DNA of 64,000 bases from Pseudorhodobacter sp. MZDSW-24AT (GTDB lineage Bacteria; Pseudomonadota; Alphaproteobacteria; Rhodobacterales; Rhodobacteraceae). Location: the NCBI RefSeq assembly GCF_002794355.1, contig NZ_PGOI01000007.1:558001-622000 (forward strand). Direction: 5' to 3'. Below are positions 1-64,000 of the stretch, piece after piece (within the stretch, counting starts at the first letter, position 1; each line of letters begins with the position of its first letter). The notes under the pieces are model-generated. The model was not told where the DNA came from. It worked only from the letters and a program-made list of their open reading frames with translations, and searched no databases. A program made the position numbers and the translations under genes.

Positions 1-7
1 GAGCGAC

Positions 8-925
8 ATGGCTGCACGAAAGCCGGTGCGCTGGCATATTGCCGTTTTTCTGGCCCCTGCGGTGGTCATCTACACTGCCATCATGATCATTCCCCTGATC
101 GGAACGCTAAACCTGTCCTTGTTCAACAAGGGCGCAGACGGCGTCGAATTCGTGGGGCTGTCGAATTTTGCAACGCTGTTTGGCGACCCGCGATGGTCTG
201 CGTCCTTTTGGAACGCGCTTGGCAACAACGCTTGGTTCTTTTTCATCCACATGCTGGTGCAAAATCCGATCGGCATCGCGCTGGCAGCCATTCTCTCGAC
301 GCCGCGGCTCCGCATGGCCGCCTTCTATCGCACGGCCATCTTCATCCCCACGATCCTGAGCTTTGTGATCGTCGGCTTTGTCTGGAAACTGATCCTGTCA
401 CCAATCTGGGGCATCGCGCCGGGGCTGCTTGATCTGGTGGGATTGAAAAGCCTGTTTGCGCCGTGGCTCGGGCGCGAAGACTCCGCGCTGACCACATTGG
501 CACTGATCTCGGTCTGGCAATTCGTCGGCATTCCCATGATGCTGATCTATGCCGCACTCTTGTCCATTCCCGATGAGGTGCTTGAGGCCGCAGAGATGGA
601 TGGCATTACCGGCATCAGCCAATTCTGGAAAATCAAGCTGCCGCTGATCCTGCCCAGCATCGGGATCATCTCGATCCTGACCTTTGTCGGAAACTTCAAC
701 GCCTTTGATCTGATCTATGTCGCACAAGGGGCCTTGGCCGGTCCTGACTTCAGCACAGACATCCTTGGAACCTTCCTGTATCGCACCTTCTTCGGGTTCC
801 AACTGCAGCTTGGAGATCCCTATATGGGCTCGGCGATTGCAGGCGCGATGTTCGGCATCATCCTCTTGGGCGTCTGTGTCTATCTCTTCGGTATTCAGAC
901 CCGCCTGCGGAGGTATCAATTCTGA
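8..925 (+). CDS. Sugar ABC transporter permease (MalF-type, CUT1)
   Basis: Inner-membrane permease subunit of a carbohydrate importer of the CUT1 (MalF/UgpA) family, 305 residues. About six hydrophobic segments are visible, beginning at residues 12-34. The cytoplasmic EAA loop, which contacts the ATPase, is seen at about residues 195-220 (EAAEMDGI, then LPLILPSI). The ATG lies 8 bases into the window and its stop overlaps the next permease's ATG by one base, so the pair is translationally coupled. No substrate-binding protein is visible; it is probably encoded just upstream. The substrate cannot be told from sequence; the dehydrogenase downstream suggests a sugar, polyol or inositol-like compound (inference). 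Confidence 0.9.
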   Translation: MAARKPVRWHIAVFLAPAVVIYTAIMIIPLIGTLNLSLFNKGADGVEFVGLSNFATLFGDPRWSASFWNALGNNAWFFFIHMLVQNPIGIALAAILSTPRLRMAAFYRTAIFIPTILSFVIVGFVWKLILSPIWGIAPGLLDLVGLKSLFAPWLGREDSALTTLALISVWQFVGIPMMLIYAALLSIPDEVLEAAEMDGITGISQFWKIKLPLILPSIGIISILTFVGNFNAFDLIYVAQGALAGPDFSTDILGTFLYRTFFGFQLQLGDPYMGSAIAGAMFGIILLGVCVYLFGIQTRLRRYQF

Positions 926-1764
926 TGGCACGCGCGCGCGCATCCCTCGGGCGAACCGTTGCCGCCCATGCTGTCCTGATCACCTGGACTGTGATTGCCC
1001 TCTTCCCCGTCTTTGTGACGGTGGTGAACAGCTTCAAATCGCGGCGGGCCATTTTTGCCGAGCCGCTGGCCCTGCCTTGGCCCGAGCATTTCGATCTGGT
1101 GGGCTATGCAACAGTTCTGAAACAGGGCGATTTTTTCGGCTACTTCCAGAACTCGCTGATCGTCACGGTGGTAAGCCTGTTTTTCGTTCTGCTGTTTGGC
1201 GCGATGGCCGCCTTTGCGCTGTCGGAATATCGCTTCAAGGGCAATCTCTTGATGGGTCTCTATCTGGCCCTTGGCATCATGATCCCGATCCGCCTTGGCA
1301 CCGTGGCGATCTTGGAAATGATGGTGGCGGGCGGGCTGGTGAATACGCTGACCGCACTGATCCTCGTCTACACCGCACAAGGCTTGCCTCTGGCGGTCTT
1401 CATCCTGTCAGAGTTCATGAAAACGGTCTCTGATGATCTGAAGAACGCAGGGCGGATCGACGGCCTTTCCGAATATGCAATCTTCTTCACGCTCGTCTTG
1501 CCTCTGGTGCGTCCGGCCATGGCCACGGTGGCGGTCTTTACGATGATCCCAATCTGGAACGACCTTTGGTTCCCGCTCATCCTTGCGCCAGCCGAAGAGG
1601 TGAAAACCATCACCTTGGGCAGTCAGGTGTTCATCGGGCAATTTGTGACCAACTGGAATGCGGTTCTGGCGGCGCTCAGCCTCGCCATCGTTCCGGTGCT
1701 GGTCTTGTATCTGATCTTCTCGCGGCAACTGATCCGCGGCATCACGGCGGGGGCTGTCAAATGA
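925..1764 (+). CDS. Sugar ABC transporter permease (MalG-type, CUT1)
   Basis: Second permease of the importer, 279 residues, MalG/UgpE-like. It has an N-terminal hydrophobic segment at about 14-36, further membrane segments, and the EAA-type loop at about 168-195 (NAGRIDGLSEY, then LPLVRPAM). It starts on the last base of the preceding permease's stop and its own TGA overlaps the ATG of the following dehydrogenase, so the three genes form a tightly packed operon. It would form the heterodimeric membrane pore with the first permease. Substrate unknown. Confidence 0.9.
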   Translation: MARARASLGRTVAAHAVLITWTVIALFPVFVTVVNSFKSRRAIFAEPLALPWPEHFDLVGYATVLKQGDFFGYFQNSLIVTVVSLFFVLLFGAMAAFALSEYRFKGNLLMGLYLALGIMIPIRLGTVAILEMMVAGGLVNTLTALILVYTAQGLPLAVFILSEFMKTVSDDLKNAGRIDGLSEYAIFFTLVLPLVRPAMATVAVFTMIPIWNDLWFPLILAPAEEVKTITLGSQVFIGQFVTNWNAVLAALSLAIVPVLVLYLIFSRQLIRGITAGAVK

Positions 1765-2783
1765 TCCGAACTCTTGTGGCTGGGCTGGGAACCATGGGGC
1801 GGAGCCATGCGCTGGCCTATCATCGCAACCCAGAGTTTGAGCTTGTCGGTCTGGTGAACCGCAGCACGCCCCGACTGGACCCTGACCTTGCGCCTTATGA
1901 AATCACGCCCGATTTTCATGAGGCCTTGGCAAGGTTAAAGCCTGATCTGGTGAACATCTCGACCTATACCGACAGCCACGCAGACTATGCCTGTGCGGCG
2001 ATGGAAGCCGGTGCCCATGTGTTCGTCGAAAAGCCTTTGGCGGGCACGGTCCAAGATGCCAGACGCGTCGTTGATTGTGCGGTGGCGAACGGGCGCAAGC
2101 TTGTCGTGGGCTATATCCTGCGCCATCACCCCAGCTGGATGCGCCTGATCACCGAAGCGCGGGCGTTGGGCGGGCCGTTCGTGTTCCGGCTGAATCTCAA
2201 TCAGCAAAGCAAGGGCGCAACATGGGACGTGCACAAAACACTGATGCAAAGCACCTCCCCGATTGTGGACTGCGGCGTCCATTATGTTGACGTGATGTGC
2301 CAGATCACCGATGCGAAACCAGTGGAAGTCCGGGGCATGGGCCTGCGGCTTTCGGACGAAATCGCCCCCGACATGTATAACTATGGCCACTTTCAGGTGT
2401 TGTTCGAGGATGGCAGCCTAGGGTGGTATGAGGCGGGCTGGGGGCCGATGATGAGCGACACCGCGTTTTTTGTGAAAGACGTGGTCAGCCCACACGGCGC
2501 CGTCTCGATCCGCATGCCAGAAAACGCGCGCTCAGACGATCATGACACCCATACAAAGACCTCTGTCATCCGGGTGCATCGCATCGGCCAGCCTGATGAG
2601 GATTTGAACATGGCCGACGAACCCGGCCATCAAGAGCTGTGTGAACGCGAACAAGCCTTCATGGCCCGCGCCATCACCGAGGATCTGGACCTGACACGCC
2701 ACATGCAGGACGCCGTCCAATCGCTTGCCATTTGCCTTGCCGCCGATGAATCGGTGCGCAGCGGCCAACCCGTGAAATTGTGA
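1761..2783 (+). CDS. Gfo/Idh/MocA-family NAD(P)-dependent oxidoreductase
   Basis: Cytoplasmic sugar or polyol dehydrogenase family protein, 340 residues. The N-terminal Rossmann motif ([11 protein letters not shown]) is at residues 6-16 and the family's EKP motif ([10 protein letters not shown]) is at about 87-96. The ATG at 1761 is chosen because it overlaps the permease stop as ATGA and gives the normal Rossmann N-terminus; longer reading would run into the permease. A gene between importer permeases and ATPase most likely acts on the imported compound or its first product. The exact substrate is not deducible. Confidence 0.88.
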
Positions 2784-2790
2784 GACCGAA

Positions 2791-3786
2791 ATGGGTGCAC
2801 TGGATCTGAAATCCGTCACAAAATCCTTTGGCGCGACCGACGTGATCAAAGGCATTGATCTGGAGGTGGCAGAGGGGGAATTCTGCGTCTTTGTCGGCCC
2901 GTCCGGCTGCGGAAAATCAACCCTGCTGCGCATCATCGCCGGTCTGGAAGACGCATCCAGCGGCGATATCCTGCTTGACGGAAAGCGCGTCAACGATGTT
3001 GCGCCCGCCAAGCGTGAACTGGCCATGGTGTTCCAGTCCTACGCCCTCTATCCGCATCTGAGCGTCCGCGACAATATGGGCTTGGCGCTGAAGCAGGCCG
3101 GTGTCGCCAAGGCCGAGATTGTCAGGGCCACGGATAAAGCGGCGGCCATGCTGTCGCTTGAAAACCTGCTGACGCGTCGTCCGGCAGAGCTGTCGGGCGG
3201 CCAACGCCAGCGCGTGGCGATCGGACGCGCCATTGTTCGAACACCGAAGCTGTTCCTGTTCGATGAGCCGCTGTCAAACCTTGACGCGGCACTCCGGGTG
3301 GCCACCCGCATCGAAATTGCACGCCTGCACCGCGAGCTTGCCGCAACGATGATCTATGTCACCCATGATCAGGTCGAGGCGATGACATTGGCCGATAAGA
3401 TCGTGGTGCTGCGCGACGGTCGGGTCGAACAGGTGGGCAGCCCCATGCACCTATACAACGACCCGGACAATACCTTCGTGGCAGGCTTCATCGGCAGCCC
3501 GCAAATGAATTTCCTGAAGTCTTCCGAACTCGGGCATCCCGGTGAAACAACCGGCATCCGCCCAGAGCATTTGCACATTCGCACAGGCGCCGCCATCAAG
3601 GGCACCATCAGCCATGTGGAAAAGCTGGGGGGCGAAACCTTGGTTTACGTGCGCACCGCTGCCCACGGGCTCCTGACCGTGCGGATGTTCGGCGAACATG
3701 ATTATGAGGTGGACAGCCAAGTGGCCCTGGACCTCGATCCATCCCGCGCCTTCTATTTCGACGGCATGGGCAAGCGCCTGCGCTAA
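2791..3786 (+). CDS. ABC transporter ATP-binding protein (MalK/UgpC-type)
   Basis: ATPase of the sugar importer, 331 residues. Walker A (GPSGCGKST) is at about 36-44, the Q-loop around 81, the ABC signature ([14 protein letters not shown]) at about 134-147, Walker B ([14 protein letters not shown]) at about 155-168 and the H-loop (VTHDQVEAM) at about 190-198. The roughly 100-residue C-terminal extension with an IRPEH element is the OB-fold/TOBE regulatory domain typical of MalK/UgpC proteins. It follows the dehydrogenase by 7 bases and is the last gene of the operon. Confidence 0.93.
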
Positions 3787-3870
3787 ACGGCAGGCGACCT
3801 GCATGTGCGCAGCACGACGGGTCGCTGGTCAAGCCTCGGCGCGCCAAATGTATCATTTTGCTCGAAACCG

Positions 3871-3946
3871 TGGTGCCGCTGAAGGGACTCGAACCCCCGA
3901 CCCCATCATTACGAATGACGTGCTCTACCAGCTGAGCTACAGCGGC
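3871..3946 (-). tRNA. tRNA-Thr (anticodon CGT)
   Basis: Read on the minus strand this is a complete 76-nt cloverleaf with encoded CCA. The acceptor arm GCCGCTG pairs with CAGCGGC, the D stem is GCTC/GAGC, the anticodon loop is TTCGTAA (anticodon CGT, reading ACG) and the T loop is TTCGAGT. The discriminator base is A. The anticodon assigns threonine. A strong promoter lies immediately upstream on the same strand. Confidence 0.95.
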
Positions 3947-3962
3947 ACTTTCTGGTGTGGTT

Positions 3963-3991
3963 CTAGTATGGCGGTGGTCAAATCAAGTCAA
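3963..3991 (-). promoter_or_regulatory. Sigma70-type promoter of tRNA-Thr
   Basis: On the minus strand TTGACT (3991-3986) is followed after exactly 17 bases by TACTAG (3968-3963). The expected transcription start falls about 10 bases before the mature tRNA 5' end. Both hexamers are close to consensus, which is unusually clear for this GC-rich genome and fits a stable RNA gene. Confidence 0.72.
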
Positions 3992-4041
3992 CCCCCGCCG
4001 CTGAGGCGCCAAAGAACATTTGCTTGTGCAAGGAGATGTCG

Positions 4042-4067
4042 CCCGCCGGTCGCAAGCATCCGGCGGG
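4042..4067 (-). terminator. Hairpin downstream of hemY (terminator-like)
   Basis: An 8-bp GC stem (CCCGCCGG/CCGGCGGG) with a 10-base loop sits about 23 bases beyond the hemY stop. It has no T-run on the minus side, so intrinsic termination would be weak. It may protect the transcript 3' end or assist Rho. Confidence 0.4.
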
Positions 4068-4089
4068 GGCGAGATCAAACCCGTGCGGG

Positions 4090-5538
4090 TCAAGGCCTTG
4101 GAGGAGCGGACACGATATCCGCATCTTCCGCGCTCACCTCCGCCGCCTCCTTTGACGCATCAGCCCGCCCCACGATCAACGGCAAAAGCTCAGTGCCAGT
4201 GGCGCTCGGGCCCGAGGTGTCAACCGGCTCGCGCCAACTCAGCGTGTCAAATCCACCGCAATTGTCACAGATCGGGTGCCATTGCGCATGGATCGACTGG
4301 CACTTGTCACAGCACCACTGCGGGCCAAGCGGTGCGGTCAGCGCTCGCGTCAACCAGCCCCGAACCACCGATTCTTCCTCTCCTTCGCCACGCGCAATCG
4401 CCGCCATGATGGCCAAAGAGCGCTGGGTGGGATGAACCGTGACAATGTCGCCCAAGGCGCGGCGCGCGGCGGGAAAATCCTCGGCCGCGACGCAGAGTTC
4501 CGCCAAGAGCAAACGGGTCTGCTCGTGCCCGGGGCGAATGTCGGTCAGCACTTTGAACCGTTTCAGCCGGGCCGCCGGCGTTTCGTCGGGCGCGATCTCG
4601 GCGAAAGCTGCGGCAAGGTCTGGATGGGGTTCCACCGACCACGCTTTCTTAAGAACGCGTGTCGCGCCTTTGGCATCGCCCTTCGCGGTGAGGCTACGTC
4701 CCGCCATCGCCGCCGCCGGGATCAGATCGGGGGACAGACGGTTGGCCTCAATGGCTGCCTCGCGCGCTTCGATGCTGGCGTCATCATCGATCACCGTCTT
4801 GGCCTCTTGCAACGCCAACACAGCATCGCGCCGCCGATACACGTCTCGGGGCAGCGCCCCGGCTTTCAGCTTTGCGCCCAAGGTCCGGCGCGCGCCTTTC
4901 CAATCGGCTTTTTCGGCCTGAAGCTTCAGCAGAATGTCCTGCGTATCCGCATGCCGGGGCTTCATGGCAAAGGCCTTTTCAGCCAGCTTCAAGGCCATGT
5001 CCGTGTCGCCTTCGGTCAGCTTCTGTTTCAGCAGCCCGCGCACCCCGACAAAGCGGGTCTTTTCGTCTGCCAACAGCCGCTTGTAGGCCTCTGCGGCGCG
5101 CTTGGTGTCTCCGGCCGCTTCGGCGGATTGCGCCATCAGCAATGTCGTCAACTCCGGCTTCGCCAGATAGCGCTCGGCGCGTTGCGCACGCGCCATGGCC
5201 ACCTTGCCCTCACCCGAGGCAAGCGCAAGAAAGCCCTCTGACAGGGCTTGATAGCCCTTTCGTTCGCGATTTCGGTCAAAGTAGCGCGAGATCGCGGTTT
5301 CGTCGCCAGCAAGAAAACGCAGCACGGCCACGACAAAACTGACGATCTTGAACACCAGCCAAAGGCCGACGATCACCATCAAAGACAGGATCACAAGCTG
5401 AAGCGGGCCAAAGGTCAGCTCCCAGCCAGCCACCGCAACGCGCAAGGCTCCGTCGGTGTCCAAAAGGACGCCCGCGCCATAAGCCATCGCCGCAATGGCA
5501 ATGACAAAGAGAATAACTTTCAACAGGGTCCAGAGCAT
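4090..5538 (-). CDS. hemY: HemY-family TPR inner-membrane protein with C-terminal Cys4 zinc-ribbon-like motif
   Basis: Protein of 482 residues of the HemY N-terminal-domain family, linked to haem biosynthesis by genomic context; its biochemical role is not settled. Two N-terminal membrane segments (about 4-26 and 44-73) precede a soluble region rich in TPR-like helical pairs (about 95-390). Near the C-terminus, around 415-445, two CxxC pairs (CDKC, then CDNC) with intervening aromatic residues suggest a rubredoxin/zinc-ribbon-like metal site resembling that of LapB/YciM. It starts 7 bases after the mitofilin gene, and hemD lies upstream, so hemD-mitofilin-hemY form one operon. Confidence 0.85.
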   Translation of the reverse strand: MLWTLLKVILFVIAIAAMAYGAGVLLDTDGALRVAVAGWELTFGPLQLVILSLMVIVGLWLVFKIVSFVVAVLRFLAGDETAISRYFDRNRERKGYQALSEGFLALASGEGKVAMARAQRAERYLAKPELTTLLMAQSAEAAGDTKRAAEAYKRLLADEKTRFVGVRGLLKQKLTEGDTDMALKLAEKAFAMKPRHADTQDILLKLQAEKADWKGARRTLGAKLKAGALPRDVYRRRDAVLALQEAKTVIDDDASIEAREAAIEANRLSPDLIPAAAMAGRSLTAKGDAKGATRVLKKAWSVEPHPDLAAAFAEIAPDETPAARLKRFKVLTDIRPGHEQTRLLLAELCVAAEDFPAARRALGDIVTVHPTQRSLAIMAAIARGEGEEESVVRGWLTRALTAPLGPQWCCDKCQSIHAQWHPICDNCGGFDTLSWREPVDTSGPSATGTELLPLIVGRADASKEAAEVSAEDADIVSAPPRP

Positions 5539-5545
5539 GAAAGAC

Positions 5546-6883
5546 TTATCCTTCCACCGCAGCTGACAGGGATGAAACCGCAGCCAGCGCGTCCAGTCGC
5601 GTTTGCGCCATCGCCGTCCACGCCGCCATCTCGGCCTGACCTTCCGGAGGAAGGCTGGTAAGCTCCGTCAACGCAAGCTCAAGATCGCCCGCACGCAGGG
5701 CGGCTTCCGCACGCGACAAGACCGCGTCAGGATCGTCCCCTTCGCGGGGCACCAAAGACCGCGCCCCGGTCGTGGATTGAAGGAAGGTCGAGAACCGGTC
5801 AGACCACCCCTCTCCCATCGTTGCCCGCAATGAGGCGTCAAGCGCAGCGCGCGCAGCCGCTGGAAACGCGTCTTCCAGCGCGGCGCGCGACGGGACGCCA
5901 GCCTCGGCGACGCTGGAAAGGGTCTCCGGCACCTCCAGTTCCGCCAGATCGGTCAAGGCCCCGGCAAACGGCTGGCCGCTGTCGACGGCGGCCTGAACCC
6001 GGCCCAGCGCCGCCGCAACCACGGCTCTGCGCGCTGTTTGTTCCGCCTCTGCACGCAAGGCAGCGGCCTGCGCTTCGGCCTCGGCCAAGCGCGCTTCGGT
6101 CTGGGCGGCCAAGGCCTCAAGTCCGGCATTCGCATCCGCGCCCGATGCGCGCATGCTTTCCACCTCGGCGCGCAGCGTATCGACCAAGGCAACAAGATCA
6201 CCCGACGGCGCCCCCGACGCGCCTTGCGGCGCTGCGGCCTCGACTTCGGCCAAGCGCTGTTCCAGCGCCGTCACGCTTTGCGACAGGCTCCCAAGCTCTT
6301 CTTCAGCTGCCGGGGCCGGGCGCGCTTCCAGCGCCGTCACGCGGTCAGTCAGGTCGCTCGATGGCGCCGGTGCGGTTTCCAGCGCGGCCAACCGCGCTTC
6401 CAGCGCCTGAACTTCGGCCTGCGTCGCAGTCAGCGGCGCGTCCGAGGTGCCAACACCCGGGAAGGGCACGACGATGGACAGCGCATAGCCGGCGGCGGCA
6501 GCAACCACGCCCCCCAAGGCCGTGGCAAGAAAGCCTCCGCCTCCGCGCTTTTCCATCGCCGGACGGGGCGGTTCAGAGACCGCCGCGCTTGGCGGTTCGG
6601 GCAGAACAGGTTCTGGCGCGGTTTTGTCTGTCTCGGGCGTCACCGTCTCGGGCGTCACCAGATCCGGCGTGACAGCGGGCGGCTCTGGCTCACCAATCGG
6701 TGCATCCCCGACCACCGCCGAAGGCTTTTCCTCCATACGGCGCGGCTCTGGCATCTCGACCGGTGGGATCGGGTCAGAGATCACGGCTTCCGCACTGCGC
6801 TCCGGTCTTTCAGGAACCCCAATCGCTTCAGAGGCGCTTTCGGTGCCCTCATCGGATTTTGAACTGGGGGGGCGTTTTGCCAT
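5546..6883 (-). CDS. Mitofilin (Mic60) homologue, inner-membrane coiled-coil protein
   Basis: Alphaproteobacterial mitofilin/Mic60-like protein, 445 residues from the ATG at 6883, chosen because AGGAA lies 8-9 bases upstream and the protein begins MAKRPP. It has a Pro/Glu-rich cytoplasmic N-terminus, one membrane segment at about 118-142, a long Ala/Glu-rich region with heptad character (about 155-290) and a C-terminal alpha-helical mitofilin domain. In mitochondria Mic60 shapes cristae junctions; the bacterial homologue is thought to act in membrane architecture and contact with the outer membrane. Its place between hemD and hemY is the usual arrangement in this class and parallels E. coli HemX next to HemY. 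Confidence 0.85.
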   Translation of the reverse strand: MAKRPPSSKSDEGTESASEAIGVPERPERSAEAVISDPIPPVEMPEPRRMEEKPSAVVGDAPIGEPEPPAVTPDLVTPETVTPETDKTAPEPVLPEPPSAAVSEPPRPAMEKRGGGGFLATALGGVVAAAAGYALSIVVPFPGVGTSDAPLTATQAEVQALEARLAALETAPAPSSDLTDRVTALEARPAPAAEEELGSLSQSVTALEQRLAEVEAAAPQGASGAPSGDLVALVDTLRAEVESMRASGADANAGLEALAAQTEARLAEAEAQAAALRAEAEQTARRAVVAAALGRVQAAVDSGQPFAGALTDLAELEVPETLSSVAEAGVPSRAALEDAFPAAARAALDASLRATMGEGWSDRFSTFLQSTTGARSLVPREGDDPDAVLSRAEAALRAGDLELALTELTSLPPEGQAEMAAWTAMAQTRLDALAAVSSLSAAVEG

Positions 6884-6964
6884 AGCAAGTTTCCTGACTG
6901 TCATTTGGTGGAAGCGCGAAAACAGCGATCCGTGGTCAATCCTAATCCCGCAAGTCTTCGGGCA

Positions 6965-7708
6965 TCAAGCAATGAAGATAAAACGATCCATGGCCGAGAA
7001 CAGTTCCGTTTGCGTGGGCGCAGATGCCGTTACAATCTGGCGGGCGAAATCCCCCCCCACAGCGGATGCCACGGCGGGGCTGAGCGCCACGAGGCAAAGA
7101 CGCTCCGAGAGTTTCACGTGCTCAGGCAATTGCGAAACCGCCTGCCGGAAAACTGTCGCACTGCGCGGCGAGAACAAAGGCGCAACCACCGGTCCTGCGC
7201 CTTGCAAGATCTCAAGCGCCTTGGACCCAAGGGGCTGTGGCTCTTGCGCATAAAGGATCACCTCATCGGCGGCAACTTCGGCATCTCTCAATCTTTGCAC
7301 AATATCACCGCGCGTTTCGCGGCCCCGAAGATGCAGGAACGGGGCGTCTCCCCGCGCGCTTAGCAAAAGCTTCAGCAAGGCAGCGGCATCCCCCGCGGCA
7401 GATCGCGCGTCAAACCCAAGCGCTGTGGCCACTTCGGCGGTGTGGTCGCCCACGCAATAGGCCCGCTTGGGCAATGCCTCTGCCATCGCCGCCGCTGCTC
7501 TCGCACCGGTTTCCGAGGTCAGGATCACCGACCCGAACGGTCCGGAAGGCACAGCCGGATACAGCATCTTGGGCGCAAGCAAGGGCGACAAGACCGGAAA
7601 AACCTTCGGCCCGTAACGGGCCTGCAGATCCTGCGCGAAGCGGCTCGCTTGCGGCTCGGGCCGGGTAATCAGCACAGGAATGGCACAGGATTGCGGGACC
7701 ATGCGCAT
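6965..7708 (-). CDS. hemD: Uroporphyrinogen-III synthase
   Basis: Cyclises hydroxymethylbilane to uroporphyrinogen III in the cytoplasm, the last step common to haem and corrinoid synthesis. The 247-residue protein has the typical N-terminal [10 protein letters not shown] and, in the second domain, a [13 protein letters not shown] element. An upstream TTG at 7753 would overlap the divergent tsaD, so ATG 7708 (or ATG 7702) is preferred; no strong ribosome site decides between them. The start lies only 39 bases from the divergent tsaD ATG. hemC, often adjacent, is not present. Confidence 0.88.
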
Positions 7709-7747
7709 GGTGTTACCCGTGGACACCTCTTGGCGCAACGGCGGACC

Positions 7748-8839
7748 ATGCAAAACAGTCTTACTTTCCTCGGCATCGAATCAAGCTGCGACGACTCTGC
7801 CGCGGCTGTCGTGCGGGTGGGCGAAGGTGCAGAGATCCTGTCGTCGGTTGTCGAAGGGCAAACTGCCCTCCACGCGGCCTTCGGGGGCGTCGTGCCGGAA
7901 ATTGCCGCCCGGGCGCATGCCGAACGTCTGGATGGCTGCGTCGCGCAGGCCATGGCTCAGGCGGGGGTCCGTTTCGACGATCTGGACGGGATCGCCGTCA
8001 CCTCTGGCCCCGGTCTGATCGGTGGCGTGCTGTCGGGGGTGATGCTTGCCAAGGGTCTTGCAGCAGGGACCGGACTGCCGCTCATTGGCGTCAATCACCT
8101 TGCTGGCCATGCCCTGACACCGCGCCTGACCGACAATCTCGCCTACCCCTACCTCATGCTCTTGGTCTCGGGCGGGCACTGCCAGTTTCTCGTGGTGAAC
8201 GGCCCCATGTCGTTCCGCCGGATCGGCGGCACCATCGATGATGCGCCCGGCGAAGCCTTCGACAAGACAGCAAAGCTCTTGGGATTGCCGCAACCCGGTG
8301 GCCCCGCAGTCGAGTCCGAGGCCGCGCTGGGTGACCCGGCCCGCTTCCCCCTGCCACGCCCCCTTCTCGACAAACCGGGCTGTGACATGTCCTTCTCCGG
8401 GCTCAAAACCGCTCTCCTCAGAGCACGAGATGGGATCGTCGCCGAAAAGGGCGGGCTGACAAAAGCGGATCGGCGCGATCTCTGCGCCGGGTTTCAGGCC
8501 GCCATGGTGGCTGTGCTCGAAGAAAAAACGCGCCGTGCGCTGAAGATCTATCTCGAGACCGCACCGCCTGTTCCTGCTTTGGCGGTTGCGGGGGGCGTCG
8601 CCGCCAATGCACGCATCCGGGCAGCGCTCGAGACACTCTGCCACGCCTCCTCTGTCACCTTCGTTGCCCCCCCGCTTCGGCTTTGCACCGACAATGCCGC
8701 CATGATCGCTTATGCCGGGATCGAACAGTTCAGGCTGGGGCATCTCGATGATGCGACCCTCTCGGCACGGCCCCGTTGGCCGCTGGATCAAACCGCACCC
8801 TCCCTGATCGGATCGGGAAAGAAGGGGGCCAAGGCGTGA
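7748..8839 (+). CDS. tsaD: tRNA N6-adenosine threonylcarbamoyltransferase TsaD
   Basis: Transfers threonylcarbamoyl to A37 of ANN-reading tRNAs (t6A) together with TsaB, TsaC and TsaE. The 363-residue ASKHA-fold protein begins with GIESSCDDS (about 8-16). The metal-binding histidines of the family are seen in the H-x3-H element of NHLAGH near 117-122. Longer forms with more N-terminal residues are not needed; ATG 7748 gives the canonical N-terminus. Its stop overlaps the gpsA GTG. tsaE, another pathway gene, lies 11 kb downstream in this window. Confidence 0.95.
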
Positions 8840-9810
8840 CGCACACAGTGGGCATCGCGGGCGCGGGTGCCTTTGGTTCGGCGCTTGCCATGGCCTTGGC
8901 GCATCAAGGCCGCAAGATCCGCCTTTGGGCGCGCGATCCCGCCGCTGCGCACCAGATGCAATCCACCCGCCACGTCCCGCACCTTCCGGGCGCCCGCTTG
9001 CCAGACAGTGTAACAGCCACATCTGAAATCGACGGTCTTTCGGAGTGTGAAACCATTCTGCTGGCAGTGCCGATGCAAGCCCTTGGCACATTCTTGGCCC
9101 TGCATCGCAAACGCCTTGATGCGCGCGTCTTGGTGGCCTGTTGCAAGGGCATGGATCTCACAACGCGGAAAGGGCCGACCGCACTGATCGCAGCGGCCTG
9201 TCCGCACGCCATCCCCATGATCCTCACCGGGCCAAGCTTCGCGGCCGACATCGCCAAAGGGCAAGCCACCGCGCTCACCTTGGCCTGCCGCGATGACGAC
9301 GCGTGCAAAAGAACACAGGCAGAACTTTCCGGCTCTATCCTCAGGGTTTATCGCAATTCAGATGTGACAGGCGCAGAACTCGGCGGCGCCTTGAAGAACG
9401 TGGTGGCGATTGCGGCAGGCATCGTCATCGGCGCGGGATTGGGCGAAAGCGCGCGGGCCGCCTTGATGACACGCGGCTTTGCAGAAATGGTCCGCTTCGC
9501 AGGCCAGCTTGGCGCAAGACGCGAAACGCTGATGGGGCTGTCCGGTTTTGGCGACCTCGTCCTGACCTGCACCTCGGACCAATCCAGAAACTACCGGCAT
9601 GGCTTGGCTTTGGGCCGCGCGGAACCCCCGCCCGTCGGGCAAACGGTCGAGGGTGTGGCCACCGCCCAAGCCATCTTGCAGCATGCCAAGGATAGCGGCA
9701 TCATCGCGCAGATCCCGATAACCGCGATGGTGGCACAGGTCACCGCTGGACAAATCTCGATTGCCGATGCTGTCCAGACTCTCATGTCGCGCCCCCTGAA
9801 AGAGGAATAA
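8836..9810 (+). CDS. gpsA: Glycerol-3-phosphate dehydrogenase [NAD(P)+]
   Basis: Reduces dihydroxyacetone phosphate to sn-glycerol 3-phosphate for phospholipid synthesis; cytoplasmic, 324 residues. The N-terminal dinucleotide motif [10 protein letters not shown] is at about 8-17, and [11 protein letters not shown] with its catalytic lysine is near 188-198. The GTG at 8836 is taken as start because it overlaps the tsaD stop (GTGA) and places the Rossmann motif at the usual distance from the N-terminus. It is followed after 4 bases by a YciI-like gene. Confidence 0.94.
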
Positions 9811-9814
9811 CATC

Positions 9815-10087
9815 ATGCGTGTCGCACTGATCTGCATCGACAAACCCGATCACCTGCAAACCCGCATCGACAACCGCCCCGCGCATCTGGACCACATCAC
9901 CCGCAGTGGCATTGTCGAGATGGCAGGCCCTTTCCTTGATCAGAACGGCAGCATGATCGGCAGTCTGGTTATCCTGAGCGTCACCACGATGGAAGAAGCG
10001 CAGGCTTGGGCCAAGGACGACCCCTATGCAAAGGCAGGCCTGTTTGAAAGCGTCACCCTTCGCGAGTGGAAAAAGGTGATCGGATGA
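9815..10087 (+). CDS. YciI-family protein (YCII domain)
   Basis: Small cytoplasmic ferredoxin-like-fold protein of 90 residues matching the YciI family: an N-terminal beta strand (MRVALICIDK), a histidine in the PAHLDHI segment, and the late DDPYAKAGLFESVTLREW motif with the conserved D-P-Y/F-A. Biochemical function is not established for most members. Its TGA overlaps the ATG of the EVE gene, so the two are co-translated within the tsaD-gpsA operon. Confidence 0.85.
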   Translation: MRVALICIDKPDHLQTRIDNRPAHLDHITRSGIVEMAGPFLDQNGSMIGSLVILSVTTMEEAQAWAKDDPYAKAGLFESVTLREWKKVIG

Positions 10088-10503
10088 CCTTCTGGCTGTT
10101 CAAGTCAGAACCGGATGCCTGGAGCTGGGATCAGCAAATGGCCCGGGGTGATGCGGGCGAAGAGTGGACAGGGGTGCGCAACTATCAGGCCCGCAACAAC
10201 ATGCGGGCAATGAAGATGGGCGATCGTGGTTTTTTCTATCATTCCAACATCGGTAAAGAAATCGTCGGTGTGGTCGAGGTTGTGCGCGAAAGCGCACCCG
10301 ACAGCAGCACGGAAGACCCCCGGTGGGATTGTGTGGTGATCAAGGCCGTCAAACCCCTGAAGCACGCCGTAACACTGGATTTGTGCAAAACCCTTCCAGA
10401 ATTGCAAAACATGGCGCTGGTCACAAATACCCGCCTCTCCGTTCAACCCGTCCGAGAGACCGAGTGGAAGATCATCTGCCATCTGGGCGGGATCGAAGAC
10501 TGA
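10084..10503 (+). CDS. EVE-domain protein
   Basis: Single EVE domain (PUA-like fold), 139 residues. Visible hallmarks are FWLFKSEPDAWSWD at the N-terminus, GVRNYQARN around 32-40, the FYHSN motif near 54-58 and the final strand region ending in CHLGGIED. EVE domains bind modified bases in RNA or DNA; the partner here is unknown. ATG 10084 overlaps the YciI stop. It ends the tsaD-gpsA-yciI-EVE gene series. Confidence 0.9.
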   Translation: MTFWLFKSEPDAWSWDQQMARGDAGEEWTGVRNYQARNNMRAMKMGDRGFFYHSNIGKEIVGVVEVVRESAPDSSTEDPRWDCVVIKAVKPLKHAVTLDLCKTLPELQNMALVTNTRLSVQPVRETEWKIICHLGGIED

Positions 10504-10672
10504 CCCCATTTGTGCAGGATGAAGGGAAACCAGAGCGCTGCCCCAGTGTCAGACCTGACCGATGGGAATGGAGGGCCCCGGACTGACCAAAACCCTCCAT
10601 CCACCCCACGTGCTCCCCTAGCACCACACGTGTTCTGATAAAGGGTCCGAGGCATACTGCCTGTCGCCTTGC
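10504..10672 (-). ncRNA. Candidate structured non-coding RNA (unassigned)
   Basis: This gene-free stretch is highly structured and is preceded on the minus strand by a good sigma70-type promoter. Visible pairings are an 8-bp perfect stem ATGGAGGG/CCCTCCAT around a 17-base loop (10569-10601), a GTGCT/AGCAC hairpin between two CACGTG palindromes (10607-10632), and GTCA/TGAC (10547-10558). No reading frame of note occurs. The minus strand has a GTCAGGTC...GGCAGC element resembling the 4.5S RNA core, but the flanking arms do not fold into one long hairpin. Ends are approximate and no T-run terminator is seen. Confidence 0.35.
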
Positions 10673-10701
10673 AGTTAAGCGCAAAGCCACCCGCCTTGCA
10701 A
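10673..10701 (-). promoter_or_regulatory. Sigma70-type promoter in the EVE / DUF2853 intergenic region
   Basis: On the minus strand TTGCAA (10701-10696) is separated by 17 bases from TTAACT (10678-10673). The -35 TTGC core and spacing resemble strong stable-RNA promoters of this family. It would drive transcription leftward across the structured region toward the 3' end of the EVE gene, where no annotated gene lies on that strand. Confidence 0.5.
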
Positions 10702-10741
10702 CACCCAGAAAACTAAAGTTTTTTTAAACACTGGTGCAATT

Positions 10742-10776
10742 GAAAACGGGCTCCGAAACCCGGAGCCCGTTTTCGA
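10742..10776 (-). terminator. Intrinsic terminator of the DUF2853 gene (possibly bidirectional)
   Basis: A 15-bp near-perfect inverted repeat (GAAAACGGGCTCCG with its complement) with a short loop starts about 11 bases beyond the DUF2853 stop. In the minus direction the stem ends in TTTTC. It is symmetrical enough to act in both directions. Confidence 0.75.
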
Positions 10777-10786
10777 TCACGATCCA

Positions 10787-11128
10787 TCAGCCGTAAACGG
10801 CTTCTTTGCCGAAATGTTTCACCAACAGGTAATAAACCACCGCGCGGTATTTGCTGCGATTGGAACGCCCGTAAACATCGATGACGGCATTGATGGCCTC
10901 CATAAGCTTTGGGCTTTCGGGCAGGCCAAGCTTTTTCATCAAAAAGTTCTTCTTGATGGTTTCCAGCTCCGCAGCATCACTTCCCGCAACAGTGGATGCA
11001 TCTTCACTGTAAATCGCCGGGCCGCATCCGATTGTCACCTTGGTCAGCAAGGCCAGATCAGGCTTCACATTGCACTTGGTAGAAAGCTCTTCTGCGTATT
11101 TAGCGATCAAGTCATCACGTTTGCTCAT
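10787..11128 (-). CDS. DUF2853-family protein
   Basis: Small cytoplasmic protein of 113 residues matching the DUF2853 family. It shows the characteristic N-terminus SKRDDLIAKYAEEL, then LLTKVTIGCGPAIY at about 27-40, and a Lys/Tyr-rich C-terminal helix (KYRAVVYYLLVKHFGK). Function is unknown. ATG 11128 is chosen because the preceding in-frame residues do not fit the family. The gene stands alone, with an intrinsic terminator behind it and repeated elements upstream. Confidence 0.85.
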   Translation of the reverse strand: MSKRDDLIAKYAEELSTKCNVKPDLALLTKVTIGCGPAIYSEDASTVAGSDAAELETIKKNFLMKKLGLPESPKLMEAINAVIDVYGRSNRSKYRAVVYYLLVKHFGKEAVYG

Positions 11129-11140
11129 GCGCACCACCCC

Positions 11141-11220
11141 TGTCAGACCAAATTACCCTCTGCCCGGCAGAACGGCCTCGGCAGGCCTGAAGCTTAGCCA
11201 TGACATGCGTGTCAGACCAA
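11141..11220 (-). repeat. Direct repeats and small inverted repeat upstream of the DUF2853 gene
   Basis: An 11-base sequence TGTCAGACCAA occurs twice (11141-11151 and 11210-11220), and the second copy overlaps a 5-bp inverted repeat TGACA-N4-TGTCA (11201-11214). The elements lie between the end of ahcY and the start of the DUF2853 gene, so they may be regulatory sites for the latter. No protein can be assigned. Confidence 0.35.
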
Positions 11221-11274
11221 GAGAAAACTGTGCCAGCCCTGACGGCCAGAAGCATTTCCAAATTGGGGTGCCAT

Positions 11275-11310
11275 GCGGCGGGCCAAGCCCGGTGGGGTCC
11301 GGCCCGCCGC
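11275..11310 (-). terminator. GC-rich hairpin after ahcY
   Basis: A 10-bp stem (GCGGCGGGCC/GGCCCGCCGC) with a 16-base loop begins about 10 bases downstream of the ahcY stop. It lacks a T-run, so it is a transcript-end or attenuating structure rather than a textbook intrinsic terminator. Confidence 0.5.
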
Positions 11311-11319
11311 GCGCTGGGT

Positions 11320-12705
11320 TCAATAGCGGTAATGCTCTGATTTGAACGGGCCTTCCACGGAAACGCCAATATAGTCCGCCTGTTCGCGGCGCAGCTCGGT
11401 CAGCTTCACGCCAATCTTTTTCAGGTGAAGTCTGGCCACCTTTTCGTCCAGCGCCTTGGGCAGGATGTAAACGCCGGGCTTGTACGTATCGCCCTTCGTC
11501 CACAGCTCGATCTGCGCAAGCACCTGATTGGTGAAAGAAGCCGACATCACAAAGGATGGGTGGCCCGTCGCATTGCCAAGGTTCAGCAGCCGTCCTTCGG
11601 ACAACAGGATGATACGATTGCCATTCGGCATCTCGATCATGTCCACCTGTTCCTTGATATTGGTCCATTTGTGATTGCGCAGCGCCGCCACCTGAATCTC
11701 ATTGTCGAAGTGGCCGATATTCCCGACGATCGCCATATCCTTCATCTCCCGGATATGTTCGATGCGGATCACATCGCGGTTGCCGGTGGTGGTGATGAAG
11801 ATATCGGCGGTCGAGACGACATCCTCCAGCAGCACCACTTCAAAGCCGTCCATCGCCGCCTGCAACGCGCAGATCGGGTCAACTTCGGTCACTTTCACGC
11901 GCGCGCCTGCTCCCTGCAACGAGGCCGCCGAGCCTTTGCCCACGTCACCATAGCCGCAGACGACCGCAACCTTGCCCGCCATCATCGTATCGGTCGCGCG
12001 CCGGATTCCGTCGACCAAGGACTCTTTGCAGCCGTATTTGTTGTCAAACTTCGACTTCGTCACCGAGTCATTGACGTTGATCGCGGGGAAAGGCAGCTGC
12101 CCTTTCTTGTGCAGATCATACAGGCGATGCACGCCCGTCGTTGTTTCTTCCGACACACCCTTGATCGCGGCTTTCGTTTTGGCGAACCAGCCCGGCGATT
12201 GCTTCATCCGCTTCAGGATCTGTTGCTTGATGACTTCTTCTTCTTCCGACTGCGGAACAGACAGCACATCCTCGCCCGCTTCCATCCTTGCGCCAAGAAG
12301 CACATACAAGGTTGCATCGCCCCCGTCGTCGAGGATCATGTTTGCACCCTCGGGGAACAGGAACGACCGATCCAGATAGTCCCAGTGTTCTTCCAGCGTC
12401 TGGCCCTTCACCGCGAAAACAGGCGTGCCGCCCGCTGCAATCGCTGCCGCCGCGTGATCTTGGGTCGAGAAAATGTTGCACGATGCCCAGCGGACGTCAG
12501 CGCCAAGTGCGGTCAGCGTTTCAATCAGCACAGCCGTCTGAATCGTCATGTGCAACGACCCAACGATGCGCGCGCCTTTCAGCGGCTGGCTGGGTCCGAA
12601 CTCTTCGCGGCAGGCCATCAGACCCGGCATTTCCGTTTCAGCAATGGTCAATTCCTTGCGCCCGAATTCCGCAAGTCCGATGTCTTTGACGATGTAATCC
12701 GCCAT
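11320..12705 (-). CDS. ahcY: Adenosylhomocysteinase (S-adenosyl-L-homocysteine hydrolase)
   Basis: Splits S-adenosylhomocysteine to adenosine and homocysteine with bound NAD, keeping the methyl cycle running; cytoplasmic tetramer. 461 residues. Visible motifs are the substrate-domain [15 protein letters not shown], the NAD-binding [11 protein letters not shown] at about 250-260, and the C-terminal KSEHYRY that closes the neighbouring subunit's NAD site. ATG 12705 has AGGAG 8 bases upstream; an in-frame TTG two codons earlier is less likely. In Rhodobacter capsulatus ahcY also lies beside the reg locus and is controlled by the LysR regulator HvrB, which is not present here. Confidence 0.97.
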
Positions 12706-12780
12706 GTTCAACTTCTCCTATCTGTTGAACGTGGCCTTATCATCGAAGGGGCCTTGAAACAACGCAGCAAACCGCCGCGC

Positions 12781-13200
12781 TTAGCTCAGCGGACCACCCT
12801 GCACGACGGCCTCCGGGGTCATACCCTCTTGCCAGCCAAAGCCGGATTGCACGATGCAGGCCAGCCCGTCTTCATTGACGTGAAGCAGTGTCCACGTCCC
12901 CATCAGATCCGAGGCCCACAGCTCGATGCCTGAATCCCTTTGGGTCCAGCTCGCCTCCATCGTCTCGGCAAAGTCACCCGACAGCGAAGCCGTGATCACA
13001 TCCTTGGTATCGCACAGCGGATCTTGAACCGTTTGCGGCAGTTGGCCGACAAATTCCTCGACAGACAGGCCCTGTGACGCCGGATAGGCTGCGACCTGAC
13101 TTTGCGGCATCGCATCAAACGCACGATCCGTGCGCTCGACAGCGCCGAAATAACCAACGGCGACAGCGCCGAGTGCAAGCAATGGGAGCGGATTGAACAT
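12781..13200 (-). CDS. Hypothetical exported protein
   Basis: I do not recognise a family. The 139-residue protein begins with a short hydrophobic segment (about 4-18, MFNPLPLLALGAVAVGYFG) that could be an uncleaved anchor or signal sequence, followed by a mainly polar, acidic domain with two cysteines (in PLCDTKD and LACIVQ) that might form a disulphide in the periplasm. GGAAGA precedes the ATG at a suitable distance. It lies 75 bases upstream of ahcY on the same strand and diverges from the HD-domain gene. Confidence 0.6.
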   Translation of the reverse strand: MFNPLPLLALGAVAVGYFGAVERTDRAFDAMPQSQVAAYPASQGLSVEEFVGQLPQTVQDPLCDTKDVITASLSGDFAETMEASWTQRDSGIELWASDLMGTWTLLHVNEDGLACIVQSGFGWQEGMTPEAVVQGGPLS

Positions 13201-13340
13201 TTTGTGGTCTTCCGATCTATCTCATTCAAGAAGTCAACGGAAGAAAACCTGAAAAAGTTCCGTTTCCGGTTTCGGAATGCGTTTGAAAATGGGCGAAGGC
13301 GACGTTACGAACCGATGTTTTTCACAGAATTGGTGCTCCC

Positions 13341-13940
13341 GTGACCAAATCAAACCGCGCTTGGCAAAGAATGCTGTCGGGAAGACGCCTCGATCTGCTC
13401 GACCCGACTCCGGTCGACATCGAAATCGAAGACATCGCGCATGGCCTGTCTTTCGTTGCCCGCTGGAATGGTCAAACCAAAGGGGACTGGCCCTATTCGG
13501 TGGCCGAGCATTCCTTGCTTGTTGAAAAGATCTTCAGCCGAAACTCCCCAGCGCCCAGCCCAAAGTGGCGCTTGGCCGCTTTGCTGCATGATGCGCCCGA
13601 ATATGTGATTGGCGATATGATCTCGCCCGTCAAGGCGGCCATCGGGCCGGGCTATGGCAAACTGGATGAAAAGCTCTCAGCCGCAATTCACTTGCGCTTT
13701 GGCCTGCCGGGCCTCTTGCCAAAATCCATCAAGGCACAAATCAAGGCGGCCGATCGCATTTCCGCATGGATGGAAGCTGTCAGCATCGCAGGCTTTTCAG
13801 AAACCGAGGCCAACAGGTTGTTTGGCCGGCTTGATGCCGCTTTGGTGGATGGGCTTGCCATAGAGTTGCGCCCTGCAAGCGTTGTTCGCGCCGATTTCAT
13901 CCGCCGGCATCAGGAATTGCTGATTGACATCGGCCCCTGA
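13341..13940 (+). CDS. HD-domain phosphohydrolase (YfbR-like)
   Basis: Metal-dependent phosphohydrolase of the HD superfamily, 199 residues, resembling YfbR-type 5'-deoxynucleotidases. Metal ligands are visible as the first His in VAEHSL (about 56), the HD pair in LLHDAPEYVIGD (about 82-83) and the late Asp in KAADRISAWMEA (about 138). The substrate is not certain. The GTG at 13341 gives a full-length domain; a downstream ATG at 13371 would remove ten residues. The gene occupies the side of the reg locus where R. capsulatus carries hvrB, and is followed by a strong terminator. Confidence 0.78.
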   Translation: MTKSNRAWQRMLSGRRLDLLDPTPVDIEIEDIAHGLSFVARWNGQTKGDWPYSVAEHSLLVEKIFSRNSPAPSPKWRLAALLHDAPEYVIGDMISPVKAAIGPGYGKLDEKLSAAIHLRFGLPGLLPKSIKAQIKAADRISAWMEAVSIAGFSETEANRLFGRLDAALVDGLAIELRPASVVRADFIRRHQELLIDIGP

Positions 13941-13967
13941 CAGCGGATTTGACCATCAACACCCATT

Positions 13968-13998
13968 AAAAAAAGCCATCCGAAAGGATGGCTTTTTT
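13968..13998. terminator. Bidirectional intrinsic terminator between the HD gene and hvrA
   Basis: A 7-bp stem GCCATCC/GGATGGC with a GAAA loop is flanked by seven As on the left and six Ts on the right. It therefore forms a classic intrinsic terminator for both converging transcripts. Confidence 0.92.
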
Positions 13999-13999
13999 G

Positions 14000-14314
14000 T
14001 CAAATGGCAAGATCTTCGGCGCTTTTGCCCGCTTGCAAAGCCGCCTCAAACCAGCGCGGCTTGCGACCTCTTCCAGACCAAGTGTCTGCCGGATCATCAG
14101 GATTTGCATATTTCGCCACAGCGGGCGAACGTTTGCGCGCCGGTGAAACGCCCGTCAATTCGGCCAGAGAAAAACCCAAGGTCCGCGCTTTTTCTTCCAA
14201 TTCTGCAAGTGCTTCTCTCTTGCGGCGGTCTTCATAGCCGCTGATCGCCTTTGCAACTTGCGATTGCAGATCTTTCAACTCTTTAAGCGACAGTTCGTTA
14301 AGATTGATGTCCAA
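14000..14314 (-). CDS. hvrA: H-NS-family nucleoid protein, HvrA-like
   Basis: Small DNA-binding protein of 104 residues. Residues 1-50 form an oligomerising coiled coil (LKELKDLQSQVAKAI and EALAELEEKAR), and the C-terminal H-NS core motif is clear (KYANPDDPADTWSGRGRKPRWF, about 69-90). Such proteins bind curved AT-rich DNA. Position and length match HvrA of R. capsulatus, encoded downstream of regA and involved in light-dependent photosynthesis gene control. Whether this organism is phototrophic is not shown here. It lies 81 bases downstream of regA. Confidence 0.85.
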   Translation of the reverse strand: MDINLNELSLKELKDLQSQVAKAISGYEDRRKREALAELEEKARTLGFSLAELTGVSPARKRSPAVAKYANPDDPADTWSGRGRKPRWFEAALQAGKSAEDLAI

Positions 14315-14395
14315 TTCTGCATCCTCGTTTTAAGTCACTGTCACGGGGAATACTCTGGAATCAGCACGCATTCAAGGAAAGCAGATAAACATTAT

Positions 14396-14950
14396 TCACT
14401 TTGGACTTCTCTTAGCCAGAATGCGCTGCAACGTCCTGCGATGCATCGAAAGTCGGCGCGCAGTTTCTGAAACGTTTCGATCGCACATTTCATAAACCCG
14501 CTGAATATGTTCCCAGCGCACCCTGTCGGCCGACATTGGATTCTCAGGGGGGGCAGGCATCGCCTCGCCCTTTGAAAGCAACGCATTGGTCACATCATTG
14601 GCATCCGCCGGCTTTGACAAATAATCGATCGCGCCAATCTTTACAGCCGCCACGGCGGTCGCAATGGCGCCATACCCAGTCAGCACAACGATGCGGCAAT
14701 CCGGGCGTCTTTCGCGCAACGCTTCCACCACGTCCAGACCGTTGCCATCTTCCAGCCGCAGATCCACAACCGCATAGGCCGGAGGGCGCGCTTGTGCAAT
14801 CGCACGGCCCGCGGCAACGCTTTCGGCTGTTTCCGGGACAAAACCGCGCCGCTCCATCGCGCGCGCCAAGCGTTTGACAAAAGGCTCGTCATCATCGACC
14901 AGCAAAAGCGACCTGTCTTGTCCAAGATCTGCCGTCACATCTTCCGCCAT
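14396..14950 (-). CDS. regA: Redox response regulator RegA/PrrA
   Basis: Global redox regulator phosphorylated by RegB, 184 residues. The receiver domain has its acidic pocket in LLLVDDDEPF, phosphoacceptor Asp in VVDLRLEDGNG (about 63) and Lys in YLSKPAD. The C-terminal Fis-type helix-turn-helix (SETARRLSMHRRTLQRILAKR, about 161-181) is nearly invariant in the family. ATG 14950 is chosen because upstream in-frame sequence is not protein-like. RegA homologues control respiration, carbon and nitrogen fixation, and photosynthesis genes in alphaproteobacteria. Gene order senC-regA-hvrA matches the Rhodobacter locus. Confidence 0.96.
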   Translation of the reverse strand: MAEDVTADLGQDRSLLLVDDDEPFVKRLARAMERRGFVPETAESVAAGRAIAQARPPAYAVVDLRLEDGNGLDVVEALRERRPDCRIVVLTGYGAIATAVAAVKIGAIDYLSKPADANDVTNALLSKGEAMPAPPENPMSADRVRWEHIQRVYEMCDRNVSETARRLSMHRRTLQRILAKRSPK

Positions 14951-15011
14951 CGCGTTTCCCCTGCCAAAATCTTTTCTGTTGCCGCAAAGGTAGGTTGGCA
15001 CCCCCACCTGG

Positions 15012-15644
15012 TCAATTTTTCCCGCCAGCGGGCGCATTTGTGGCAAAACATGCCACGCGCTCTGCGATCTGATCGGCAGTCTCTTCGCGCCGGAAGAAAT
15101 CAACGAAACCGATCCCCGGCAGGGTCAGATAGGTGAAGGTGGAATGGTCGACGAGGTAATAATCCGCGTCCCCCTCCTGTTTGCGGTAGAACGTTTTATA
15201 GGCCAAAGACGCTTGCCGCACCTGCTCGGGCGATCCGGTCAGACCCAGCATCTTGGGGTGCATGTATTCGGTGAACGTCGCCAAAACCTCGGGCGTGTCC
15301 CGCTCCGGGTCGACGGAAATGAAAATCGGGGTCACATCCACCCCCCATTCTTCCAGAATATCGACGGCCTCAGCATTTCTGGCGGCATCCAGCGGGCAGA
15401 TATCGGGGCAAAACGTATAGCCAAAGTAAATCAGCGAAGGTTTTGTCAGCACCTCTGCGTCCGTCACCGTCGCGCCTGTCTCGTCGACCAGCGTGAAAGG
15501 CCCACCGATATCGCCCCCGCCCACCTGTCCACCGCGACATTGCGCAAAGGCATCGTCCTTTTGCTGCAAGACGATGTAGAGCGCGCTTCCCCCCAGAAGC
15601 CCTGCCACGGCGGCTGCGGCAACTGCTGCATATAACTTTGTCAT
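15012..15644 (-). CDS. senC: SCO1/SenC (PrrC) copper chaperone-like protein
   Basis: Membrane-anchored periplasmic thioredoxin-fold protein of the SCO family, 210 residues, needed for copper insertion into cytochrome oxidase and implicated in redox signalling to RegB. An N-terminal membrane anchor (about 8-27) is followed by the copper-binding CPDIC motif (about 81-85) and the distal His in LVDHSTF (about 170). The MTKLYAA start at 15644 is preferred to an upstream in-frame start. The gene is divergent from regB and begins the senC-regA-hvrA series. Confidence 0.95.
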   Translation of the reverse strand: MTKLYAAVAAAAVAGLLGGSALYIVLQQKDDAFAQCRGGQVGGGDIGGPFTLVDETGATVTDAEVLTKPSLIYFGYTFCPDICPLDAARNAEAVDILEEWGVDVTPIFISVDPERDTPEVLATFTEYMHPKMLGLTGSPEQVRQASLAYKTFYRKQEGDADYYLVDHSTFTYLTLPGIGFVDFFRREETADQIAERVACFATNAPAGGKN

Positions 15645-15671
15645 TGGTGCCACCCTGTCCATTCACGCCCT

Positions 15672-15706
15672 GCGACCATCCCCGCATTGATCCCGGGGCG
15701 GGTCGC
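15672..15706. promoter_or_regulatory. 35-bp interrupted inverted repeat between senC and regB (operator candidate)
   Basis: GCGACC-N2-CCCCG-N9-CGGGG-N2-GGTCGC is a perfectly mirrored arrangement centred near 15689, midway between the divergent senC and regB starts. The outer GCGAC/GTCGC arms recall the degenerate GCGNC-GNCGC pattern reported for RegA sites, so autoregulation is a reasonable guess. It could also form a hairpin in either 5' leader. Confidence 0.5.
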
Positions 15707-15748
15707 ACCTAACACTGGCCTAGATAATGCCATCAGACGAGGGATGCC

Positions 15749-17137
15749 ATGCTTTCCCAAGGCTATGCCTTGCTTTCGCGCGACGCACGCAGTGATTGGG
15801 TGCGCCTGCGAACCCTTATTTTACTGCGCTGGATGGCGATAGCGGGACAATTGGCCGCAATCACGGTGGCAGACCGCTATTACGACATGAACCTCCCGCT
15901 GGGGCTGTGTTACCTGGCGGTCGGGGCTTCGGTCATTGCAAACCTTGTCTCTGCTTTTGTCTTTCCGGAAAACAAGCGCTTGTCAGAGGCAGAAGCCATG
16001 CTGGTGCTTCTCTTTGATCTCTCGCAACTGTCGTTTCTCCTCTATCTGACAGGGGGCCTGACCAACCCCTTCGCCCTGCTGATCTTGGCGCCTGTCACCA
16101 TTTCGGCCTCCGCGCTCGAACTGCGGACCACGCTGTTTTTGGGCAGCCTGTCGATCATCTTCATCACGCTGATCGCCTTCACCAGCGTGCCTTTGGAATA
16201 TGCAGACGGGTCTCTCCTGTCGGTGCCTACGCTGTTCGAGTTCGGCTTCTGGCTCTCCATTGTCATCGGCATTCTGTTTCTGGGGCTTTACTCACGCCGC
16301 ATCGCCACGGAAATGCGCTCTATGTCGGATGCTTTGCTGGCCACCCAAATGGCCTTGGCGCGTGAACAAAAGCTGACAGACCTTGGAGGTGTGGTGGCCG
16401 CCGCCGCGCATGAACTCGGCACCCCCTTGGCGACCATCAAACTGGTCTCAGCAGAAATGATGGACGCGTTGGAAGATCACCCCGAGCTTCTGGAAGACGC
16501 GCGGCTGATCCGGGAACAGGCGGACAGGTGCCGCGATATTCTGCGCTCGATGGGTCGGGTCGGCAAAGACGATCTGCACATGCGCTCTGTCCCGCTTGCC
16601 ATGTTGGTGACAGAAGCCGCCGAACCGCACCAGACACGCGGCAAGCATGTCGCGCTCAGCTTTGCTCCGGGCAAAGAGGGCAGTGAAAAGCAACCCACCG
16701 TCAACAGACGGCCCGAAGTGATCCACGGCCTGCGAAATCTGATCCAGAATGCCGTTGATTTTGCACAGTCCAACGTTTGGATTCACGGGGAGTGGACCTC
16801 ACACTCCATCATCATCCGGATCGTGGATGATGGCGATGGCTTTCCGTCCCATGTGATCGGTCGGATCGGCGATCCGTTCGTGCGCAGCCGCAGAACCTCA
16901 CAGGATCTGGCCTTCCGCCCGGAATATGAAGGCATGGGCTTGGGTCTTTTCATCGCCAAGACCCTCTTGGAACGCACGGGCGCCGAACTGACCTTTGCCA
17001 ACGCCACCGATCCCTTTCTCGCCCCGGCGGATCGGCCCGAACGCAAGGGGGCGATTGTCGAGGTCGTCTGGCCGATCGAGCGGTTGGTGCGCACGCATGA
17101 CCAAGGCCTTGGTCAGAATGAGCCCTTCCAGGTGTAA
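15749..17137 (+). CDS. regB: Redox sensor histidine kinase RegB/PrrB
   Basis: Membrane histidine kinase, 462 residues, that phosphorylates RegA when the quinone pool is reduced. Six membrane segments occupy residues about 25-185. The ubiquinone-binding heptapeptide pattern GGxxNPF is present (GGLTNPF, about 104-110). The H-box is HELGTPLATI (His about 221), and the redox-active cysteine lies in EQADRCRDILRSMG (about 261). N and G boxes (LIQNAVDFA; GMGLGLFIAKTLLERTG) complete the kinase. It is divergent from senC, as in Rhodobacter. Confidence 0.96.
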   Translation: MLSQGYALLSRDARSDWVRLRTLILLRWMAIAGQLAAITVADRYYDMNLPLGLCYLAVGASVIANLVSAFVFPENKRLSEAEAMLVLLFDLSQLSFLLYLTGGLTNPFALLILAPVTISASALELRTTLFLGSLSIIFITLIAFTSVPLEYADGSLLSVPTLFEFGFWLSIVIGILFLGLYSRRIATEMRSMSDALLATQMALAREQKLTDLGGVVAAAAHELGTPLATIKLVSAEMMDALEDHPELLEDARLIREQADRCRDILRSMGRVGKDDLHMRSVPLAMLVTEAAEPHQTRGKHVALSFAPGKEGSEKQPTVNRRPEVIHGLRNLIQNAVDFAQSNVWIHGEWTSHSIIIRIVDDGDGFPSHVIGRIGDPFVRSRRTSQDLAFRPEYEGMGLGLFIAKTLLERTGAELTFANATDPFLAPADRPERKGAIVEVVWPIERLVRTHDQGLGQNEPFQV

Positions 17138-17187
17138 CGCAGACCGCTGATGTCCGGTCTTGAACCTATGCTGGCGGCATTCTTTGG

Positions 17188-17204
17188 GTTAACGTTACGT
17201 TAAC
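17188..17204. promoter_or_regulatory. Perfect CtrA-binding site (TTAA-N7-TTAAC)
   Basis: GTTAACGTTACGTTAAC contains TTAA (17189-17192), a 7-base spacer and TTAAC (17200-17204), matching the full consensus of the alphaproteobacterial cell-cycle regulator CtrA, and is also a perfect 7-bp inverted repeat with a 3-base centre. It ends 43 bases before the start of the PAS-domain gene, a position overlapping its likely promoter. I found no other TTAA pair with this spacing in the window. Confidence 0.7.
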
Positions 17205-17247
17205 GACGAGGCGTTTAGATAACGATCAATGACGTTTCAGCGGGTAC

Positions 17248-18825
17248 ATGATGGAAAGCTCTTTCATCTTCGGCCTCGGCATCGGCCTTGCCGCAGTTTT
17301 TGCGTCGCTGGGCAGCATTCTGATCCTTGCCGCGCTTCAGGCCCGCCGCAAACCCGCCCGCCACAGCATTTTTGACGAACGTCAGAAAGGCACCCTGTTT
17401 CTGTTCGATGGCGAAACACTGATCGATTGCACCCCCGGCGCGCAGGCGATCCTTGCTGCTTCCCCGGTTCCGGGCAGTGCTTGGGCCAAGTTGCTCGCCT
17501 ATCTGGCGACAACCTTCCCCGAAATCGCCCAGCAACTCTCCAAACTGCCGGAAACCGGCATGCTGAGCTTGGCCTCGAATGGCCTGAACGGCCCGGCCCT
17601 TGTCGTCCGGGCTGAACATCGCGGCGGCCTTTCCCGGATCGCGCTGACAGACGGCGAAGCCGGGGAAGGTGCTCCGGGACAAGATCCGCTGGCGCAGCGC
17701 TGCATGACCGAAGAGTTGACGTTTCTGCAATCCATGATGTCACGCGCGCCATTTCTTGCATGGCGGGAACAAAAAGACGGTGACATCATCTGGGCCAACA
17801 CGGCCTATCTGCTGCGCGCCGCAGATTTTCTCCCGCCCGGCAAAGACCTGTCGTGGCCCTTGCCGCGCCTGTTTGAAAAGACGGCGACACAGCAAGGAGC
17901 GTCCGGCCAAAGGCAACGATTGCGCCTGCCCAACGGAGGGGGCCTCTGGTTCGATCTCGTCAGCATGCCAGAGGGTGACGGCTGGCGCGTTTATGCGCTG
18001 CCCGCCGATTCAGCCGTGCAAGCGGAAACAACCTTGCGGGATTTCATGCAGATCCTGACCAAAACCTTTGCGCATCTTCCGATCGGACTTGCCATCTTTG
18101 ACAACCGTCGGCGGCTGCAACTGTTCAATCCCGCATTGATTGATCTGACCGGACTCGCGCCAGATTTCCTGTCGATGCGCCCGTCGCTCCTTGCCGTGCT
18201 TGATGCCCTGCGCGATCACAATATGGTGCCCGAACCGAAGGACTATCGGGATTGGCGCAAGCAGATCACAGATCTCGAACGCGCCACGGCCTCGGGTGTC
18301 TATCAGGAAACCTGGAACCTGCCCGGCGGACAAACCTACAAGGTCATTTGCAGACCGCATCCGAACGGGGCCTTGGCCTTGATGATCGAAGACATCTCGT
18401 CCGAAATCACCCGAACACGCCGCTATCGCGCCGATCTGGAGCTTGGCCAATCCGTGATCGACTCCATGCCTGACGCGATGGCCGTCTTCTCTGAAACCGG
18501 CATCCTTGTGATGACCAATGCGGCCTATACCAAACTCTGGGGCCATGACCCGGCATCAACGCTGGCAAACGAAGGCATCCGGTCGCTTGCGCATCATTGG
18601 CGCAGCAAAACGGCGCCAAACGGGGTCTGGACCGAGGCCGAAGAGTATGTGTGCACCATCGGCGACCGCCAGATCTGGAGCGATGAGGTCCGGATGGCAG
18701 ACGGTCGCCTGATTGTCTGCACCTTCACACCGCTTTCGGGCGGGGCCACGCTGGTCGGCTTCCGGGTCCAGCAGGGCACGGCTGACACGCCCTCGCGGTC
18801 CAGCGCGGAGCGGCGCTCTGCCTGA
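17248..18825 (+). CDS. Membrane-anchored multi-PAS protein without kinase domain
   Basis: Protein of 525 residues with one N-terminal membrane segment (about 6-30) and no extensive periplasmic part. Downstream are three PAS-like regions: about 155-255, about 280-390 (PIGLAIFDNRRRLQLFNPALIDLTGL) and about 400-510 (DAMAVFSETGILVMTNAAYTKLWG). Such PAS_7-type repeats often precede a histidine kinase, but here the protein ends without H-box or ATPase domain, so it is a sensor or scaffold lacking a visible output domain. ATG 17248 is followed by a second ATG. A CtrA box lies just upstream and tsaE follows after 45 bases. Confidence 0.75.
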   Translation: MMESSFIFGLGIGLAAVFASLGSILILAALQARRKPARHSIFDERQKGTLFLFDGETLIDCTPGAQAILAASPVPGSAWAKLLAYLATTFPEIAQQLSKLPETGMLSLASNGLNGPALVVRAEHRGGLSRIALTDGEAGEGAPGQDPLAQRCMTEELTFLQSMMSRAPFLAWREQKDGDIIWANTAYLLRAADFLPPGKDLSWPLPRLFEKTATQQGASGQRQRLRLPNGGGLWFDLVSMPEGDGWRVYALPADSAVQAETTLRDFMQILTKTFAHLPIGLAIFDNRRRLQLFNPALIDLTGLAPDFLSMRPSLLAVLDALRDHNMVPEPKDYRDWRKQITDLERATASGVYQETWNLPGGQTYKVICRPHPNGALALMIEDISSEITRTRRYRADLELGQSVIDSMPDAMAVFSETGILVMTNAAYTKLWGHDPASTLANEGIRSLAHHWRSKTAPNGVWTEAEEYVCTIGDRQIWSDEVRMADGRLIVCTFTPLSGGATLVGFRVQQGTADTPSRSSAERRSA

Positions 18826-18870
18826 GCGGTAGTGCTTGCGGTGGCGGCGCGGCGCAGTAAAACTGTCGCC

Positions 18871-19341
18871 ATGTCCAAACGCACGCATCTCAGCCTTTTT
18901 TTGCCCGATGAAGAGGCGACCGATGCACTGGGCGGCCTTCTGGCCGATCACCTTGTCCCGGGTGACACCGTCCTGCTCACCGGGAGCATCGGGGCAGGAA
19001 AGTCCCATCTGTCTCGGTCCATCATCCGCAGCCGGTTGAACCGGATGGAAGATGTGCCCTCGCCCACCTTCACCCTTGTGCAAACCTATGAGCATCCAGG
19101 GGGGGACATCTGGCACGCCGATCTTTACCGTCTTTCTCACCCGGACGAGGTGCTCGAACTCGGGCTGGAAGAGGCCTTCAGCACGGCCATCTGCCTTGTG
19201 GAATGGCCCGAAAGGCTTGGCCGCCATCTGCCGCGCGACGCGATTCAGGTGGCGCTTTCGCCAGAGGCCGAAGGTCGCCGCGCCGAGATTGCCTTTGTCG
19301 GCAGACCCGAACTGGCCGAGGCGCTCGATGAACGACCGTAG
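18871..19341 (+). CDS. tsaE: tRNA threonylcarbamoyladenosine biosynthesis ATPase TsaE
   Basis: ATPase partner of TsaB-TsaD in t6A37 synthesis, 156 residues. The P-loop GSIGAGKSHL is at about 37-46, and the family motifs PSPTFTLVQTYEH and HADLYRL (Walker B-like) follow, then the EWPERLG segment. ATG 18871 gives the usual short N-terminus. Its 3' end overlaps amgK by 14 bases, so it heads a coupled series tsaE-amgK-murU-addB-addA. Confidence 0.93.
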   Translation: MSKRTHLSLFLPDEEATDALGGLLADHLVPGDTVLLTGSIGAGKSHLSRSIIRSRLNRMEDVPSPTFTLVQTYEHPGGDIWHADLYRLSHPDEVLELGLEEAFSTAICLVEWPERLGRHLPRDAIQVALSPEAEGRRAEIAFVGRPELAEALDERP

Positions 19342-20341
19342 GGCTGCATCAAACCGCTTTCTGAACGCCAGCGGCTGGGGCGATGCCACGCGCGCCTTTC
19401 TCGCCGGGGATGCGTCAGACCGCAGCTATGACAGGCTGACCCGCGCAGGGGAAACGGCCGTGCTGATGGATGCCCCCCCCGGCACAGGCGACGATCCGGC
19501 GGCGTTCATCGCGATCGCCCGACATTTGCAAAAGATCGGTCTCTCTGCCCCAAGACTCTTGGCGCAAAATCTGGACCAAGGCTTTTTGCTGCTGGAAGAT
19601 CTTGGCGATGCGCTCTTCGCCCATGTCGTAAAGACAAACCCGGAACGCGAGGCGTCGCTTTATTCCTCCGCGGCACAGGTCCTGATCCACCTTCAGGCGC
19701 ACCCTGCCCCGCCCGGTCTTCCAAACCTCACGGCGGTTGACTGGGCCGAAGCCGCCGCCTTTGCTGTCGATTGGTATGCCTATGCCGCCACCGGCATCCG
19801 AGCCGACAAGACCGCCTTTGTCGCCGCTCTTGCCAAAGCGCTGTCGCTGCATGCGGATGGACCCAGAGTGCTGATCTTGCGGGATTTTCATGCTGAAAAT
19901 CTGCTCGATCTGCCGGAAAGATCCGGCATCCGGTCGGTCGGCCTGCTCGATTTCCAGCTCGCGCAGATGGGGCAGCCCGGCTATGATCTGGTGTCTTTGC
20001 TGCAAGATGCCCGACGCGATGTCTCACCCGATCTTGCAAACCGTCTTGTTGCCGAGTTTGCCGCCGCAACCGGACGCCCTCTCGCCGATTTTCAAACCGA
20101 ATATGCCGTCCTTGGCGCCCAGCGCGCGCTGCGCATTCTGGGTGTCTTCGCGCGGCTTTGCCTTGTGGGGGGAAAGTCCGGCTATGTGCCGATGATCCCG
20201 CGCGTCTGGGCGCAACTGCAACACAACCTGTCCCACCCCGCCCTCGCGGATCTGCGCAGCATCTGCACACATCTCTTGCCGCCCCCCACAGCGGGCGTCC
20301 TGCAAACCATCGGAGAAAAATGCGCGCCCCTTTCCCGCTGA
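19328..20341 (+). CDS. amgK: N-acetylmuramate/N-acetylglucosamine anomeric kinase AmgK
   Basis: Aminoglycoside-phosphotransferase-fold kinase, 337 residues, that phosphorylates MurNAc at C1 for peptidoglycan recycling straight to UDP-MurNAc, bypassing the fosfomycin-sensitive steps. The catalytic loop LRDFHAENLL (about 181-190) and the metal-binding LLDFQLAQMG (about 204-213) are visible. ATG 19328 lies inside the end of tsaE. The next gene encodes the matching uridylyltransferase MurU, which strongly supports the assignment; the two overlap by 22 bases. Confidence 0.9.
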   Translation: MNDRRAASNRFLNASGWGDATRAFLAGDASDRSYDRLTRAGETAVLMDAPPGTGDDPAAFIAIARHLQKIGLSAPRLLAQNLDQGFLLLEDLGDALFAHVVKTNPEREASLYSSAAQVLIHLQAHPAPPGLPNLTAVDWAEAAAFAVDWYAYAATGIRADKTAFVAALAKALSLHADGPRVLILRDFHAENLLDLPERSGIRSVGLLDFQLAQMGQPGYDLVSLLQDARRDVSPDLANRLVAEFAAATGRPLADFQTEYAVLGAQRALRILGVFARLCLVGGKSGYVPMIPRVWAQLQHNLSHPALADLRSICTHLLPPPTAGVLQTIGEKCAPLSR

Positions 20342-21027
20342 TGTTGTTTGCGGCTGGCTTTGGCACCCGCATGGGTCAGCTGACCGCCACGCAACCCAAA
20401 CCCCTGATCCGCGTGGCAGGTTTGCCGCTGATCGATCATGCAAGGCGTCTCGCCGCACAGGCCGGCGTGCAAAGACAGGTGGCAAACCTGCATTATCGCG
20501 GCGAGCAGTTGGCACAGCATCTGGCTGGCACCGGGGTGGCGCTGTCTTGGGAAAAAGAGACGATCCTCGATACAGGGGGCGGCCTCAAGGCGGCGCTGCC
20601 CCTGTTGGGCGACGGCCCCGTCCTGACACTCAACACGGATGCGATCTGGACAGGACCAAACCCGCTCACCCGGCTGATGCAGATGTGGGACCCCGAGCGG
20701 ATGGACCAGCTTTTCCTGTTGCTCCCTGCCGCTCAGGCCCAAAGCGCCTCGGGACGTTCCGATTTCGTGATGGACAGCCAAGGTCGGGTGGATTGGGCGA
20801 AAGGGCGTGACGGGTTTCTTTACTTGGGCGCGCAGATCATTCAGCCACACCTGCTCACCGAAAGCGAAGCGGCCTTCTCCCTTCACGGTCCATGGTCACG
20901 CGCCATGGCCGCCGGGCGGGCCTACGGTGTGCTGCACCAAGGCGGCTGGTGCGACGTTGGTCATCCGGGGGGCATCGCCGTGGCCGAACGCCTCTTGCGT
21001 GATGCAAAGGAATGGCCCGGTGTTTGA
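20320..21027 (+). CDS. murU: N-acetylmuramate 1-phosphate uridylyltransferase MurU
   Basis: Nucleotidyltransferase, 235 residues, converting MurNAc-1-phosphate and UTP to UDP-MurNAc in cell-wall recycling. The GT-A fold signature LFAAGFGTRMG...PKPLIRVAGLPLI is at about 9-38, and the LNTDAIW metal-binding element is near 107-113. ATG 20320 follows a GGAG site and lies within the end of amgK. Related mannose-1-phosphate guanylyltransferases share the fold, but adjacency to amgK points to MurU. Confidence 0.9.
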   Translation: MRAPFPLMLFAAGFGTRMGQLTATQPKPLIRVAGLPLIDHARRLAAQAGVQRQVANLHYRGEQLAQHLAGTGVALSWEKETILDTGGGLKAALPLLGDGPVLTLNTDAIWTGPNPLTRLMQMWDPERMDQLFLLLPAAQAQSASGRSDFVMDSQGRVDWAKGRDGFLYLGAQIIQPHLLTESEAAFSLHGPWSRAMAAGRAYGVLHQGGWCDVGHPGGIAVAERLLRDAKEWPGV

Positions 21028-23977
21028 TCCTGCCGACTCCCGCCTGTTTGCCTTGCCTCCGGGCGTGGATTTTCCACAAGCGCTGGTCGCTGGCTTGCAA
21101 GAACGGATGCAGGGGCAGCCGCCAGAGGCGATGGCGCGGGTCACCCTGTATCTGAACACCACCCGCATGCGCCGCCGCGTGGTGCAGATCTTCGGTCAAA
21201 GCGGGCCAGGGCTTTTGCCCCGCATCCGCCTTCTCAGCGATCTGGCGGCCGATATGGTGCTGCCCGACCTGCCTGCCCCGGTCCCCACCTTGCGGCGCAA
21301 GCTCCAGTTGACAGTGCTGATCGGTCGATTGCTCGATTCCCTCCCAGATCTGGCGCCCCGTTCGGCCCTGGCAGATCTGGCCGACAGCCTGACAGCCCTG
21401 ATGTCTGAAATGCAGGGCGAAGGCGTCGGCCCAGAGGATGTTGCCGCCTTGGATGTGTCGGATCATTCCGAACACTGGGCGCGCACCCGCGCCTTTCTGA
21501 CCATCATCGCCCCTTATTTCGCAGACAACACAGAGCCCGACAGTGAAGGCCGCCAAAGGCGCCTCGCGCTGATGCTGTCGGATCTGTGGGCCATATCTCC
21601 GCCCACAGACCCTGTGATTGTCGCGGGCTCCACCGGCTCGCGCGGGACCACCGCCCTTTTCATGCAGGCGGTGGCCCGGCTGCCTCAGGGCGCAATCGTC
21701 TTGCCGGGTTATGATTTCGATATGCCCGATCCGGTCTGGAGCGGGCTGAGCGATGCGCTCACATCAGAGGATCACCCCCAGTTCCGCTTTCACCGCTTGA
21801 TGGAGCTGACGTCGACCTCCCCGCGCGATGTCAAACTCTGGCACAAGTCCCCGCCGCCCAGCGCCGCACGCAACAGCGTCGTTTCGCTCGCCCTCCGCCC
21901 TGCGCCTGTCACCGATCAATGGCTGATCGAAGGACCCGATCTTCCAGAACTGACAACCGCCCTACAGGATGTCACCCTGATGGAATCCGCAAATCCGCGG
22001 CAGGAAGCCTTGGGGATTGCGCTGATCATGCGCGAGGCGACAGAGCGCGGCACCCCCGTTGCGCTCATCTCTCCCGACCGGGTGTTGACACGGCAGGTCG
22101 CGGCGGCGCTGGACCGCTGGGGCATCAAACCGGATGACAGCGCAGGCATCCCGCTCAATCAAACCGCGCCCGGGCGGTTCTTGCGGCATCTGGTGCGGCT
22201 GACGGGGCAGCGGCTCACATCAGACGCGCTTCTGACGGTGCTCAAGCATCCGCTCACCGCCTCAGCGATGGACCGTGGCCAGCACCTTCTGCTGGCCCGC
22301 GATCTCGAACTGAAACTGCGGCGCGAAGGCCCGGCTTTTCCTGTCGGTGACGATTTGCTTCACTGGGCAGCCGCACAGCGAAACCCACATGCGCTTGGCT
22401 GGGCCACCGCCTTGGCGGGCGCCTTGGACGGGCTGGACCAGATCGGAACCCTGCCCCTCGCCCAACATGTCTTGCATTTGCGCCGCCTTGCAGAACGCCT
22501 GTCGCGGGGTCCGGCACCGGAAGGCACCGGAGAACTCTGGAACGAAGCGCCGGGCGAAGCGGCGCTAGCCTTCCTGACCGACCTTGAGACAGAGGCCTCG
22601 CACGGCGGCGACCTGTCGCCGGGCGAATTTAGGGATCTGTTCGATGGTCTGATCTCGGGCCAAGAGGTGCGGGCACCGATGATCGCGCATCCCGGTGTGA
22701 TGATCTGGGGCACGCTCGAGGCGCGGGTGCAAGGCGCCGATCTGGTCATTCTCGCCGGGCTGAACGATGGCATATGGCCCGCTTTGCCTGCGCCAGATCC
22801 GTGGTTGAATCGCAAGATGCGGCTCGACGCCGGGCTTTTGCTTCCGGAACGCCGCATCGGTCTGTCCGCCCACGATTTTCAACAGGCCGTCGCGGCGCCC
22901 AAGGTGGTTTTGTCGCGCGCCCTGCGCAATGCCGATGCGGAAACCGTGCCGTCCCGCTGGATCAATCGCCTGACAAACCTGCTGGAGGGCCTGCCCATGC
23001 GCGGGGGGCCCGAAGCTCTGCGCCAGATGCGCGCACGCGGAGAGTCTTGGCTGACTTTGGCCCATGCCATGGACAGGCCCTTGGCAAACCCCGACCCGGG
23101 TCTTCTTCCTGCCAAGCGCCCTGCCCCGCGCCCGCCCGTGGCCGCGCGACCGGACTCGCTTTCCCTGACGCGGATCGAAACTCTGATCCGTGACCCATAT
23201 GCCATCTACGCCGACAAGGTTCTGAAGCTTCAGACCTTGGACCCCATCCGCCAATCCCCCGATGCCCGCGATCGCGGCACGGTGGTGCACAGCATCCTCG
23301 AACGCTTCGTCCGGGAACGCCCCGCCACCGAAGACAGGCAAGAAGCCCGCAGCCGCCTGATGGCGCTGACCCGAGAGGTGTTGGAAGCCTTGGTGCCATG
23401 GCCCGCCGCCCGGGCGCTTTGGGAAGCCCGCATGGAGCGTGCGGCAGATCACTTCCTCAACATCGACGCGGCCGAAGGCGGCACCAGCGTGCTGGTGGAA
23501 GGCAAGGGCACGCTTGTGCTGCAAGGCCTGAACTTCACGCTGTTCGGCACACCAGACCGCATCGACATGCTGCCAAGCGGCAGATTACATCTGATTGATT
23601 ACAAGACCGGCAGCCCTCCCTCCGAGAAAGAGCAGAAATCTTTCGCCAAACAGCTCCACCTCGCCGCTCTCCTTGCCGAAGAAGGCGGTTTCAAAGGGCT
23701 GGGACCGGCAGAGGTGGCGAAAATCACCTATGTGGGGCTCGGCTCGGCAGGCAAGGTGACCGAGGATGAAATCACTCCGGAAAAGCTCGAAAGCGTGCGC
23801 GACGGGCTCTACCATCTGATCGGCGCTTATGCGCGGCGCGGCCAAGGCTATGCCGCGCGAAGGGCCGTGTTTTCAGAACGTTTCCCCGGGGATTACGATC
23901 ATCTGGCCCGTTTCGGAGAATGGGAAATGACCGATACACCGGTGCCGCAAGACGTGGGCGAAGAGGATGGCCGATGA
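21020..23977 (+). CDS. addB: Double-strand break repair protein AddB (alphaproteobacterial type)
   Basis: Subunit of the AddAB helicase-nuclease that resects DNA double-strand ends for RecA, 985 residues. The start is taken as GTG 21020, preceded by AAGGAA at 8 bases and giving the family N-terminus (M)FDPADSRLFALPPG; ATG 21002 is a weaker choice. The C-terminal RecB-type nuclease domain is visible from about 700, with RGTVVHSILERFV and the catalytic HLIDYKTG near 855-862. It overlaps murU by 8 bases and addA by 4. Confidence 0.94.
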   Translation: MFDPADSRLFALPPGVDFPQALVAGLQERMQGQPPEAMARVTLYLNTTRMRRRVVQIFGQSGPGLLPRIRLLSDLAADMVLPDLPAPVPTLRRKLQLTVLIGRLLDSLPDLAPRSALADLADSLTALMSEMQGEGVGPEDVAALDVSDHSEHWARTRAFLTIIAPYFADNTEPDSEGRQRRLALMLSDLWAISPPTDPVIVAGSTGSRGTTALFMQAVARLPQGAIVLPGYDFDMPDPVWSGLSDALTSEDHPQFRFHRLMELTSTSPRDVKLWHKSPPPSAARNSVVSLALRPAPVTDQWLIEGPDLPELTTALQDVTLMESANPRQEALGIALIMREATERGTPVALISPDRVLTRQVAAALDRWGIKPDDSAGIPLNQTAPGRFLRHLVRLTGQRLTSDALLTVLKHPLTASAMDRGQHLLLARDLELKLRREGPAFPVGDDLLHWAAAQRNPHALGWATALAGALDGLDQIGTLPLAQHVLHLRRLAERLSRGPAPEGTGELWNEAPGEAALAFLTDLETEASHGGDLSPGEFRDLFDGLISGQEVRAPMIAHPGVMIWGTLEARVQGADLVILAGLNDGIWPALPAPDPWLNRKMRLDAGLLLPERRIGLSAHDFQQAVAAPKVVLSRALRNADAETVPSRWINRLTNLLEGLPMRGGPEALRQMRARGESWLTLAHAMDRPLANPDPGLLPAKRPAPRPPVAARPDSLSLTRIETLIRDPYAIYADKVLKLQTLDPIRQSPDARDRGTVVHSILERFVRERPATEDRQEARSRLMALTREVLEALVPWPAARALWEARMERAADHFLNIDAAEGGTSVLVEGKGTLVLQGLNFTLFGTPDRIDMLPSGRLHLIDYKTGSPPSEKEQKSFAKQLHLAALLAEEGGFKGLGPAEVAKITYVGLGSAGKVTEDEITPEKLESVRDGLYHLIGAYARRGQGYAARRAVFSERFPGDYDHLARFGEWEMTDTPVPQDVGEEDGR

Positions 23978-26900
23978 CACATGATGCCAGCCTCGCACAA
24001 CGGGCAGCGGCGCAACCCGACCTGTCCACTTGGCTCTCTGCGAATGCCGGGTCGGGCAAAACCCGCGTTCTGACCGACCGTGTCGCCCGCCTTCTGCTCA
24101 ACAAGGTCGAGCCACAGCACATCCTGTGCCTGACCTACACCAAAGCCGCCGCCACCGAGATGCAGAACCGCCTGTTCCGCCGCCTTGGCGAATGGGCCAT
24201 GAAACCCGACGCCGCCTTGCGGGCCGACCTGACCGAGTTGGGGGAAGGCATGGTCATGGATGCGGAGCGCTTGGCTTTGGCGCGGCAGTTGTTCGCCCGC
24301 GCCATTGAAACGCCGGGCGGTCTGCGCATCCAGACCATCCACAGTTTCTGTGCCACCCTGTTGCGCCGTTATCCCCTTGAAGCAGGCGTCACGCCCGGTT
24401 TCAAGGAAATGGACGATCGCACCGCCCGGACCTTGCGTGAAGACATCGTGCAGGCCATGGCGGATCGGCTCGCGCCCGAGGTGGTCACCGATCTGGCCCG
24501 CCATTACACCGGCGAAGATTTCGCGGGCCTGATGGCCGAAATCTGCAGCCGCGCTGATGATTTCTCTCATCCCCTGACCCTCGGCCAAGCGCTTGCCCGT
24601 TTCGGCCAACCCGAAACGCTGACGAAAGAGCGTTTGCTGGACGCCGTTTTTCTGGGGGACGAGGCCGATCTTCTGACAGAGCTGACAGCGCGCTTGGCAG
24701 GCAGTGGCGCCAATGATCAAAAGGCAGGCAACCGGCTTGCGGCCCTTGATCCGTTCACCCCCAATCTGCACAGCCTTCAGGTGCTTGAATCCGTCTTCCT
24801 GTTTGCCTCGGGCGCGCGCGCCCATCAGGCCAAGGTCAACGATTTTCCCACCAAAGACCTGCGCAACGCCCTTGGCCCACTCGGCGACCGCCTTCAGAAA
24901 CTGATGGGCCGGGTCGAAGCGGCACGCGGCGCGCGGGTGGCGCTGGACGCCGCCGAGAAAACAGTGGCGCTGCACCGCTTTGCGCAGGTCTTCCTGCGCC
25001 ATTACACCGCCCGCAAGGCCGAGCGCGGCTTTCTCGATTTTGATGATCTCATCCGCAAGGCGCGCCAATTGCTGAACGATCCCGGGCTCGCGGCTTGGGT
25101 TCTGTTCCGGCTTGATGGCGGCATCGACCACATTCTTGTGGACGAGGCGCAAGACACCTCTCCGGCACAATGGGCGGTGATCGAAAAACTGACGGCCGAG
25201 TTCACGGCCGGGCAGGGGGCCAGTGACAAGACGCGGACACTCTTTGTGGTCGGGGACAAGAAACAGTCCATCTACTCCTTTCAGGGTGCGGATCTGTCGG
25301 CCTTTGACACCAAGCGCCTTGAATTCGGCGCGCGGTTTTCTGCGGTCGGGCAGCCGATGCAGGATCGCACGCTCGATTACTCCTTCCGCTCCTCGCCCGC
25401 TGTTCTGGACGTGGTCGACGCCACCTTCGGCTCTGCCTTTCCCGCAGCCTTGGGCGATCCGCCACGCCATCTGGCGTTTTTTGACCGGCTCCCGGGCCGC
25501 GTCGATCTGTGGCCGCTGATCGAAAAGGCTGACGTCACCTCGGATGAAGATGGCTGGAACCCTGTCGATCTGATTTCCGACAGCCATCACACGGTGGAAC
25601 TGGCGCGGAAAATTGCGTCAGAAATCAAAGACATGATAGAGTCCGGCGTCCACATTCCCACCGCGCCCGGCCAAAGCCGCGCGGTGCAGGCGGGCGATGT
25701 GCTGATCTTGGTGCAAACCCGCGGCACCTTGTTTTCCCAGATCATTCGCGCGTGCAAACAGGCGGGCCTGCCCATCGCCGGGGCAGATCGGCTGAAGCTG
25801 GGCGAAGAACTGGCCGTCAAGGATCTCATCGCCCTGCTGTCCTTTCTGGCAACACCCGAAGACAGTCTGTCCTTGGCTGCGGCCTTGCGCTCGCCCTTGT
25901 TCGGCTGGTCGGAAGATCAGCTGTTCCGTCTGGCCCATGGCCGGTCCGAACGCCATCTTTGGGCCGCCTTGCGAAACGCGGATGCCCCGGAAACGCTAGC
26001 GGTGCTGACAGACCTGCGCAATCAGGCCGATTTCCTGCGCCCTTACGAGATGCTGGAACGTATCCTGACCCGCCACAAGGGCCGCCAAAGATTGCTGACC
26101 CGCTTGGGGCCCGAGGCGGAAGACGGGATCGACGAATTGCTCAATCAGGCCTTGGCCTATGAAAACAGTGATGTGCCCAGCTTGACAGGTTTCCTGATCT
26201 GGCTGGAAAGCGATGTGGTCGAGGTCAAACGCCAACTGGACAGCGAAGGCGCCAACATCCGCGTGATGACAGTGCATGGCTCCAAGGGGCTGGAAGCGCC
26301 GGTTGTCATCTTGCCGGACACCGCCGACCGCAACCCCCGCGACCATGGCGAAGTGATCAAGCTTGCCGATGGCCTGCCTGTCTGGAAAACCTCCGAAAAG
26401 GAAAGCCCTGCCGATGTCGCCGCCGCTTTGGGCCTGCGCAAGGCCAAGATGGCCGAAGAAAACCTGCGCTTGCTTTATGTGGCCCTGACCCGCGCAAGAT
26501 CATGGCTGATAGTGGCAGGGGCCGGTGAAGCGAAAGTGACCACCGGGAAAGAAACCAAACCGCGCGAGAAATGGGCATGGTATCGGCAGGTCGAGGCCGG
26601 GTTGCAGGCCCTTGGCGCCCGCGCCGATGCGCAAGGTCGGCTGCGCCACGCCTCTGGCCAGTGGCCGGCAAACGCGCCCGCCGTCGTTGCCCCCCGCCTT
26701 CAGACCTTGCACCCCGACTGGCTGTCCCGTCCTGCGCCCGAGGTCGCCCGAAACCTCCTGCCGCTGTCGCCTTCGGATCTTGGCGGGCCAAAGGCGCTGC
26801 CGGGCGAAGGTGACGCGCCCGAGGTGGCAAAGGCGCGGGGCACCCTTCTGCATCGTCTGCTCGAGCTGTTGCCCGGCACCGCCCCTGAACACTGGTCAGA

Positions 26901-27315
26901 AATCGCCCGCGCGCTGTGTGTGGACGGGTTCGATCCAGACCAGCTTCTGGCAGAAGCATCCGCCGTGCTGGGCCGCCCAGACTTGTCGGTGCTTTTCGCG
27001 CCCGACACTCTGGCCGAAGTGGCGCTGACCGCAACGCTTGACGGGCGTCAGATCGAAGGCGTGATCGATCGTCTGGTGCTGTCTCCCGGGCAGGTGCTTG
27101 CGGTTGACTTCAAGTCCAACCGCGTGGTTCCCGCCACACCCGCGGCGGTTCCGGATGGCATTCTTCGGCAGATGGGGGCCTATGCCCATGCGCTTGGGCA
27201 GATCTATCCCGACCGTCTCATCAAGACAGCCATCTTGTGGACGGCGGGGCCCAGTCTCATGCCGCTTGATGCCGCGATGGTGAGCGCCGCGTTGAAGCGG
27301 GTCCCGGTCGCTTGA
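23974..27315 (+). CDS. addA: Double-strand break repair helicase AddA
   Basis: UvrD-like SF1 helicase with C-terminal nuclease, 1113 residues, partner of AddB. Helicase motifs are clear: Walker A NAGSGKTRVL near 24-33, LVDEAQDTSPAQW (motif II) near 388-400, KKQSIYSFQGA (motif III) near 429-439, VMTVHGSKGLEAPVV near 764-778 and LLYVALTRARSWL (motif VI) near 832-844. The nuclease motif GVIDRLVL...AVDFKSNR lies near 1029-1049. The ATG overlaps the addB stop (ATGA). Confidence 0.96.
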   Translation: MTHDASLAQRAAAQPDLSTWLSANAGSGKTRVLTDRVARLLLNKVEPQHILCLTYTKAAATEMQNRLFRRLGEWAMKPDAALRADLTELGEGMVMDAERLALARQLFARAIETPGGLRIQTIHSFCATLLRRYPLEAGVTPGFKEMDDRTARTLREDIVQAMADRLAPEVVTDLARHYTGEDFAGLMAEICSRADDFSHPLTLGQALARFGQPETLTKERLLDAVFLGDEADLLTELTARLAGSGANDQKAGNRLAALDPFTPNLHSLQVLESVFLFASGARAHQAKVNDFPTKDLRNALGPLGDRLQKLMGRVEAARGARVALDAAEKTVALHRFAQVFLRHYTARKAERGFLDFDDLIRKARQLLNDPGLAAWVLFRLDGGIDHILVDEAQDTSPAQWAVIEKLTAEFTAGQGASDKTRTLFVVGDKKQSIYSFQGADLSAFDTKRLEFGARFSAVGQPMQDRTLDYSFRSSPAVLDVVDATFGSAFPAALGDPPRHLAFFDRLPGRVDLWPLIEKADVTSDEDGWNPVDLISDSHHTVELARKIASEIKDMIESGVHIPTAPGQSRAVQAGDVLILVQTRGTLFSQIIRACKQAGLPIAGADRLKLGEELAVKDLIALLSFLATPEDSLSLAAALRSPLFGWSEDQLFRLAHGRSERHLWAALRNADAPETLAVLTDLRNQADFLRPYEMLERILTRHKGRQRLLTRLGPEAEDGIDELLNQALAYENSDVPSLTGFLIWLESDVVEVKRQLDSEGANIRVMTVHGSKGLEAPVVILPDTADRNPRDHGEVIKLADGLPVWKTSEKESPADVAAALGLRKAKMAEENLRLLYVALTRARSWLIVAGAGEAKVTTGKETKPREKWAWYRQVEAGLQALGARADAQGRLRHASGQWPANAPAVVAPRLQTLHPDWLSRPAPEVARNLLPLSPSDLGGPKALPGEGDAPEVAKARGTLLHRLLELLPGTAPEHWSEIARALCVDGFDPDQLLAEASAVLGRPDLSVLFAPDTLAEVALTATLDGRQIEGVIDRLVLSPGQVLAVDFKSNRVVPATPAAVPDGILRQMGAYAHALGQIYPDRLIKTAILWTAGPSLMPLDAAMVSAALKRVPVA

Positions 27316-27374
27316 CCTTTCGCCTGCCAGTGCCTAGCTTCGAGAGCTGATACATTCCATTCAGGAGATATGAC

Positions 27375-27701
27375 ATGGGCGCTGCGACCGTTGCTGTCAC
27401 CGACGCCACCTTCGACGCCGAAGTCCGCAATTCGGACATCCCCGTCGTGGTGGATTTCTGGGCCGAATGGTGCGGTCCCTGCCGCCAGATCGGCCCCGCA
27501 CTGGAAGAGCTTGCCACCGAATACGCGGGCAAGGTGAAGATCGTGAAGGTCAATGTGGACGAAAACCCGGACAGCCCGGCCCAACTGGGTGTGCGCGGGA
27601 TTCCGGCGCTGTTCCTCTTCAAGGACGGGCAAGTCGTCTCCAACAAGGTCGGCGCGGCCCCCAAGGCAGCCTTGGCCACTTGGATTCAATCGGCGATCTG
27701 A
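27375..27701 (+). CDS. trxA: Thioredoxin
   Basis: Cytoplasmic dithiol-disulphide carrier, 108 residues, a canonical Trx1-type protein. The active site WCGPC is at about 33-37 with the preceding FWAE, the buried Asp in VVVDFWA, and the cis-Pro loop GIPALFLF at about 75-82. AGGAG precedes the ATG at good spacing. It follows addA by 59 bases and ends in its own terminator, so it may be transcribed alone or with addBA. Confidence 0.97.
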
Positions 27702-27718
27702 ACCTCGCCACCAGATGG

Positions 27719-27753
27719 AAAAGGGCGGTCCTCCGGGGCCGCCCTTTTGTTTT
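27719..27753 (+). terminator. Intrinsic terminator of trxA
   Basis: A 10-bp stem AAAAGGGCGG/CCGCCCTTTT with a short loop is followed by GTTTT, starting 18 bases after the trxA stop. The A-rich left arm makes it potentially bidirectional, but the downstream genes also run rightward. Confidence 0.85.
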
Positions 27754-27798
27754 GCGCCTCCGTCGCCATATAAGGAGGCAGAAGACGGAGGCTGAGTG

Positions 27799-28359
27799 AT
27801 GGCGGAAGACAAATTTCCCGGCTGGCATGGAACAACCATTCTTGCGGTCAGACGGGGGGGCGAAGTTGTGGTGGCCGGGGACGGACAGGTTTCCCTTGGC
27901 CAAACCGTGATCAAGGGCAGTGCCCGCAAGGTGCGTCGGTTGTCTCCGGGCGGGCATGATGTGGTCTGCGGATTTGCGGGCTCCACCGCTGACGCGTTCA
28001 CATTGCTGGAACGTCTTGAGAAAAAGCTTGAATCGGCCCCCGGCCAACTGGCGCGGGCCTGTGTCGATCTGGCGAAAGACTGGCGCATGGACAAATACTT
28101 GCGCAATCTCGAAGCAATGCTGATCGTCACCGACGGGCGTGAGCTTTACGTCATCACCGGCGCGGGCGATGTGCTCGAACCAGAGCATGACGTTGCCGCC
28201 ATCGGATCGGGCGGCAACTTCGCGCTGGCCGCCGCGCGCGGCCTGATGGAAACCGACCTCCCCGCCGAAGATGTCGCCCGAAAAGCAATGGCCATCGCAG
28301 CCAGCATCTGCGTTTACACCAACGGAAACCTGACGGTGGAACGGATTTCGGCGGCATGA
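27799..28359 (+). CDS. hslV: ATP-dependent protease subunit HslV
   Basis: Proteasome-like peptidase of the HslUV complex, 186 residues. The catalytic Thr is in [11 protein letters not shown] (about 9-19; the mature protein begins at TTI after processing), and the [15 protein letters not shown] and [14 protein letters not shown] segments are typical. GGAGG lies 7 bases before ATG 27799; a GTG one codon earlier is less likely. Its stop overlaps the ATG of a membrane protein gene that separates it from hslU. Confidence 0.96.
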
Positions 28360-29411
28360 TCGAACCCCAAGACCTCCGTGCCGCCGTCCAGCGCGGCCTG
28401 CTCACCGAGGCACAGGCGGCAGGACTGACGGGCATTGCCGAAGCGCGTCGGCAAGCGGTCGCGGGGGTAGAGCCGGGCGAAGAGCCTTTCGTGCTCTTCA
28501 AAGGCTTCAACGAGATCTTCATCGTCATCGGCCTGTCGATCCTCTTCGTGGGCTGGATCGGTGTGACCGCCGTTCTGGGCGCAGAGGTCTTTGGCCCCGG
28601 TGACCTCGATACCGTCTTGGTGGCCGCTGTCACCTTGTTCGGCCTCGCAGCGGTTCAACGGTATTTCACCCTGACCCGGCGGATGATCGCGCCCTCCATC
28701 GCCTTGGCCCTCATGACCGCCCTGACGGCATGGGTGCTCGGGTCTGCCGTGGCTCATCTGCTGGGCATGCAAGACCTCATGGCTTCCGCGTTTTCCTCGG
28801 CAGTCATCGCCGCCACGATGCTCTTGCATTACCGCGCCTTCCGCGTGCCCTTCGATGCGGCACTCATCGCAACGGCGGTTTTCTCCACCGTCTGGACGCT
28901 GCTGGCGGGGGGCGGCGTTCTTCCCGAAGATGGGATCAGCCTGCTTCACCTGTCGGGAAGCGGCCCATTGGCCGTGCTGTCCCTCGTCTTCGGGCTGATG
29001 ACCTTCGCGCTGGCCATGCGCTTTGACATGTCAGACCCGCTGCGCGTCTCCACGCGCAACACCACGGGGTTTTGGCTGCATGTCACCGCCGCACCTGCCA
29101 TCGTGAACACGACCGCCCTTTTCCTGCTGGGCCACGGGCAGGGCGGGCAACTTCTGTTGCTCCTCTTCCTCCTTGCCATCGCTGCGGTTGCGCTGGTGAT
29201 TGACCGTCGGTCCTTTCTGGTCTCCGGCGCGGGCTATGCGGTCTGGCTCATCTTCACCCTTTTCGACGGATCGGCGCTGGTGATCCTTTTCCTCGGCTTC
29301 GGCCTCGTTTTCCTTGGAGCGCAATGGGATCGCTTGCGCTCTGCCTTGATGCGCGCCTTGCCAGAGTTTCCGGGCAAGGACCGTCTTCCCCCATACATGA
29401 GCACAATATGA
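28356..29411 (+). CDS. Polytopic membrane protein between hslV and hslU
   Basis: Protein of 351 residues. A soluble N-terminus of about 50 residues ([18 protein letters not shown] resembles the start of DUF2157-type proteins, uncertain) is followed by about ten hydrophobic helices, beginning with 53-76 and ending with [15 protein letters not shown] near 310-325. No catalytic motif is seen and function is unknown. The ATG overlaps the hslV stop and its own TGA overlaps the hslU ATG, both as ATGA, so its translation is coupled to both protease genes. Confidence 0.78.
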
Positions 29412-30703
29412 CTGACCTGACCCCCCGTGAAATCGTCTCAGAGCTTGATCGCTTCATCATCGGGCAGAACGATGCCAAACGTGCCGTCGCCGTCGCCCTG
29501 CGCAACCGCTGGCGGCGCAAACTGCTCGCCGATGATCTGCGGGATGAAGTGTATCCCAAGAACATCCTGATGATCGGGCCAACCGGCGTTGGGAAAACCG
29601 AAATCTCCCGCCGTCTGGCCAAGCTGGCCAAGGCGCCGTTCCTGAAGGTCGAGGCGACCAAATTCACCGAAGTCGGCTATGTGGGCCGCGATGTCGACAG
29701 CATCATCCGCGATCTGGTGGACGCGGCCATGATCGACACCCGAGAGCGGATGCGCGACGAGGTAAAGGCCCGCGCCCAAAGCGCGGCCGAAGATCGCGTG
29801 ATCGAGGCGCTTGCGGGCAAGGACGCGCGCGAGCAAACGCGTGAGATGTTCCGGGGCAAGCTGCGCCGGGGGGAACTCGACTCGACCGTGATCGAACTCG
29901 ACATCGTCGATACCTCCAGCCCGCTGCCCATGATGGGCGGCCCGGGGATGGAAATGCAGATGCAAGGCCTGCAAGACCTGTTCAAGGCCTTTGGCGGGCG
30001 CACTGTGCGCAAGAAGGTCACGGTGGCGGACAGCTATGATCTTTTGATCGGGCAAGAGGCCGACAAGCTTCTGGATGACGAGGCGGTAAAGGCCGCAGCG
30101 CTGACGGCGGTTCAAGAAAATGGCATCGTCTTTCTGGATGAAATCGACAAGATCTGCGCCCGCAGCGATGCGCGGGGCGGGGATGTCAGCCGCGAAGGCG
30201 TGCAGCGCGATCTGCTGCCGCTGATCGAAGGCACCACGGTTTCCACCAAATATGGCCCGGTCAAGACCGACCACATTCTGTTCATCGCCAGCGGCGCCTT
30301 CCACATCGCCAAGCCCTCTGACCTGTTGCCTGAATTGCAGGGTCGCCTGCCGATCCGCGTGGAACTGAAGCCGCTGACCGAAGCCGATTTCGTCCGCATC
30401 CTGACGGAAACAGAAAACGCTCTGACACGGCAATACACGGCGCTGATGGCGACAGAAGAGGTCACGGCGACATTCACGCCCGATGGCATTTCTGCCTTGG
30501 CGCGGATCGCCGCCGAGGTGAACCAATCGGTTGAAAACATCGGCGCCCGGCGTCTTTACACCATTCTGGAGCGCGTCTTTGAAGAGCTGAGCTTCTCGGC
30601 ACCCGACCGCTCGGGCGAAACGGTGACAATCGACGCCGCCTTTGTCGAGGCCAATGTGGGCGCGCTGGCGCGCTCTGCCGATCTGTCGCGTTACGTTCTG
30701 TAA
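29408..30703 (+). CDS. hslU: ATP-dependent protease ATPase subunit HslU
   Basis: AAA+ unfoldase that feeds HslV, 431 residues. Walker [12 protein letters not shown] is at about 58-68, the pore motif GYVGRD near 90-95, an inserted I-domain spans about 110-240, Walker [11 protein letters not shown] is near 240-249, and the C-terminus ends RYVL, the tail that docks into HslV. ATG 29408 gives the canonical [20 protein letters not shown] start. It is the last gene of the hslV-membrane protein-hslU operon. Confidence 0.96.
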
Positions 30704-30774
30704 CACAGCTCGGCAAGGAACCGTCGCCGCCCCGGATCAAGCCGCTTGACGACTGACAACGAAGCGTCAATTGG

Positions 30775-31914
30775 ATGAGCGGTGGTTTGGGGTGGGGTCG
30801 GATCGTGCTGCGGTCAATCAAGCTGACATTGTTCCTCTGCCTCTTGGCGGCCTGCTCGCCCAGAGGGCAGATGACCTATGCCCCCGAGGCTGCCGAGATT
30901 GGCAGCGTGCGGCAGATTTTTGTCGGCACCACGCGCGGGATCGACGAAAAGGGCAATTACAGCGGCACCCGGGTGGAAGCTGTCAGCTTCGCGCGCTTTG
31001 GCGTCTCCATCCCGCCGATGCGACAGCCGGGCCAGATCAACTGGCCGCCGCGCTCCGGGAAGACCGACCCGAACACCCAATTCCTGACAACCTCGGCCGG
31101 GCGCTATCAGTCAAGCGACGATTTCCGCGCGGCCGTGGCCAAGGATCTGCGCAGCAATGGCGGCGAAGCCGTGATTTTTGTGCATGGCTTCAACAACACC
31201 TTCTCGGAAGGCGTCTATCGCATCGCGCAAATGTCGCATGATCTGGAGCTGCCCGGCACCACGCTCCACTATTCTTGGCCATCTGCGGCACAGCCCTTGG
31301 GCTATGTCTATGACCGCGACTCGGCCTTGTTTGCGCGCGACGGGCTGGAAAGGCTGCTGGTCGAGGTTGAAAAGGCCGGGGCAAAGCGGATCGTCCTCGT
31401 GGCGCATTCGATGGGCAGCGCCTTGCTGATGGAATCCTTGCGCCAGATCGCGATCCGCAATGAAAGCGATCTGCTGGATCGGATCGGCGGCGTGATCCTG
31501 ATCTCCCCAGATATCGACGTGGATGTGTTCCGTGCACAGGCGTTGGCCATTCCCAAGCTGCCCGAACCCTTCATCGTGTTTTCCTCAGAACGCGACCGCA
31601 TCCTGCGCTTGTCTGCCACACTGACAGGGCAATGGGACAGGCTTGGCACCCTGAACGACATCTCGCGCGTGGGGGATCTGCCAATCACCTTCCTGGATAC
31701 CGCCGCCTTCAGCAGCGGCTCGGGGCACTTCAATCTGGGGGATTCACCCGCCTTGTTGCGCTTGCTGGATGGCATTCTGGCGGTGGATGCCTCGCTGGAT
31801 GCAGACCGGATCAGCAGAACCGGCTTGCTTCCGGGCGCGGTGCTGACCGTGCAAAGCGCCACGCAGATCATCCTCAGCCCCGTCGTGGCAATCGGGAACG
31901 AATTGCAGCGCTAG
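30775..31914 (+). CDS. Alpha/beta hydrolase lipoprotein (DUF900 family)
   Basis: Predicted lipoprotein esterase or lipase-like protein, 379 residues, DUF900 family. A signal segment with lipobox LLAAC places the lipidated Cys at about 27. The catalytic Ser is in AHSMGSALL (about 206), preceded by the FVHGFNNTF oxyanion strand at about 138-146; the acid and His are probably in the C-terminal region (SGSGHFNL). ATG 30775 or GTG 30805 could be the start; the latter gives a tighter signal peptide. Substrate unknown. Convergent with the Smr gene three bases downstream. Confidence 0.82.
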   Translation: MSGGLGWGRIVLRSIKLTLFLCLLAACSPRGQMTYAPEAAEIGSVRQIFVGTTRGIDEKGNYSGTRVEAVSFARFGVSIPPMRQPGQINWPPRSGKTDPNTQFLTTSAGRYQSSDDFRAAVAKDLRSNGGEAVIFVHGFNNTFSEGVYRIAQMSHDLELPGTTLHYSWPSAAQPLGYVYDRDSALFARDGLERLLVEVEKAGAKRIVLVAHSMGSALLMESLRQIAIRNESDLLDRIGGVILISPDIDVDVFRAQALAIPKLPEPFIVFSSERDRILRLSATLTGQWDRLGTLNDISRVGDLPITFLDTAAFSSGSGHFNLGDSPALLRLLDGILAVDASLDADRISRTGLLPGAVLTVQSATQIILSPVVAIGNELQR

Positions 31915-31917
31915 GCC

Positions 31918-32517
31918 TTACCGGCCGCGCCGCAGATAGACATAATAGGCACCACCGCCGCCATGGCGCAAATGCGCCTCGGTCACTTGCAGCACGATCG
32001 GCCCCAAGGGGGGCAGGCGAAGCCATTGCGGCACCTGATGGCGCAAGGCACCGATGCGGGACGGGATCGGCCCGAAATCGGGCTTTGCTTTCCCCTTGCC
32101 GGTGATCACCAGCACCAGCCGCATTCCCTGCGCATGGGCGCGCAAGATGAAATGGGTCAGATCAGGATGGGCCTCCGCCAAGGTCAGCCCATGCAGGTCG
32201 ATCCGCGCCTCTGGCATCAACTTGCCCCGGGTCATCCGGCCATAGGTCTTGGCATCCATCTGCAACCCGGCGCTCGCAAGCGATTGCGCCAAGCTCGGCG
32301 CCAGATTGTGCCCGCTGGTGCTGCGCGCCTTTTCCCCCAGCCGAAAGCGGGGCAGGGGTGCCGCGCCTTTCTCCTCGCCGGGAAAGGCGACAGGCGGGGC
32401 AGGCTCTGCTGGTGGGTGCAAGACAGACTCGGCGTTCGAATGCATCGCCCGCGCGGTGCGGGTCACCGCCTGCCAAAGGTCGAGTTCATCTGGGCGCAGA
32501 CTGCGGCGGCGGGCCAT
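31918..32517 (-). CDS. Smr-domain protein
   Basis: Protein of 199 residues with a C-terminal Smr (small MutS-related) domain at about 103-198, showing the IDLHGLTLAEA motif and VITGKGKA loop expected of the family. Stand-alone Smr proteins have nicking-nuclease or RNA-cleavage roles; which applies here is not known. The N-terminal 90 residues are basic and low in structure. It lies 3 bases downstream of mltA on the same strand. Confidence 0.85.
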   Translation of the reverse strand: MARRRSLRPDELDLWQAVTRTARAMHSNAESVLHPPAEPAPPVAFPGEEKGAAPLPRFRLGEKARSTSGHNLAPSLAQSLASAGLQMDAKTYGRMTRGKLMPEARIDLHGLTLAEAHPDLTHFILRAHAQGMRLVLVITGKGKAKPDFGPIPSRIGALRHQVPQWLRLPPLGPIVLQVTEAHLRHGGGGAYYVYLRRGR

Positions 32518-32520
32518 GGC

Positions 32521-33552
32521 TTAGCCCTCCGCCACAAGCGCATAAGCGCGGTCGATGGGCAAAAGCTGGATCAGACGGCCACCATCCTTGATGCGGCCCG
32601 CTTCTTCTCCGGCCACAGCGCCTGTGCCGTAAAAGATATCCGCCCGCTGCGCGCCCTTTATCGCCCCCCCGGTATCCTGTGCGATCATCAGGCGCCGCAG
32701 CGGGTTGGCGCCCTCCTTTTCAATCCAGACCGGAGCGCCCAAGGGCACATAGGCCGGATCAATCGCCACCGTGCGCAGATCGGTGATGGGCCGACCCATC
32801 GCGCCGATCGGACCACTTTCAGGCGGAAGATCTTTCAATTCACGAAAGAACACAAAGGACGGGTTGGAATTCAACAAAGCCCGGCCCGGTTCCGGATTGG
32901 CCCGCACCCAAGCCTTGATGTCTTGCGCCGAAACATCGGCCATCGACGCCCCTCTGCGGATCAACTCCTGCCCGATGGACCGATAGGGATGCCCATTCTT
33001 GCCCGCATAGGCCACGCGCATGATGCGCCCGTCGGGCAACTTGACGCGGCCAGACCCCTGAACCTGTAGAAAATAGACCTCCACCGGATCATCCAGCCAG
33101 ACCAGTTCCAGACCGCGGCCCCGCAAGGCCCCTGCCTCGATCGCCGCGCGTGGGTGAAACAGGCTCCCTTCGGAAAGCTCGGGTGGCCGGCGATACAGCG
33201 GATAGGCAAAGCGCGGCGTCCGCGCCAAGGCGCCGTTCAGCTCCGGCTCATAATAGCCCGTAAACAACGCAGGCGGGGTGCCGACGACAACCGGTCGGAA
33301 CAGCAGCTCAAAAAACTGGCGCGCCTCCGCCGGATCGCCGCCAACCTCCGCCGCAAGCTTGCACAGGGGCGACCAGAGCGGGTCCGTCAACGCGGCACAG
33401 GTGCTTTGAAACACCCGCAGCGCTGCGGCATGGTCATCGTGCTCCCAGCCATCAAGTTCTTGAAACTCAAGAACCTGCGCCGAAGCAAAAGGTGCGGCCG
33501 TCAAGGCCGCACCCAGCACAAAGGCAGAGAGCGCATGGCTGACCCAACCCAC
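32521..33552 (-). CDS. mltA: Membrane-bound lytic murein transglycosylase A
   Basis: Cleaves the MurNAc-GlcNAc bond of peptidoglycan with 1,6-anhydro product; 343 residues. A Sec signal peptide (about 1-25, cleavage after ASA) is seen but no lipobox, so it is probably periplasmic rather than lipid-anchored. The domain signatures LFTGYYEPEL (about 96-105), FLQVQGSGRV and the C-terminal 3D domain AQDTGGAIKGAQRADIFYG with the catalytic Asp (near 305-320) are clear. It follows the Tim44-like gene by 8 bases. Confidence 0.93.
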   Translation of the reverse strand: MGWVSHALSAFVLGAALTAAPFASAQVLEFQELDGWEHDDHAAALRVFQSTCAALTDPLWSPLCKLAAEVGGDPAEARQFFELLFRPVVVGTPPALFTGYYEPELNGALARTPRFAYPLYRRPPELSEGSLFHPRAAIEAGALRGRGLELVWLDDPVEVYFLQVQGSGRVKLPDGRIMRVAYAGKNGHPYRSIGQELIRRGASMADVSAQDIKAWVRANPEPGRALLNSNPSFVFFRELKDLPPESGPIGAMGRPITDLRTVAIDPAYVPLGAPVWIEKEGANPLRRLMIAQDTGGAIKGAQRADIFYGTGAVAGEEAGRIKDGGRLIQLLPIDRAYALVAEG

Positions 33553-33560
33553 CGCAGACC

Positions 33561-34220
33561 TTAGTCGCCAGTGGCCACAAGCTGCCAGTTGGGATCAGAC
33601 GACCCCATGACACGTGCATAGGTCCAGATGTCGCGCTGGCGCTTGATTTCCTTGGCATTGCCCTCGATCACCTCACCCGCTTTGTTGCGGATGACAGAGG
33701 TCAGTTCACCAACATAACGCACCGAGATTTCGGCGCGATTTGTCTCACGGTTGAACGTCGCATTGTGCAGGGCCAATTCGCGCAACCCAACAAAGGTCGC
33801 CTCAATCGTCAGCCCTTCGGCTTCGCGGGCTTGGATCGCCTGCGCAAAGGCGGCCTCAATCTCATCGTCAAGGAAAGGGCGGATGGCATCCAGCTCGCCG
33901 CGCTCGAACGACATCAGGATCATTTCATAAGCGCCGCGCGCGCCTTGCAAGAACGTGTTCACCGAAAAGCCCGGCTCGGCCAGCTTCATCGCCGCAAGGG
34001 CCTTCGCCGCCTCGGACCCATCGGCGACGTGATCGGTGATGTCACGGTCAGGGCCGCCTTCGATCACTTCGAAATCCCGTTTGACACGCGGCCGCACATC
34101 CTCCAGCGGCACCGGCGGCTTTTCAAAGCCATCCCGCGTGCCAAGAACAGACCGCAGCTTCAGGATCAGAAAAATTGCGATCCCGGCGAGCACGAGAAGC
34201 TGGATCAGGGAAGAGTTCAT
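33561..34220 (-). CDS. Tim44/TimA-like domain protein
   Basis: Protein of 219 residues with an N-terminal membrane anchor (about 5-22) and a Tim44-like C-terminal domain, including NTFLQGARGAYEMILMSFERG (about 87-107) and RDIWTYARVM near the end. Related to the mitochondrial import motor subunit Tim44; bacterial members are inner-membrane proteins of unclear function. Located in the usual alphaproteobacterial position upstream of mltA and divergent from fxsA and secB. Confidence 0.9.
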   Translation of the reverse strand: MNSSLIQLLVLAGIAIFLILKLRSVLGTRDGFEKPPVPLEDVRPRVKRDFEVIEGGPDRDITDHVADGSEAAKALAAMKLAEPGFSVNTFLQGARGAYEMILMSFERGELDAIRPFLDDEIEAAFAQAIQAREAEGLTIEATFVGLRELALHNATFNRETNRAEISVRYVGELTSVIRNKAGEVIEGNAKEIKRQRDIWTYARVMGSSDPNWQLVATGD

Positions 34221-34360
34221 TCATAACCTCGATCAAACGCCGCAATAGGCCCGGCACAATTTGGGGGGTTGGTAACTTTGACCATCGGCTCTTATGTAGG
34301 GCTGGCAGGGGGCGGTGTCTACCGCCACGCGGCCTGCATTTTCCGTTGAAGGAGGCCAAG

Positions 34361-34831
34361 ATGCGGCTTTTCGCCCTGTTTCTGATTGTCCCGCTGATCG
34401 AGATCGCGCTTTTCATCACCGTCGGGGGCTGGCTGACCTTGTGGCCCACTCTGGGGCTCGTGCTGTTGACAGGGATCGCCGGCACCGCCCTGATGCGCTG
34501 GCAAGGGCTGAAGGTTCTGGCAGAGCTGCGGGGCGACATGGGGCAGCTGAAAAACCCGCTGTCGCCCTTGGCGCATGGGGCCTTGATCCTGCTGGCAGGA
34601 TTGCTGCTTCTGACGCCCGGATTTTTCACCGATACCATCGGCTTTCTCTTGATGGTGCCCAAGCTGCGTGAAGCGGTCATTCGCTTCGTGGGCGCTCGGG
34701 TGGCGGTCCAGACCTTTGGCAGCCAACAGACGCGCTCGCACAGCCATGGCCCCACCGTGATCGACGGCGAGTTCTTTGAAGTCGAGGAAAACCCTGCGCC
34801 CAAAGGCCCTTCAGGCTGGACCCGGCATTGA
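34361..34831 (+). CDS. fxsA: FxsA-family membrane protein
   Basis: Small inner-membrane protein of 156 residues. Hydrophobic segments at about 3-22, 24-45 and 72-95 surround the family motif of a cytoplasmic loop with GLKVLAELRGDMGQL, followed by LTPGFFTDTIGFLLMVP. E. coli FxsA was named for suppressing F-plasmid exclusion of phage T7; normal role unknown. GGAGG precedes ATG 34361. It is divergent from the Tim44-like gene and lies 59 bases upstream of secB. Confidence 0.88.
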   Translation: MRLFALFLIVPLIEIALFITVGGWLTLWPTLGLVLLTGIAGTALMRWQGLKVLAELRGDMGQLKNPLSPLAHGALILLAGLLLLTPGFFTDTIGFLLMVPKLREAVIRFVGARVAVQTFGSQQTRSHSHGPTVIDGEFFEVEENPAPKGPSGWTRH

Positions 34832-34890
34832 GAACGGCGGGATGACCTGATAGGTAGCCACCGAAGACTGTCTCAGGGAGAACACAGACG

Positions 34891-35397
34891 ATGGCCGAAG
34901 AGGAAATTGGCGCTGCCGCCCAGCCGCAAGCGCAGCCGCAAATCAAGATGCAGGTGCTGGCACAGTTCATCCGCGACATGTCGTTTGAAAACGCGGTGGC
35001 TCAGAAAGGCTTGAACGGCGGCGAAGTCCAGCCAGACATTCAGGTCGCTGTCAGTCTGGACGCGCGCAAGCGTCCGCAAGACCACCAGTTCGAAGTGATC
35101 CAGAAGTTCCGCGTCACCTCGAAGAACCGCGCCAACAATGAAACGCTGTTCCTGCTGGAAATCGATTACGGCGGCGTCTTTCACATCGAAGGCGTGCCGG
35201 ATGAACAGATGCATCCGTTTCTGCTGATCGAATGCCCCCGGCTGTTGTTCCCGTTCATCCGCCGCATCATCAGCGATGTGACCCGCGACGGCGGCTTCCC
35301 GGCGCTGAACATCGACACCGTCGATTATCTTGCGCTCTACCGCCAAGAACTGGCGCGCCGCGCTCAGACCCAAGCGGCCCAAGGTCAGCCGAACTGA
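34891..35397 (+). CDS. secB: Protein-export chaperone SecB
   Basis: Cytoplasmic tetrameric chaperone that keeps preproteins unfolded and delivers them to SecA; 168 residues. The core runs from about 28 (LAQFIRDMSFENA) through ETLFLLEIDYGGVF and the CPRLLFPFIRRIISDVTRDGGFP segment (about 114-136). The N-terminus is rich in Ala, Pro and Gln. ATG 34891 is preceded by GGGAGA. A bidirectional terminator follows. Confidence 0.95.
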   Translation: MAEEEIGAAAQPQAQPQIKMQVLAQFIRDMSFENAVAQKGLNGGEVQPDIQVAVSLDARKRPQDHQFEVIQKFRVTSKNRANNETLFLLEIDYGGVFHIEGVPDEQMHPFLLIECPRLLFPFIRRIISDVTRDGGFPALNIDTVDYLALYRQELARRAQTQAAQGQPN

Positions 35398-35416
35398 TCC
35401 TGTCGCCTGTGATGTC

Positions 35417-35445
35417 AAAGGCCGGTCCCATCGGACCGGCCTTTT
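35417..35445. terminator. Bidirectional intrinsic terminator between secB and dnaQ
   Basis: A 12-bp perfect stem AAAGGCCGGTCC/GGACCGGCCTTT with a four-base loop lies between the converging secB and dnaQ stops; T-runs are present in both directions. Confidence 0.9.
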
Positions 35446-35449
35446 GCAC

Positions 35450-36151
35450 TCAGCCTCGCTTCAGCCAGATGGCCTGATCGCCCAGCTTGCCCACAAAGGC
35501 CGCATGCGCCGCCATCTCCTCTTCGGTGATCCGGCTTGCAAGCGGCACCGGACGGGGGCGGGGGCGCCAATCCGCGCTGGCCTCGGCAGCGCCGGTCTGC
35601 TTGGCAGCGCCCGAAGCGGCGGCCAGCATGAAATCAGGCTGTCGGCCCCCCACCAGTTCCAGATAGACCTCGGCAAGAATTTCCGAGTCGAGCAAGGCGC
35701 CGTGCTTTTCGCGCGCCGAGTTGTCGACACCAAAACGCCGGCACAGCGCATCAAGCGAGGCTGGCGAGCCCGGAAATTTGCGACGCGCGATCATCAAGGT
35801 ATCGGTGGCGCGGCTGTTGGGCAGAACCGGAAGCCCCGCGCGCTCCAACTCGAAGTTCAAGAACTTCATGTCGAAGGCCGCATTGTGAATCACAAGCTGC
35901 GCATCGCCGACAAAATCCAGAAACGCCTGCCCGATCGCCTGAAACACCGGCTTGTCGCGCAGGAATTCATCCCCCAGCCCGTGCACCTCAAAGGCTTCCT
36001 TGGGCATGGGCCGTTCCGGGTTGATGTATTGGTGATAGGTCTGTCCGGTCGGCAAATGGTTGAACAGTTCCACCGCGCCAATCTCGACGATCCGATGCCC
36101 CTCCGACGGTTCAAAACCCGTGGTTTCAGTATCAAGGACGATTTCACGCAT
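35450..36151 (-). CDS. dnaQ: DNA polymerase III epsilon subunit (3'-5' exonuclease)
   Basis: Proofreading exonuclease of the replicative polymerase, 233 residues. DEDDh motifs are complete: DTETTG (7-12), HNAAFDMKFL (about 90-99), and H...D in EKHGALLDSEIL (about 149-160). The C-terminal tail beyond 175 is the alpha-subunit-binding part. It overlaps coaE by 8 bases and ends the leftward operon maf-aroE-coaE-dnaQ that reads away from oriC. Confidence 0.95.
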   Translation of the reverse strand: MREIVLDTETTGFEPSEGHRIVEIGAVELFNHLPTGQTYHQYINPERPMPKEAFEVHGLGDEFLRDKPVFQAIGQAFLDFVGDAQLVIHNAAFDMKFLNFELERAGLPVLPNSRATDTLMIARRKFPGSPASLDALCRRFGVDNSAREKHGALLDSEILAEVYLELVGGRQPDFMLAAASGAAKQTGAAEASADWRPRPRPVPLASRITEEEMAAHAAFVGKLGDQAIWLKRG

Positions 36152-36734
36152 GATGGCTCCGCAAATGTGCGATCAGGGCCTCTACATAGGCGCGTGTCTG
36201 CGCAAGCGACAGGGTTTCCACGATATGCGTGGCCCGCGCCCGCTTTTCCGCATCGGGCATCTGCCGCGCCAAGATCAAGGCGAACTGCGCCTCTGTCATC
36301 CCCGGGCGCGCCATGACACGCGCGCGCTGAACCGCCGCAGGGGCGGTGACCAGCAAGGTTGCCTCCATCTCGCCTTCGCTGCCCTTCTCGAACAGCAAGG
36401 GAATGTCGAGAACCACAAGATCTGCCGTGGCATCCGCCACAAAACCCGCGCGATCGGCAGCCACCAAAGGATGCACCACCGCTTCAAGGCGCGCCAAGGC
36501 CCCGGGTTCCGCCGCAATCCATGCGCGCAGCGCGCCACGATCAATCGCGCCTGCCAGATGCGCTGTCGGGCAGATCTCTGCCACGGCAGCAACCGCGGCG
36601 CCCCCCTTGGCATAAAGCCGGTGCACGGCCGCATCGGCATCCCAAACCGGCACTCCGGCTTCGGCAAACAGGGCGGCCGTCGTGGATTTCCCCATGCCGA
36701 TCGAGCCGGTCAGGCCAAGACGAAAGGCGCTCAT
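36144..36734 (-). CDS. coaE: Dephospho-CoA kinase
   Basis: Catalyses the last step of coenzyme A synthesis, phosphorylating dephospho-CoA; 196 residues. The P-loop GLTGSIGMGKSTTA is at about 7-20, the WDADAAVH acceptor-binding segment near 34-41 and LVVLDIPLLFEKG near 107-119. ATG 36734 overlaps the aroE stop (ATGA), and its own end overlaps dnaQ. Standard member of the origin-proximal leftward operon. Confidence 0.95.
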   Translation of the reverse strand: MSAFRLGLTGSIGMGKSTTAALFAEAGVPVWDADAAVHRLYAKGGAAVAAVAEICPTAHLAGAIDRGALRAWIAAEPGALARLEAVVHPLVAADRAGFVADATADLVVLDIPLLFEKGSEGEMEATLLVTAPAAVQRARVMARPGMTEAQFALILARQMPDAEKRARATHIVETLSLAQTRAYVEALIAHLRSHHA

Positions 36735-37573
36735 GACATCAGGACAGCGCGGCGTGTCTCTTCATCCACCTCTGGCCGATGGCCGAACCACCGCTCGAAT
36801 CCGGGTGCGGCTTGATGAAGCAGCATCCCCAGACCGTCGACAACGGTGCATCCTTTCGCTTGGGCTTCGATCAGGAATTGCGTCATCAAAGGGGTGTAGA
36901 CCAGATCTGTCACCACGGCTTCGGGGCGCAGCGCGTCAAGCGGAACGCGAAAATCCGGCTTTCCGGTCATGCCCAAAGACGTGGTGTTGACCACCGTCGC
37001 CGCGTCCTCCAGCATATTGGCCGCCTGCACCCATTCCATCACCGTAACCTTGGCGCCAAAATCCGAACGCAGCGCCTCGGCCCGTGGCCGGGTCCGGTTC
37101 GTGATCCGCACCTCTGGCACCCCCACCTCGATCAAGGCCGCCACAACGGCCCGCGCCGCACCGCCCGCGCCAAAGATCACCGCTGGCCCGGCGGCCGGGT
37201 TCCACTGCGGGGCGTTCTGCCGCAGGTTTGCGATAAAGCCCGAACCATCGGTGTTGTCGGCCTGAATCCGACCATCCTTGCGGAAGATCAGCGTATTGGC
37301 CGCCCCGATCAGGGCCGCGCGGTCGGTGATGATGACATCCGGGATCTTCAGGATCGCTTCCTTGTGCGGAATCGTCACATTTGCCCCGACAAACCCCATC
37401 TTGGGCAGCGCGTGCAGCATCGCCTGAAGGTCTGCGGGCGCAATATCCAAAGGAACATAGTGACCCCGGATGCCATAGCGCTTCAGCCAATAGGTGTGCA
37501 GGGCAGGGGAACGGCTGTGGGCGATCGGATGGCCAATCACGCCGGCAAGGGGCACACGGGGATGATCTGTCAT
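36731..37573 (-). CDS. aroE: Shikimate dehydrogenase (NADP+)
   Basis: Reduces 3-dehydroshikimate to shikimate in aromatic amino acid synthesis, 280 residues. Substrate-binding residues are visible in [13 protein letters not shown] (about 14-26), the catalytic Lys in NVTIPHKEA (about 65-73), the NADP-binding GAGGAARAV near 132-140 with the [10 protein letters not shown] loop. It overlaps maf upstream and coaE downstream by four bases each. Confidence 0.95.
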
Positions 37574-38163
37574 GTCTGGATAAGACCTCTCTGACCCAAA
37601 TATCCCAGAACGGGCAACAGCGGAAGACCAAGCACCGTGAAGTAATCCCCATCGACCGCAGAAAACAAGCGCGATCCCTCTTCCTCGAGCTTGTAGGCCC
37701 CCACGCTGTCGCGCACCGAAGGCCAGTTGCGCGCCAGATACGCATCAAGATAGGCGTCCGAAAACGACCGCATGGTCAGCTTCGTTTCGGCAACGACACG
37801 CCAGACAGGCCGCGCCGCTTCATAAATCACGACCGCCGACCACAGGCTGTGAACCTTGCCCCGCAAAAGGCGGAGCTGCTCGCCAGCCTCTTCAACACTG
37901 GACGGTTTTGAAAAAACTTTCCCTTTAAGATCAAGGACCTGGTCGCATCCTATCACAAGGTCTTCGGGACAGCGTTCGGCAATCTTCCGGGCTTTCAGCT
38001 CTGCAAGCGTATCCGCCATGTCGCGCGGCTTTGCCGCCTCGGCTTCCAGACTTTGCCGGATCGACTCTTCATCGATCCGCGCTGGCTGCACGACGACGCT
38101 GACCCCGGCAGAGATGAGAAGATGGTGTCGTATCGCAGAGGTGGAGGCGAGAATAAGGCGCAT
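37570..38163 (-). CDS. maf: Maf-family nucleotide pyrophosphatase
   Basis: House-cleaning nucleoside-triphosphate pyrophosphatase of the Maf family, 197 residues, acting on modified or non-canonical nucleotides. The N-terminal signature [14 protein letters not shown] (3-16), the KARKIAE segment, catalytic Asp in VIGCDQVL (about 75-82) and the late [11 protein letters not shown] are visible. ATG 38163 is the canonical start; upstream in-frame sequence extends into the origin region and is not coding. First gene of the leftward operon beside oriC. Confidence 0.93.
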
Positions 38164-38577
38164 GGCAGCGGGGACAGCTCTGTGGATATCTGTGCTTTGT
38201 TCTTGTGGCGGAGATTGTGCGCAGGACGCGATATGACGCAAAGGAGCGGCAGGGCAGGGCAGTTGTCAAGCGTGAGTCAAAAGATATCCCACTGTGCACG
38301 CCGGAATGCGACGGCTGTGGGAAAGCCGCAAAGCCCCTGTCGCAGTGTCGCGGCGTGGATGTTTTCTCCACCAAAGTCCACAAAGCTAACATTATGAATT
38401 TCAATAGAATTTAAAAAGTTTTCCACAGAAAAGGTGACTTATCCACCGACTTATCCCAGAAAGCCCGTCTGTGGAAAATCAGTTGGAAAAACGCTGAAAT
38501 TCTGTTTTCCACAGGCCCTACATCTACATTCCTTTTCTCTCTTTATTTTAATAAAGAAGATGAGATCGTGAGGTGAG
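38164..38577. other. oriC: Probable chromosomal replication origin (oriC)
   Basis: This 414-bp gene-free stretch separates the leftward maf operon from the rightward hemJ-rho-mnmE-mnmG-parAB genes. It holds DnaA-box-like 9-mers, one mismatch from TTATCCACA, at 38181-38189 (minus), 38419-38427, 38439-38447, 38470-38478 (minus) and 38505-38513, plus weaker ones at 38316-38324 (minus) and 38451-38459. AT-rich tracts at 38386-38420 and 38540-38557 (the latter an inverted repeat CTTTATT/AATAAAG) could unwind. One GANTC methylation site is at 38274-38278. Gene context and box clustering match alphaproteobacterial origins. Confidence 0.85.
38419..38513. repeat. DnaA-box cluster within oriC
   Basis: Four 9-mers each one mismatch from TTATCCACA lie within 95 bp: TTTTCCACA (38419), TTATCCACC (38439), the reverse of TTTTCCACA (38470) and TTTTCCACA again (38505), with the weaker TTATCCCAG at 38451. 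The cluster is directly beside the AT-rich segment on its left. Confidence 0.8.
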
Positions 38578-39027
38578 ATGACCGAAGTTCTGACAAACTG
38601 GTATTTTTGGGTGAAGTCCTTGCACGTCATCTCGGTGATCGCGTGGATGGCGGGGCTGTTCTATCTGCCCAGATTGTTCGTTTACCATGTCGAGGCGGTC
38701 GCCCAAGGCAGCGACACGGACCGCTTGTTCCAGACGATGGAGCGCCGTTTGCTGAAAGCGATCATGAACCCGGCGATGATCTCAACCTGGATCTTCGGGC
38801 TGAGCCTTGTGGCCACGCCCGGAATTGTGGACTGGACGATGATCTGGCCATGGGTCAAGGCCGCGTCCGTTCTGGCGATGACCTGGTTTCACATGTGGCT
38901 TGCCAAACAAAGAAAATCCTTCGCGGCGGGCAGCAATACGCTGACAGGGCGGCGATACCGCCTGATGAACGAGGTGCCGACGCTGCTATTGCTGCTGATC
39001 GTCTTCTCGGTGATCGTGAAGTTCTGA
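38578..39027 (+). CDS. hemJ: Protoporphyrinogen IX oxidase HemJ
   Basis: Membrane-embedded oxygen-independent-type oxidase of protoporphyrinogen IX found in most alphaproteobacteria, 149 residues. Four membrane helices are visible; the first carries the conserved His in VKSLHVISVIAWMAG (His about 16) and the LPRLFVYHVE segment follows (His about 37), with WFHMWLAKQRK near 101-111. AGGTGAG precedes the ATG. It is the first rightward gene from oriC and completes the haem theme of hemD, hemY and hemW in this window. Confidence 0.93.
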   Translation: MTEVLTNWYFWVKSLHVISVIAWMAGLFYLPRLFVYHVEAVAQGSDTDRLFQTMERRLLKAIMNPAMISTWIFGLSLVATPGIVDWTMIWPWVKAASVLAMTWFHMWLAKQRKSFAAGSNTLTGRRYRLMNEVPTLLLLLIVFSVIVKF

Positions 39028-39031
39028 TTTC

Positions 39032-39060
39032 TTGACTTTTTCGCGCGCGGTCTGTATCGC
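39032..39060 (+). promoter_or_regulatory. Candidate promoter of rho
   Basis: TTGACT (39032-39037), a 17-base spacer and TATCGC (39055-39060) lie in the hemJ-rho gap, placing the start about 80 bases before rho. The -35 is good and the -10 weak. The remaining leader to rho shows no clear attenuator. Confidence 0.4.
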
Positions 39061-39147
39061 GCCAGACAAGGGCCGTCCGGTCTTTGTTTTTCCCTTCGAT
39101 GTGGTGTCGCTGTTTGTCTGCGTGACAAGCTGCAAAAGGACTATTCC

Positions 39148-40419
39148 ATGACTGTAGAGCGCTTGAACCTTGCCGATTTGAAGGCAAAGACACCTGCTGA
39201 TCTTCTCGCGATGGCGGAAGAGTGGGAAATCGAGAATGCGCCCAGCATGCGCAAGGGCGAGATGATGTTCCAGATTCTCAAGGAACATGCCGAAGAAGGC
39301 TTCGAGATCGGCGGCGACGGCGTTCTAGAGGTTCTGCAGGATGGCTTTGGCTTCTTGCGCAGCCCCTCTGCCAACTATCTGCCGGGCCCGGATGATATCT
39401 ATGTCAGCCCTGACATGATCCGCCAGTTCAGTCTGCGGACCGGCGATTCGATCGAAGGGGTGATTCAGGCCCCGCGGGAAAACGAGAAGTATTTCAGCCT
39501 GATCAAGGCCACCAAGATCAACTTCGATGATCCGGAACGCGCCAAGCACAAGGTGCACTTCGACAACCTGACGCCGCTGTATCCGGATGAACGGTTGCGG
39601 ATGGAAGTGGATGACCCCACCGTCAAGGATCGTTCGGCCCGCATCATTGATCTGGTCTGTCCGATCGGCAAAGGCCAACGCGCGCTGATCGTGGCGCCTC
39701 CGCGCACGGGTAAGACGGTCTTGCTTCAGAACATCGCGCATTCGGTGGCCACAAATCATCCGGAATGCTACCTGATCGTGCTTCTGATCGACGAGCGGCC
39801 GGAAGAAGTGACCGATATGCAGCGCAGCGTGAAAGGGGAGGTGGTTTCCTCCACCTTTGATGAACCTGCCACACGCCACGTGGCTGTTGCCGAAATGGTC
39901 ATCGAGAAAGCGAAGCGGCTTGTGGAACACAAGCGGGACGTTGTGATCTTGCTTGATTCGATCACCCGTCTGGGGCGGGCCTTCAACACGGTGGTGCCGT
40001 CTTCGGGCAAAGTGCTGACCGGCGGGGTGGATGCCAATGCCTTGCAGCGTCCGAAGCGGTTTTTCGGCGCCGCGCGCAATATCGAGGAGGGGGGCTCGCT
40101 CACCATCATCGCGACGGCGCTGATCGATACGGGAAGCCGCATGGATGAGGTGATCTTTGAAGAATTCAAAGGCACCGGCAACAGCGAGATCGTTCTGGAC
40201 CGGAAGGTTGCAGACAAGCGGGTTTTCCCTGCCATCGACATTCTGAAATCTGGCACGCGCAAGGAAGATCTTCTGGTCGAGAAGACCGATTTGCAAAAGA
40301 CCTATGTCCTGCGTCGAATCCTCAACCCGATGGGAACCACGGATGCGGTGGAATTCCTGATCTCGAAATTGAAGCAGACCAAGTCGAACGCCGAATTCTT
40401 CGATTCGATGAATACGTAA
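39148..40419 (+). CDS. rho: Transcription termination factor Rho
   Basis: Hexameric RNA-dependent ATPase/helicase that ends transcription, 423 residues. The N-terminal domain and cold-shock-like RNA-binding fold ([22 protein letters not shown], about 66-87) precede the ATPase core, with Walker [13 protein letters not shown] near 184-195, [12 protein letters not shown] near 212-223, Walker [15 protein letters not shown], and the Q-loop/R-loop segment with [13 protein letters not shown]. The sequence is standard for the family. Located between hemJ and mnmE as in many alphaproteobacterial origins. Confidence 0.97.
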
Positions 40420-40441
40420 CGCGCAAAGCAGAGCATCACAG

Positions 40442-41728
40442 ATGGCGGACACAATCTTCGCGCTGGCAACAGCTCGCGGCAAGGCTGGTGTTGCCGTCAT
40501 CCGGGTTTCCGGCCCAAAGGCTTTGGAGGCCGCCTCGGCTTTGGGTGTGCAAGGGCTGACGCCCCGGCGCGCCAGCCTGCGGGATCTGGTCTTTGAAGGG
40601 GACGCGATCGATTCGGGGATCGTGATTTATTTCGAGCCGGGTCGCAGCTTTACGGGCGAAAAAGTTGTTGAATTTCAAATACATGGCGGCGAATCGGTGG
40701 TTTCTGCGCTTCTTTGGTCGCTGGAGAGGGTGCCCGGCCTGAGACTTGCCGAGGCAGGCGAATTCACGCGCCGCGCCTTGGAAAATGGCATGATGGATTT
40801 GACGCAGGTCGAGGCGCTTGCCGATTTGATCGATTCAGAGACCGAAGCGCAGAGGCGGCAGGCTCAGGCTGTGCTCAAGGGTGCGATTGGTCAGAAAGCT
40901 GCCGCTTGGCGCAAGGATCTGATCCGTGCGGCGGCGCTGATCGAAGCCTCTCTCGATTTTTCAGAAGAAGATGTTCCGGAAAATGTTGTTCCGGAAGTTC
41001 TTGCGCTTGTATCCGGGCTTCGTGACGCATTTCGTTTGGAACTGACGAAAAGCGAGGGCACCGAACGGGTGCGCGCCGGATTCGAGGTTGCGATCATCGG
41101 CGCGCCGAATGCCGGAAAATCCAGTCTTCTCAATGCGCTGGTTGGTCGAGAGGCCGCGATTACGTCATCGATTGCTGGAACCACGCGGGACATCATTGAA
41201 GTCCGCATGGAGATCGAGGGCTTGGCCGTTACCCTGCTTGATACCGCCGGGCTCCGGGAGACAGAGGACGAGATTGAAAAGATCGGCGTTGACCGCGCAA
41301 AGCAGCGCGCCGAAGCGGCCGATCTCAGAGTTCTGGTTTTGGCTCCCGAAGATTTGACCGATGTTCCTTATTGGACAGAGCAGGACATTGTCGTTCGGAG
41401 TAAGGCAGACCTTGTCCCGCAAGAGGGTGCGATTTCGGCCAAAACAGGCCAGGGTTTGGATGATCTGGTCAAAACCATTGGCCTGCGCTTAAAGGACAGG
41501 GTATCAGGCTCAGGGATTCTGATCCGTGAACGCCACCGCGCCGCTTTGAAGACAGCGTTCGAATCCATGGAGTCCGCCAGAAGTTCGTTGTATGGTGAAG
41601 CTCCGCCTTTGGAACTGGTGGCAGCGGACATCCGGATGGCTGCGCATGCGCTCGACCTGTTGGTGGGGAAAATCGGAGTTGAAACGCTGCTTGATGAGAT
41701 CTTCAGCAGCTTCTGCATCGGAAAGTAG
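40442..41728 (+). CDS. mnmE: tRNA modification GTPase MnmE
   Basis: With MnmG, installs the carboxymethylaminomethyl group at U34 wobble positions of certain tRNAs; 428 residues. It has the N-terminal tetrahydrofolate-binding domain, the helical domain, an inserted G domain with G1 [14 protein letters not shown] (about 220-233), G2 TTRDIIE, G3 DTAGLRET (about 265-272), and a C-terminal FCIGK carrying the conserved catalytic Cys motif CxGK. Two bases separate its stop from mnmG, its functional partner. Confidence 0.96.
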
Positions 41729-41730
41729 GA

Positions 41731-43605
41731 TTGTTTCACGTGAAACATTTTGATGTCATTGTGATCGGTGGGGGACATGCGGGAACAGAGGCGGCTTTCG
41801 CGGCTGCCCGTACAGGCGCGTCCGTAGGCTTGGTGACCCAGAAACTCAGCTCCATCGGGATGATGTCCTGCAACCCCGCCATCGGAGGCTTGGGAAAAGG
41901 CCATCTTGTACGCGAGATTGATGCCTTCGACGGGCTGATGGGACGGGCCGCAGATGCGGCTGGCATTCAATTTCGGCTTTTGAACAAAAGAAAAGGGCCT
42001 GCCGTGCAAGGCCCTCGCGCACAGATTGATCGAAAACTGTACCGTCAGTTTGTGCAATCAGAGCTTCGTCTCACCAAAGGCCTGACGCTCATCGAAGGCG
42101 AGGTGGTGGACCTTCTGGTGGAATCCGCGCAGGTCACAGGCGTTTTGTTGGGGAACGGCGAACGCGTCGCCGCGCCCGCCGTGGTTTTGACGGCGGGAAC
42201 TTTCCTGAATGGTCTGATTCACATCGGCCAAGACCGTCATTCTGGCGGGCGGATGGGCGATGATGCGTCTCTTCGGCTTGGAGACCGTCTGAACGATCTT
42301 GGCTTGAAACGCGGCCGTTTGAAAACTGGGACGCCTCCACGCCTTGATGGAAAGACCATCGACTGGTCCATGCTTGAGATGCAGGCCGGTGACGAAGTTC
42401 CGACGATGTTCTCTTTTCTCAATACCCGGCCCGTGGCGCGGCAGATTTCCTGCGGCATCACCCGCACAAATGAGAAAACGCATGAGATCATCCGGGCCAA
42501 CTTGTCAAAATCTGCCATGTATGGCGGCCATATCGAAGGCGTCGGGCCGCGGTACTGCCCTTCGATCGAAGACAAGGTGACGCGTTTTTCCGATAAGGAT
42601 GGGCATCAAGTCTTTCTGGAGCCTGAAGGATTGGACGACGACACCATCTATCCCAATGGCATTTCGTCCTCCCTCCCGATTGACGTGCAAGAGGCCTATG
42701 TTGCCTCGATCCCAGGGCTTGAACACGCCAGAATTCTTCAACCCGCTTACGCGATCGAATACGACTATTTCGATCCACGCGCCCTGTCGCCATCGCTGGA
42801 ACTTCCAGATCTGCCCGGGCTCTTCCTCGCCGGCCAAATCAATGGGACGACGGGATATGAAGAGGCGGCGGCGCAAGGGCTTTGTGCCGGATTGAACGCG
42901 GCACAACTTGCCCTTCAAAAGCCCAGTGTCACCTTCCATCGCTCTGACAGTTACATCGGCGTTCTGATTGATGATCTGCGCACAATGGGGGTGACAGAGC
43001 CTTATCGCATGTTCACCTCTCGGGCTGAATTCCGGCTTTCGTTGCGGGCGGATAATGCGGATCAGCGTCTTACGGCGCGCGCCATTGATCTTGGTATGGT
43101 CAGCGAAGAACGCGTTGGCGCCTTTACCCAAAAACTCGATCGTCTTGAAAAAGCAAAAGCCGCGTTGGATAGCCTGAGTTTCACCCCGAGGGAACTTTTG
43201 GCCTTTGGTCTCCAGGTCAGCGCTGACGGCACCCGCCGGTCCGCGCTTGAAGTGTTGGGCGCCTATCCGATGTCGCCGGAAGAGCAAACCCGGTTGGTCC
43301 CCATGCTTGATGATCTTTCGCCCGAAACACGAGAGCAATTGATCCGTGACGCGATGTATGGGCGTTATCTCACTCGGCAGTCAGAACAGATTTCACAACT
43401 CAAAAGGGAAGAGGCGACCGAAATCCCGCATGATTTTGCCTATGCCTCCATGTCTGGCTTGTCTGGGGAGCTGAAGTCAAAGCTGACTGTGCGCCGTCCG
43501 GCATCTTTGGCAGAAGCCGCCAAGATCGAAGGAATGACACCTGCAGCATTGGCGTTGATCCTCGCCAACTTGCGCAAACACACCGCGTCACGGGCCGCTG
43601 TATGA
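41731..43605 (+). CDS. mnmG: tRNA uridine-5-carboxymethylaminomethyl modification enzyme MnmG
   Basis: FAD-dependent partner of MnmE, 624 residues. The N-terminal FAD motif [12 protein letters not shown] is at about 11-22, followed by [20 protein letters not shown] typical of the family; the C-terminal helical domain binds MnmE and tRNA. The start is non-ATG: either TTG 41731 (MFHVKHFDV) or GTG 41740 (MKHFDV), the latter 9 bases after AGGA. The parS palindrome at 41732-41747 forms the first codons. It overlaps rsmG by four bases. Confidence 0.95.
41732..41747. promoter_or_regulatory. parS: parS centromere-like site 1
   Basis: TGTTTCACGTGAAACA is the perfect 16-bp parS palindrome bound by chromosomal ParB. 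It sits at the mnmE-mnmG junction, about 3.2 kb from the proposed oriC and 3.3 kb before parB. Confidence 0.96.
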
Positions 43606-44225
43606 TGTCATCGGTGGAAAGATCTTTCGCAGGAAATGTTTCACGTGAAACAATGGAACGTTACAACCTCCTCGAAAGTCTCGTCAAAAAATGGAACCCG
43701 GCCATAAACCTGGTTTCCAAGGAAAGCGTCGCTCACCTCTATGACCGTCACATCCAAGATTCTGCCCAGCTATTTTACCTTGCCAATTGCACCTCAGGGC
43801 TATGGTGTGATCTGGGCAGCGGTGGCGGATTCCCCGGACTCGTCATCGCAATCCTCATGAAAGGGGAGGGTGTTGCCGCCAACCTGACGCTTGTCGAATC
43901 CGATGCGCGCAAATGTGCATTTCTCCGAGAAGCAGCGCGTCAACTCGACCTTGATGTCGCGGTTTCGAACCACAGGATCGAGGAATTGCCGCCCTCTCAC
44001 GCAGACTATCTTTCTGCAAGGGCACTCTCGTCCCTCACAAACCTGTGCGCCTTCGCAGATCGCCACCTTGCTGCCAACGGCACCGCATTTTTTCCGAAAG
44101 GAGAGCGCTTTGCCGCCGAGGTTGAAGAGGCGAAACGGCTCTGGACCTTCGATCTTCGTGTTCATCCCAGCATCACTCATCCCGCCGCCGCGATCCTTGA
44201 ACTGAAGAATATTCGCCATGTCTGA
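43602..44225 (+). CDS. rsmG: 16S rRNA (guanine(527)-N7)-methyltransferase RsmG
   Basis: SAM-dependent methyltransferase acting on 16S rRNA G527, 207 residues; loss gives low-level streptomycin resistance in many bacteria. The SAM-binding [18 protein letters not shown] is at about 67-84, with the preceding [12 protein letters not shown] and HIQDSAQL signatures. Residues 12-17 (NVSRET) are encoded by a second parS palindrome. ATG 43602 (followed by ATG 43605) overlaps the mnmG stop, and its end overlaps parA by 8 bases. Confidence 0.95.
43637..43652. promoter_or_regulatory. parS: parS centromere-like site 2
   Basis: A second exact copy of TGTTTCACGTGAAACA lies 1.9 kb from the first, inside codons 12-17 of rsmG and upstream of parAB. 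Two identical 16-mers so close, next to parAB and oriC, mark the chromosomal partition centromere. Confidence 0.96.
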
Positions 44226-45030
44226 TGTCGCCTCACGCACCGCGCCTCGTGTCATCGCCATCGCCAATCAGAAAGGGGGCGTGGGCAAAACCACGACCAC
44301 GATCAACCTCGCCGCTGGACTTGTCGAGTTTGGCTATAAAGTCCTGGTCATCGACATTGATCCTCAGGGAAATGCGTCGACAGGCCTCGGCATCTCCGCC
44401 GAGAACCGGCACCGCACCAGTTACGATCTGCTGCTCGAACAGGCCAAGCTGGTGGATCTCATTCAAAGTGGCTCGGTGCCGGGCATTTTCGTATGCCCCG
44501 CCAATGCAGATCTCGCCTCCGCCGATATCGACCTCGTGGCCAGCGAAAAGCGCTCTTTTCTGCTGTCGGATGCCATCCGAGACGCCGCCTTCTTGTCGGA
44601 AGCCTTCGATTTCGTGCTGATCGATTGCCCGCCGTCCTTGTCGCTCCTGACCGTCAATGCGCTGGTGGCCGCGGAATCCGTCTTGATTCCCTTGCAAAGT
44701 GAGTTCTTCGCGCTCGAAGGCCTCTCGCAACTGATGCTGACAATCCGAGACATCCGAAAATCCGCCAACCCTCGCCTGCGCATCGAAGGGGTTTTGGTTA
44801 CGATGACAGACAGCAGGAACAGGCTGTCCCAACAGGTTGAGGCGGACGCAAGGGCAAATCTGGGCGATATGGTCTTTGCAACCACGATTCCCCGCAATGT
44901 CAGGGTCTCCGAGGCACCCTCCTACGCGCTGCCTGTGCTCCAATATGATCCGACATCAAAAGGGGCCGAGGCCTATCGCCGCCTGTCACTCGAGATCATT
45001 TCGCGCCGGCCCAACGGGCGCGCCGCCTGA
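44218..45030 (+). CDS. parA: Chromosome partitioning ATPase ParA
   Basis: Walker-type ATPase that moves ParB-parS complexes, 270 residues. The deviant Walker A NQKGGVGKTTTTINLA is at about 17-32, the Walker A' DIDPQGNAST near 47-56 and Walker B FVLIDCPPSLSLL near 130-142. It lacks the N-terminal HTH of plasmid type Ia ParA, as expected for the chromosomal Soj class. It overlaps rsmG and precedes parB by 16 bases. Confidence 0.96.
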   Translation: MSDVASRTAPRVIAIANQKGGVGKTTTTINLAAGLVEFGYKVLVIDIDPQGNASTGLGISAENRHRTSYDLLLEQAKLVDLIQSGSVPGIFVCPANADLASADIDLVASEKRSFLLSDAIRDAAFLSEAFDFVLIDCPPSLSLLTVNALVAAESVLIPLQSEFFALEGLSQLMLTIRDIRKSANPRLRIEGVLVTMTDSRNRLSQQVEADARANLGDMVFATTIPRNVRVSEAPSYALPVLQYDPTSKGAEAYRRLSLEIISRRPNGRAA

Positions 45031-45046
45031 AGAAGAAAGAGCAGTT

Positions 45047-45961
45047 ATGGACAAAAAAGCAGACCGCAAAGGGCTAGGGCGCGGCCTCTCCGCATTGATG
45101 GCGGATGTGAATTTGCTGAAAGGCGATGTCGAGCCCCGTGAGGGCACAGCGCCAATCCCCGACACAACGCTGCCGATCGAGCTTGTCTTCCCCAACCCAA
45201 ATCAGCCGCGCAGAGATTTCGACCCCGAGCTCTTGGAAGAACTCGCCGCGTCGATCCGAAGCCGAGGCATCATCCAGCCGTTGGTCGTGCGGGCCATCAA
45301 GGGCCGTGAGGCTTACGAAATTGTCGCGGGCGAGCGGCGGTGGCGCGCCGCGCAGATGGCGCAACTCCACACGGTTCCGGTGGTCATCCGCGACTTTTCG
45401 GATGATGAGGTCCTCGAAATCGCGATCATCGAGAACATTCAGCGCGCCGATCTCAACGCGGTGGAAGAAGCGCTCAGCTTCCGGCAGCTGATGGAAAGCT
45501 ATGGGCATACGCAGGAAAAACTCGCGGAAGCCCTGTCAAAAAGCCGCTCTCACATCGCGAACACGATGCGTCTGCTCACCTTGCCAGATGATGTTCTGAA
45601 CATGATCCGGGCCGGCAAGCTGACCGCCGGCCACGCCCGTGCCCTGATCGGCACACCCGAACCCGCTGCCTTGGCGGCCAAGGTTGTGGGCGGCGGCCTC
45701 TCGGTCAGGGAAACGGAAAAACTCGTCAAAAGCGCCCTGTCGCAGCCCGCAAAGCGCGCGCAGAAATCCGGTCGCTCCGAAAAAGACGCCGATACCCGCG
45801 CGATAGAGGCCGATATCAGTGCGAATTTGCGCATGACCGTGACCATCGATCACGACTCTGCGGGGGAAGGCGGAACCCTTCGCATCCGCTACGCCAATCT
45901 GGATGAGCTGGATATGCTCTGCCAAGTCCTCTCTGTCATTCCCCGCGATTTTGCGAAGTAA
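45047..45961 (+). CDS. parB: Chromosome partitioning protein ParB
   Basis: CTP-dependent parS-binding clamp protein, 304 residues. The N-terminal KGLGRGLSALM (8-18) stimulates ParA. The CTP/ParB box includes NPNQPRRDF and IVAGERRWRAAQ (about 87-99), the HTH is in TQEKLAEALSKSRSHIANTMRLL (about 149-171), and a C-terminal dimerisation domain ends at FAK. Start ATG 45047 gives this canonical N-terminus. Both parS targets lie within 3.4 kb upstream. Confidence 0.96.
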   Translation: MDKKADRKGLGRGLSALMADVNLLKGDVEPREGTAPIPDTTLPIELVFPNPNQPRRDFDPELLEELAASIRSRGIIQPLVVRAIKGREAYEIVAGERRWRAAQMAQLHTVPVVIRDFSDDEVLEIAIIENIQRADLNAVEEALSFRQLMESYGHTQEKLAEALSKSRSHIANTMRLLTLPDDVLNMIRAGKLTAGHARALIGTPEPAALAAKVVGGGLSVRETEKLVKSALSQPAKRAQKSGRSEKDADTRAIEADISANLRMTVTIDHDSAGEGGTLRIRYANLDELDMLCQVLSVIPRDFAK

Positions 45962-45974
45962 ACAGCCCCCAAGA

Positions 45975-46006
45975 AGATGTTCACCGCTCAGATCCGGTGA
46001 ACATCT
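45975..46006 (+). terminator. Hairpin terminator after parB
   Basis: An 11-bp perfect stem AGATGTTCACC/GGTGAACATCT with a 10-base loop begins 13 bases after the parB stop and is followed by CGTTCTC, a weak T-tract. It lies between the converging parB and hemW genes. Confidence 0.65.
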
Positions 46007-46069
46007 CGTTCTCATCAGAGACCAGAAAAGCCCAAAAGCGCGCTCAGTCCACGCGAAAGGGCAGGGGCC

Positions 46070-47227
46070 TCACGCGATCAAAAGCTGTTTGATCACCCAA
46101 TTCAGCACCAACCGCCCCGCAGGTGTCGCGCAAATCCTGCCCTCGGCCACGGAGATCAGCCCCAAACCGCGCAATTCCTCGATCGCGGATGCCGAGACTG
46201 CACTTCCCCCGATGCTCTCATACTCGGCCAGCTCGACACCCTCCGTCACCCGCAGACCCATCATCATGAATTCCTGCGCATGCTCTTCGGCACTCAGCTG
46301 CACATGGTCTCCCTCGATCACCTCACCCGCCCGCGAAAGCCAGGCTGTGGGCGCCGCCGGGCGCTGCGTGGCATAGCGCGCGCCTGCCTTGGTGGTGATC
46401 CGTCCATGCGCCCCGGGGCCGACCCCGACGTAATCCCCCCCGTTCCAGTAAATTAGATTGTGCCGAGATTCATGCTCCGGCCGCGCATGGTTCGAGACTT
46501 CATAGGCCGCATAGCCTTCTGCCGCGCAAAGATCCTGCGTGATCTGATACATATCGGCCGCCAGATCTTCGACCGGCAGCCCCTTCAGCTGGCCCTTGTC
46601 GAACCGCGCGGCAAACACAGTGCCGGGCTCGATCGTCAGCTGATACAGCGACAGATGGCCATTCGCCATCTGCAACGCCTGTTGCAACTCCGCCTCCCAT
46701 GCCCGCAGGCTCTGATCCTGCCGCGCATAGATCAGGTCGAAACTGGTCCGGTCAAACACGGCCTGAGCGGTGGCAATCGCCCGCTGGCCTTCGTCGGCAC
46801 TGTGCATGCGCCCCAAGCGCCGCAGGTCATTGTCGTTCAGGGCCTGAATGCCGACAGAGACCCGATTAACCCCGGCGATGCGGAAATCCCTGAACCGCTC
46901 AATCTCAACCGAGGTCGGATTGGCTTCCAAGGTGATCTCGATATCATTCGCGGGCGTCCACAAACGGGTCGCTTCATCAATGATGGCGGCCACCGTCGCC
47001 GGAGGCATCAAGGACGGCGTCCCCCCGCCAAAGAAGATGCTGCTCAGGTTGCGGTCCGGCGCTTCGCGCGCATAGCGCCGCAACTCCGTCAGATAGGCCA
47101 AACGCCATGCATCCTGATCAACCGATGCCGAAACATGGCTGTTGAAATCGCAGTAGGGGCACTTGGACTGGCAAAAAGGCCAATGCACATACAGACCGAA
47201 CCCGGCCTTTTGCCATCTTTCCATCAT
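46070..47227 (-). CDS. hemW: Radical SAM haem chaperone HemW
   Basis: Radical-SAM family protein long mis-named coproporphyrinogen oxidase HemN-like; it binds haem and delivers it to respiratory enzymes. 385 residues. The [4Fe-4S] motif is CQSKCPYCDF (Cys at about 19, 23 and 26), lacking the extra N-terminal residues of true HemN. The FFGGGTPSLM motif is near 66-75 and the HemN C-terminal domain completes it. Located downstream of rdgB on the same strand, with a 52-base gap carrying a hairpin. Confidence 0.92.
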   Translation of the reverse strand: MMERWQKAGFGLYVHWPFCQSKCPYCDFNSHVSASVDQDAWRLAYLTELRRYAREAPDRNLSSIFFGGGTPSLMPPATVAAIIDEATRLWTPANDIEITLEANPTSVEIERFRDFRIAGVNRVSVGIQALNDNDLRRLGRMHSADEGQRAIATAQAVFDRTSFDLIYARQDQSLRAWEAELQQALQMANGHLSLYQLTIEPGTVFAARFDKGQLKGLPVEDLAADMYQITQDLCAAEGYAAYEVSNHARPEHESRHNLIYWNGGDYVGVGPGAHGRITTKAGARYATQRPAAPTAWLSRAGEVIEGDHVQLSAEEHAQEFMMMGLRVTEGVELAEYESIGGSAVSASAIEELRGLGLISVAEGRICATPAGRLVLNWVIKQLLIA

Positions 47228-47257
47228 GAGCTCGCCTTCTCAGCGTTAAAGACGCAC

Positions 47258-47275
47258 CGGGCGCAAAAGCGCCCG
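47258..47275 (-). other. Hairpin between rdgB and hemW
   Basis: CGGGCGC/GCGCCCG with an AAAA loop lies 5 bases beyond the rdgB stop. It has no T-run, so it may attenuate or process the rdgB-hemW transcript rather than end it. Confidence 0.45.
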
Positions 47276-47279
47276 ACGG

Positions 47280-47894
47280 TCAGGAAAAGCAGTGCTTTAC
47301 GAATTTTTCAAAGGCGTCCGCCCGGTGACTGATCTTGCCCTTTTCCGCAAGGCTCATCTCGGCAAAGGTCACATCATAGCCATCGGGTTGGAACATCGGG
47401 TCATATCCATGTCCCTCGGCCCCCCGCATCGGCCAGACCAGCCGTCCGCCAACCGCGCCTTCGAAAATCTCCTCGCGCCCATCCGGCCAGGCAAGAACCA
47501 GCGTGCAGCGAAACTGCGCTTTGCGGGGCTCCGCCGCCTGCGCCGCCTCGCAGGCCTCCCACGTGCGCGTCATCGCCAAGGTAAAATCGCGTCCTTGCGG
47601 CGTTTCTGCCCAATCTGCCGTGTAAACACCCGGCGCGCCGTTCAGCGCATCCACGCAGATCCCGGAATCATCCGCCAAGGCGGGCAGCCCGCTGGCCTGT
47701 GCCGCCGCATGCGCCTTGATCCGCGCATTTCCCACAAAACTATCCTCGGTTTCCGCCGGCTCAGGCAGGCCCAGTGCCGCAGCCGAGATCACCTCAACCC
47801 CATAGGGCTGAAGAAGCGCCGCAATCTCCTCCAGTTTTCCCTTGTTGTGGGTTGCAATCAACAACCGCGTGCCAAGATCGGCCCGGGCGGTCAT
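47280..47894 (-). CDS. rdgB: Non-canonical purine NTP pyrophosphatase (XTP/dITP)
   Basis: Removes ITP, dITP and XTP from nucleotide pools, 204 residues, RdgB/HAM1 family. Signatures are [13 protein letters not shown] (about 11-23), [24 protein letters not shown] (about 73-96), GYDPMF near 162-167 and [10 protein letters not shown] near the C-terminus. The start ATG overlaps the rph stop by four bases, giving the conserved rph-rdgB-hemW order. Confidence 0.95.
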
Positions 47895-48607
47895 CGTGCC
47901 ACCGCCGCGCGCTGCGCTTCAACCAACGCGGCAGAGCCTTGGTCGGCAAGGTCCAGCAACTGCATCATCTCCTCACGTGAAAATGACGCGCCTTCCGCCG
48001 ACATCTGCACTTCGATCAGGCGGCCCCGCCCGGTCATGACAAAGTTGCCATCCGTCCCGGCCGCCGAATCCTCTGGATAATCAAGATCCAAAACCGGCTG
48101 ACCCGCATAGATGCCGCAAGACACGGCGGCCACATGGTCAATGATCGGGTCACTCACGATGGCGCCGGTGCTCAGCAATTTGTTCACGGCCAAACGCAAA
48201 GCCACCCACCCGCCGGTGATCGAGGCACAGCGCGTGCCGCCATCGGCCTGCAAAACATCACAATCCACCACGATCTGCCGCTCACCCAAGGCGCTGCGAT
48301 CCACGCCGGCGCGCAAAGACCTTCCGATAAGCCGTTGAATTTCTTGCGTTCTTCCGCTCTGCTTGCCCAAAGCGGCTTCCCGCCGCGTGCGGCTGTTGGT
48401 GGCGCGGGGCAACATGCCATATTCGGCCGTCACCCATCCCAGCCCCGTGTTCTTCAGGAAAGACGGCGCCTTGTCCTCGATCGTCGCCGAGCACAGCACA
48501 TGCGTATCCCCAACCTTGATCAGGCAAGAGCCTTCTGCGTGCCGCATGACGCCCGTTTCGATTGAGATAGAGCGCATTTGGTCCAGTTTCCGGCCAGAGG
48601 GACGCAT
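47891..48607 (-). CDS. rph: Ribonuclease PH
   Basis: Phosphorolytic 3'-5' exoribonuclease for tRNA 3'-end trimming, 238 residues. It begins [14 protein letters not shown], the family N-terminus, and contains the phosphate-binding [30 protein letters not shown] block (about 67-96) with its arginines and the [11 protein letters not shown] loop near 121-131. ATG 48607 is preceded by AGGAAG. It diverges from hrcA with 113 bases between. Confidence 0.95.
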
Positions 48608-48670
48608 GTTTTCTTCCTTTCTATGGGTCAAGGGCAGATATGCGCGTCGAACCTTGCGATGCAACCCCGA

Positions 48671-48698
48671 TTGACCACGCCGCCCATCGGAATACTCT
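48671..48698 (+). promoter_or_regulatory. Candidate promoter of hrcA-grpE
   Basis: TTGACC (48671-48676), a 16-base spacer and TACTCT (48693-48698) lie 22 bases before the hrcA ATG. It looks sigma70-like. No CIRCE inverted repeat (TTAGCACTC-N9-GAGTGCTAA) is seen in this gap. Confidence 0.5.
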
Positions 48699-48720
48699 GG
48701 TTCCACAAGAGGAGTCACAC

Positions 48721-49791
48721 ATGACTGACGGTGCCAATCTGCTCAAGGAAATGAATGACCGCTCTCGTGAAGTGTTTCGCCGTGTCGTCGAGGGCTATCT
48801 CACGAATGGAGAGCCGGTCGGATCGCGCAGCCTGACCCGAAGCATGACCGAAAAGGTCTCGGCCGCCACCATCCGCAATGTGATGCAGGATCTGGAATAT
48901 CTCGGCCTGCTGGACAGTCCGCATGTCTCGGCAGGCCGCATTCCCACCCAGCGCGGCCTGCGCATGTTTGTCGATGGGTTGCTGGAAATCGGGGCGGTCG
49001 CGCAGGAAGACCGCGAAAAGATCGACGCCACCTTCGGCGAGTCCGACCGGGATGTGGCCTCTTTGCTCGATCAGGTCGGCTCCGCGCTTTCTGGCATCAC
49101 GCGCGGCGCCAGCCTTGTCCTGTCGCCGAAACGCGAAGCCCCGATCAAGCACATCGAATTCGTCAGCCTGTCCCCCGAGCGGGCCTTGGTGGTTCTGGTG
49201 TTCGGGGACGGGCATGTCGAAAACCGCCTGTTCACCCCGCCGCCCGGCCAAACGCCGTCTTCCATGCGCGAAGCCGCAAACTTCCTCAACGCTTTGGCCG
49301 AAGGCCGCACCTTGTCCGATCTGCGGCGCACCATGGCGCAAGACATCGACCGGCACCGTCAGGAAATCGACGTTCTCGCGCGCGAACTTGTCGAAAGCGG
49401 CCTCGCGATCTGGGACAGGGGTGGCACCGATGCCGCGCGTCTGATCGTCCGTGGCCGTGCGAACCTGCTGGACGGCGCAACCGAAGGGGCCGAGATCGAC
49501 CGGATCAGAACCCTCTTCGATGACCTTGAACGCAAGCGTGACATCGCCGACTTCCTCGAATTGACCGAGGCAGGCGATGGTGTGCGCATTTTTATCGGCT
49601 CAGAGAACAAGCTTTTCTCACTTTCGGGTTCCTCTCTGGTGGTGTCTCCCTATATGAACGCTGATCGTAAGATCATCGGCGCCGTCGGTGTGATTGGTCC
49701 GACGCGGTTGAATTATGGCCGCATCGTTCCGATCGTCGACTATACGGCGCAGCTTGTCGGCCGGATGGTATCCGAGCGGGGCAAGGGATGA
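48721..49791 (+). CDS. hrcA: Heat-inducible transcription repressor HrcA
   Basis: Repressor of the groE/dnaK-type heat-shock genes through CIRCE elements, 356 residues. The N-terminal winged helix covers about 12-75 ([21 protein letters not shown], then [27 protein letters not shown]), followed by the GAF-like domain and the [10 protein letters not shown] segment near the end. The ATG has GAGGAG upstream. grpE follows 33 bases later, the common hrcA-grpE pair. The target CIRCE sites must lie elsewhere on the genome. Confidence 0.95.
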
Positions 49792-49824
49792 TCTCCCAAA
49801 GGTTTGTGTAAGGAAGACGAAAAG

Positions 49825-50358
49825 ATGGCACAGGACAACCCAAGCCCGGACGCGGCAGAGATCGGTGAGATCGAGGATTTTATCGAAGCCGAAGAACTCG
49901 ATGCTTTGCGGGCAGAACGTGATGAGCTGCGCGATCGTTTCATGCGCGCGCTCGCCGATGCCGAAAACTCCCGCAAGCGCGCCGAGCGTGACCGTCGTGA
50001 GGCCGAGCAATATGGCAGCACCCGTCTGGCGCGCGATCTTTTGCCCGTGTTCGACAATCTGAAACGCGCGCTCGATGCCGCCACCGATGAAACCCGCACG
50101 CAGGCGGCAGCCCTCATCGAAGGTGTGGATCTGACGTTGCGCGAACTCACCAATGTGATGACGAAACACGGGGTGACGCCGATTTCCCCCGTCGCGGGCG
50201 ATACCTTCGATCCGCAACTGCATCAGGCGATGTTCGAGGCACCGGTTCCCGGCACCAAGGCCGGGCAGATCATTCAGGTGATGACCGAAGGTTTCATGCT
50301 GCACGATCGTCTGCTGCGCCCGGCACAGGTCGGCGTCTCTTCCACCCCGGCAAACTGA
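49825..50358 (+). CDS. grpE: Nucleotide exchange factor GrpE
   Basis: Co-chaperone that releases ADP from DnaK, 177 residues. An acidic N-terminus leads into a long coiled coil (about 20-75, with RDELRDRFMRALADAENSRKRAERDRREAE), then the beta domain with MTKHGVTPI, FDPQLHQAMFE and the C-terminal signature GFMLHDRLLRPAQVGVS. ATG 49825 is preceded by AGGAAG. Second gene after hrcA. Confidence 0.95.
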   Translation: MAQDNPSPDAAEIGEIEDFIEAEELDALRAERDELRDRFMRALADAENSRKRAERDRREAEQYGSTRLARDLLPVFDNLKRALDAATDETRTQAAALIEGVDLTLRELTNVMTKHGVTPISPVAGDTFDPQLHQAMFEAPVPGTKAGQIIQVMTEGFMLHDRLLRPAQVGVSSTPAN

Positions 50359-50421
50359 AGGCACAGCTCCGTTGCGGCGTGCGCGGCACGGCCGAGTGCC
50401 GCCATCCGGCATGATCCGGGC

Positions 50422-50454
50422 AAAAAAACGCCGGACCCCACAGGGGGGTCCGGC
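50422..50454 (-). terminator. Intrinsic terminator in the grpE-mutS gap (minus direction)
   Basis: A 10-bp stem GCCGGACCCC/GGGGTCCGGC with a five-base loop is followed, in the minus direction, by CG and seven Ts. It therefore ends mutS transcripts about 200 bases past their stop; for grpE transcripts it is a hairpin without T-run. The rest of the 299-base gap (50359-50657) shows no gene. Confidence 0.8.
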
Positions 50455-50657
50455 ACGCGTGCTGAAAAGGCCTTGGTCCAATCGTCCGGCGCCGCCACCG
50501 GCGGCCAATGTCATACGGGGACCCCAGATCCTCCCGCAGCAGGGCAAGGCACCCCCAAGGTCAGGGAAGCTCTCCCGGCACCCACAACAGGCTCAGGGAT
50601 AAAGCCCGTTGGTGACACGCTCTTGACAGCATCATGGCGCTGGGATGGCCGCGGCCT

Positions 50658-53291
50658 TCAAAGCAACTGCTTCAGGTCGTAAACCAGCCGCAAAGCCTCG
50701 ATCGGGGTCAGCTCATCGGGGCGAATGTCTTTCAGACGCGCCTCCACAGCCGAGTCTTTCGCAGCCGCCTTCTGCATCACGGGCGGCGGTGCGGCGCGGA
50801 ACAGCGGCAGATCATCAATCAGCGCCATTTGCTTGCCACCGTCCCGGTCGCCTTTTTCCAGCGCCTCCAGCACCGCCTTGGCGCGCTCCACCACCGAAGG
50901 CGGCAGCCCGGCCAGCCGCGCCACCTGCACCCCATAGCTGCGGTCGGCGGCGCCTTTGCGCACTTCATGCAGGAAGATCACGTCGCCTTCCCATTCCTTC
51001 ACCGCCACGGTGGCATTCTCCACCCCGCGCAGCTTCCCGGCCAGCGCGGTCATCTCATGGTAATGCGTCGCAAACAGTGCGCGGCAGCGGTTGCTCTCGT
51101 GCAGATGTTCCAGCGTGGCCCAGGCAATGGAAAGCCCATCATAGGTCGCGGTGCCGCGCCCGATTTCATCCAGAATCACCAAGGCGCGATCATCGGCCTG
51201 ATTCAGAATGGCTGCGGTTTCCACCATCTCCACCATAAAGGTGGATCGGCCCCGCGCCAGATCATCCGCCGCACCCACCCGGCTGAAAAGCTGGCTGACA
51301 AGGCCGATATGGGCAAAGCGCGCCGGCACAAAGCTTCCGGCCTGTGCCAGCAAGGCGATCAAGGCGTTCTGCCGCAGAAAGGTGGATTTACCCGCCATAT
51401 TGGGGCCGGTCAGCAGCCAGATCGCAGGCGTCGTCGCCTCTGTCAGGCTGCAATCATTGGCGACAAAAGGCCCTGCACCTTGGCGCTTCAGCGCACGCTC
51501 CACCACAGGATGCCGTCCTCCGCGGATCACAAAGGCATGGCTCTTGTCCACCACGGGCTCCACCCAATCCTCCGCGGCGGCCAGATCGGCAAGCCCCGCC
51601 GCAAGGTCGATCTCGGCCAAGGCGCGGGCGGTGGCGCCAATCGGCCCGGACCTGTCCAGAATCGCCTGTTTCAGGCTGTCGAAATGCCGCCGCTCCAGCT
51701 CCAGCGCATGGTTGCCCGCGTTCAGAATGCGGGTTTCAATCTCATTCAGCGCCACCGTGGTAAAGCGCACCTGTCCCGCCGTGGTCTGCCGATGGATGAA
51801 CAGCTCTGGCTTCGCCCGCATCGCCGCTTCATGGGTCGAGGTCACTTCGATGAAATAGCCCAGCACATTGTTGTGCTTGATCTTCAGCCCGGCCACACCC
51901 GACGCCGCCGCATAATCGGCCTGCATCTTCCCGATGACCGACCGCCCTTCATCGCGCAGGGCGCGGGTCTCATCCAGCTCCGGGTCAAAGCCGCTTGCGA
52001 TGAACCCGCCGTCCCGCGCCAAAAGCGGCGGTTCCGCCACCAGCGCCGCCTCCAGCAGCCGGGTCAAATCCGCGTGCCCTTGCAAGGCCTCTGCCGCCTC
52101 GCCAAGAACGGCAGGGGCATGGTCCAGCAACGGATGAATCTCCAAGGCTTGTGCCAGCCCCGCGCGGATCGCCGCCAGATCGCGCGGCCCGCCCCGGTCC
52201 AAGGCCAGACGCGACAGCGCGCGGTCCATATCGGGAACCCCGCGCAACCGCGTTCTCAGCGCCTCCCGCAGGCCGCTGTCTTCCAGCAAAGACCGCACGG
52301 CCTCATGCCGTCCCCGGATGATGCCCAGATCACAGGACGGCGCCGAGATCCGCCGCTCCAGCAAACGCGCCCCCGCAGGCGTCACCGTCCGGTCGATGGC
52401 CAGCAAAAGCGATCCCTCGCGCCCCCCTGACAAGGCCTGCGTCAATTCCAGATTCCGGCGCGTCGCAAAGTCGATCTGCATCGCACCGCCCGCCGTTTCC
52501 CGCACAGGCGGCTGCAGCAGGGGAATCTTCCCCCGCTGTGTCAGATCCAGATAATCGACCAGCGCCCCCATGGCCGACACTTCGGCCCGGTCAAAGCTGC
52601 CATAGGCCTCCAAAGACCCCACCGCAAACAGCGCGCACAGACGCTTTTCCGCCGACACAGAGTCGAAACTGCCCCGGGCCAGCGGCGTCAGCGCCGCGCC
52701 AAGGTCTTCTGCGATCGGGGCCACCACCCGTTCCTGCTGATCACTGACCAAAACCTCGCGCGGGGCCAGCCGGGCCAGTTCCGGCGACAGACGGCTCACA
52801 GGGCAGGGGATCACCCGCAACTCCCCCGTCGAGATATCGACCCAAGCCAAGGCCGCCTGATCCCGCACTTCGGACCATGCGGCCAGATAATTGTGTCTGC
52901 GCGCATCCAGCAGCGCGTCCTCGGTCAAGGTTCCGGGGGTGACCAGCCGCACCACATCGCGCCGCACCACAGATTTCGAGCCACGCTTTTTCGCTTCCGC
53001 CGGGTCTTCCAGCTGCTCGGCAATCGCCACGCGAAATCCTTTGCGGATCAGCGTCAGAAGATAGCCCTCGGCGGAATGGACCGGCACCCCGCACATCGGG
53101 ATCGGTTCCCCCAGATGAAAGCCGCGTTTGGTCAGCGCAATGTCCAAGGCTTCTGCGGCGGCCAAGGCATCGTCGAAGAACATCTCATAGAAGTCGCCCA
53201 TGCGGTAAAACAGCAAGGCGCCGGGATTGGCTTCCCGGATCTCAAGGTATTGCGCCATCATCGGCGTCACAGTTGCGTCGTCTTGTGGCAC
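50658..53291 (-). CDS. mutS: DNA mismatch repair protein MutS
   Basis: Recognises base mismatches and starts methyl-independent or directed repair with MutL; 877 residues. The mismatch-binding N-terminal domain has the Phe-x-Glu motif in [15 protein letters not shown] (about 28-42). The ATPase domain has Walker [16 protein letters not shown] (about 625-639), Walker [17 protein letters not shown] near 705-720 and FATHYHE. The N-terminal start [15 protein letters not shown] suits the family. It diverges from maeB. Confidence 0.96.
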
Positions 53292-53409
53292 ACGTGGCCT
53301 CCCTGCTGCGCGCCGACCCTACAAAACCCGTGAGAGGGGGGAAAGACCTATCCCCCGGCAAACCGGCAGGCCCTGCGCGCAAGCCTTGGCACGCTGCAAA
53401 CGGCCCCGC

Positions 53410-53448
53410 CCCGCGATGCTTGCCCGCGATGTTTGCCCGCGATGTTTG
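53410..53448. repeat. Three 13-bp tandem repeats upstream of maeB
   Basis: CCCGCGATGTTTG is repeated at 53410-53422 (one C for T change), 53423-53435 and 53436-53448, about 60 bases before maeB in the mutS-maeB divergent region. It could be a polymerase-slippage array or a set of binding sites; no function can be assigned. Confidence 0.85.
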
Positions 53449-53508
53449 ATTGTGTGGCGGGATTTGGCTCGTTATGACGAAACAAACCCATCAAGGAACA
53501 TATGGCCC

Positions 53509-55770
53509 ATGTCCTCGAAGAACCGTGTGACCCCCGAAGAAGCGCTTGCCTATCACCTCGAACCGCGCCCCGGCAAATACGATGTGGTCGCCTCAACACC
53601 GATGGCCACCCAGCGCGATCTCAGCCTCGCCTACAGCCCCGGGGTCGCCGTTCCGGTTCAGGCCATCGCCGACAATCCGGCCTTGGCCTATGATTACACC
53701 GTCAAGGGCAACATGGTGGCGGTCATCTCCAACGGCACCGCCATTCTGGGCATGGGCAATCTGGGCGCGCTGGCCTCGAAACCGGTGATGGAAGGCAAGG
53801 CCGTGCTCTTCAAGCGCTTCGCCGATGTGAACGCCATCGACATCGAACTCGATACCGAAGACCCGGACGAGATCATCAAGGCCGTCAGCCTGATGGGGCC
53901 AACCTTTGGCGGGATCAACCTTGAAGACATCAAGGCCCCGGAATGCTTCATCATCGAACAGCGCCTGAAAGAGATCATGGACATTCCGGTGTTCCACGAT
54001 GACCAGCACGGCACAGCGGTGATCTGCGCGGCGGGCCTGATCAACGCGCTGGAACTGTCGGGCAAAAAGATCGAAGACTGTCGGATCGTCCTGAACGGGG
54101 CAGGGGCCGCCGGGATCGCCTGCCTTGAACTGCTCAAATCCATGGGCGCCAAGCATGACAATTGCATCATGTGCGACACCAAGGGCGTCATCTATCAAGG
54201 CCGCAGCGAAGGCATGAACCAGTGGAAATCGGCGCATGCCGCCAACACCCCGCTGCGCACGCTGGAAGAGGCGATGATCGGCGCCGATGTGTTTCTCGGC
54301 GTCTCGGCCAAAGGGGCCGTCACTCCGGAAATGGTCTCGAATATGGCGGAAAACCCCGTCATCTTCGCAATGGCCAACCCCGACCCCGAGATCACGCCGG
54401 AAGAAGCCCATGCGGTGCGCCCCGATGCGATCGTGGCCACCGGGCGGTCGGATTATCCCAATCAGGTGAACAACGTCCTAGGCTTCCCCTATCTGTTCCG
54501 TGGCGCGCTCGACATTCACGCCCGCGCCATCAATGACGAGATGAAAATCGCCTGCGCCCGCGCACTCGCTGCCCTCGCCCGCGAAGATGTCCCGGACGAG
54601 GTGGCCATGGCCTATGGCCGCAAGCTGTCCTTTGGCCGCGATTACATCATTCCCACGCCCTTCGACCCGCGCCTGATCTACGTGATCCCGCCTGCGGTGG
54701 CCAAGGCGGGGATGGACACCGGCGTGGCCCGGCGCCCCATCACCGACCTCAAGGCCTATGAACAAAGCCTGAAATCCCGCATGGACCCGACCGCCAGCAT
54801 CCTCCAAGGCATTCATGCCCGCGCCAAACAGGCACAGGCCCGGATGATCTTTGCCGAAGGCGACGATCCCCGTGTTCTGCGTGCCGCCGTGGCCTATCAG
54901 CGCGCGGGGCTTGGCAAGGCAATCGTGGTGGGGCGAGAGCCGGATGTGCGCGAAAAGCTGGAAGCCGCAGGTCTGGCCGATGCCGTGCGCGAGCTCGAGG
55001 TCGTCAATGCCGCCAACACCCGCCACCTCGAGACCTATAAAGACTTCCTCTACAAACGCCTCCAGCGCAGCGGTCATGACGGGGAAGACATTCACCGCCT
55101 TGCCGCCCGTGACAGGCATGTGTTTTCGGCTCTGATGTTGCAGCACGGGCATGGTGACGGGCTGGTTACGGGCGTCACCCGCAAATCGGCGCATATCCTG
55201 TCGCTGATCAACCATGTCTTCGACGCCACGGCCGCCGATGGCGCGGTCGGCGTCACGGCCTTGCTGCACAAGGGCCGGATCGTTCTTGTGGCCGATACGC
55301 TGGTGCAGGAATGGCCGGAGCCGGAAGATCTTGCCACCATCGCCATCCGCTCGGCGGGTGTGGCACGCTCTCTGGGGCTCGAACCTCGGGTGGCCTTCGT
55401 CTCCTTCTCGACCTTCGGCTATCCGGTGTCAGAGCGGGCCACCAAGATGCACGCCGCACCGCGCCTGCTCGACAAGATGGGGGTTGATTTCGAATACGAA
55501 GGCGAAATGACCGTCGATGTGGCCCTGAACATGGACCAGATGAAGCATTACCCCTTCTGCCGCCTGACGGGGCCTGCCAATATTCTGGTGGTCCCTGCGC
55601 GCCACTCTGCCAGCATCTCGGTGAAACTGATGCAGGAAATGGCCGGCGCCACCGTGATCGGTCCCATCCTCACCGGCGTGAAAAAGCCGATTCAGATCTG
55701 TTCCACCAATTCCACCGTGAACGATATCCTGAACATGGCCGTGATGACCGCCTGCAAGATCGGGCAATAA
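53509..55770 (+). CDS. maeB: NADP-dependent malic enzyme with C-terminal phosphotransacetylase-like domain
   Basis: Converts malate to pyruvate with CO2 release and NADPH formation, 753 residues. The malic enzyme part (about 1-430) has SLAYSPGVAVP, FHDDQHGTAVICAAGLINAL (near 160-180) and the NADP-binding GAGAAGIACLELL near 195-207. The rest (about 440-753) is phosphate acetyl/butyryltransferase-like, a regulatory extension that probably senses acetyl-CoA rather than having activity. ATG 53509 follows AAGGA at 11 bases. It ends in a terminator shared with msrA. Confidence 0.95.
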   Translation: MSSKNRVTPEEALAYHLEPRPGKYDVVASTPMATQRDLSLAYSPGVAVPVQAIADNPALAYDYTVKGNMVAVISNGTAILGMGNLGALASKPVMEGKAVLFKRFADVNAIDIELDTEDPDEIIKAVSLMGPTFGGINLEDIKAPECFIIEQRLKEIMDIPVFHDDQHGTAVICAAGLINALELSGKKIEDCRIVLNGAGAAGIACLELLKSMGAKHDNCIMCDTKGVIYQGRSEGMNQWKSAHAANTPLRTLEEAMIGADVFLGVSAKGAVTPEMVSNMAENPVIFAMANPDPEITPEEAHAVRPDAIVATGRSDYPNQVNNVLGFPYLFRGALDIHARAINDEMKIACARALAALAREDVPDEVAMAYGRKLSFGRDYIIPTPFDPRLIYVIPPAVAKAGMDTGVARRPITDLKAYEQSLKSRMDPTASILQGIHARAKQAQARMIFAEGDDPRVLRAAVAYQRAGLGKAIVVGREPDVREKLEAAGLADAVRELEVVNAANTRHLETYKDFLYKRLQRSGHDGEDIHRLAARDRHVFSALMLQHGHGDGLVTGVTRKSAHILSLINHVFDATAADGAVGVTALLHKGRIVLVADTLVQEWPEPEDLATIAIRSAGVARSLGLEPRVAFVSFSTFGYPVSERATKMHAAPRLLDKMGVDFEYEGEMTVDVALNMDQMKHYPFCRLTGPANILVVPARHSASISVKLMQEMAGATVIGPILTGVKKPIQICSTNSTVNDILNMAVMTACKIGQ

Positions 55771-55777
55771 AACGCAC

Positions 55778-55802
55778 AGGGCCCGCCGGTCAGGCGGGCC
55801 CT
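55778..55802. terminator. Terminator hairpin between maeB and msrA
   Basis: A 10-bp perfect stem AGGGCCCGCC/GGCGGGCCCT with a five-base loop lies between the converging maeB and msrA stops. T-tracts are poor on both sides. Confidence 0.7.
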
Positions 55803-55826
55803 ATCCTTATGCGCAGTCCGGCGGTG

Positions 55827-56459
55827 TCACTTGGCAAAGACGGCCTGATTGCCCCAAAGCTGCTTCACGCGGGCATCCCGCCCACAGGCTTGCCGATAGA
55901 AACTATAGGCATTCTTCTTCTGCTTCGGCCCGGCGCGGGTCAGCACGATGTCCGAGCTTTTGTAGTAATCCTGATGATAGGCTTCGGCCTTCCAGAAGGT
56001 GCTGGCCGCAAGCACGGGGGTCACAACCTTGGTGCCCAAGCTGCGGCTGGCTTCGGCCACCGCCGCCTCGGCTGCTGCCTTTTGTGCGGCATCAGAGACG
56101 AAAATCGCTGTCCGGTAAGACGCGCCCCGGTCACAGAACTGCCCGCCATTGTCGGTCACATCCACCGATCTCAGGAACATCCCGATCAACTGCTCATAAG
56201 AAATCTGGCTGTTGTCGAAGATGATCTCGACCGCCTCATAATGCCCCTCATGGTTCTGATAGGTCGGATTCTGCGACGTGCCGCCCGTGTAACCCGAAAC
56301 AACCGAGCGGACGCCCCGCACCTTTTCAAAATCCGCTTCCACACACCAGAAGCATCCGCCTGCCACGATGGCGCGTTCTGTCGCCGCATGCGCTCCACCA
56401 CTCATTGCCAGCATCCCCAGCAGGGCGATGGCCATCACCATTGACACAATCCGTTGCAT
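55827..56459 (-). CDS. msrA: Peptide methionine (S)-sulfoxide reductase MsrA, exported form
   Basis: Repairs methionine-S-sulfoxide in proteins, 210 residues. The catalytic motif GCFWC is at about 35-39 in VAGGCFWCVEADFEK, followed by GVRSVVSGYTGG and the HYEAVEIIFD segment. An N-terminal signal peptide (about 1-25, cleavage after AHA) places the enzyme in the periplasm. Resolving cysteines are likely among those in FCDRGASYRTAIF and RQACGRDAR. It lacks a fused MsrB domain. Confidence 0.93.
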   Translation of the reverse strand: MQRIVSMVMAIALLGMLAMSGGAHAATERAIVAGGCFWCVEADFEKVRGVRSVVSGYTGGTSQNPTYQNHEGHYEAVEIIFDNSQISYEQLIGMFLRSVDVTDNGGQFCDRGASYRTAIFVSDAAQKAAAEAAVAEASRSLGTKVVTPVLAASTFWKAEAYHQDYYKSSDIVLTRAGPKQKKNAYSFYRQACGRDARVKQLWGNQAVFAK

Positions 56460-56604
56460 CTTGCGCTCCTCGTTTCCAACCGCAAAGGTTTACCCATCAT
56501 GGCCCGGCGTCCACTCACCCTGCCGTGATGTCACGCAGTGGTGATCCTTGCTCTTTCCCTTGCGCGAAACAGGGCTTAGCCTGCCGGAAAATCCGGAGAT
56601 CCCC

Positions 56605-57504
56605 ATGACAGACAATGTGTCCACCCATCAGGCCGAAGACGATGCCCGCAATGAATCGATCCTGATCTGGGTGAACGGCGTGCTGAAGCCAAAGGCCGAG
56701 GCGCTGGTGTCGGTCTATGATTCCGGCTTCATGCTGGGGGATGGGGTCTGGGAAGGCATACGGCTCTACAACGGCCGCTGGACCTTTCTGGATGAACATA
56801 TGGATCGCCTGTTCGAAGCGGCCAAGGCGATTGATCTTGAAATCGGGATGACCGCCGAACAGCTCATCGCGGCCGTGCATGAAACGCAGGCCGCCAATCA
56901 GATGACAACCGATGCCCATGCGCGGCTGATGGTGACCCGCGGGGTCAAGACCCGCCCGTTCCAGCATCCAAAGCTGTCACAGCGCGGCCCGACGGTTGTG
57001 ATCATCATGGAACATTCGCGCCAGAAACTGCCGCGTCCGATCCGGCTGGCCACGGTGCCGCATCTGCGCGGTCTGCCGATGACGCAAGACCCAAAGCTGA
57101 ACTCGCATTCCAAGCTGAACTGCATCCTCGCCTGTATCGCCGCAGAAAAGGCGGGCGCGGATGAGGCGCTGATGCTTGATGTGCATGGCTTCGTGAACAC
57201 CACCAACGCCTGCAACTTCTTTATCGTGAAGAAGGGGCAGGTTTGGACCAGCACGGGCGATTACTGCATGAACGGAATCACGCGAGCCAAGGTGATCGAC
57301 CTGTGCCGCGCCAATGTTATTCCGGTCTTTGAACGCAACTTCAGTCTGGTCGATACCTACAGCGCGGATGAGGCCTTTCTCACCGGCACCTTTGGCGCGC
57401 AAACGCCGGTCGGCATGATTGATGGCCGCGTGATCGGGACAGGCCAGATGGGGCCGATGACAGAGCGGATTCGCGGGCTTTATAAGGCGCTTGTCGGCGG
57501 GTGA
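56605..57504 (+). CDS. Class IV aminotransferase (branched-chain aminotransferase-like)
   Basis: PLP-dependent fold-type IV enzyme, 299 residues, related to IlvE and D-amino acid aminotransferases. Visible are YDSGFMLGDGVWEGIRLYNGR (about 36-56), the PLP-lysine segment HSKLNCILACIAAEKAGADEALMLD (about 166-190) and GITRAKVIDLC. Specificity cannot be set from sequence; the assignment to branched-chain substrates is only by family. ATG 56605 follows GGAG. A sulfotransferase-like gene follows by 67 bases and may be functionally linked. Confidence 0.88.
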   Translation: MTDNVSTHQAEDDARNESILIWVNGVLKPKAEALVSVYDSGFMLGDGVWEGIRLYNGRWTFLDEHMDRLFEAAKAIDLEIGMTAEQLIAAVHETQAANQMTTDAHARLMVTRGVKTRPFQHPKLSQRGPTVVIIMEHSRQKLPRPIRLATVPHLRGLPMTQDPKLNSHSKLNCILACIAAEKAGADEALMLDVHGFVNTTNACNFFIVKKGQVWTSTGDYCMNGITRAKVIDLCRANVIPVFERNFSLVDTYSADEAFLTGTFGAQTPVGMIDGRVIGTGQMGPMTERIRGLYKALVGG

Positions 57505-57571
57505 ACCGCTGCCGCCCACGTCATGACGTAAACCATACCTTTTCCCTACCTTGAACATACGGAAAACAGCC

Positions 57572-58288
57572 ATGAAAATCGCGATGTGGTCCGGGCCGCG
57601 CAACCTCTCGACCGCGATGATGTATGCCTTTGCGGCGCGGGGCGATTGCGCGGTCTGGGATGAACCTTTCTATGCGGCCTATCTCCGCCAAACCGGCATC
57701 GACCACCCGATGCGCGACCAGATCATCGCCGCGCATGAAGATGATCCTGCCAAGGTCGCCGCGGCCTGTATCTCAGAGATCCCGCAGGGAAAAACGCTGT
57801 TTTATCAAAAGCATATGACCCTGCACATGATCCCGGAGTTTGACCGCCAGTTCATGCGCAGCCTGAAAAATGTCTTTTTGATCCGCCACCCGGCGCGGGT
57901 CGTCGCGTCCTATGCCAAAAAGCGCGAGGGCCCAACCCTTGCCGACATCGGCTTTGTTCAGCAGGCGGACCTGTTCGATCAGGTCGCCGGATGGACGGGA
58001 AAGCCACCTCTGGTGATCGACAGCGCCGACATCCGCGCCAACCCCAAAGGCGCGCTGCAACGCCTTTGCGCAGCGCTCACAATTCCGTTTAAAGACAGTA
58101 TGTTACACTGGCCCGCCGGGCCAAAGCCCTATGATGGAATCTGGGCCGAACACTGGTATGGCGCGGTGCACCGCTCCACCGGTTTTGAAGATCCCGAAGG
58201 CCCGCTGCCCGACCTGCCCCCCGCCTATCAGGCGCTCGTCGATGAGGCGCTGCCGTTTTACGAAAAACTAACCGCTTACAAGCTATGA
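57572..58288 (+). CDS. Sulfotransferase-like P-loop protein
   Basis: Protein of 238 residues with the cofactor-binding elements of the PAPS-sulfotransferase fold: the 5'-phosphosulfate-like loop MWSGPRNLSTAMMYAF (5-20) and the 3'-phosphate-like motif FLIRHPARVVASYAKKR (about 104-120). Arg and Ser ligands typical of these motifs are present. No acceptor substrate can be inferred. ATG 57572 (GGAA nearby) is preferred to an upstream TTG. It forms a two-gene unit with the class IV aminotransferase and ends in a terminator. Confidence 0.75.
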   Translation: MKIAMWSGPRNLSTAMMYAFAARGDCAVWDEPFYAAYLRQTGIDHPMRDQIIAAHEDDPAKVAAACISEIPQGKTLFYQKHMTLHMIPEFDRQFMRSLKNVFLIRHPARVVASYAKKREGPTLADIGFVQQADLFDQVAGWTGKPPLVIDSADIRANPKGALQRLCAALTIPFKDSMLHWPAGPKPYDGIWAEHWYGAVHRSTGFEDPEGPLPDLPPAYQALVDEALPFYEKLTAYKL

Positions 58289-58289
58289 A

Positions 58290-58313
58290 AAAGGGCCGGA
58301 GACCCGGCCCTTT
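58290..58313. terminator. Bidirectional terminator between the sulfotransferase-like gene and argG
   Basis: A 10-bp perfect stem AAAGGGCCGG/CCGGCCCTTT with an AGAC loop lies between the converging stops. It has an A-run on the left and Ts on the right, so it can act on both transcripts. Confidence 0.88.
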
Positions 58314-58334
58314 CGCAAAACGCTGGAATGGGTC

Positions 58335-59582
58335 TCAGCCCTTGGCCACCCGCGCATTGCGGTTGGCAATCAGCTTCAGGCGCAGCGCGTTCAGGCGGAT
58401 AAAACCTGCCGCGTCTTTCTGGTCATAGGCGCCTGCGTCATCTTCAAAGGTCACATGTGCTTCGGAATACAGCGAATGCTCCGACCACCGGCCCACACAG
58501 GTGGCCGAACCTTTGTAAAGCTTCAGCCGCACGGTGCCCGACACATGTTCTTGTGATTTGTCGATCAGCGCCTGCAACATCTCGCGTTCCGGGCTGAACC
58601 AGAAGCCGTTGTAGATCAGTTCCGCATAGCGCGGCATGATGCTGTCTTTCAGGTGGCCCGCACCGGCATCCAGCGTGATCTGCTCAATCCCGCGATGCGC
58701 CTCCAGCAAGACGGTGCCGCCGGGGGTTTCGTAGATGCCGCGCGACTTCATGCCGACGAAACGGTTCTCGACAAAATCCAGCCGCCCAATCCCATGCGCC
58801 CCGCCCAACTCGTTCAGCCGGGTCAGGATCGAGGCGGGCGACATGGCTTCGCCGTTGATGGCGACAGCATCGCCACGCTCGAAAGAAACTTCAATGTATT
58901 CAGGGGTATCCGGGGCTTCTTCCGGCGAAACCGTGCGCTGATACACATAATCCGGTGCCTGTTCCGCCGGGTTCTCCAGCGCCTTGCCCTCGGAGGAGGT
59001 GTGCAGCAGGTTGGCGTCGACCGAGAAGGGCGCCTCGCCGCGCTTGTCCTTGGCAATCGGAATCTGATTGGCCTCGGCAAATTCGATCAGCTTGGTGCGG
59101 CTGGTCAGATCCCATTCGCGCCATGGGGCAATCACACGGATTGACGGGTCAAGCGCATAGGCCGAGAGTTCGAACCGCACCTGATCATTGCCTTTGCCGG
59201 TAGCACCATGCGCCACCGCATCCGCGCCATGGGCTTGCGCAATATCGACCAGATGCTTGGAAATCAGCGGGCGCGCAATCGAGGTGCCCAACAGATACAG
59301 CCCCTCATACAGCGCGTTGGCACGGAACATCGGGAAGACGTAGTCGCGCACAAATTCCTCGCGCACGTCCACGATATGGATATTCTCGGGCTTGATCCCC
59401 AGCATGATCGCCTTCTGGCGCGCAGGTTCAAGCTCTTCACCTTGGCCAAGATCGGCCGTGAAGGTGATGACTTCGCAGCCATATTCGGTCTGCAGCCATT
59501 TCAGGATGATGGATGTGTCCAGACCACCGGAATAGGCAAGGACAACTTTCTTCGGGTTCGATAGCGACTTGGATTTGGACAT
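58335..59582 (-). CDS. argG: Argininosuccinate synthase
   Basis: Joins citrulline and aspartate with ATP in arginine synthesis, 415 residues. The PP-loop [18 protein letters not shown] is at about 13-30, followed by [17 protein letters not shown], and the citrulline/aspartate-binding [13 protein letters not shown] near 119-131. ATG 59582 has GGGAG 8 bases upstream; a GTG two codons earlier is less likely. Single-gene unit. Confidence 0.96.
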
Positions 59583-59660
59583 GACCACGCTCCCTTGGGG
59601 ATTTTCGCGGGTCTAAGGCGAAACGCGGCAAAGGGCAAGAAACATGACGTATCCTTGCGA

Positions 59661-59753
59661 CTAACCGTTCATCATCCATGCGAAGAAAAGCGCGGCCGAC
59701 AGCGCAAAAAGGATCAGCGCAAGGGCGAACAGTCGGGCATAGGTTTCTCTCAT
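59661..59753 (-). CDS. Possible 30-residue single-span membrane peptide
   Basis: A short frame opens 3 bases after the flavoreductase stop and encodes 30 residues: a polar, charged start (MRETYARL), a hydrophobic stretch of about 20 residues (8-27) and the end WMMNG. The composition suits a small membrane subunit such as those that accompany respiratory enzymes, but the ribosome site is weak and no family is recognised. It could be a chance frame. Confidence 0.4.
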   Translation of the reverse strand: MRETYARLFALALILFALSAALFFAWMMNG

Positions 59754-59756
59754 CCG

Positions 59757-61139
59757 CTACACCATATCAAAAACTTCAGAGGTCACCTGATGGGCAGGTG
59801 TGCCCATCGAGATCAGTGCCTTTGTGGCGGCCGTAATCAGCGGCGCCGGGCCACACAGCATGTGCGGCCACGCCCGCGTGACATCTGGCAGGTGACGGGC
59901 GAGCAGGGCCTTATCGATCCGTCCGGTTTCACCCTGCCAATCTGCAGGCGCCTCTTCCGGAACATGCACGATGGTCAGGGGAATATCCTTGGCAATCTCC
60001 TCCAGCTCTTCCCGAAAAGATGCTTCTTCCAATGTGCTGTTGGCATAAATCAGGATGACCGGGCGCGGATCGTTCCGGGAATGCAGCGCGTGCAGATTTG
60101 CAAGGATGGGTGTGATCCCCACGCCGCCTGCGATCATGACAAAGCCTTCAGCCTTGGCTTCGCGGTCGATCGAAAAGGTTCCATAAGGGCCTTCCACATA
60201 AGCAACGGTGCCGGGGGCGGCCTTGGCCATCTGTTCGCTGTCATCCCCCAGTGGCTTAATCGAAAAGGAAATCTCAGGGCCACGATCTGGCGCGGTTGAA
60301 ATCGTGAACGGATGGTCTCGCAATTTCCAAGGGGCGTGTCCCAAGGAAAGCCATGCGAATTGCCCCGGCTTCCATCCGCGCAACGGCGCGCCTTCGGGCC
60401 GCAAGGTCAAGGTATGAACCCCTCCGCGCTCCATCTCGTTAGAGATCACGCGCCATGGGTGACGTGCCAAAAGGAACGGCCGCACCATCCGTGACCAAAG
60501 CATGAACACGATCCAACCGGCGAATAACCCAAGCCACAGGGCCCTGGACCCCGCCATTTCCGTGTAATTTCCAACCCCGAGCACGTGAAGCAAAGCCGCT
60601 GCCGTGCCGACTGTGCCAATTGCGATGTGGATCAGCCGCCACGCCCGATAGGGAAGGTTCAAACGCTTGCGCAGTTCCGACGTCAGGATCAGCAAGCCAA
60701 AGCAGACCAAGGCCAGCCGTGCGATGGTCAGTTCCCAAGGTGCCTTCAACGGGTTCAGTGCGCCCAAGGCCGGCTCGTACCAAATGTAGAGCACACCAAA
60801 ATGCAGCAGCGCGAGCGCGAGCACACCCCAACTGGCGATCCGATGCACGACGTACAGAATATCCGCGCCAAAAGGCGCGGTGATCCAGCGGATACGGCTG
60901 GTCATCGCAAACTGAAGAAGGACCATCGCCAAAGCGGCAAAGCCGCAGCCCATGGAAAATTCCCACAAAACGGCGCCGGCCTCTGGCCGATCTTCGCCCA
61001 AAAGGATGACAACAAATGGAAGCGCAATGACAGCAAACGCCATCGCCACCCAAAAGACGGTCCACGCCGCCACGCGAGACGGCTTATCATCAACGCGGAT
61101 GAAAGCCTTTGGCGGAAGGGGACGGTCTGATGGGTTCAT
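59757..61139 (-). CDS. Bis-haem ferric-reductase-like flavoprotein (FAD/NAD(P)-binding)
   Basis: Transmembrane electron-transfer flavoprotein, 460 residues. Six membrane segments (about 20-225) include two helices with His pairs 14 residues apart (H in VVHRIASW and LLHFG; RLIHIAIG and LLHVLG), the classic two-haem ferric reductase/NOX pattern. The FAD-binding motif RDHPFTIS is near 292-299, and NAD(P)-binding elements GGVGITPIL (about 350) and CGPAPL near the C-terminus follow. Start ATG 61139 is uncertain; an in-frame start at 61208 would add 23 polar residues. Electron acceptor unknown. A 30-codon frame follows the stop. Confidence 0.85.
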   Translation of the reverse strand: MNPSDRPLPPKAFIRVDDKPSRVAAWTVFWVAMAFAVIALPFVVILLGEDRPEAGAVLWEFSMGCGFAALAMVLLQFAMTSRIRWITAPFGADILYVVHRIASWGVLALALLHFGVLYIWYEPALGALNPLKAPWELTIARLALVCFGLLILTSELRKRLNLPYRAWRLIHIAIGTVGTAAALLHVLGVGNYTEMAGSRALWLGLFAGWIVFMLWSRMVRPFLLARHPWRVISNEMERGGVHTLTLRPEGAPLRGWKPGQFAWLSLGHAPWKLRDHPFTISTAPDRGPEISFSIKPLGDDSEQMAKAAPGTVAYVEGPYGTFSIDREAKAEGFVMIAGGVGITPILANLHALHSRNDPRPVILIYANSTLEEASFREELEEIAKDIPLTIVHVPEEAPADWQGETGRIDKALLARHLPDVTRAWPHMLCGPAPLITAATKALISMGTPAHQVTSEVFDMV

Positions 61140-61290
61140 CCTGCTTGAACGGATTATCTCCCGCTTCGTTCCCTTGACGGGCGGCGAACCGAGAAAATTC
61201 TCAAACACAGTGCAAAGAGAGAAAAGCGAGGGAACGAAAACAGCTCCGCGTGATTTATCTTAAAACAACTTTGCCTGTGACCGCGCGGCC

Positions 61291-62082
61291 ATGGTCGTGA
61301 GCGGCCGAAAGGGTAAGAAAAGACAGGTGTGGACAGTGACCAACGGCTTTGAGTCAACGCCCTATTGCGGCCCCTTCACCACGGCTGAGGCATTGCTTTC
61401 CACTTGGAATCTCGATCCGTGGCTCATCGCCATGATTACCCTGTCTTTTGGCGCCCTTCTTTTGCATCGGTCCAAGGTGGGCTTTTCCTCCGGGAAAGAT
61501 AGCGCTTTGGCGATTGCTTTCGTCGGTGTCATTGTCGCGTTTGTTTCGCCCCTTTGCGCCGCCACCGTTGCCCTGTTCTCTGCGCGCGCAGTGCATCATC
61601 TGGTGCTGGTGTCGGTCGTGGCCCCAGCGCTTGCAGTCGCCTTGCCTTGGCGTGCCCTGTCGGCGCCTTTGGCGTTGGCCGCCACGACGGCAGCGTTGGT
61701 CTTGTGGCACGTTCCCGCAGTTTATGATGCCGCTTGGTCTTCTGTCGGCATCTATTGGGGGATGCAGGTCGTGACCTTGCTGCCAGCTTGGCTGTTCTGG
61801 TCTTCCATTCTTCACCCTCGGCAAAGCGGAGAAGATCTGTTGGCGCATGCGCTGGGCGTCGGAGGTTTGGCGGCGTCGATGGGGTTCATTGGCGCCGTTC
61901 TGACCTTTGCTCCCACCGGACTGTATCCCCAGCACCTGATCGGGAGCGAGGCTTTTGGCCTGACCCTTCTTGCCGATCAGCAGTTGGCTGGCCTTATCAT
62001 GTGGGTTCCGGGCTTTCTTCCCTTGGCGGGGCTTGCCCTGTGGATGGTGCGACGCGGCTGGAAACAAGGGTTTGCAGCGTGA
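61291..62082 (+). CDS. ctaG: Cytochrome c oxidase assembly protein, CtaG (caa3) type
   Basis: Polytopic membrane protein of 263 residues of the caa3-type CtaG family, unrelated to the copper chaperone Cox11. About seven membrane segments are visible, with the family's VHHLVLVSVVAPALAVALP (about 97-115) and LWHVPAVYDAA (about 133-143) His-containing elements. The start is uncertain: ATG 61291 or GTG 61327. It overlaps the next gene (GTGA) and heads an oxidase operon. Confidence 0.82.
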   Translation: MVVSGRKGKKRQVWTVTNGFESTPYCGPFTTAEALLSTWNLDPWLIAMITLSFGALLLHRSKVGFSSGKDSALAIAFVGVIVAFVSPLCAATVALFSARAVHHLVLVSVVAPALAVALPWRALSAPLALAATTAALVLWHVPAVYDAAWSSVGIYWGMQVVTLLPAWLFWSSILHPRQSGEDLLAHALGVGGLAASMGFIGAVLTFAPTGLYPQHLIGSEAFGLTLLADQQLAGLIMWVPGFLPLAGLALWMVRRGWKQGFAA

Positions 62083-62555
62083 TTGCGGCGCTCAAGTTCC
62101 TGCACATCGCGGCACTGCTGTGCTGGTGCGCAGCACTGATCGCGCTGCCCATTCTTTTGCACCATTACAGGGGGGCGAAGGCGCAATCGCGCTTTACCGA
62201 ATTCCGTTTGGTCACGCATACAGGTTACACAGTCTTTGCAACACCTGCCGCCGTGGCCGCCATAGCCGCCGGAACGGCCTTGATCTTTGCGGCGGATGTT
62301 CGGGCTGAATGGCTTTGGGTAAAGCTGACCTTTGTCTGCGGCATGTCATTGGTTCATGCCTGGATCGGTCATCTGGTCCTGCGTTCGGGCGAGAGCGGCG
62401 GCACCTTTCGCATGCCACCGCCCCTCATCGCCATCCTCTTGGTGGTGCCGCAAATCGCGGTGGTCCTTTGGCTTGTCCTCGCAAAACCCGATGTGGCTTG
62501 GATCGGTGATCTGTTGCCTGTCGTTCTCTTGGAACCTCAGGGAGGGTCTCTGTGA
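62079..62555 (+). CDS. CopD/HemJ-like small membrane protein
   Basis: Membrane protein of 158 residues with four hydrophobic helices, resembling the CopD/HemJ/DUF2269 fold: an N-terminal (M)IAALKFLHIAALLCWCAALIALP with a conserved-type His at about 9, and later His in SLVHAWIGHLVL. GTG 62079 overlaps the ctaG stop. Location suggests a role in assembly of the oxidase encoded downstream. Exact function unknown. Its end overlaps the opposing DUF2231 gene by 19 bases. Confidence 0.7.
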   Translation: MIAALKFLHIAALLCWCAALIALPILLHHYRGAKAQSRFTEFRLVTHTGYTVFATPAAVAAIAAGTALIFAADVRAEWLWVKLTFVCGMSLVHAWIGHLVLRSGESGGTFRMPPPLIAILLVVPQIAVVLWLVLAKPDVAWIGDLLPVVLLEPQGGSL

Positions 62556-63064
62556 CTGGGTTGTGTTCCGATCTGGTAGTCAAACACCAGCTTGCCGCCG
62601 TGCCAGCCGGTGATGGCTGTCATCCCGGCGGTCACCATCGAAAGCAACGCGCCCCAAGGCAGCACAGCGGCCACGGCATCGTCCAGCCGAATGATCCAGT
62701 TGGCCCCCAGCATCGACAAAAGCATGACGGCAAGGACGAAATGCGTCCAGCTGGCCGAGCGGACGCGGATGCCTGCAACCGCCAACAGCTCCATTGTGCC
62801 GACAATGCCTGCCAGCACGCCGACACAGAACCCCACCCCGGCCGACCACAGACCAACACGGGGCCAGAATGTGTCACCCGTCCACCAGTAAAGGCCGTCC
62901 GCGGCAAAGGTACAGAAGGCAAGCGTGATGGGGAAGGCGACCATCATCGCATGCAACGGATGTCCGGCAATCGCGATCTTGGACTCTGTGACGTTGAAAG
63001 ACTCGCGCTGCTGAATCGGGTCCGTCAGGCGGCGTCTGCGCGATTTCCGTGGTCTGTCTGTCAT
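62537..63064 (-). CDS. DUF2231-family membrane protein
   Basis: Membrane protein of 175 residues. A basic N-terminus is followed by four hydrophobic helices; the first carries AGHPLHAMMVAFPITLAF, the HPLH motif characteristic of DUF2231, whose paired histidines suggest haem or metal binding. ATG 63064 has GAGG 9 bases upstream and is preferred to ATG 63079. It is transcribed against the surrounding oxidase genes, overlapping the CopD-like gene by 19 bases at its 3' end and starting beside the coxB start region. Confidence 0.8.
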   Translation of the reverse strand: MTDRPRKSRRRRLTDPIQQRESFNVTESKIAIAGHPLHAMMVAFPITLAFCTFAADGLYWWTGDTFWPRVGLWSAGVGFCVGVLAGIVGTMELLAVAGIRVRSASWTHFVLAVMLLSMLGANWIIRLDDAVAAVLPWGALLSMVTAGMTAITGWHGGKLVFDYQIGTQPSHRDPP

Positions 63065-63094
63065 ACGGCGGGGCCTCATGTTGGGAAAAACGCT

Positions 63095-63781
63095 CTGTAC
63101 GGATACAAGACCGCGCTGGTAGGTTTGGTTCCTGTATTGGCCGGATGTCAGGGCTCGCTGTCAACGCTTGATCCAGCCGGGTCATCGGCTGACCTCATCG
63201 CAGGCCTCTGGTGGGTCATGCTGATAGGTTCTGCAGCCATAATCGCATTTGTGCTGATCCTGCTTGCTTGGGCTTGGCGCAGGCCTGAAGGCAAAGGCGC
63301 AGACGAACGCGTCTGGACGCTGGGTTTGGGCGTGGGCTTTGTGATGGCAGTGCTGGTGGCGCTGGTTGGCTACGGATTTTGGGTTGGAGAACGTATCCTG
63401 CCACGCAGCGACGGCGCCGTGCGGGTCGCGGCAGAGGCCCGGCAATGGGGCTGGGCTTTCCGTCAGCCCGGACCCGACGGCCAGCCTCTGGAAACCCAAG
63501 AGGTGCTGTATGTCCCAGCCGGTGTTCCCATCGACATCGAAATCACGTCCACCGATGTGATCCATAGTTTCTGGGTGCCACGTCTGGGCGGCAAAATGGA
63601 TGCGGTGCCGGGTCGGGTGAATGTGGCCCGCCTGATGGCGCACACACCGGGCGAATACGAAGGGCTTTGTGCCGAATTCTGCGGTTTGGGCCACAGCTTC
63701 ATGCGGTTCAGCGTGATCGTTTATGAACCGGGGGCGTTTCCCGACCTTTCCAACCGTCAGACCGGGGGCGCAGATGAATGA
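63095..63781 (+). CDS. coxB: Cytochrome c oxidase subunit II (possible frameshift at 5' end)
   Basis: Copper-A subunit of an aa3/caa3-type oxidase, 228 residues in the reported frame. A lipoprotein signal (TALVGLVPVLAGC, lipidated Cys at 63146-63148), two membrane segments (about 39-61 and 80-102), a CuA-domain GWAFRQPGPDG, and the ligand sequence SFWVPRL...CAEFCGLGHSFM with the two Cys, His and Met. No good start lies in frame: only CTG 63095 or TTG 63125. An ATG at 63078 is out of frame by one base across a five-A run; adding one A joins it to the signal peptide. Confidence 0.85.
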   Translation: MYGYKTALVGLVPVLAGCQGSLSTLDPAGSSADLIAGLWWVMLIGSAAIIAFVLILLAWAWRRPEGKGADERVWTLGLGVGFVMAVLVALVGYGFWVGERILPRSDGAVRVAAEARQWGWAFRQPGPDGQPLETQEVLYVPAGVPIDIEITSTDVIHSFWVPRLGGKMDAVPGRVNVARLMAHTPGEYEGLCAEFCGLGHSFMRFSVIVYEPGAFPDLSNRQTGGADE

Positions 63782-64000
63782 CCAAACCCAATCGGTGAAC
63801 CCACCGCAGCGTGCACTTACTCTGCATCGGGAGTTGACCGCCGTGTGGAGCGATCTGCCCGGTTGGCGTGGTGTGCTGGCGTCCGTCAACCATGGCACCA
63901 TTGGCCTGCGCTTTATGGCCACCGCCTGCGTCTTCTTTGCCATCGGCGGGGTTTTGTCGATGTTGATCCGCGCGCAACTGGCGACCCCGCGCGGGGCTTT
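63774..64000 (+). CDS. coxA: Cytochrome c oxidase subunit I (5' part, cut by the window end)
   Basis: First 75 codons of the haem-copper catalytic subunit. After a polar N-terminus the sequence reads LASVNHGTIGLRFMATACVFFAIGGVLSMLIRAQLA, the start of subunit I with VNHxxIG and the first membrane helix. It overlaps coxB by eight bases. The remaining catalytic His and Tyr residues lie beyond the window, so subtype (caa3 or other) is not settled. Confidence 0.9.
   Translation, partial: MNDQTQSVNPPQRALTLHRELTAVWSDLPGWRGVLASVNHGTIGLRFMATACVFFAIGGVLSMLIRAQLATPRGA

Follow-up and report, generated by a model that had tools for sequence, protein, structure and literature searches.

Does the maf–hemJ gap in the chromosome of Pseudorhodobacter sp. 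MZDSW-24AT hold its replication origin, as a first-pass annotation of the sequence had claimed, and by which of its elements would DnaA open the DNA? The window, i.e. the whole stretch of 64,000 nucleotides that was analysed, comprises bases 558001–622000 of contig C24 (740,207 bp) of a 3.86-Mb draft genome in 26 contigs. The G+C content of the gap is 48%, compared with 55–65% across the window in 2-kb blocks. Genes for an RNase T-type exonuclease (dnaQ-like), coaE, aroE and maf read leftward, and hemJ, rho, mnmE, mnmG, rsmG, parA and parB read rightward; the annotated gene order, outward on both flanks with mnmE-mnmG-rsmG-parAB on one side, was confirmed by Pfam. A plasmid origin was rejected, the gap having no match among 72,556 plasmid records. 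Coordinates of all features are collected in Table 1.

Table 1 Features of the maf–hemJ gap and its surroundings; position 1 is the first base of the window
Feature	Positions	Strand	Basis or conservation
maf (PF02545), left flank	37570..38163	-	Pfam
Very probable oriC, maf–hemJ intergenic gap	38164..38577	.	414 bp; box cluster and kept gap
DnaA box B1, ATATCCACA	38181..38189	-	box with ≤1 mismatch here in 13/13 genus gaps
Conserved TTTGTTC	38196..38202	+	12/13 genus gaps; not a DnaA box by consensus
TTGTCAAG element	38263..38270	+	TGTCAA in 11/13 genus gaps; not DnaA-box consensus
GATATCCCACTGTG element	38283..38296	+	TATCC[CA] here in 12/13 genus gaps; not DnaA-box consensus
Left AT-rich stretch, 84% AT	38389..38420	.	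alternative or additional candidate unwinding region
DnaA box B2, TTTTCCACA	38419..38427	+	box with ≤1 mismatch in 11/13 genus gaps
DnaA box B3, TTATCCACC	38439..38447	+	box with ≤1 mismatch in 9/13 genus gaps
DnaA box B4, TTTTCCACA	38470..38478	-	box with ≤1 mismatch in 7/13 genus gaps
DnaA box B5, TTTTCCACA	38505..38513	+	adjoins trinucleotide array; ≤1 mismatch in 12/13 genus gaps
GGCC spacer	38514..38517	+	identical to the spacer reported in B. subtilis (box to DnaA-trios)
Trinucleotide array CTA-CAT-CTA-CAT (other strand 3'-GAT-GTA-GAT-GTA-5'), DnaA-trio-like	38518..38529	+	
T/C-rich, then AT-rich tract with palindrome CTTTATTTTAATAAAG (38541–38556)	38530..38556	+	78% AT
hemJ (PF03653, UPF0093), right flank	38578..39027	+	Pfam
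parS GTTTCACGTGAAAC	41733..41746	.	match to consensus
parS GTTTCACGTGAAAC	43638..43651	.	match to consensus
parA (44218–45030) and parB (ORF to 45961)	44218..45961	+	Pfam

DnaA boxes were counted as 9-mers with at most one mismatch to TTATCCACA. Five are present in the gap, B1 at the maf end and B2–B5 in its hemJ-side 40%; of the seven DnaA-box-like 9-mers annotated, these five stood, and the other two are weaker (e.g. TTATCCCAG at 38451, with three mismatches). None of the five matches the consensus exactly, as had been stated, but their imperfection is usual and not an oddity, a perfect box being present in only 4 of the 13 genus gaps (own gap among them). Across 400,207 bp of the contig 33 such boxes were found, and the gap, with five boxes in 414 bp, is the only 415-bp stretch that holds at least two (Poisson ~1.6 × 10−7, window-corrected). 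Genome-wide (3.86 Mb), TTWTCCACA occurs in 36 copies vs. 37 for the reversed control, and three of these fall in the gap. One other pair less than 100 bp apart was noted among the listed sites (C26:161827 and C26:161895) and was rejected, as it lies inside an ABC-transporter permease ORF. The two ends of contig C24 (1–44 and 740164–740207) are identical inverted 44-bp sequences carrying a perfect DnaA box; the assembly probably broke there at a repeat.

Replication polarity was assessed from strand-biased octamers, GC skew and parS sites. The octamer GGGNAGGG, which we take to be KOPS, stands in forward orientation in 15 of 58 copies left of the gap vs. 18 of 21 copies right of it (p = 3 × 10−6), and none of the other pairs among the 3,488 octamer pairs present in ≥30 copies switches strand at the gap as strongly as GGGCAGGG/CCCTGCCC. 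The best-fitting change-point for KOPS lies 13–15 kb left of the gap. In a second genome of the genus (G014) the flip was found with p = 0.0084, GGGCAGGG ranking 20th of 2,901 pairs; the local flip was not significant in G132 (p = 0.23, split ~1 kb from the gap) or in G094 (p = 1). GC skew is weak, with its cumulative minimum, taken over a 400-kb part of one contig, at C24:619,094, which is 22.5 kb to the right of the gap; in the stretches of the relatives the minima were off the gap by ~39 kb (G014), 21 kb (G094) and 18 kb (G132). As a precise locator of the origin GC skew was therefore discarded, since minima displaced by 18–39 kb in the four genomes tried only bracket the gap. Coarse support for the maf–hemJ gap as origin is given by the complete relative G094, in which the skew of 20-kb blocks stays close to zero with mixed sign at 0–0.1 Mb, is positive in 16/20 at 0.1–2.2 Mb and negative in 13/13 at 2.4–4.16 Mb; the sign changes near 0–0.1 and 2.2–2.4 Mb compare with a maf–hemJ gap at 123 kb and a point half a chromosome beyond it at 2.2 Mb. 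Two matches to GTTTCACGTGAAAC, taken here as the parS consensus, lie ~3 and 5 kb from the gap, another is at C24:550,019, and parA, parB and the two nearby parS sites are all within 8 kb of the gap.

The gap was then compared across the family. In the first 42 loci (13 of the genus including our own, 29 of the family) the order aroE-maf-gap-hemJ, or maf-gap-hemJ where the locus is cut, was present in 42/42. Extended to the 122 best hemJ matches (these 42 and the best 80 of 448, some being the same genome twice), the gap was found in 121, the exception being a locus (L236) whose sequence begins 315 bp before hemJ. Removal of identical gaps left 111 distinct ones of 349–486 bp (median 415), of which 101 contain two to six boxes at ≤1 mismatch, eight a single box and two none; for 20 more distant family gaps the corresponding numbers are 16, three and one. 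The densest box cluster of the stretch is also at the gap in G014 (four boxes) and G094 (six boxes).

A hemJ match was obtained in 79 of 100 family genomes sampled, seven of the matches being weak, and 52 of the other 72 genomes with a match were examined. As 50 of these 52 show maf-gap-hemJ, the hemJ flank, annotated as an oddity in place of hemE, is the usual one in the family. Of the remaining two, L407 has no maf in its stretch and G132 reads maf-gap-hemE-hemJ (hemE between gap and hemJ, C1:785587–787967), which is perhaps the ancestral arrangement or a deep branch. In 28 genomes the hemJ match was weak or lacking; 16 of these were taken (L315–L330; 13 with none, three with only a weak or distant match), and all 16 have aroE-maf-gap-rho. 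Their gaps contain 42 boxes in 6,720 bases (the first 420 of each) vs. none in 48,600 flanking bases, and every one carries at least one box. Outside the family, hemE is upstream of hemJ in 27/29 loci (the best 29 of 95 genomes with a match), and maf was detected near hemE in some of 29 hemE loci. The gaps without hemJ keep their boxes while the neighbours differ, which suggests that the origin stays in place as its neighbour changes, and accounts for hemJ or rho, instead of hemE, as origin neighbour in this family. Elsewhere in the window, at 62091–62414, a 275-aa open frame gave a further UPF0093/HemJ-like match, a distant one with 28% identity, and similar matches are present in five other members of the genus.

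That the hemJ-side block is a promoter or leader of hemJ, with DnaA as its regulator and with no part in an origin, is scarcely credible, for although the block, ~20–90 bp ahead of the hemJ start, ranks with the most strongly conserved portions of the gap, gap and boxes are kept in the 16 genomes without a close hemJ, a block of its kind is still recognised by pattern in 6/16 of these gaps (0/16 in a control stretch; more by eye), the C-periodic blocks found outside the family (see below) precede hemE, and the KOPS flip would be left unexplained.

It is likewise very improbable that the true origin lies elsewhere, e.g. at the local skew minimum at C24:619 kb or at dnaA (C24:483 kb). The position of the minimum and the distance of 112 kb between dnaA and the gap speak for such a site, the skew having been read from one contig of 26; however, neither place has a stretch with two boxes, and KOPS, parS and conservation all indicate the gap region. 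With the only box cluster in 400 kb, the KOPS flip, the nearby parS sites and the conserved, boxed gap in agreement with each other and with the skew of G094, the origin claimed by the first-pass annotation is upheld, and we consider the maf–hemJ gap to be, with high probability, the DnaA-dependent replication origin of the chromosome.

Within the gap, both AT-rich stretches and the inverted repeat CTTTATT/AATAAAG that had been annotated are present (Table 1). The exact palindrome was found in 1/111 gaps and a looser CTTT...AAAG form in 9/13 genus gaps and 14/111 overall (shuffles 1.2). Of the conserved elements that deviate from the box consensus, GATATCCCACTGTG is possibly a weak DnaA site. 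A full CtrA site, for which TTAA-N7-TTAA was assumed as consensus, is absent from the gap, and the single match across the window is at 17189.

The tract 38530–38556 is likely the DNA that is opened. Less likely, though still to be reckoned with, is a start of opening at the left AT-rich stretch of the same origin, with the trinucleotide array in a secondary role. The least stable 30-mer of the gap lies in this left stretch (−29.7 kcal/mol, against −30.6 for the hemJ side), the same being true of 9/13 genus gaps, and box B2 abuts it; B2, however, reads away from the stretch, the genus alignment shows no conservation of its sequence whereas the array is conserved, and of the 111 gaps 61 have their least stable 30-mer on the hemJ side and 50 have it further left.

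The preferred opening site, on the hemJ side, is preceded by an ordered series of elements: B5 (TTTTCCACA), GGCC, CTA-CAT-CTA-CAT, T/C-rich and finally AT-rich DNA. In the hemJ-side 140 bp, runs of at least three CWW units were present in 89/111 gaps, compared with 2/111 on the maf side and 84/2,220 shuffles; a box, a spacer of at most 16 bases and at least three CWW units were found together in 79/111 (maf side 1, shuffles 0). When the gaps were anchored on the box (106/111), C recurred at every third base with z = 10.9, 7.0 and 6.6 at lags 3, 6 and 9; three control stretches have no C peak at lags 3 or 6, and one has 3.4 at lag 9. With the box as the only anchor, C stands at +4, +7, +10 and +13 after it in 13/13 genus gaps. 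Selection for a 4-base spacer and two CWW units gave 51 arrays, in which C in units 1–2 is thus preset; 40 of them open with CTA (3'-GAT-5'), in agreement with the published box-proximal trio, and CAT or CAA predominates further on, with C first in 35, 48 and 31 of the 51 in units 3–5. By these counts the periodic base of the family is C (G on the presumed bound strand) and not the published middle A.

The CWW rule was formed on the 111 gaps, and the 20 more distant family gaps served as hold-out. Here a run of at least three CWW units was present in 10/20 (maf side 0, shuffles 1.1), box and CWW together in 4/20 (shuffles 0), and C periodicity (18 gaps anchored) gave z = 4.9 at lag 3 and only 0.1 at lag 6, from which the array signal in distant family members appears real but weaker. 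Outside the family, in 25 hemE loci, the CWW rule was satisfied in 1/25 and the published rule, i.e. a box, a spacer of at most 16 bases and at least three NTN units, in 5/25 (shuffles 1.2); a weaker C periodicity was seen before hemE (z = 4.2 at lag 3 and 5.6 at lag 6) when the loci were anchored on a pattern set by eye, which fitted 18/25.

These data leave two readings of the array to be weighed. The first, which we hold to be quite possible though short of probable, is that the array consists of ordinary DnaA-trios in a shifted phase, CATCATCAT also holding ATC units with a middle T (3'-TAG-5'). It is favoured by the published rule, which was satisfied in 69/111 gaps (maf side 5, or 18 when read outward; shuffles 8) and in 7/20 hold-out gaps (shuffles 1), there above the CWW rule. 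Box B5, with one mismatch and a spacer of four, is within the limits given for the box of a B. subtilis-type basal unwinding system (BUS; ≤2 mismatches, spacer ≤16). Against a shifted phase, the units of the conserved array in the window alternate and do not give three consecutive 3'-NAN-5' units, the sole run in the window that satisfies the rule being a weak TTC-CTT-TTC 15 bases from the box; many arrays have CAA or alternating CTA/CAT; and the middle T, present in 41 of the 51 arrays in unit 1, drops to 9, 8, 4 and 7 in units 2–5, with C still first in most arrays in units 3–5.

The second reading is that the DnaA-trio code is shifted in Alphaproteobacteria, such that the frame is set by the leading base of each unit (bound strand G, other strand C) instead of the middle A, the protein having changed along with it. 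The structural passages of PMC10721633 describe Arg202 and Glu228 of DnaA as gripping the first base G, Asn187 and Glu183 the middle A, and Asn196 as touching the third base; a middle T or G is reported there to impair opening, and a middle C not. The DnaA of the strain (aligned at L001:961–2445 to 8BTG) has Lys, Glu, Tyr, Glu and Lys at positions 202, 228, 187, 183 and 196. Residues were then compared in 30 alphaproteobacterial DnaAs (that of the strain plus the 29 best loci from 57 genomes) and 28 from other Pseudomonadota (the best loci of 120 genomes). Position 187 is Tyr in 25, Phe in three and His in two of the former, vs. Ala in 15, Gln in nine, Thr in three and Ser in one of the latter; position 196 is Lys in 28/30 vs. 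Asn in 25/28, and Lys202 and Glu228 are present in 58/58. Tyr, Phe or His at 187 and mostly Lys at 196, with the guanine pocket (Lys/Arg202, Glu228) kept, would fit a frame set by the first base, as a correlation. Running counter to it, all 30 alphaproteobacterial DnaAs retain Glu183, the other residue that contacts the middle A, which also favours the shifted phase, and the other Pseudomonadota have DnaAs without Asn187 too, arrays having been compared in Alphaproteobacteria alone. The two readings had at first been rated alike; the unchanged Glu183 and the weaker hold-out raised the shifted phase somewhat and lowered the shifted code, which we now put forward only tentatively and regard as rather doubtful.

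Initiation at the maf–hemJ origin may be pictured as follows. DnaA would bind all of B1 to B5; from B5, pointing to hemJ, a DnaA filament would pass GGCC onto the bottom strand of the array and cover 38518–38529 at three bases per protomer. The T/C- and AT-rich DNA behind the array would then open for helicase loading, forks would depart both ways, and ParAB-parS would separate the new origins.

An origin of known kind is well supported here, and what is less ordinary about it is a deviant trio-like array, coupled with a DnaA difference across the class. With Cori of Caulobacter crescentus, the hemE/COG1806 origin as described in passages of PMC1914354, the gap shares an alphaproteobacterial DnaA-box origin near heme genes and weak DnaA sites; it differs in its flanks, maf and hemJ, and in the lack of TTAA-N7-TTAA. 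A flanking hemE is absent, the sole match being at C24:135384, 460 kb from the gap, and the wider neighbourhood is shared, hemE upstream of hemJ in loci outside the family being in keeping with the hemE/COG1806 origin. The hemE gene itself (stretch C24:133001–139000) adjoins a divergent hemC-like gene. Within the Rhodobacteraceae, oriCs of 101 strains were predicted by Ori-Finder with closeness to parAB as an aid, as set out in sections of PMC6699656, and the box variants given there include TGTGGATAT, which equals box B1; the words maf and hemJ are absent from the main text of that paper, and its passages on origins give no internal anatomy. OriC1 of R. sphaeroides was, according to portions of PMC6315104, located by cumulative GC skew and tracked by ParB1. 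An open-access literature search returned no paper that treats hemJ together with oriC.

The closest mechanistic parallel is the BUS of B. subtilis. Base-level knowledge of how DnaA chooses the strand and the place of opening exists for trios of this type, and a deviant array in much of one family, together with a class-wide difference in the DnaA residue that reads the middle base, makes the question testable. According to PMC8287927, 15% of origins are without trios and deviant motifs lacking the middle adenine are suspected; classes of Proteobacteria are marked on its tree, and its supplementary tables may include alphaproteobacterial trios. The passages of PMC8235120, PMC8287927 and PMC10721633 on the BUS describe what the gap has in common with it, namely a DnaA box, GGCC (placed between box and trios in PMC8235120), a trinucleotide repeat with 3'-GAT-5' proximal to the box, and then AT-rich DNA. 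The two systems differ in that the units after the first are here mostly without the middle A read by Asn187, the conserved phase base being the first G, and in that the residue aligned to Asn187 of B. subtilis DnaA is Tyr.
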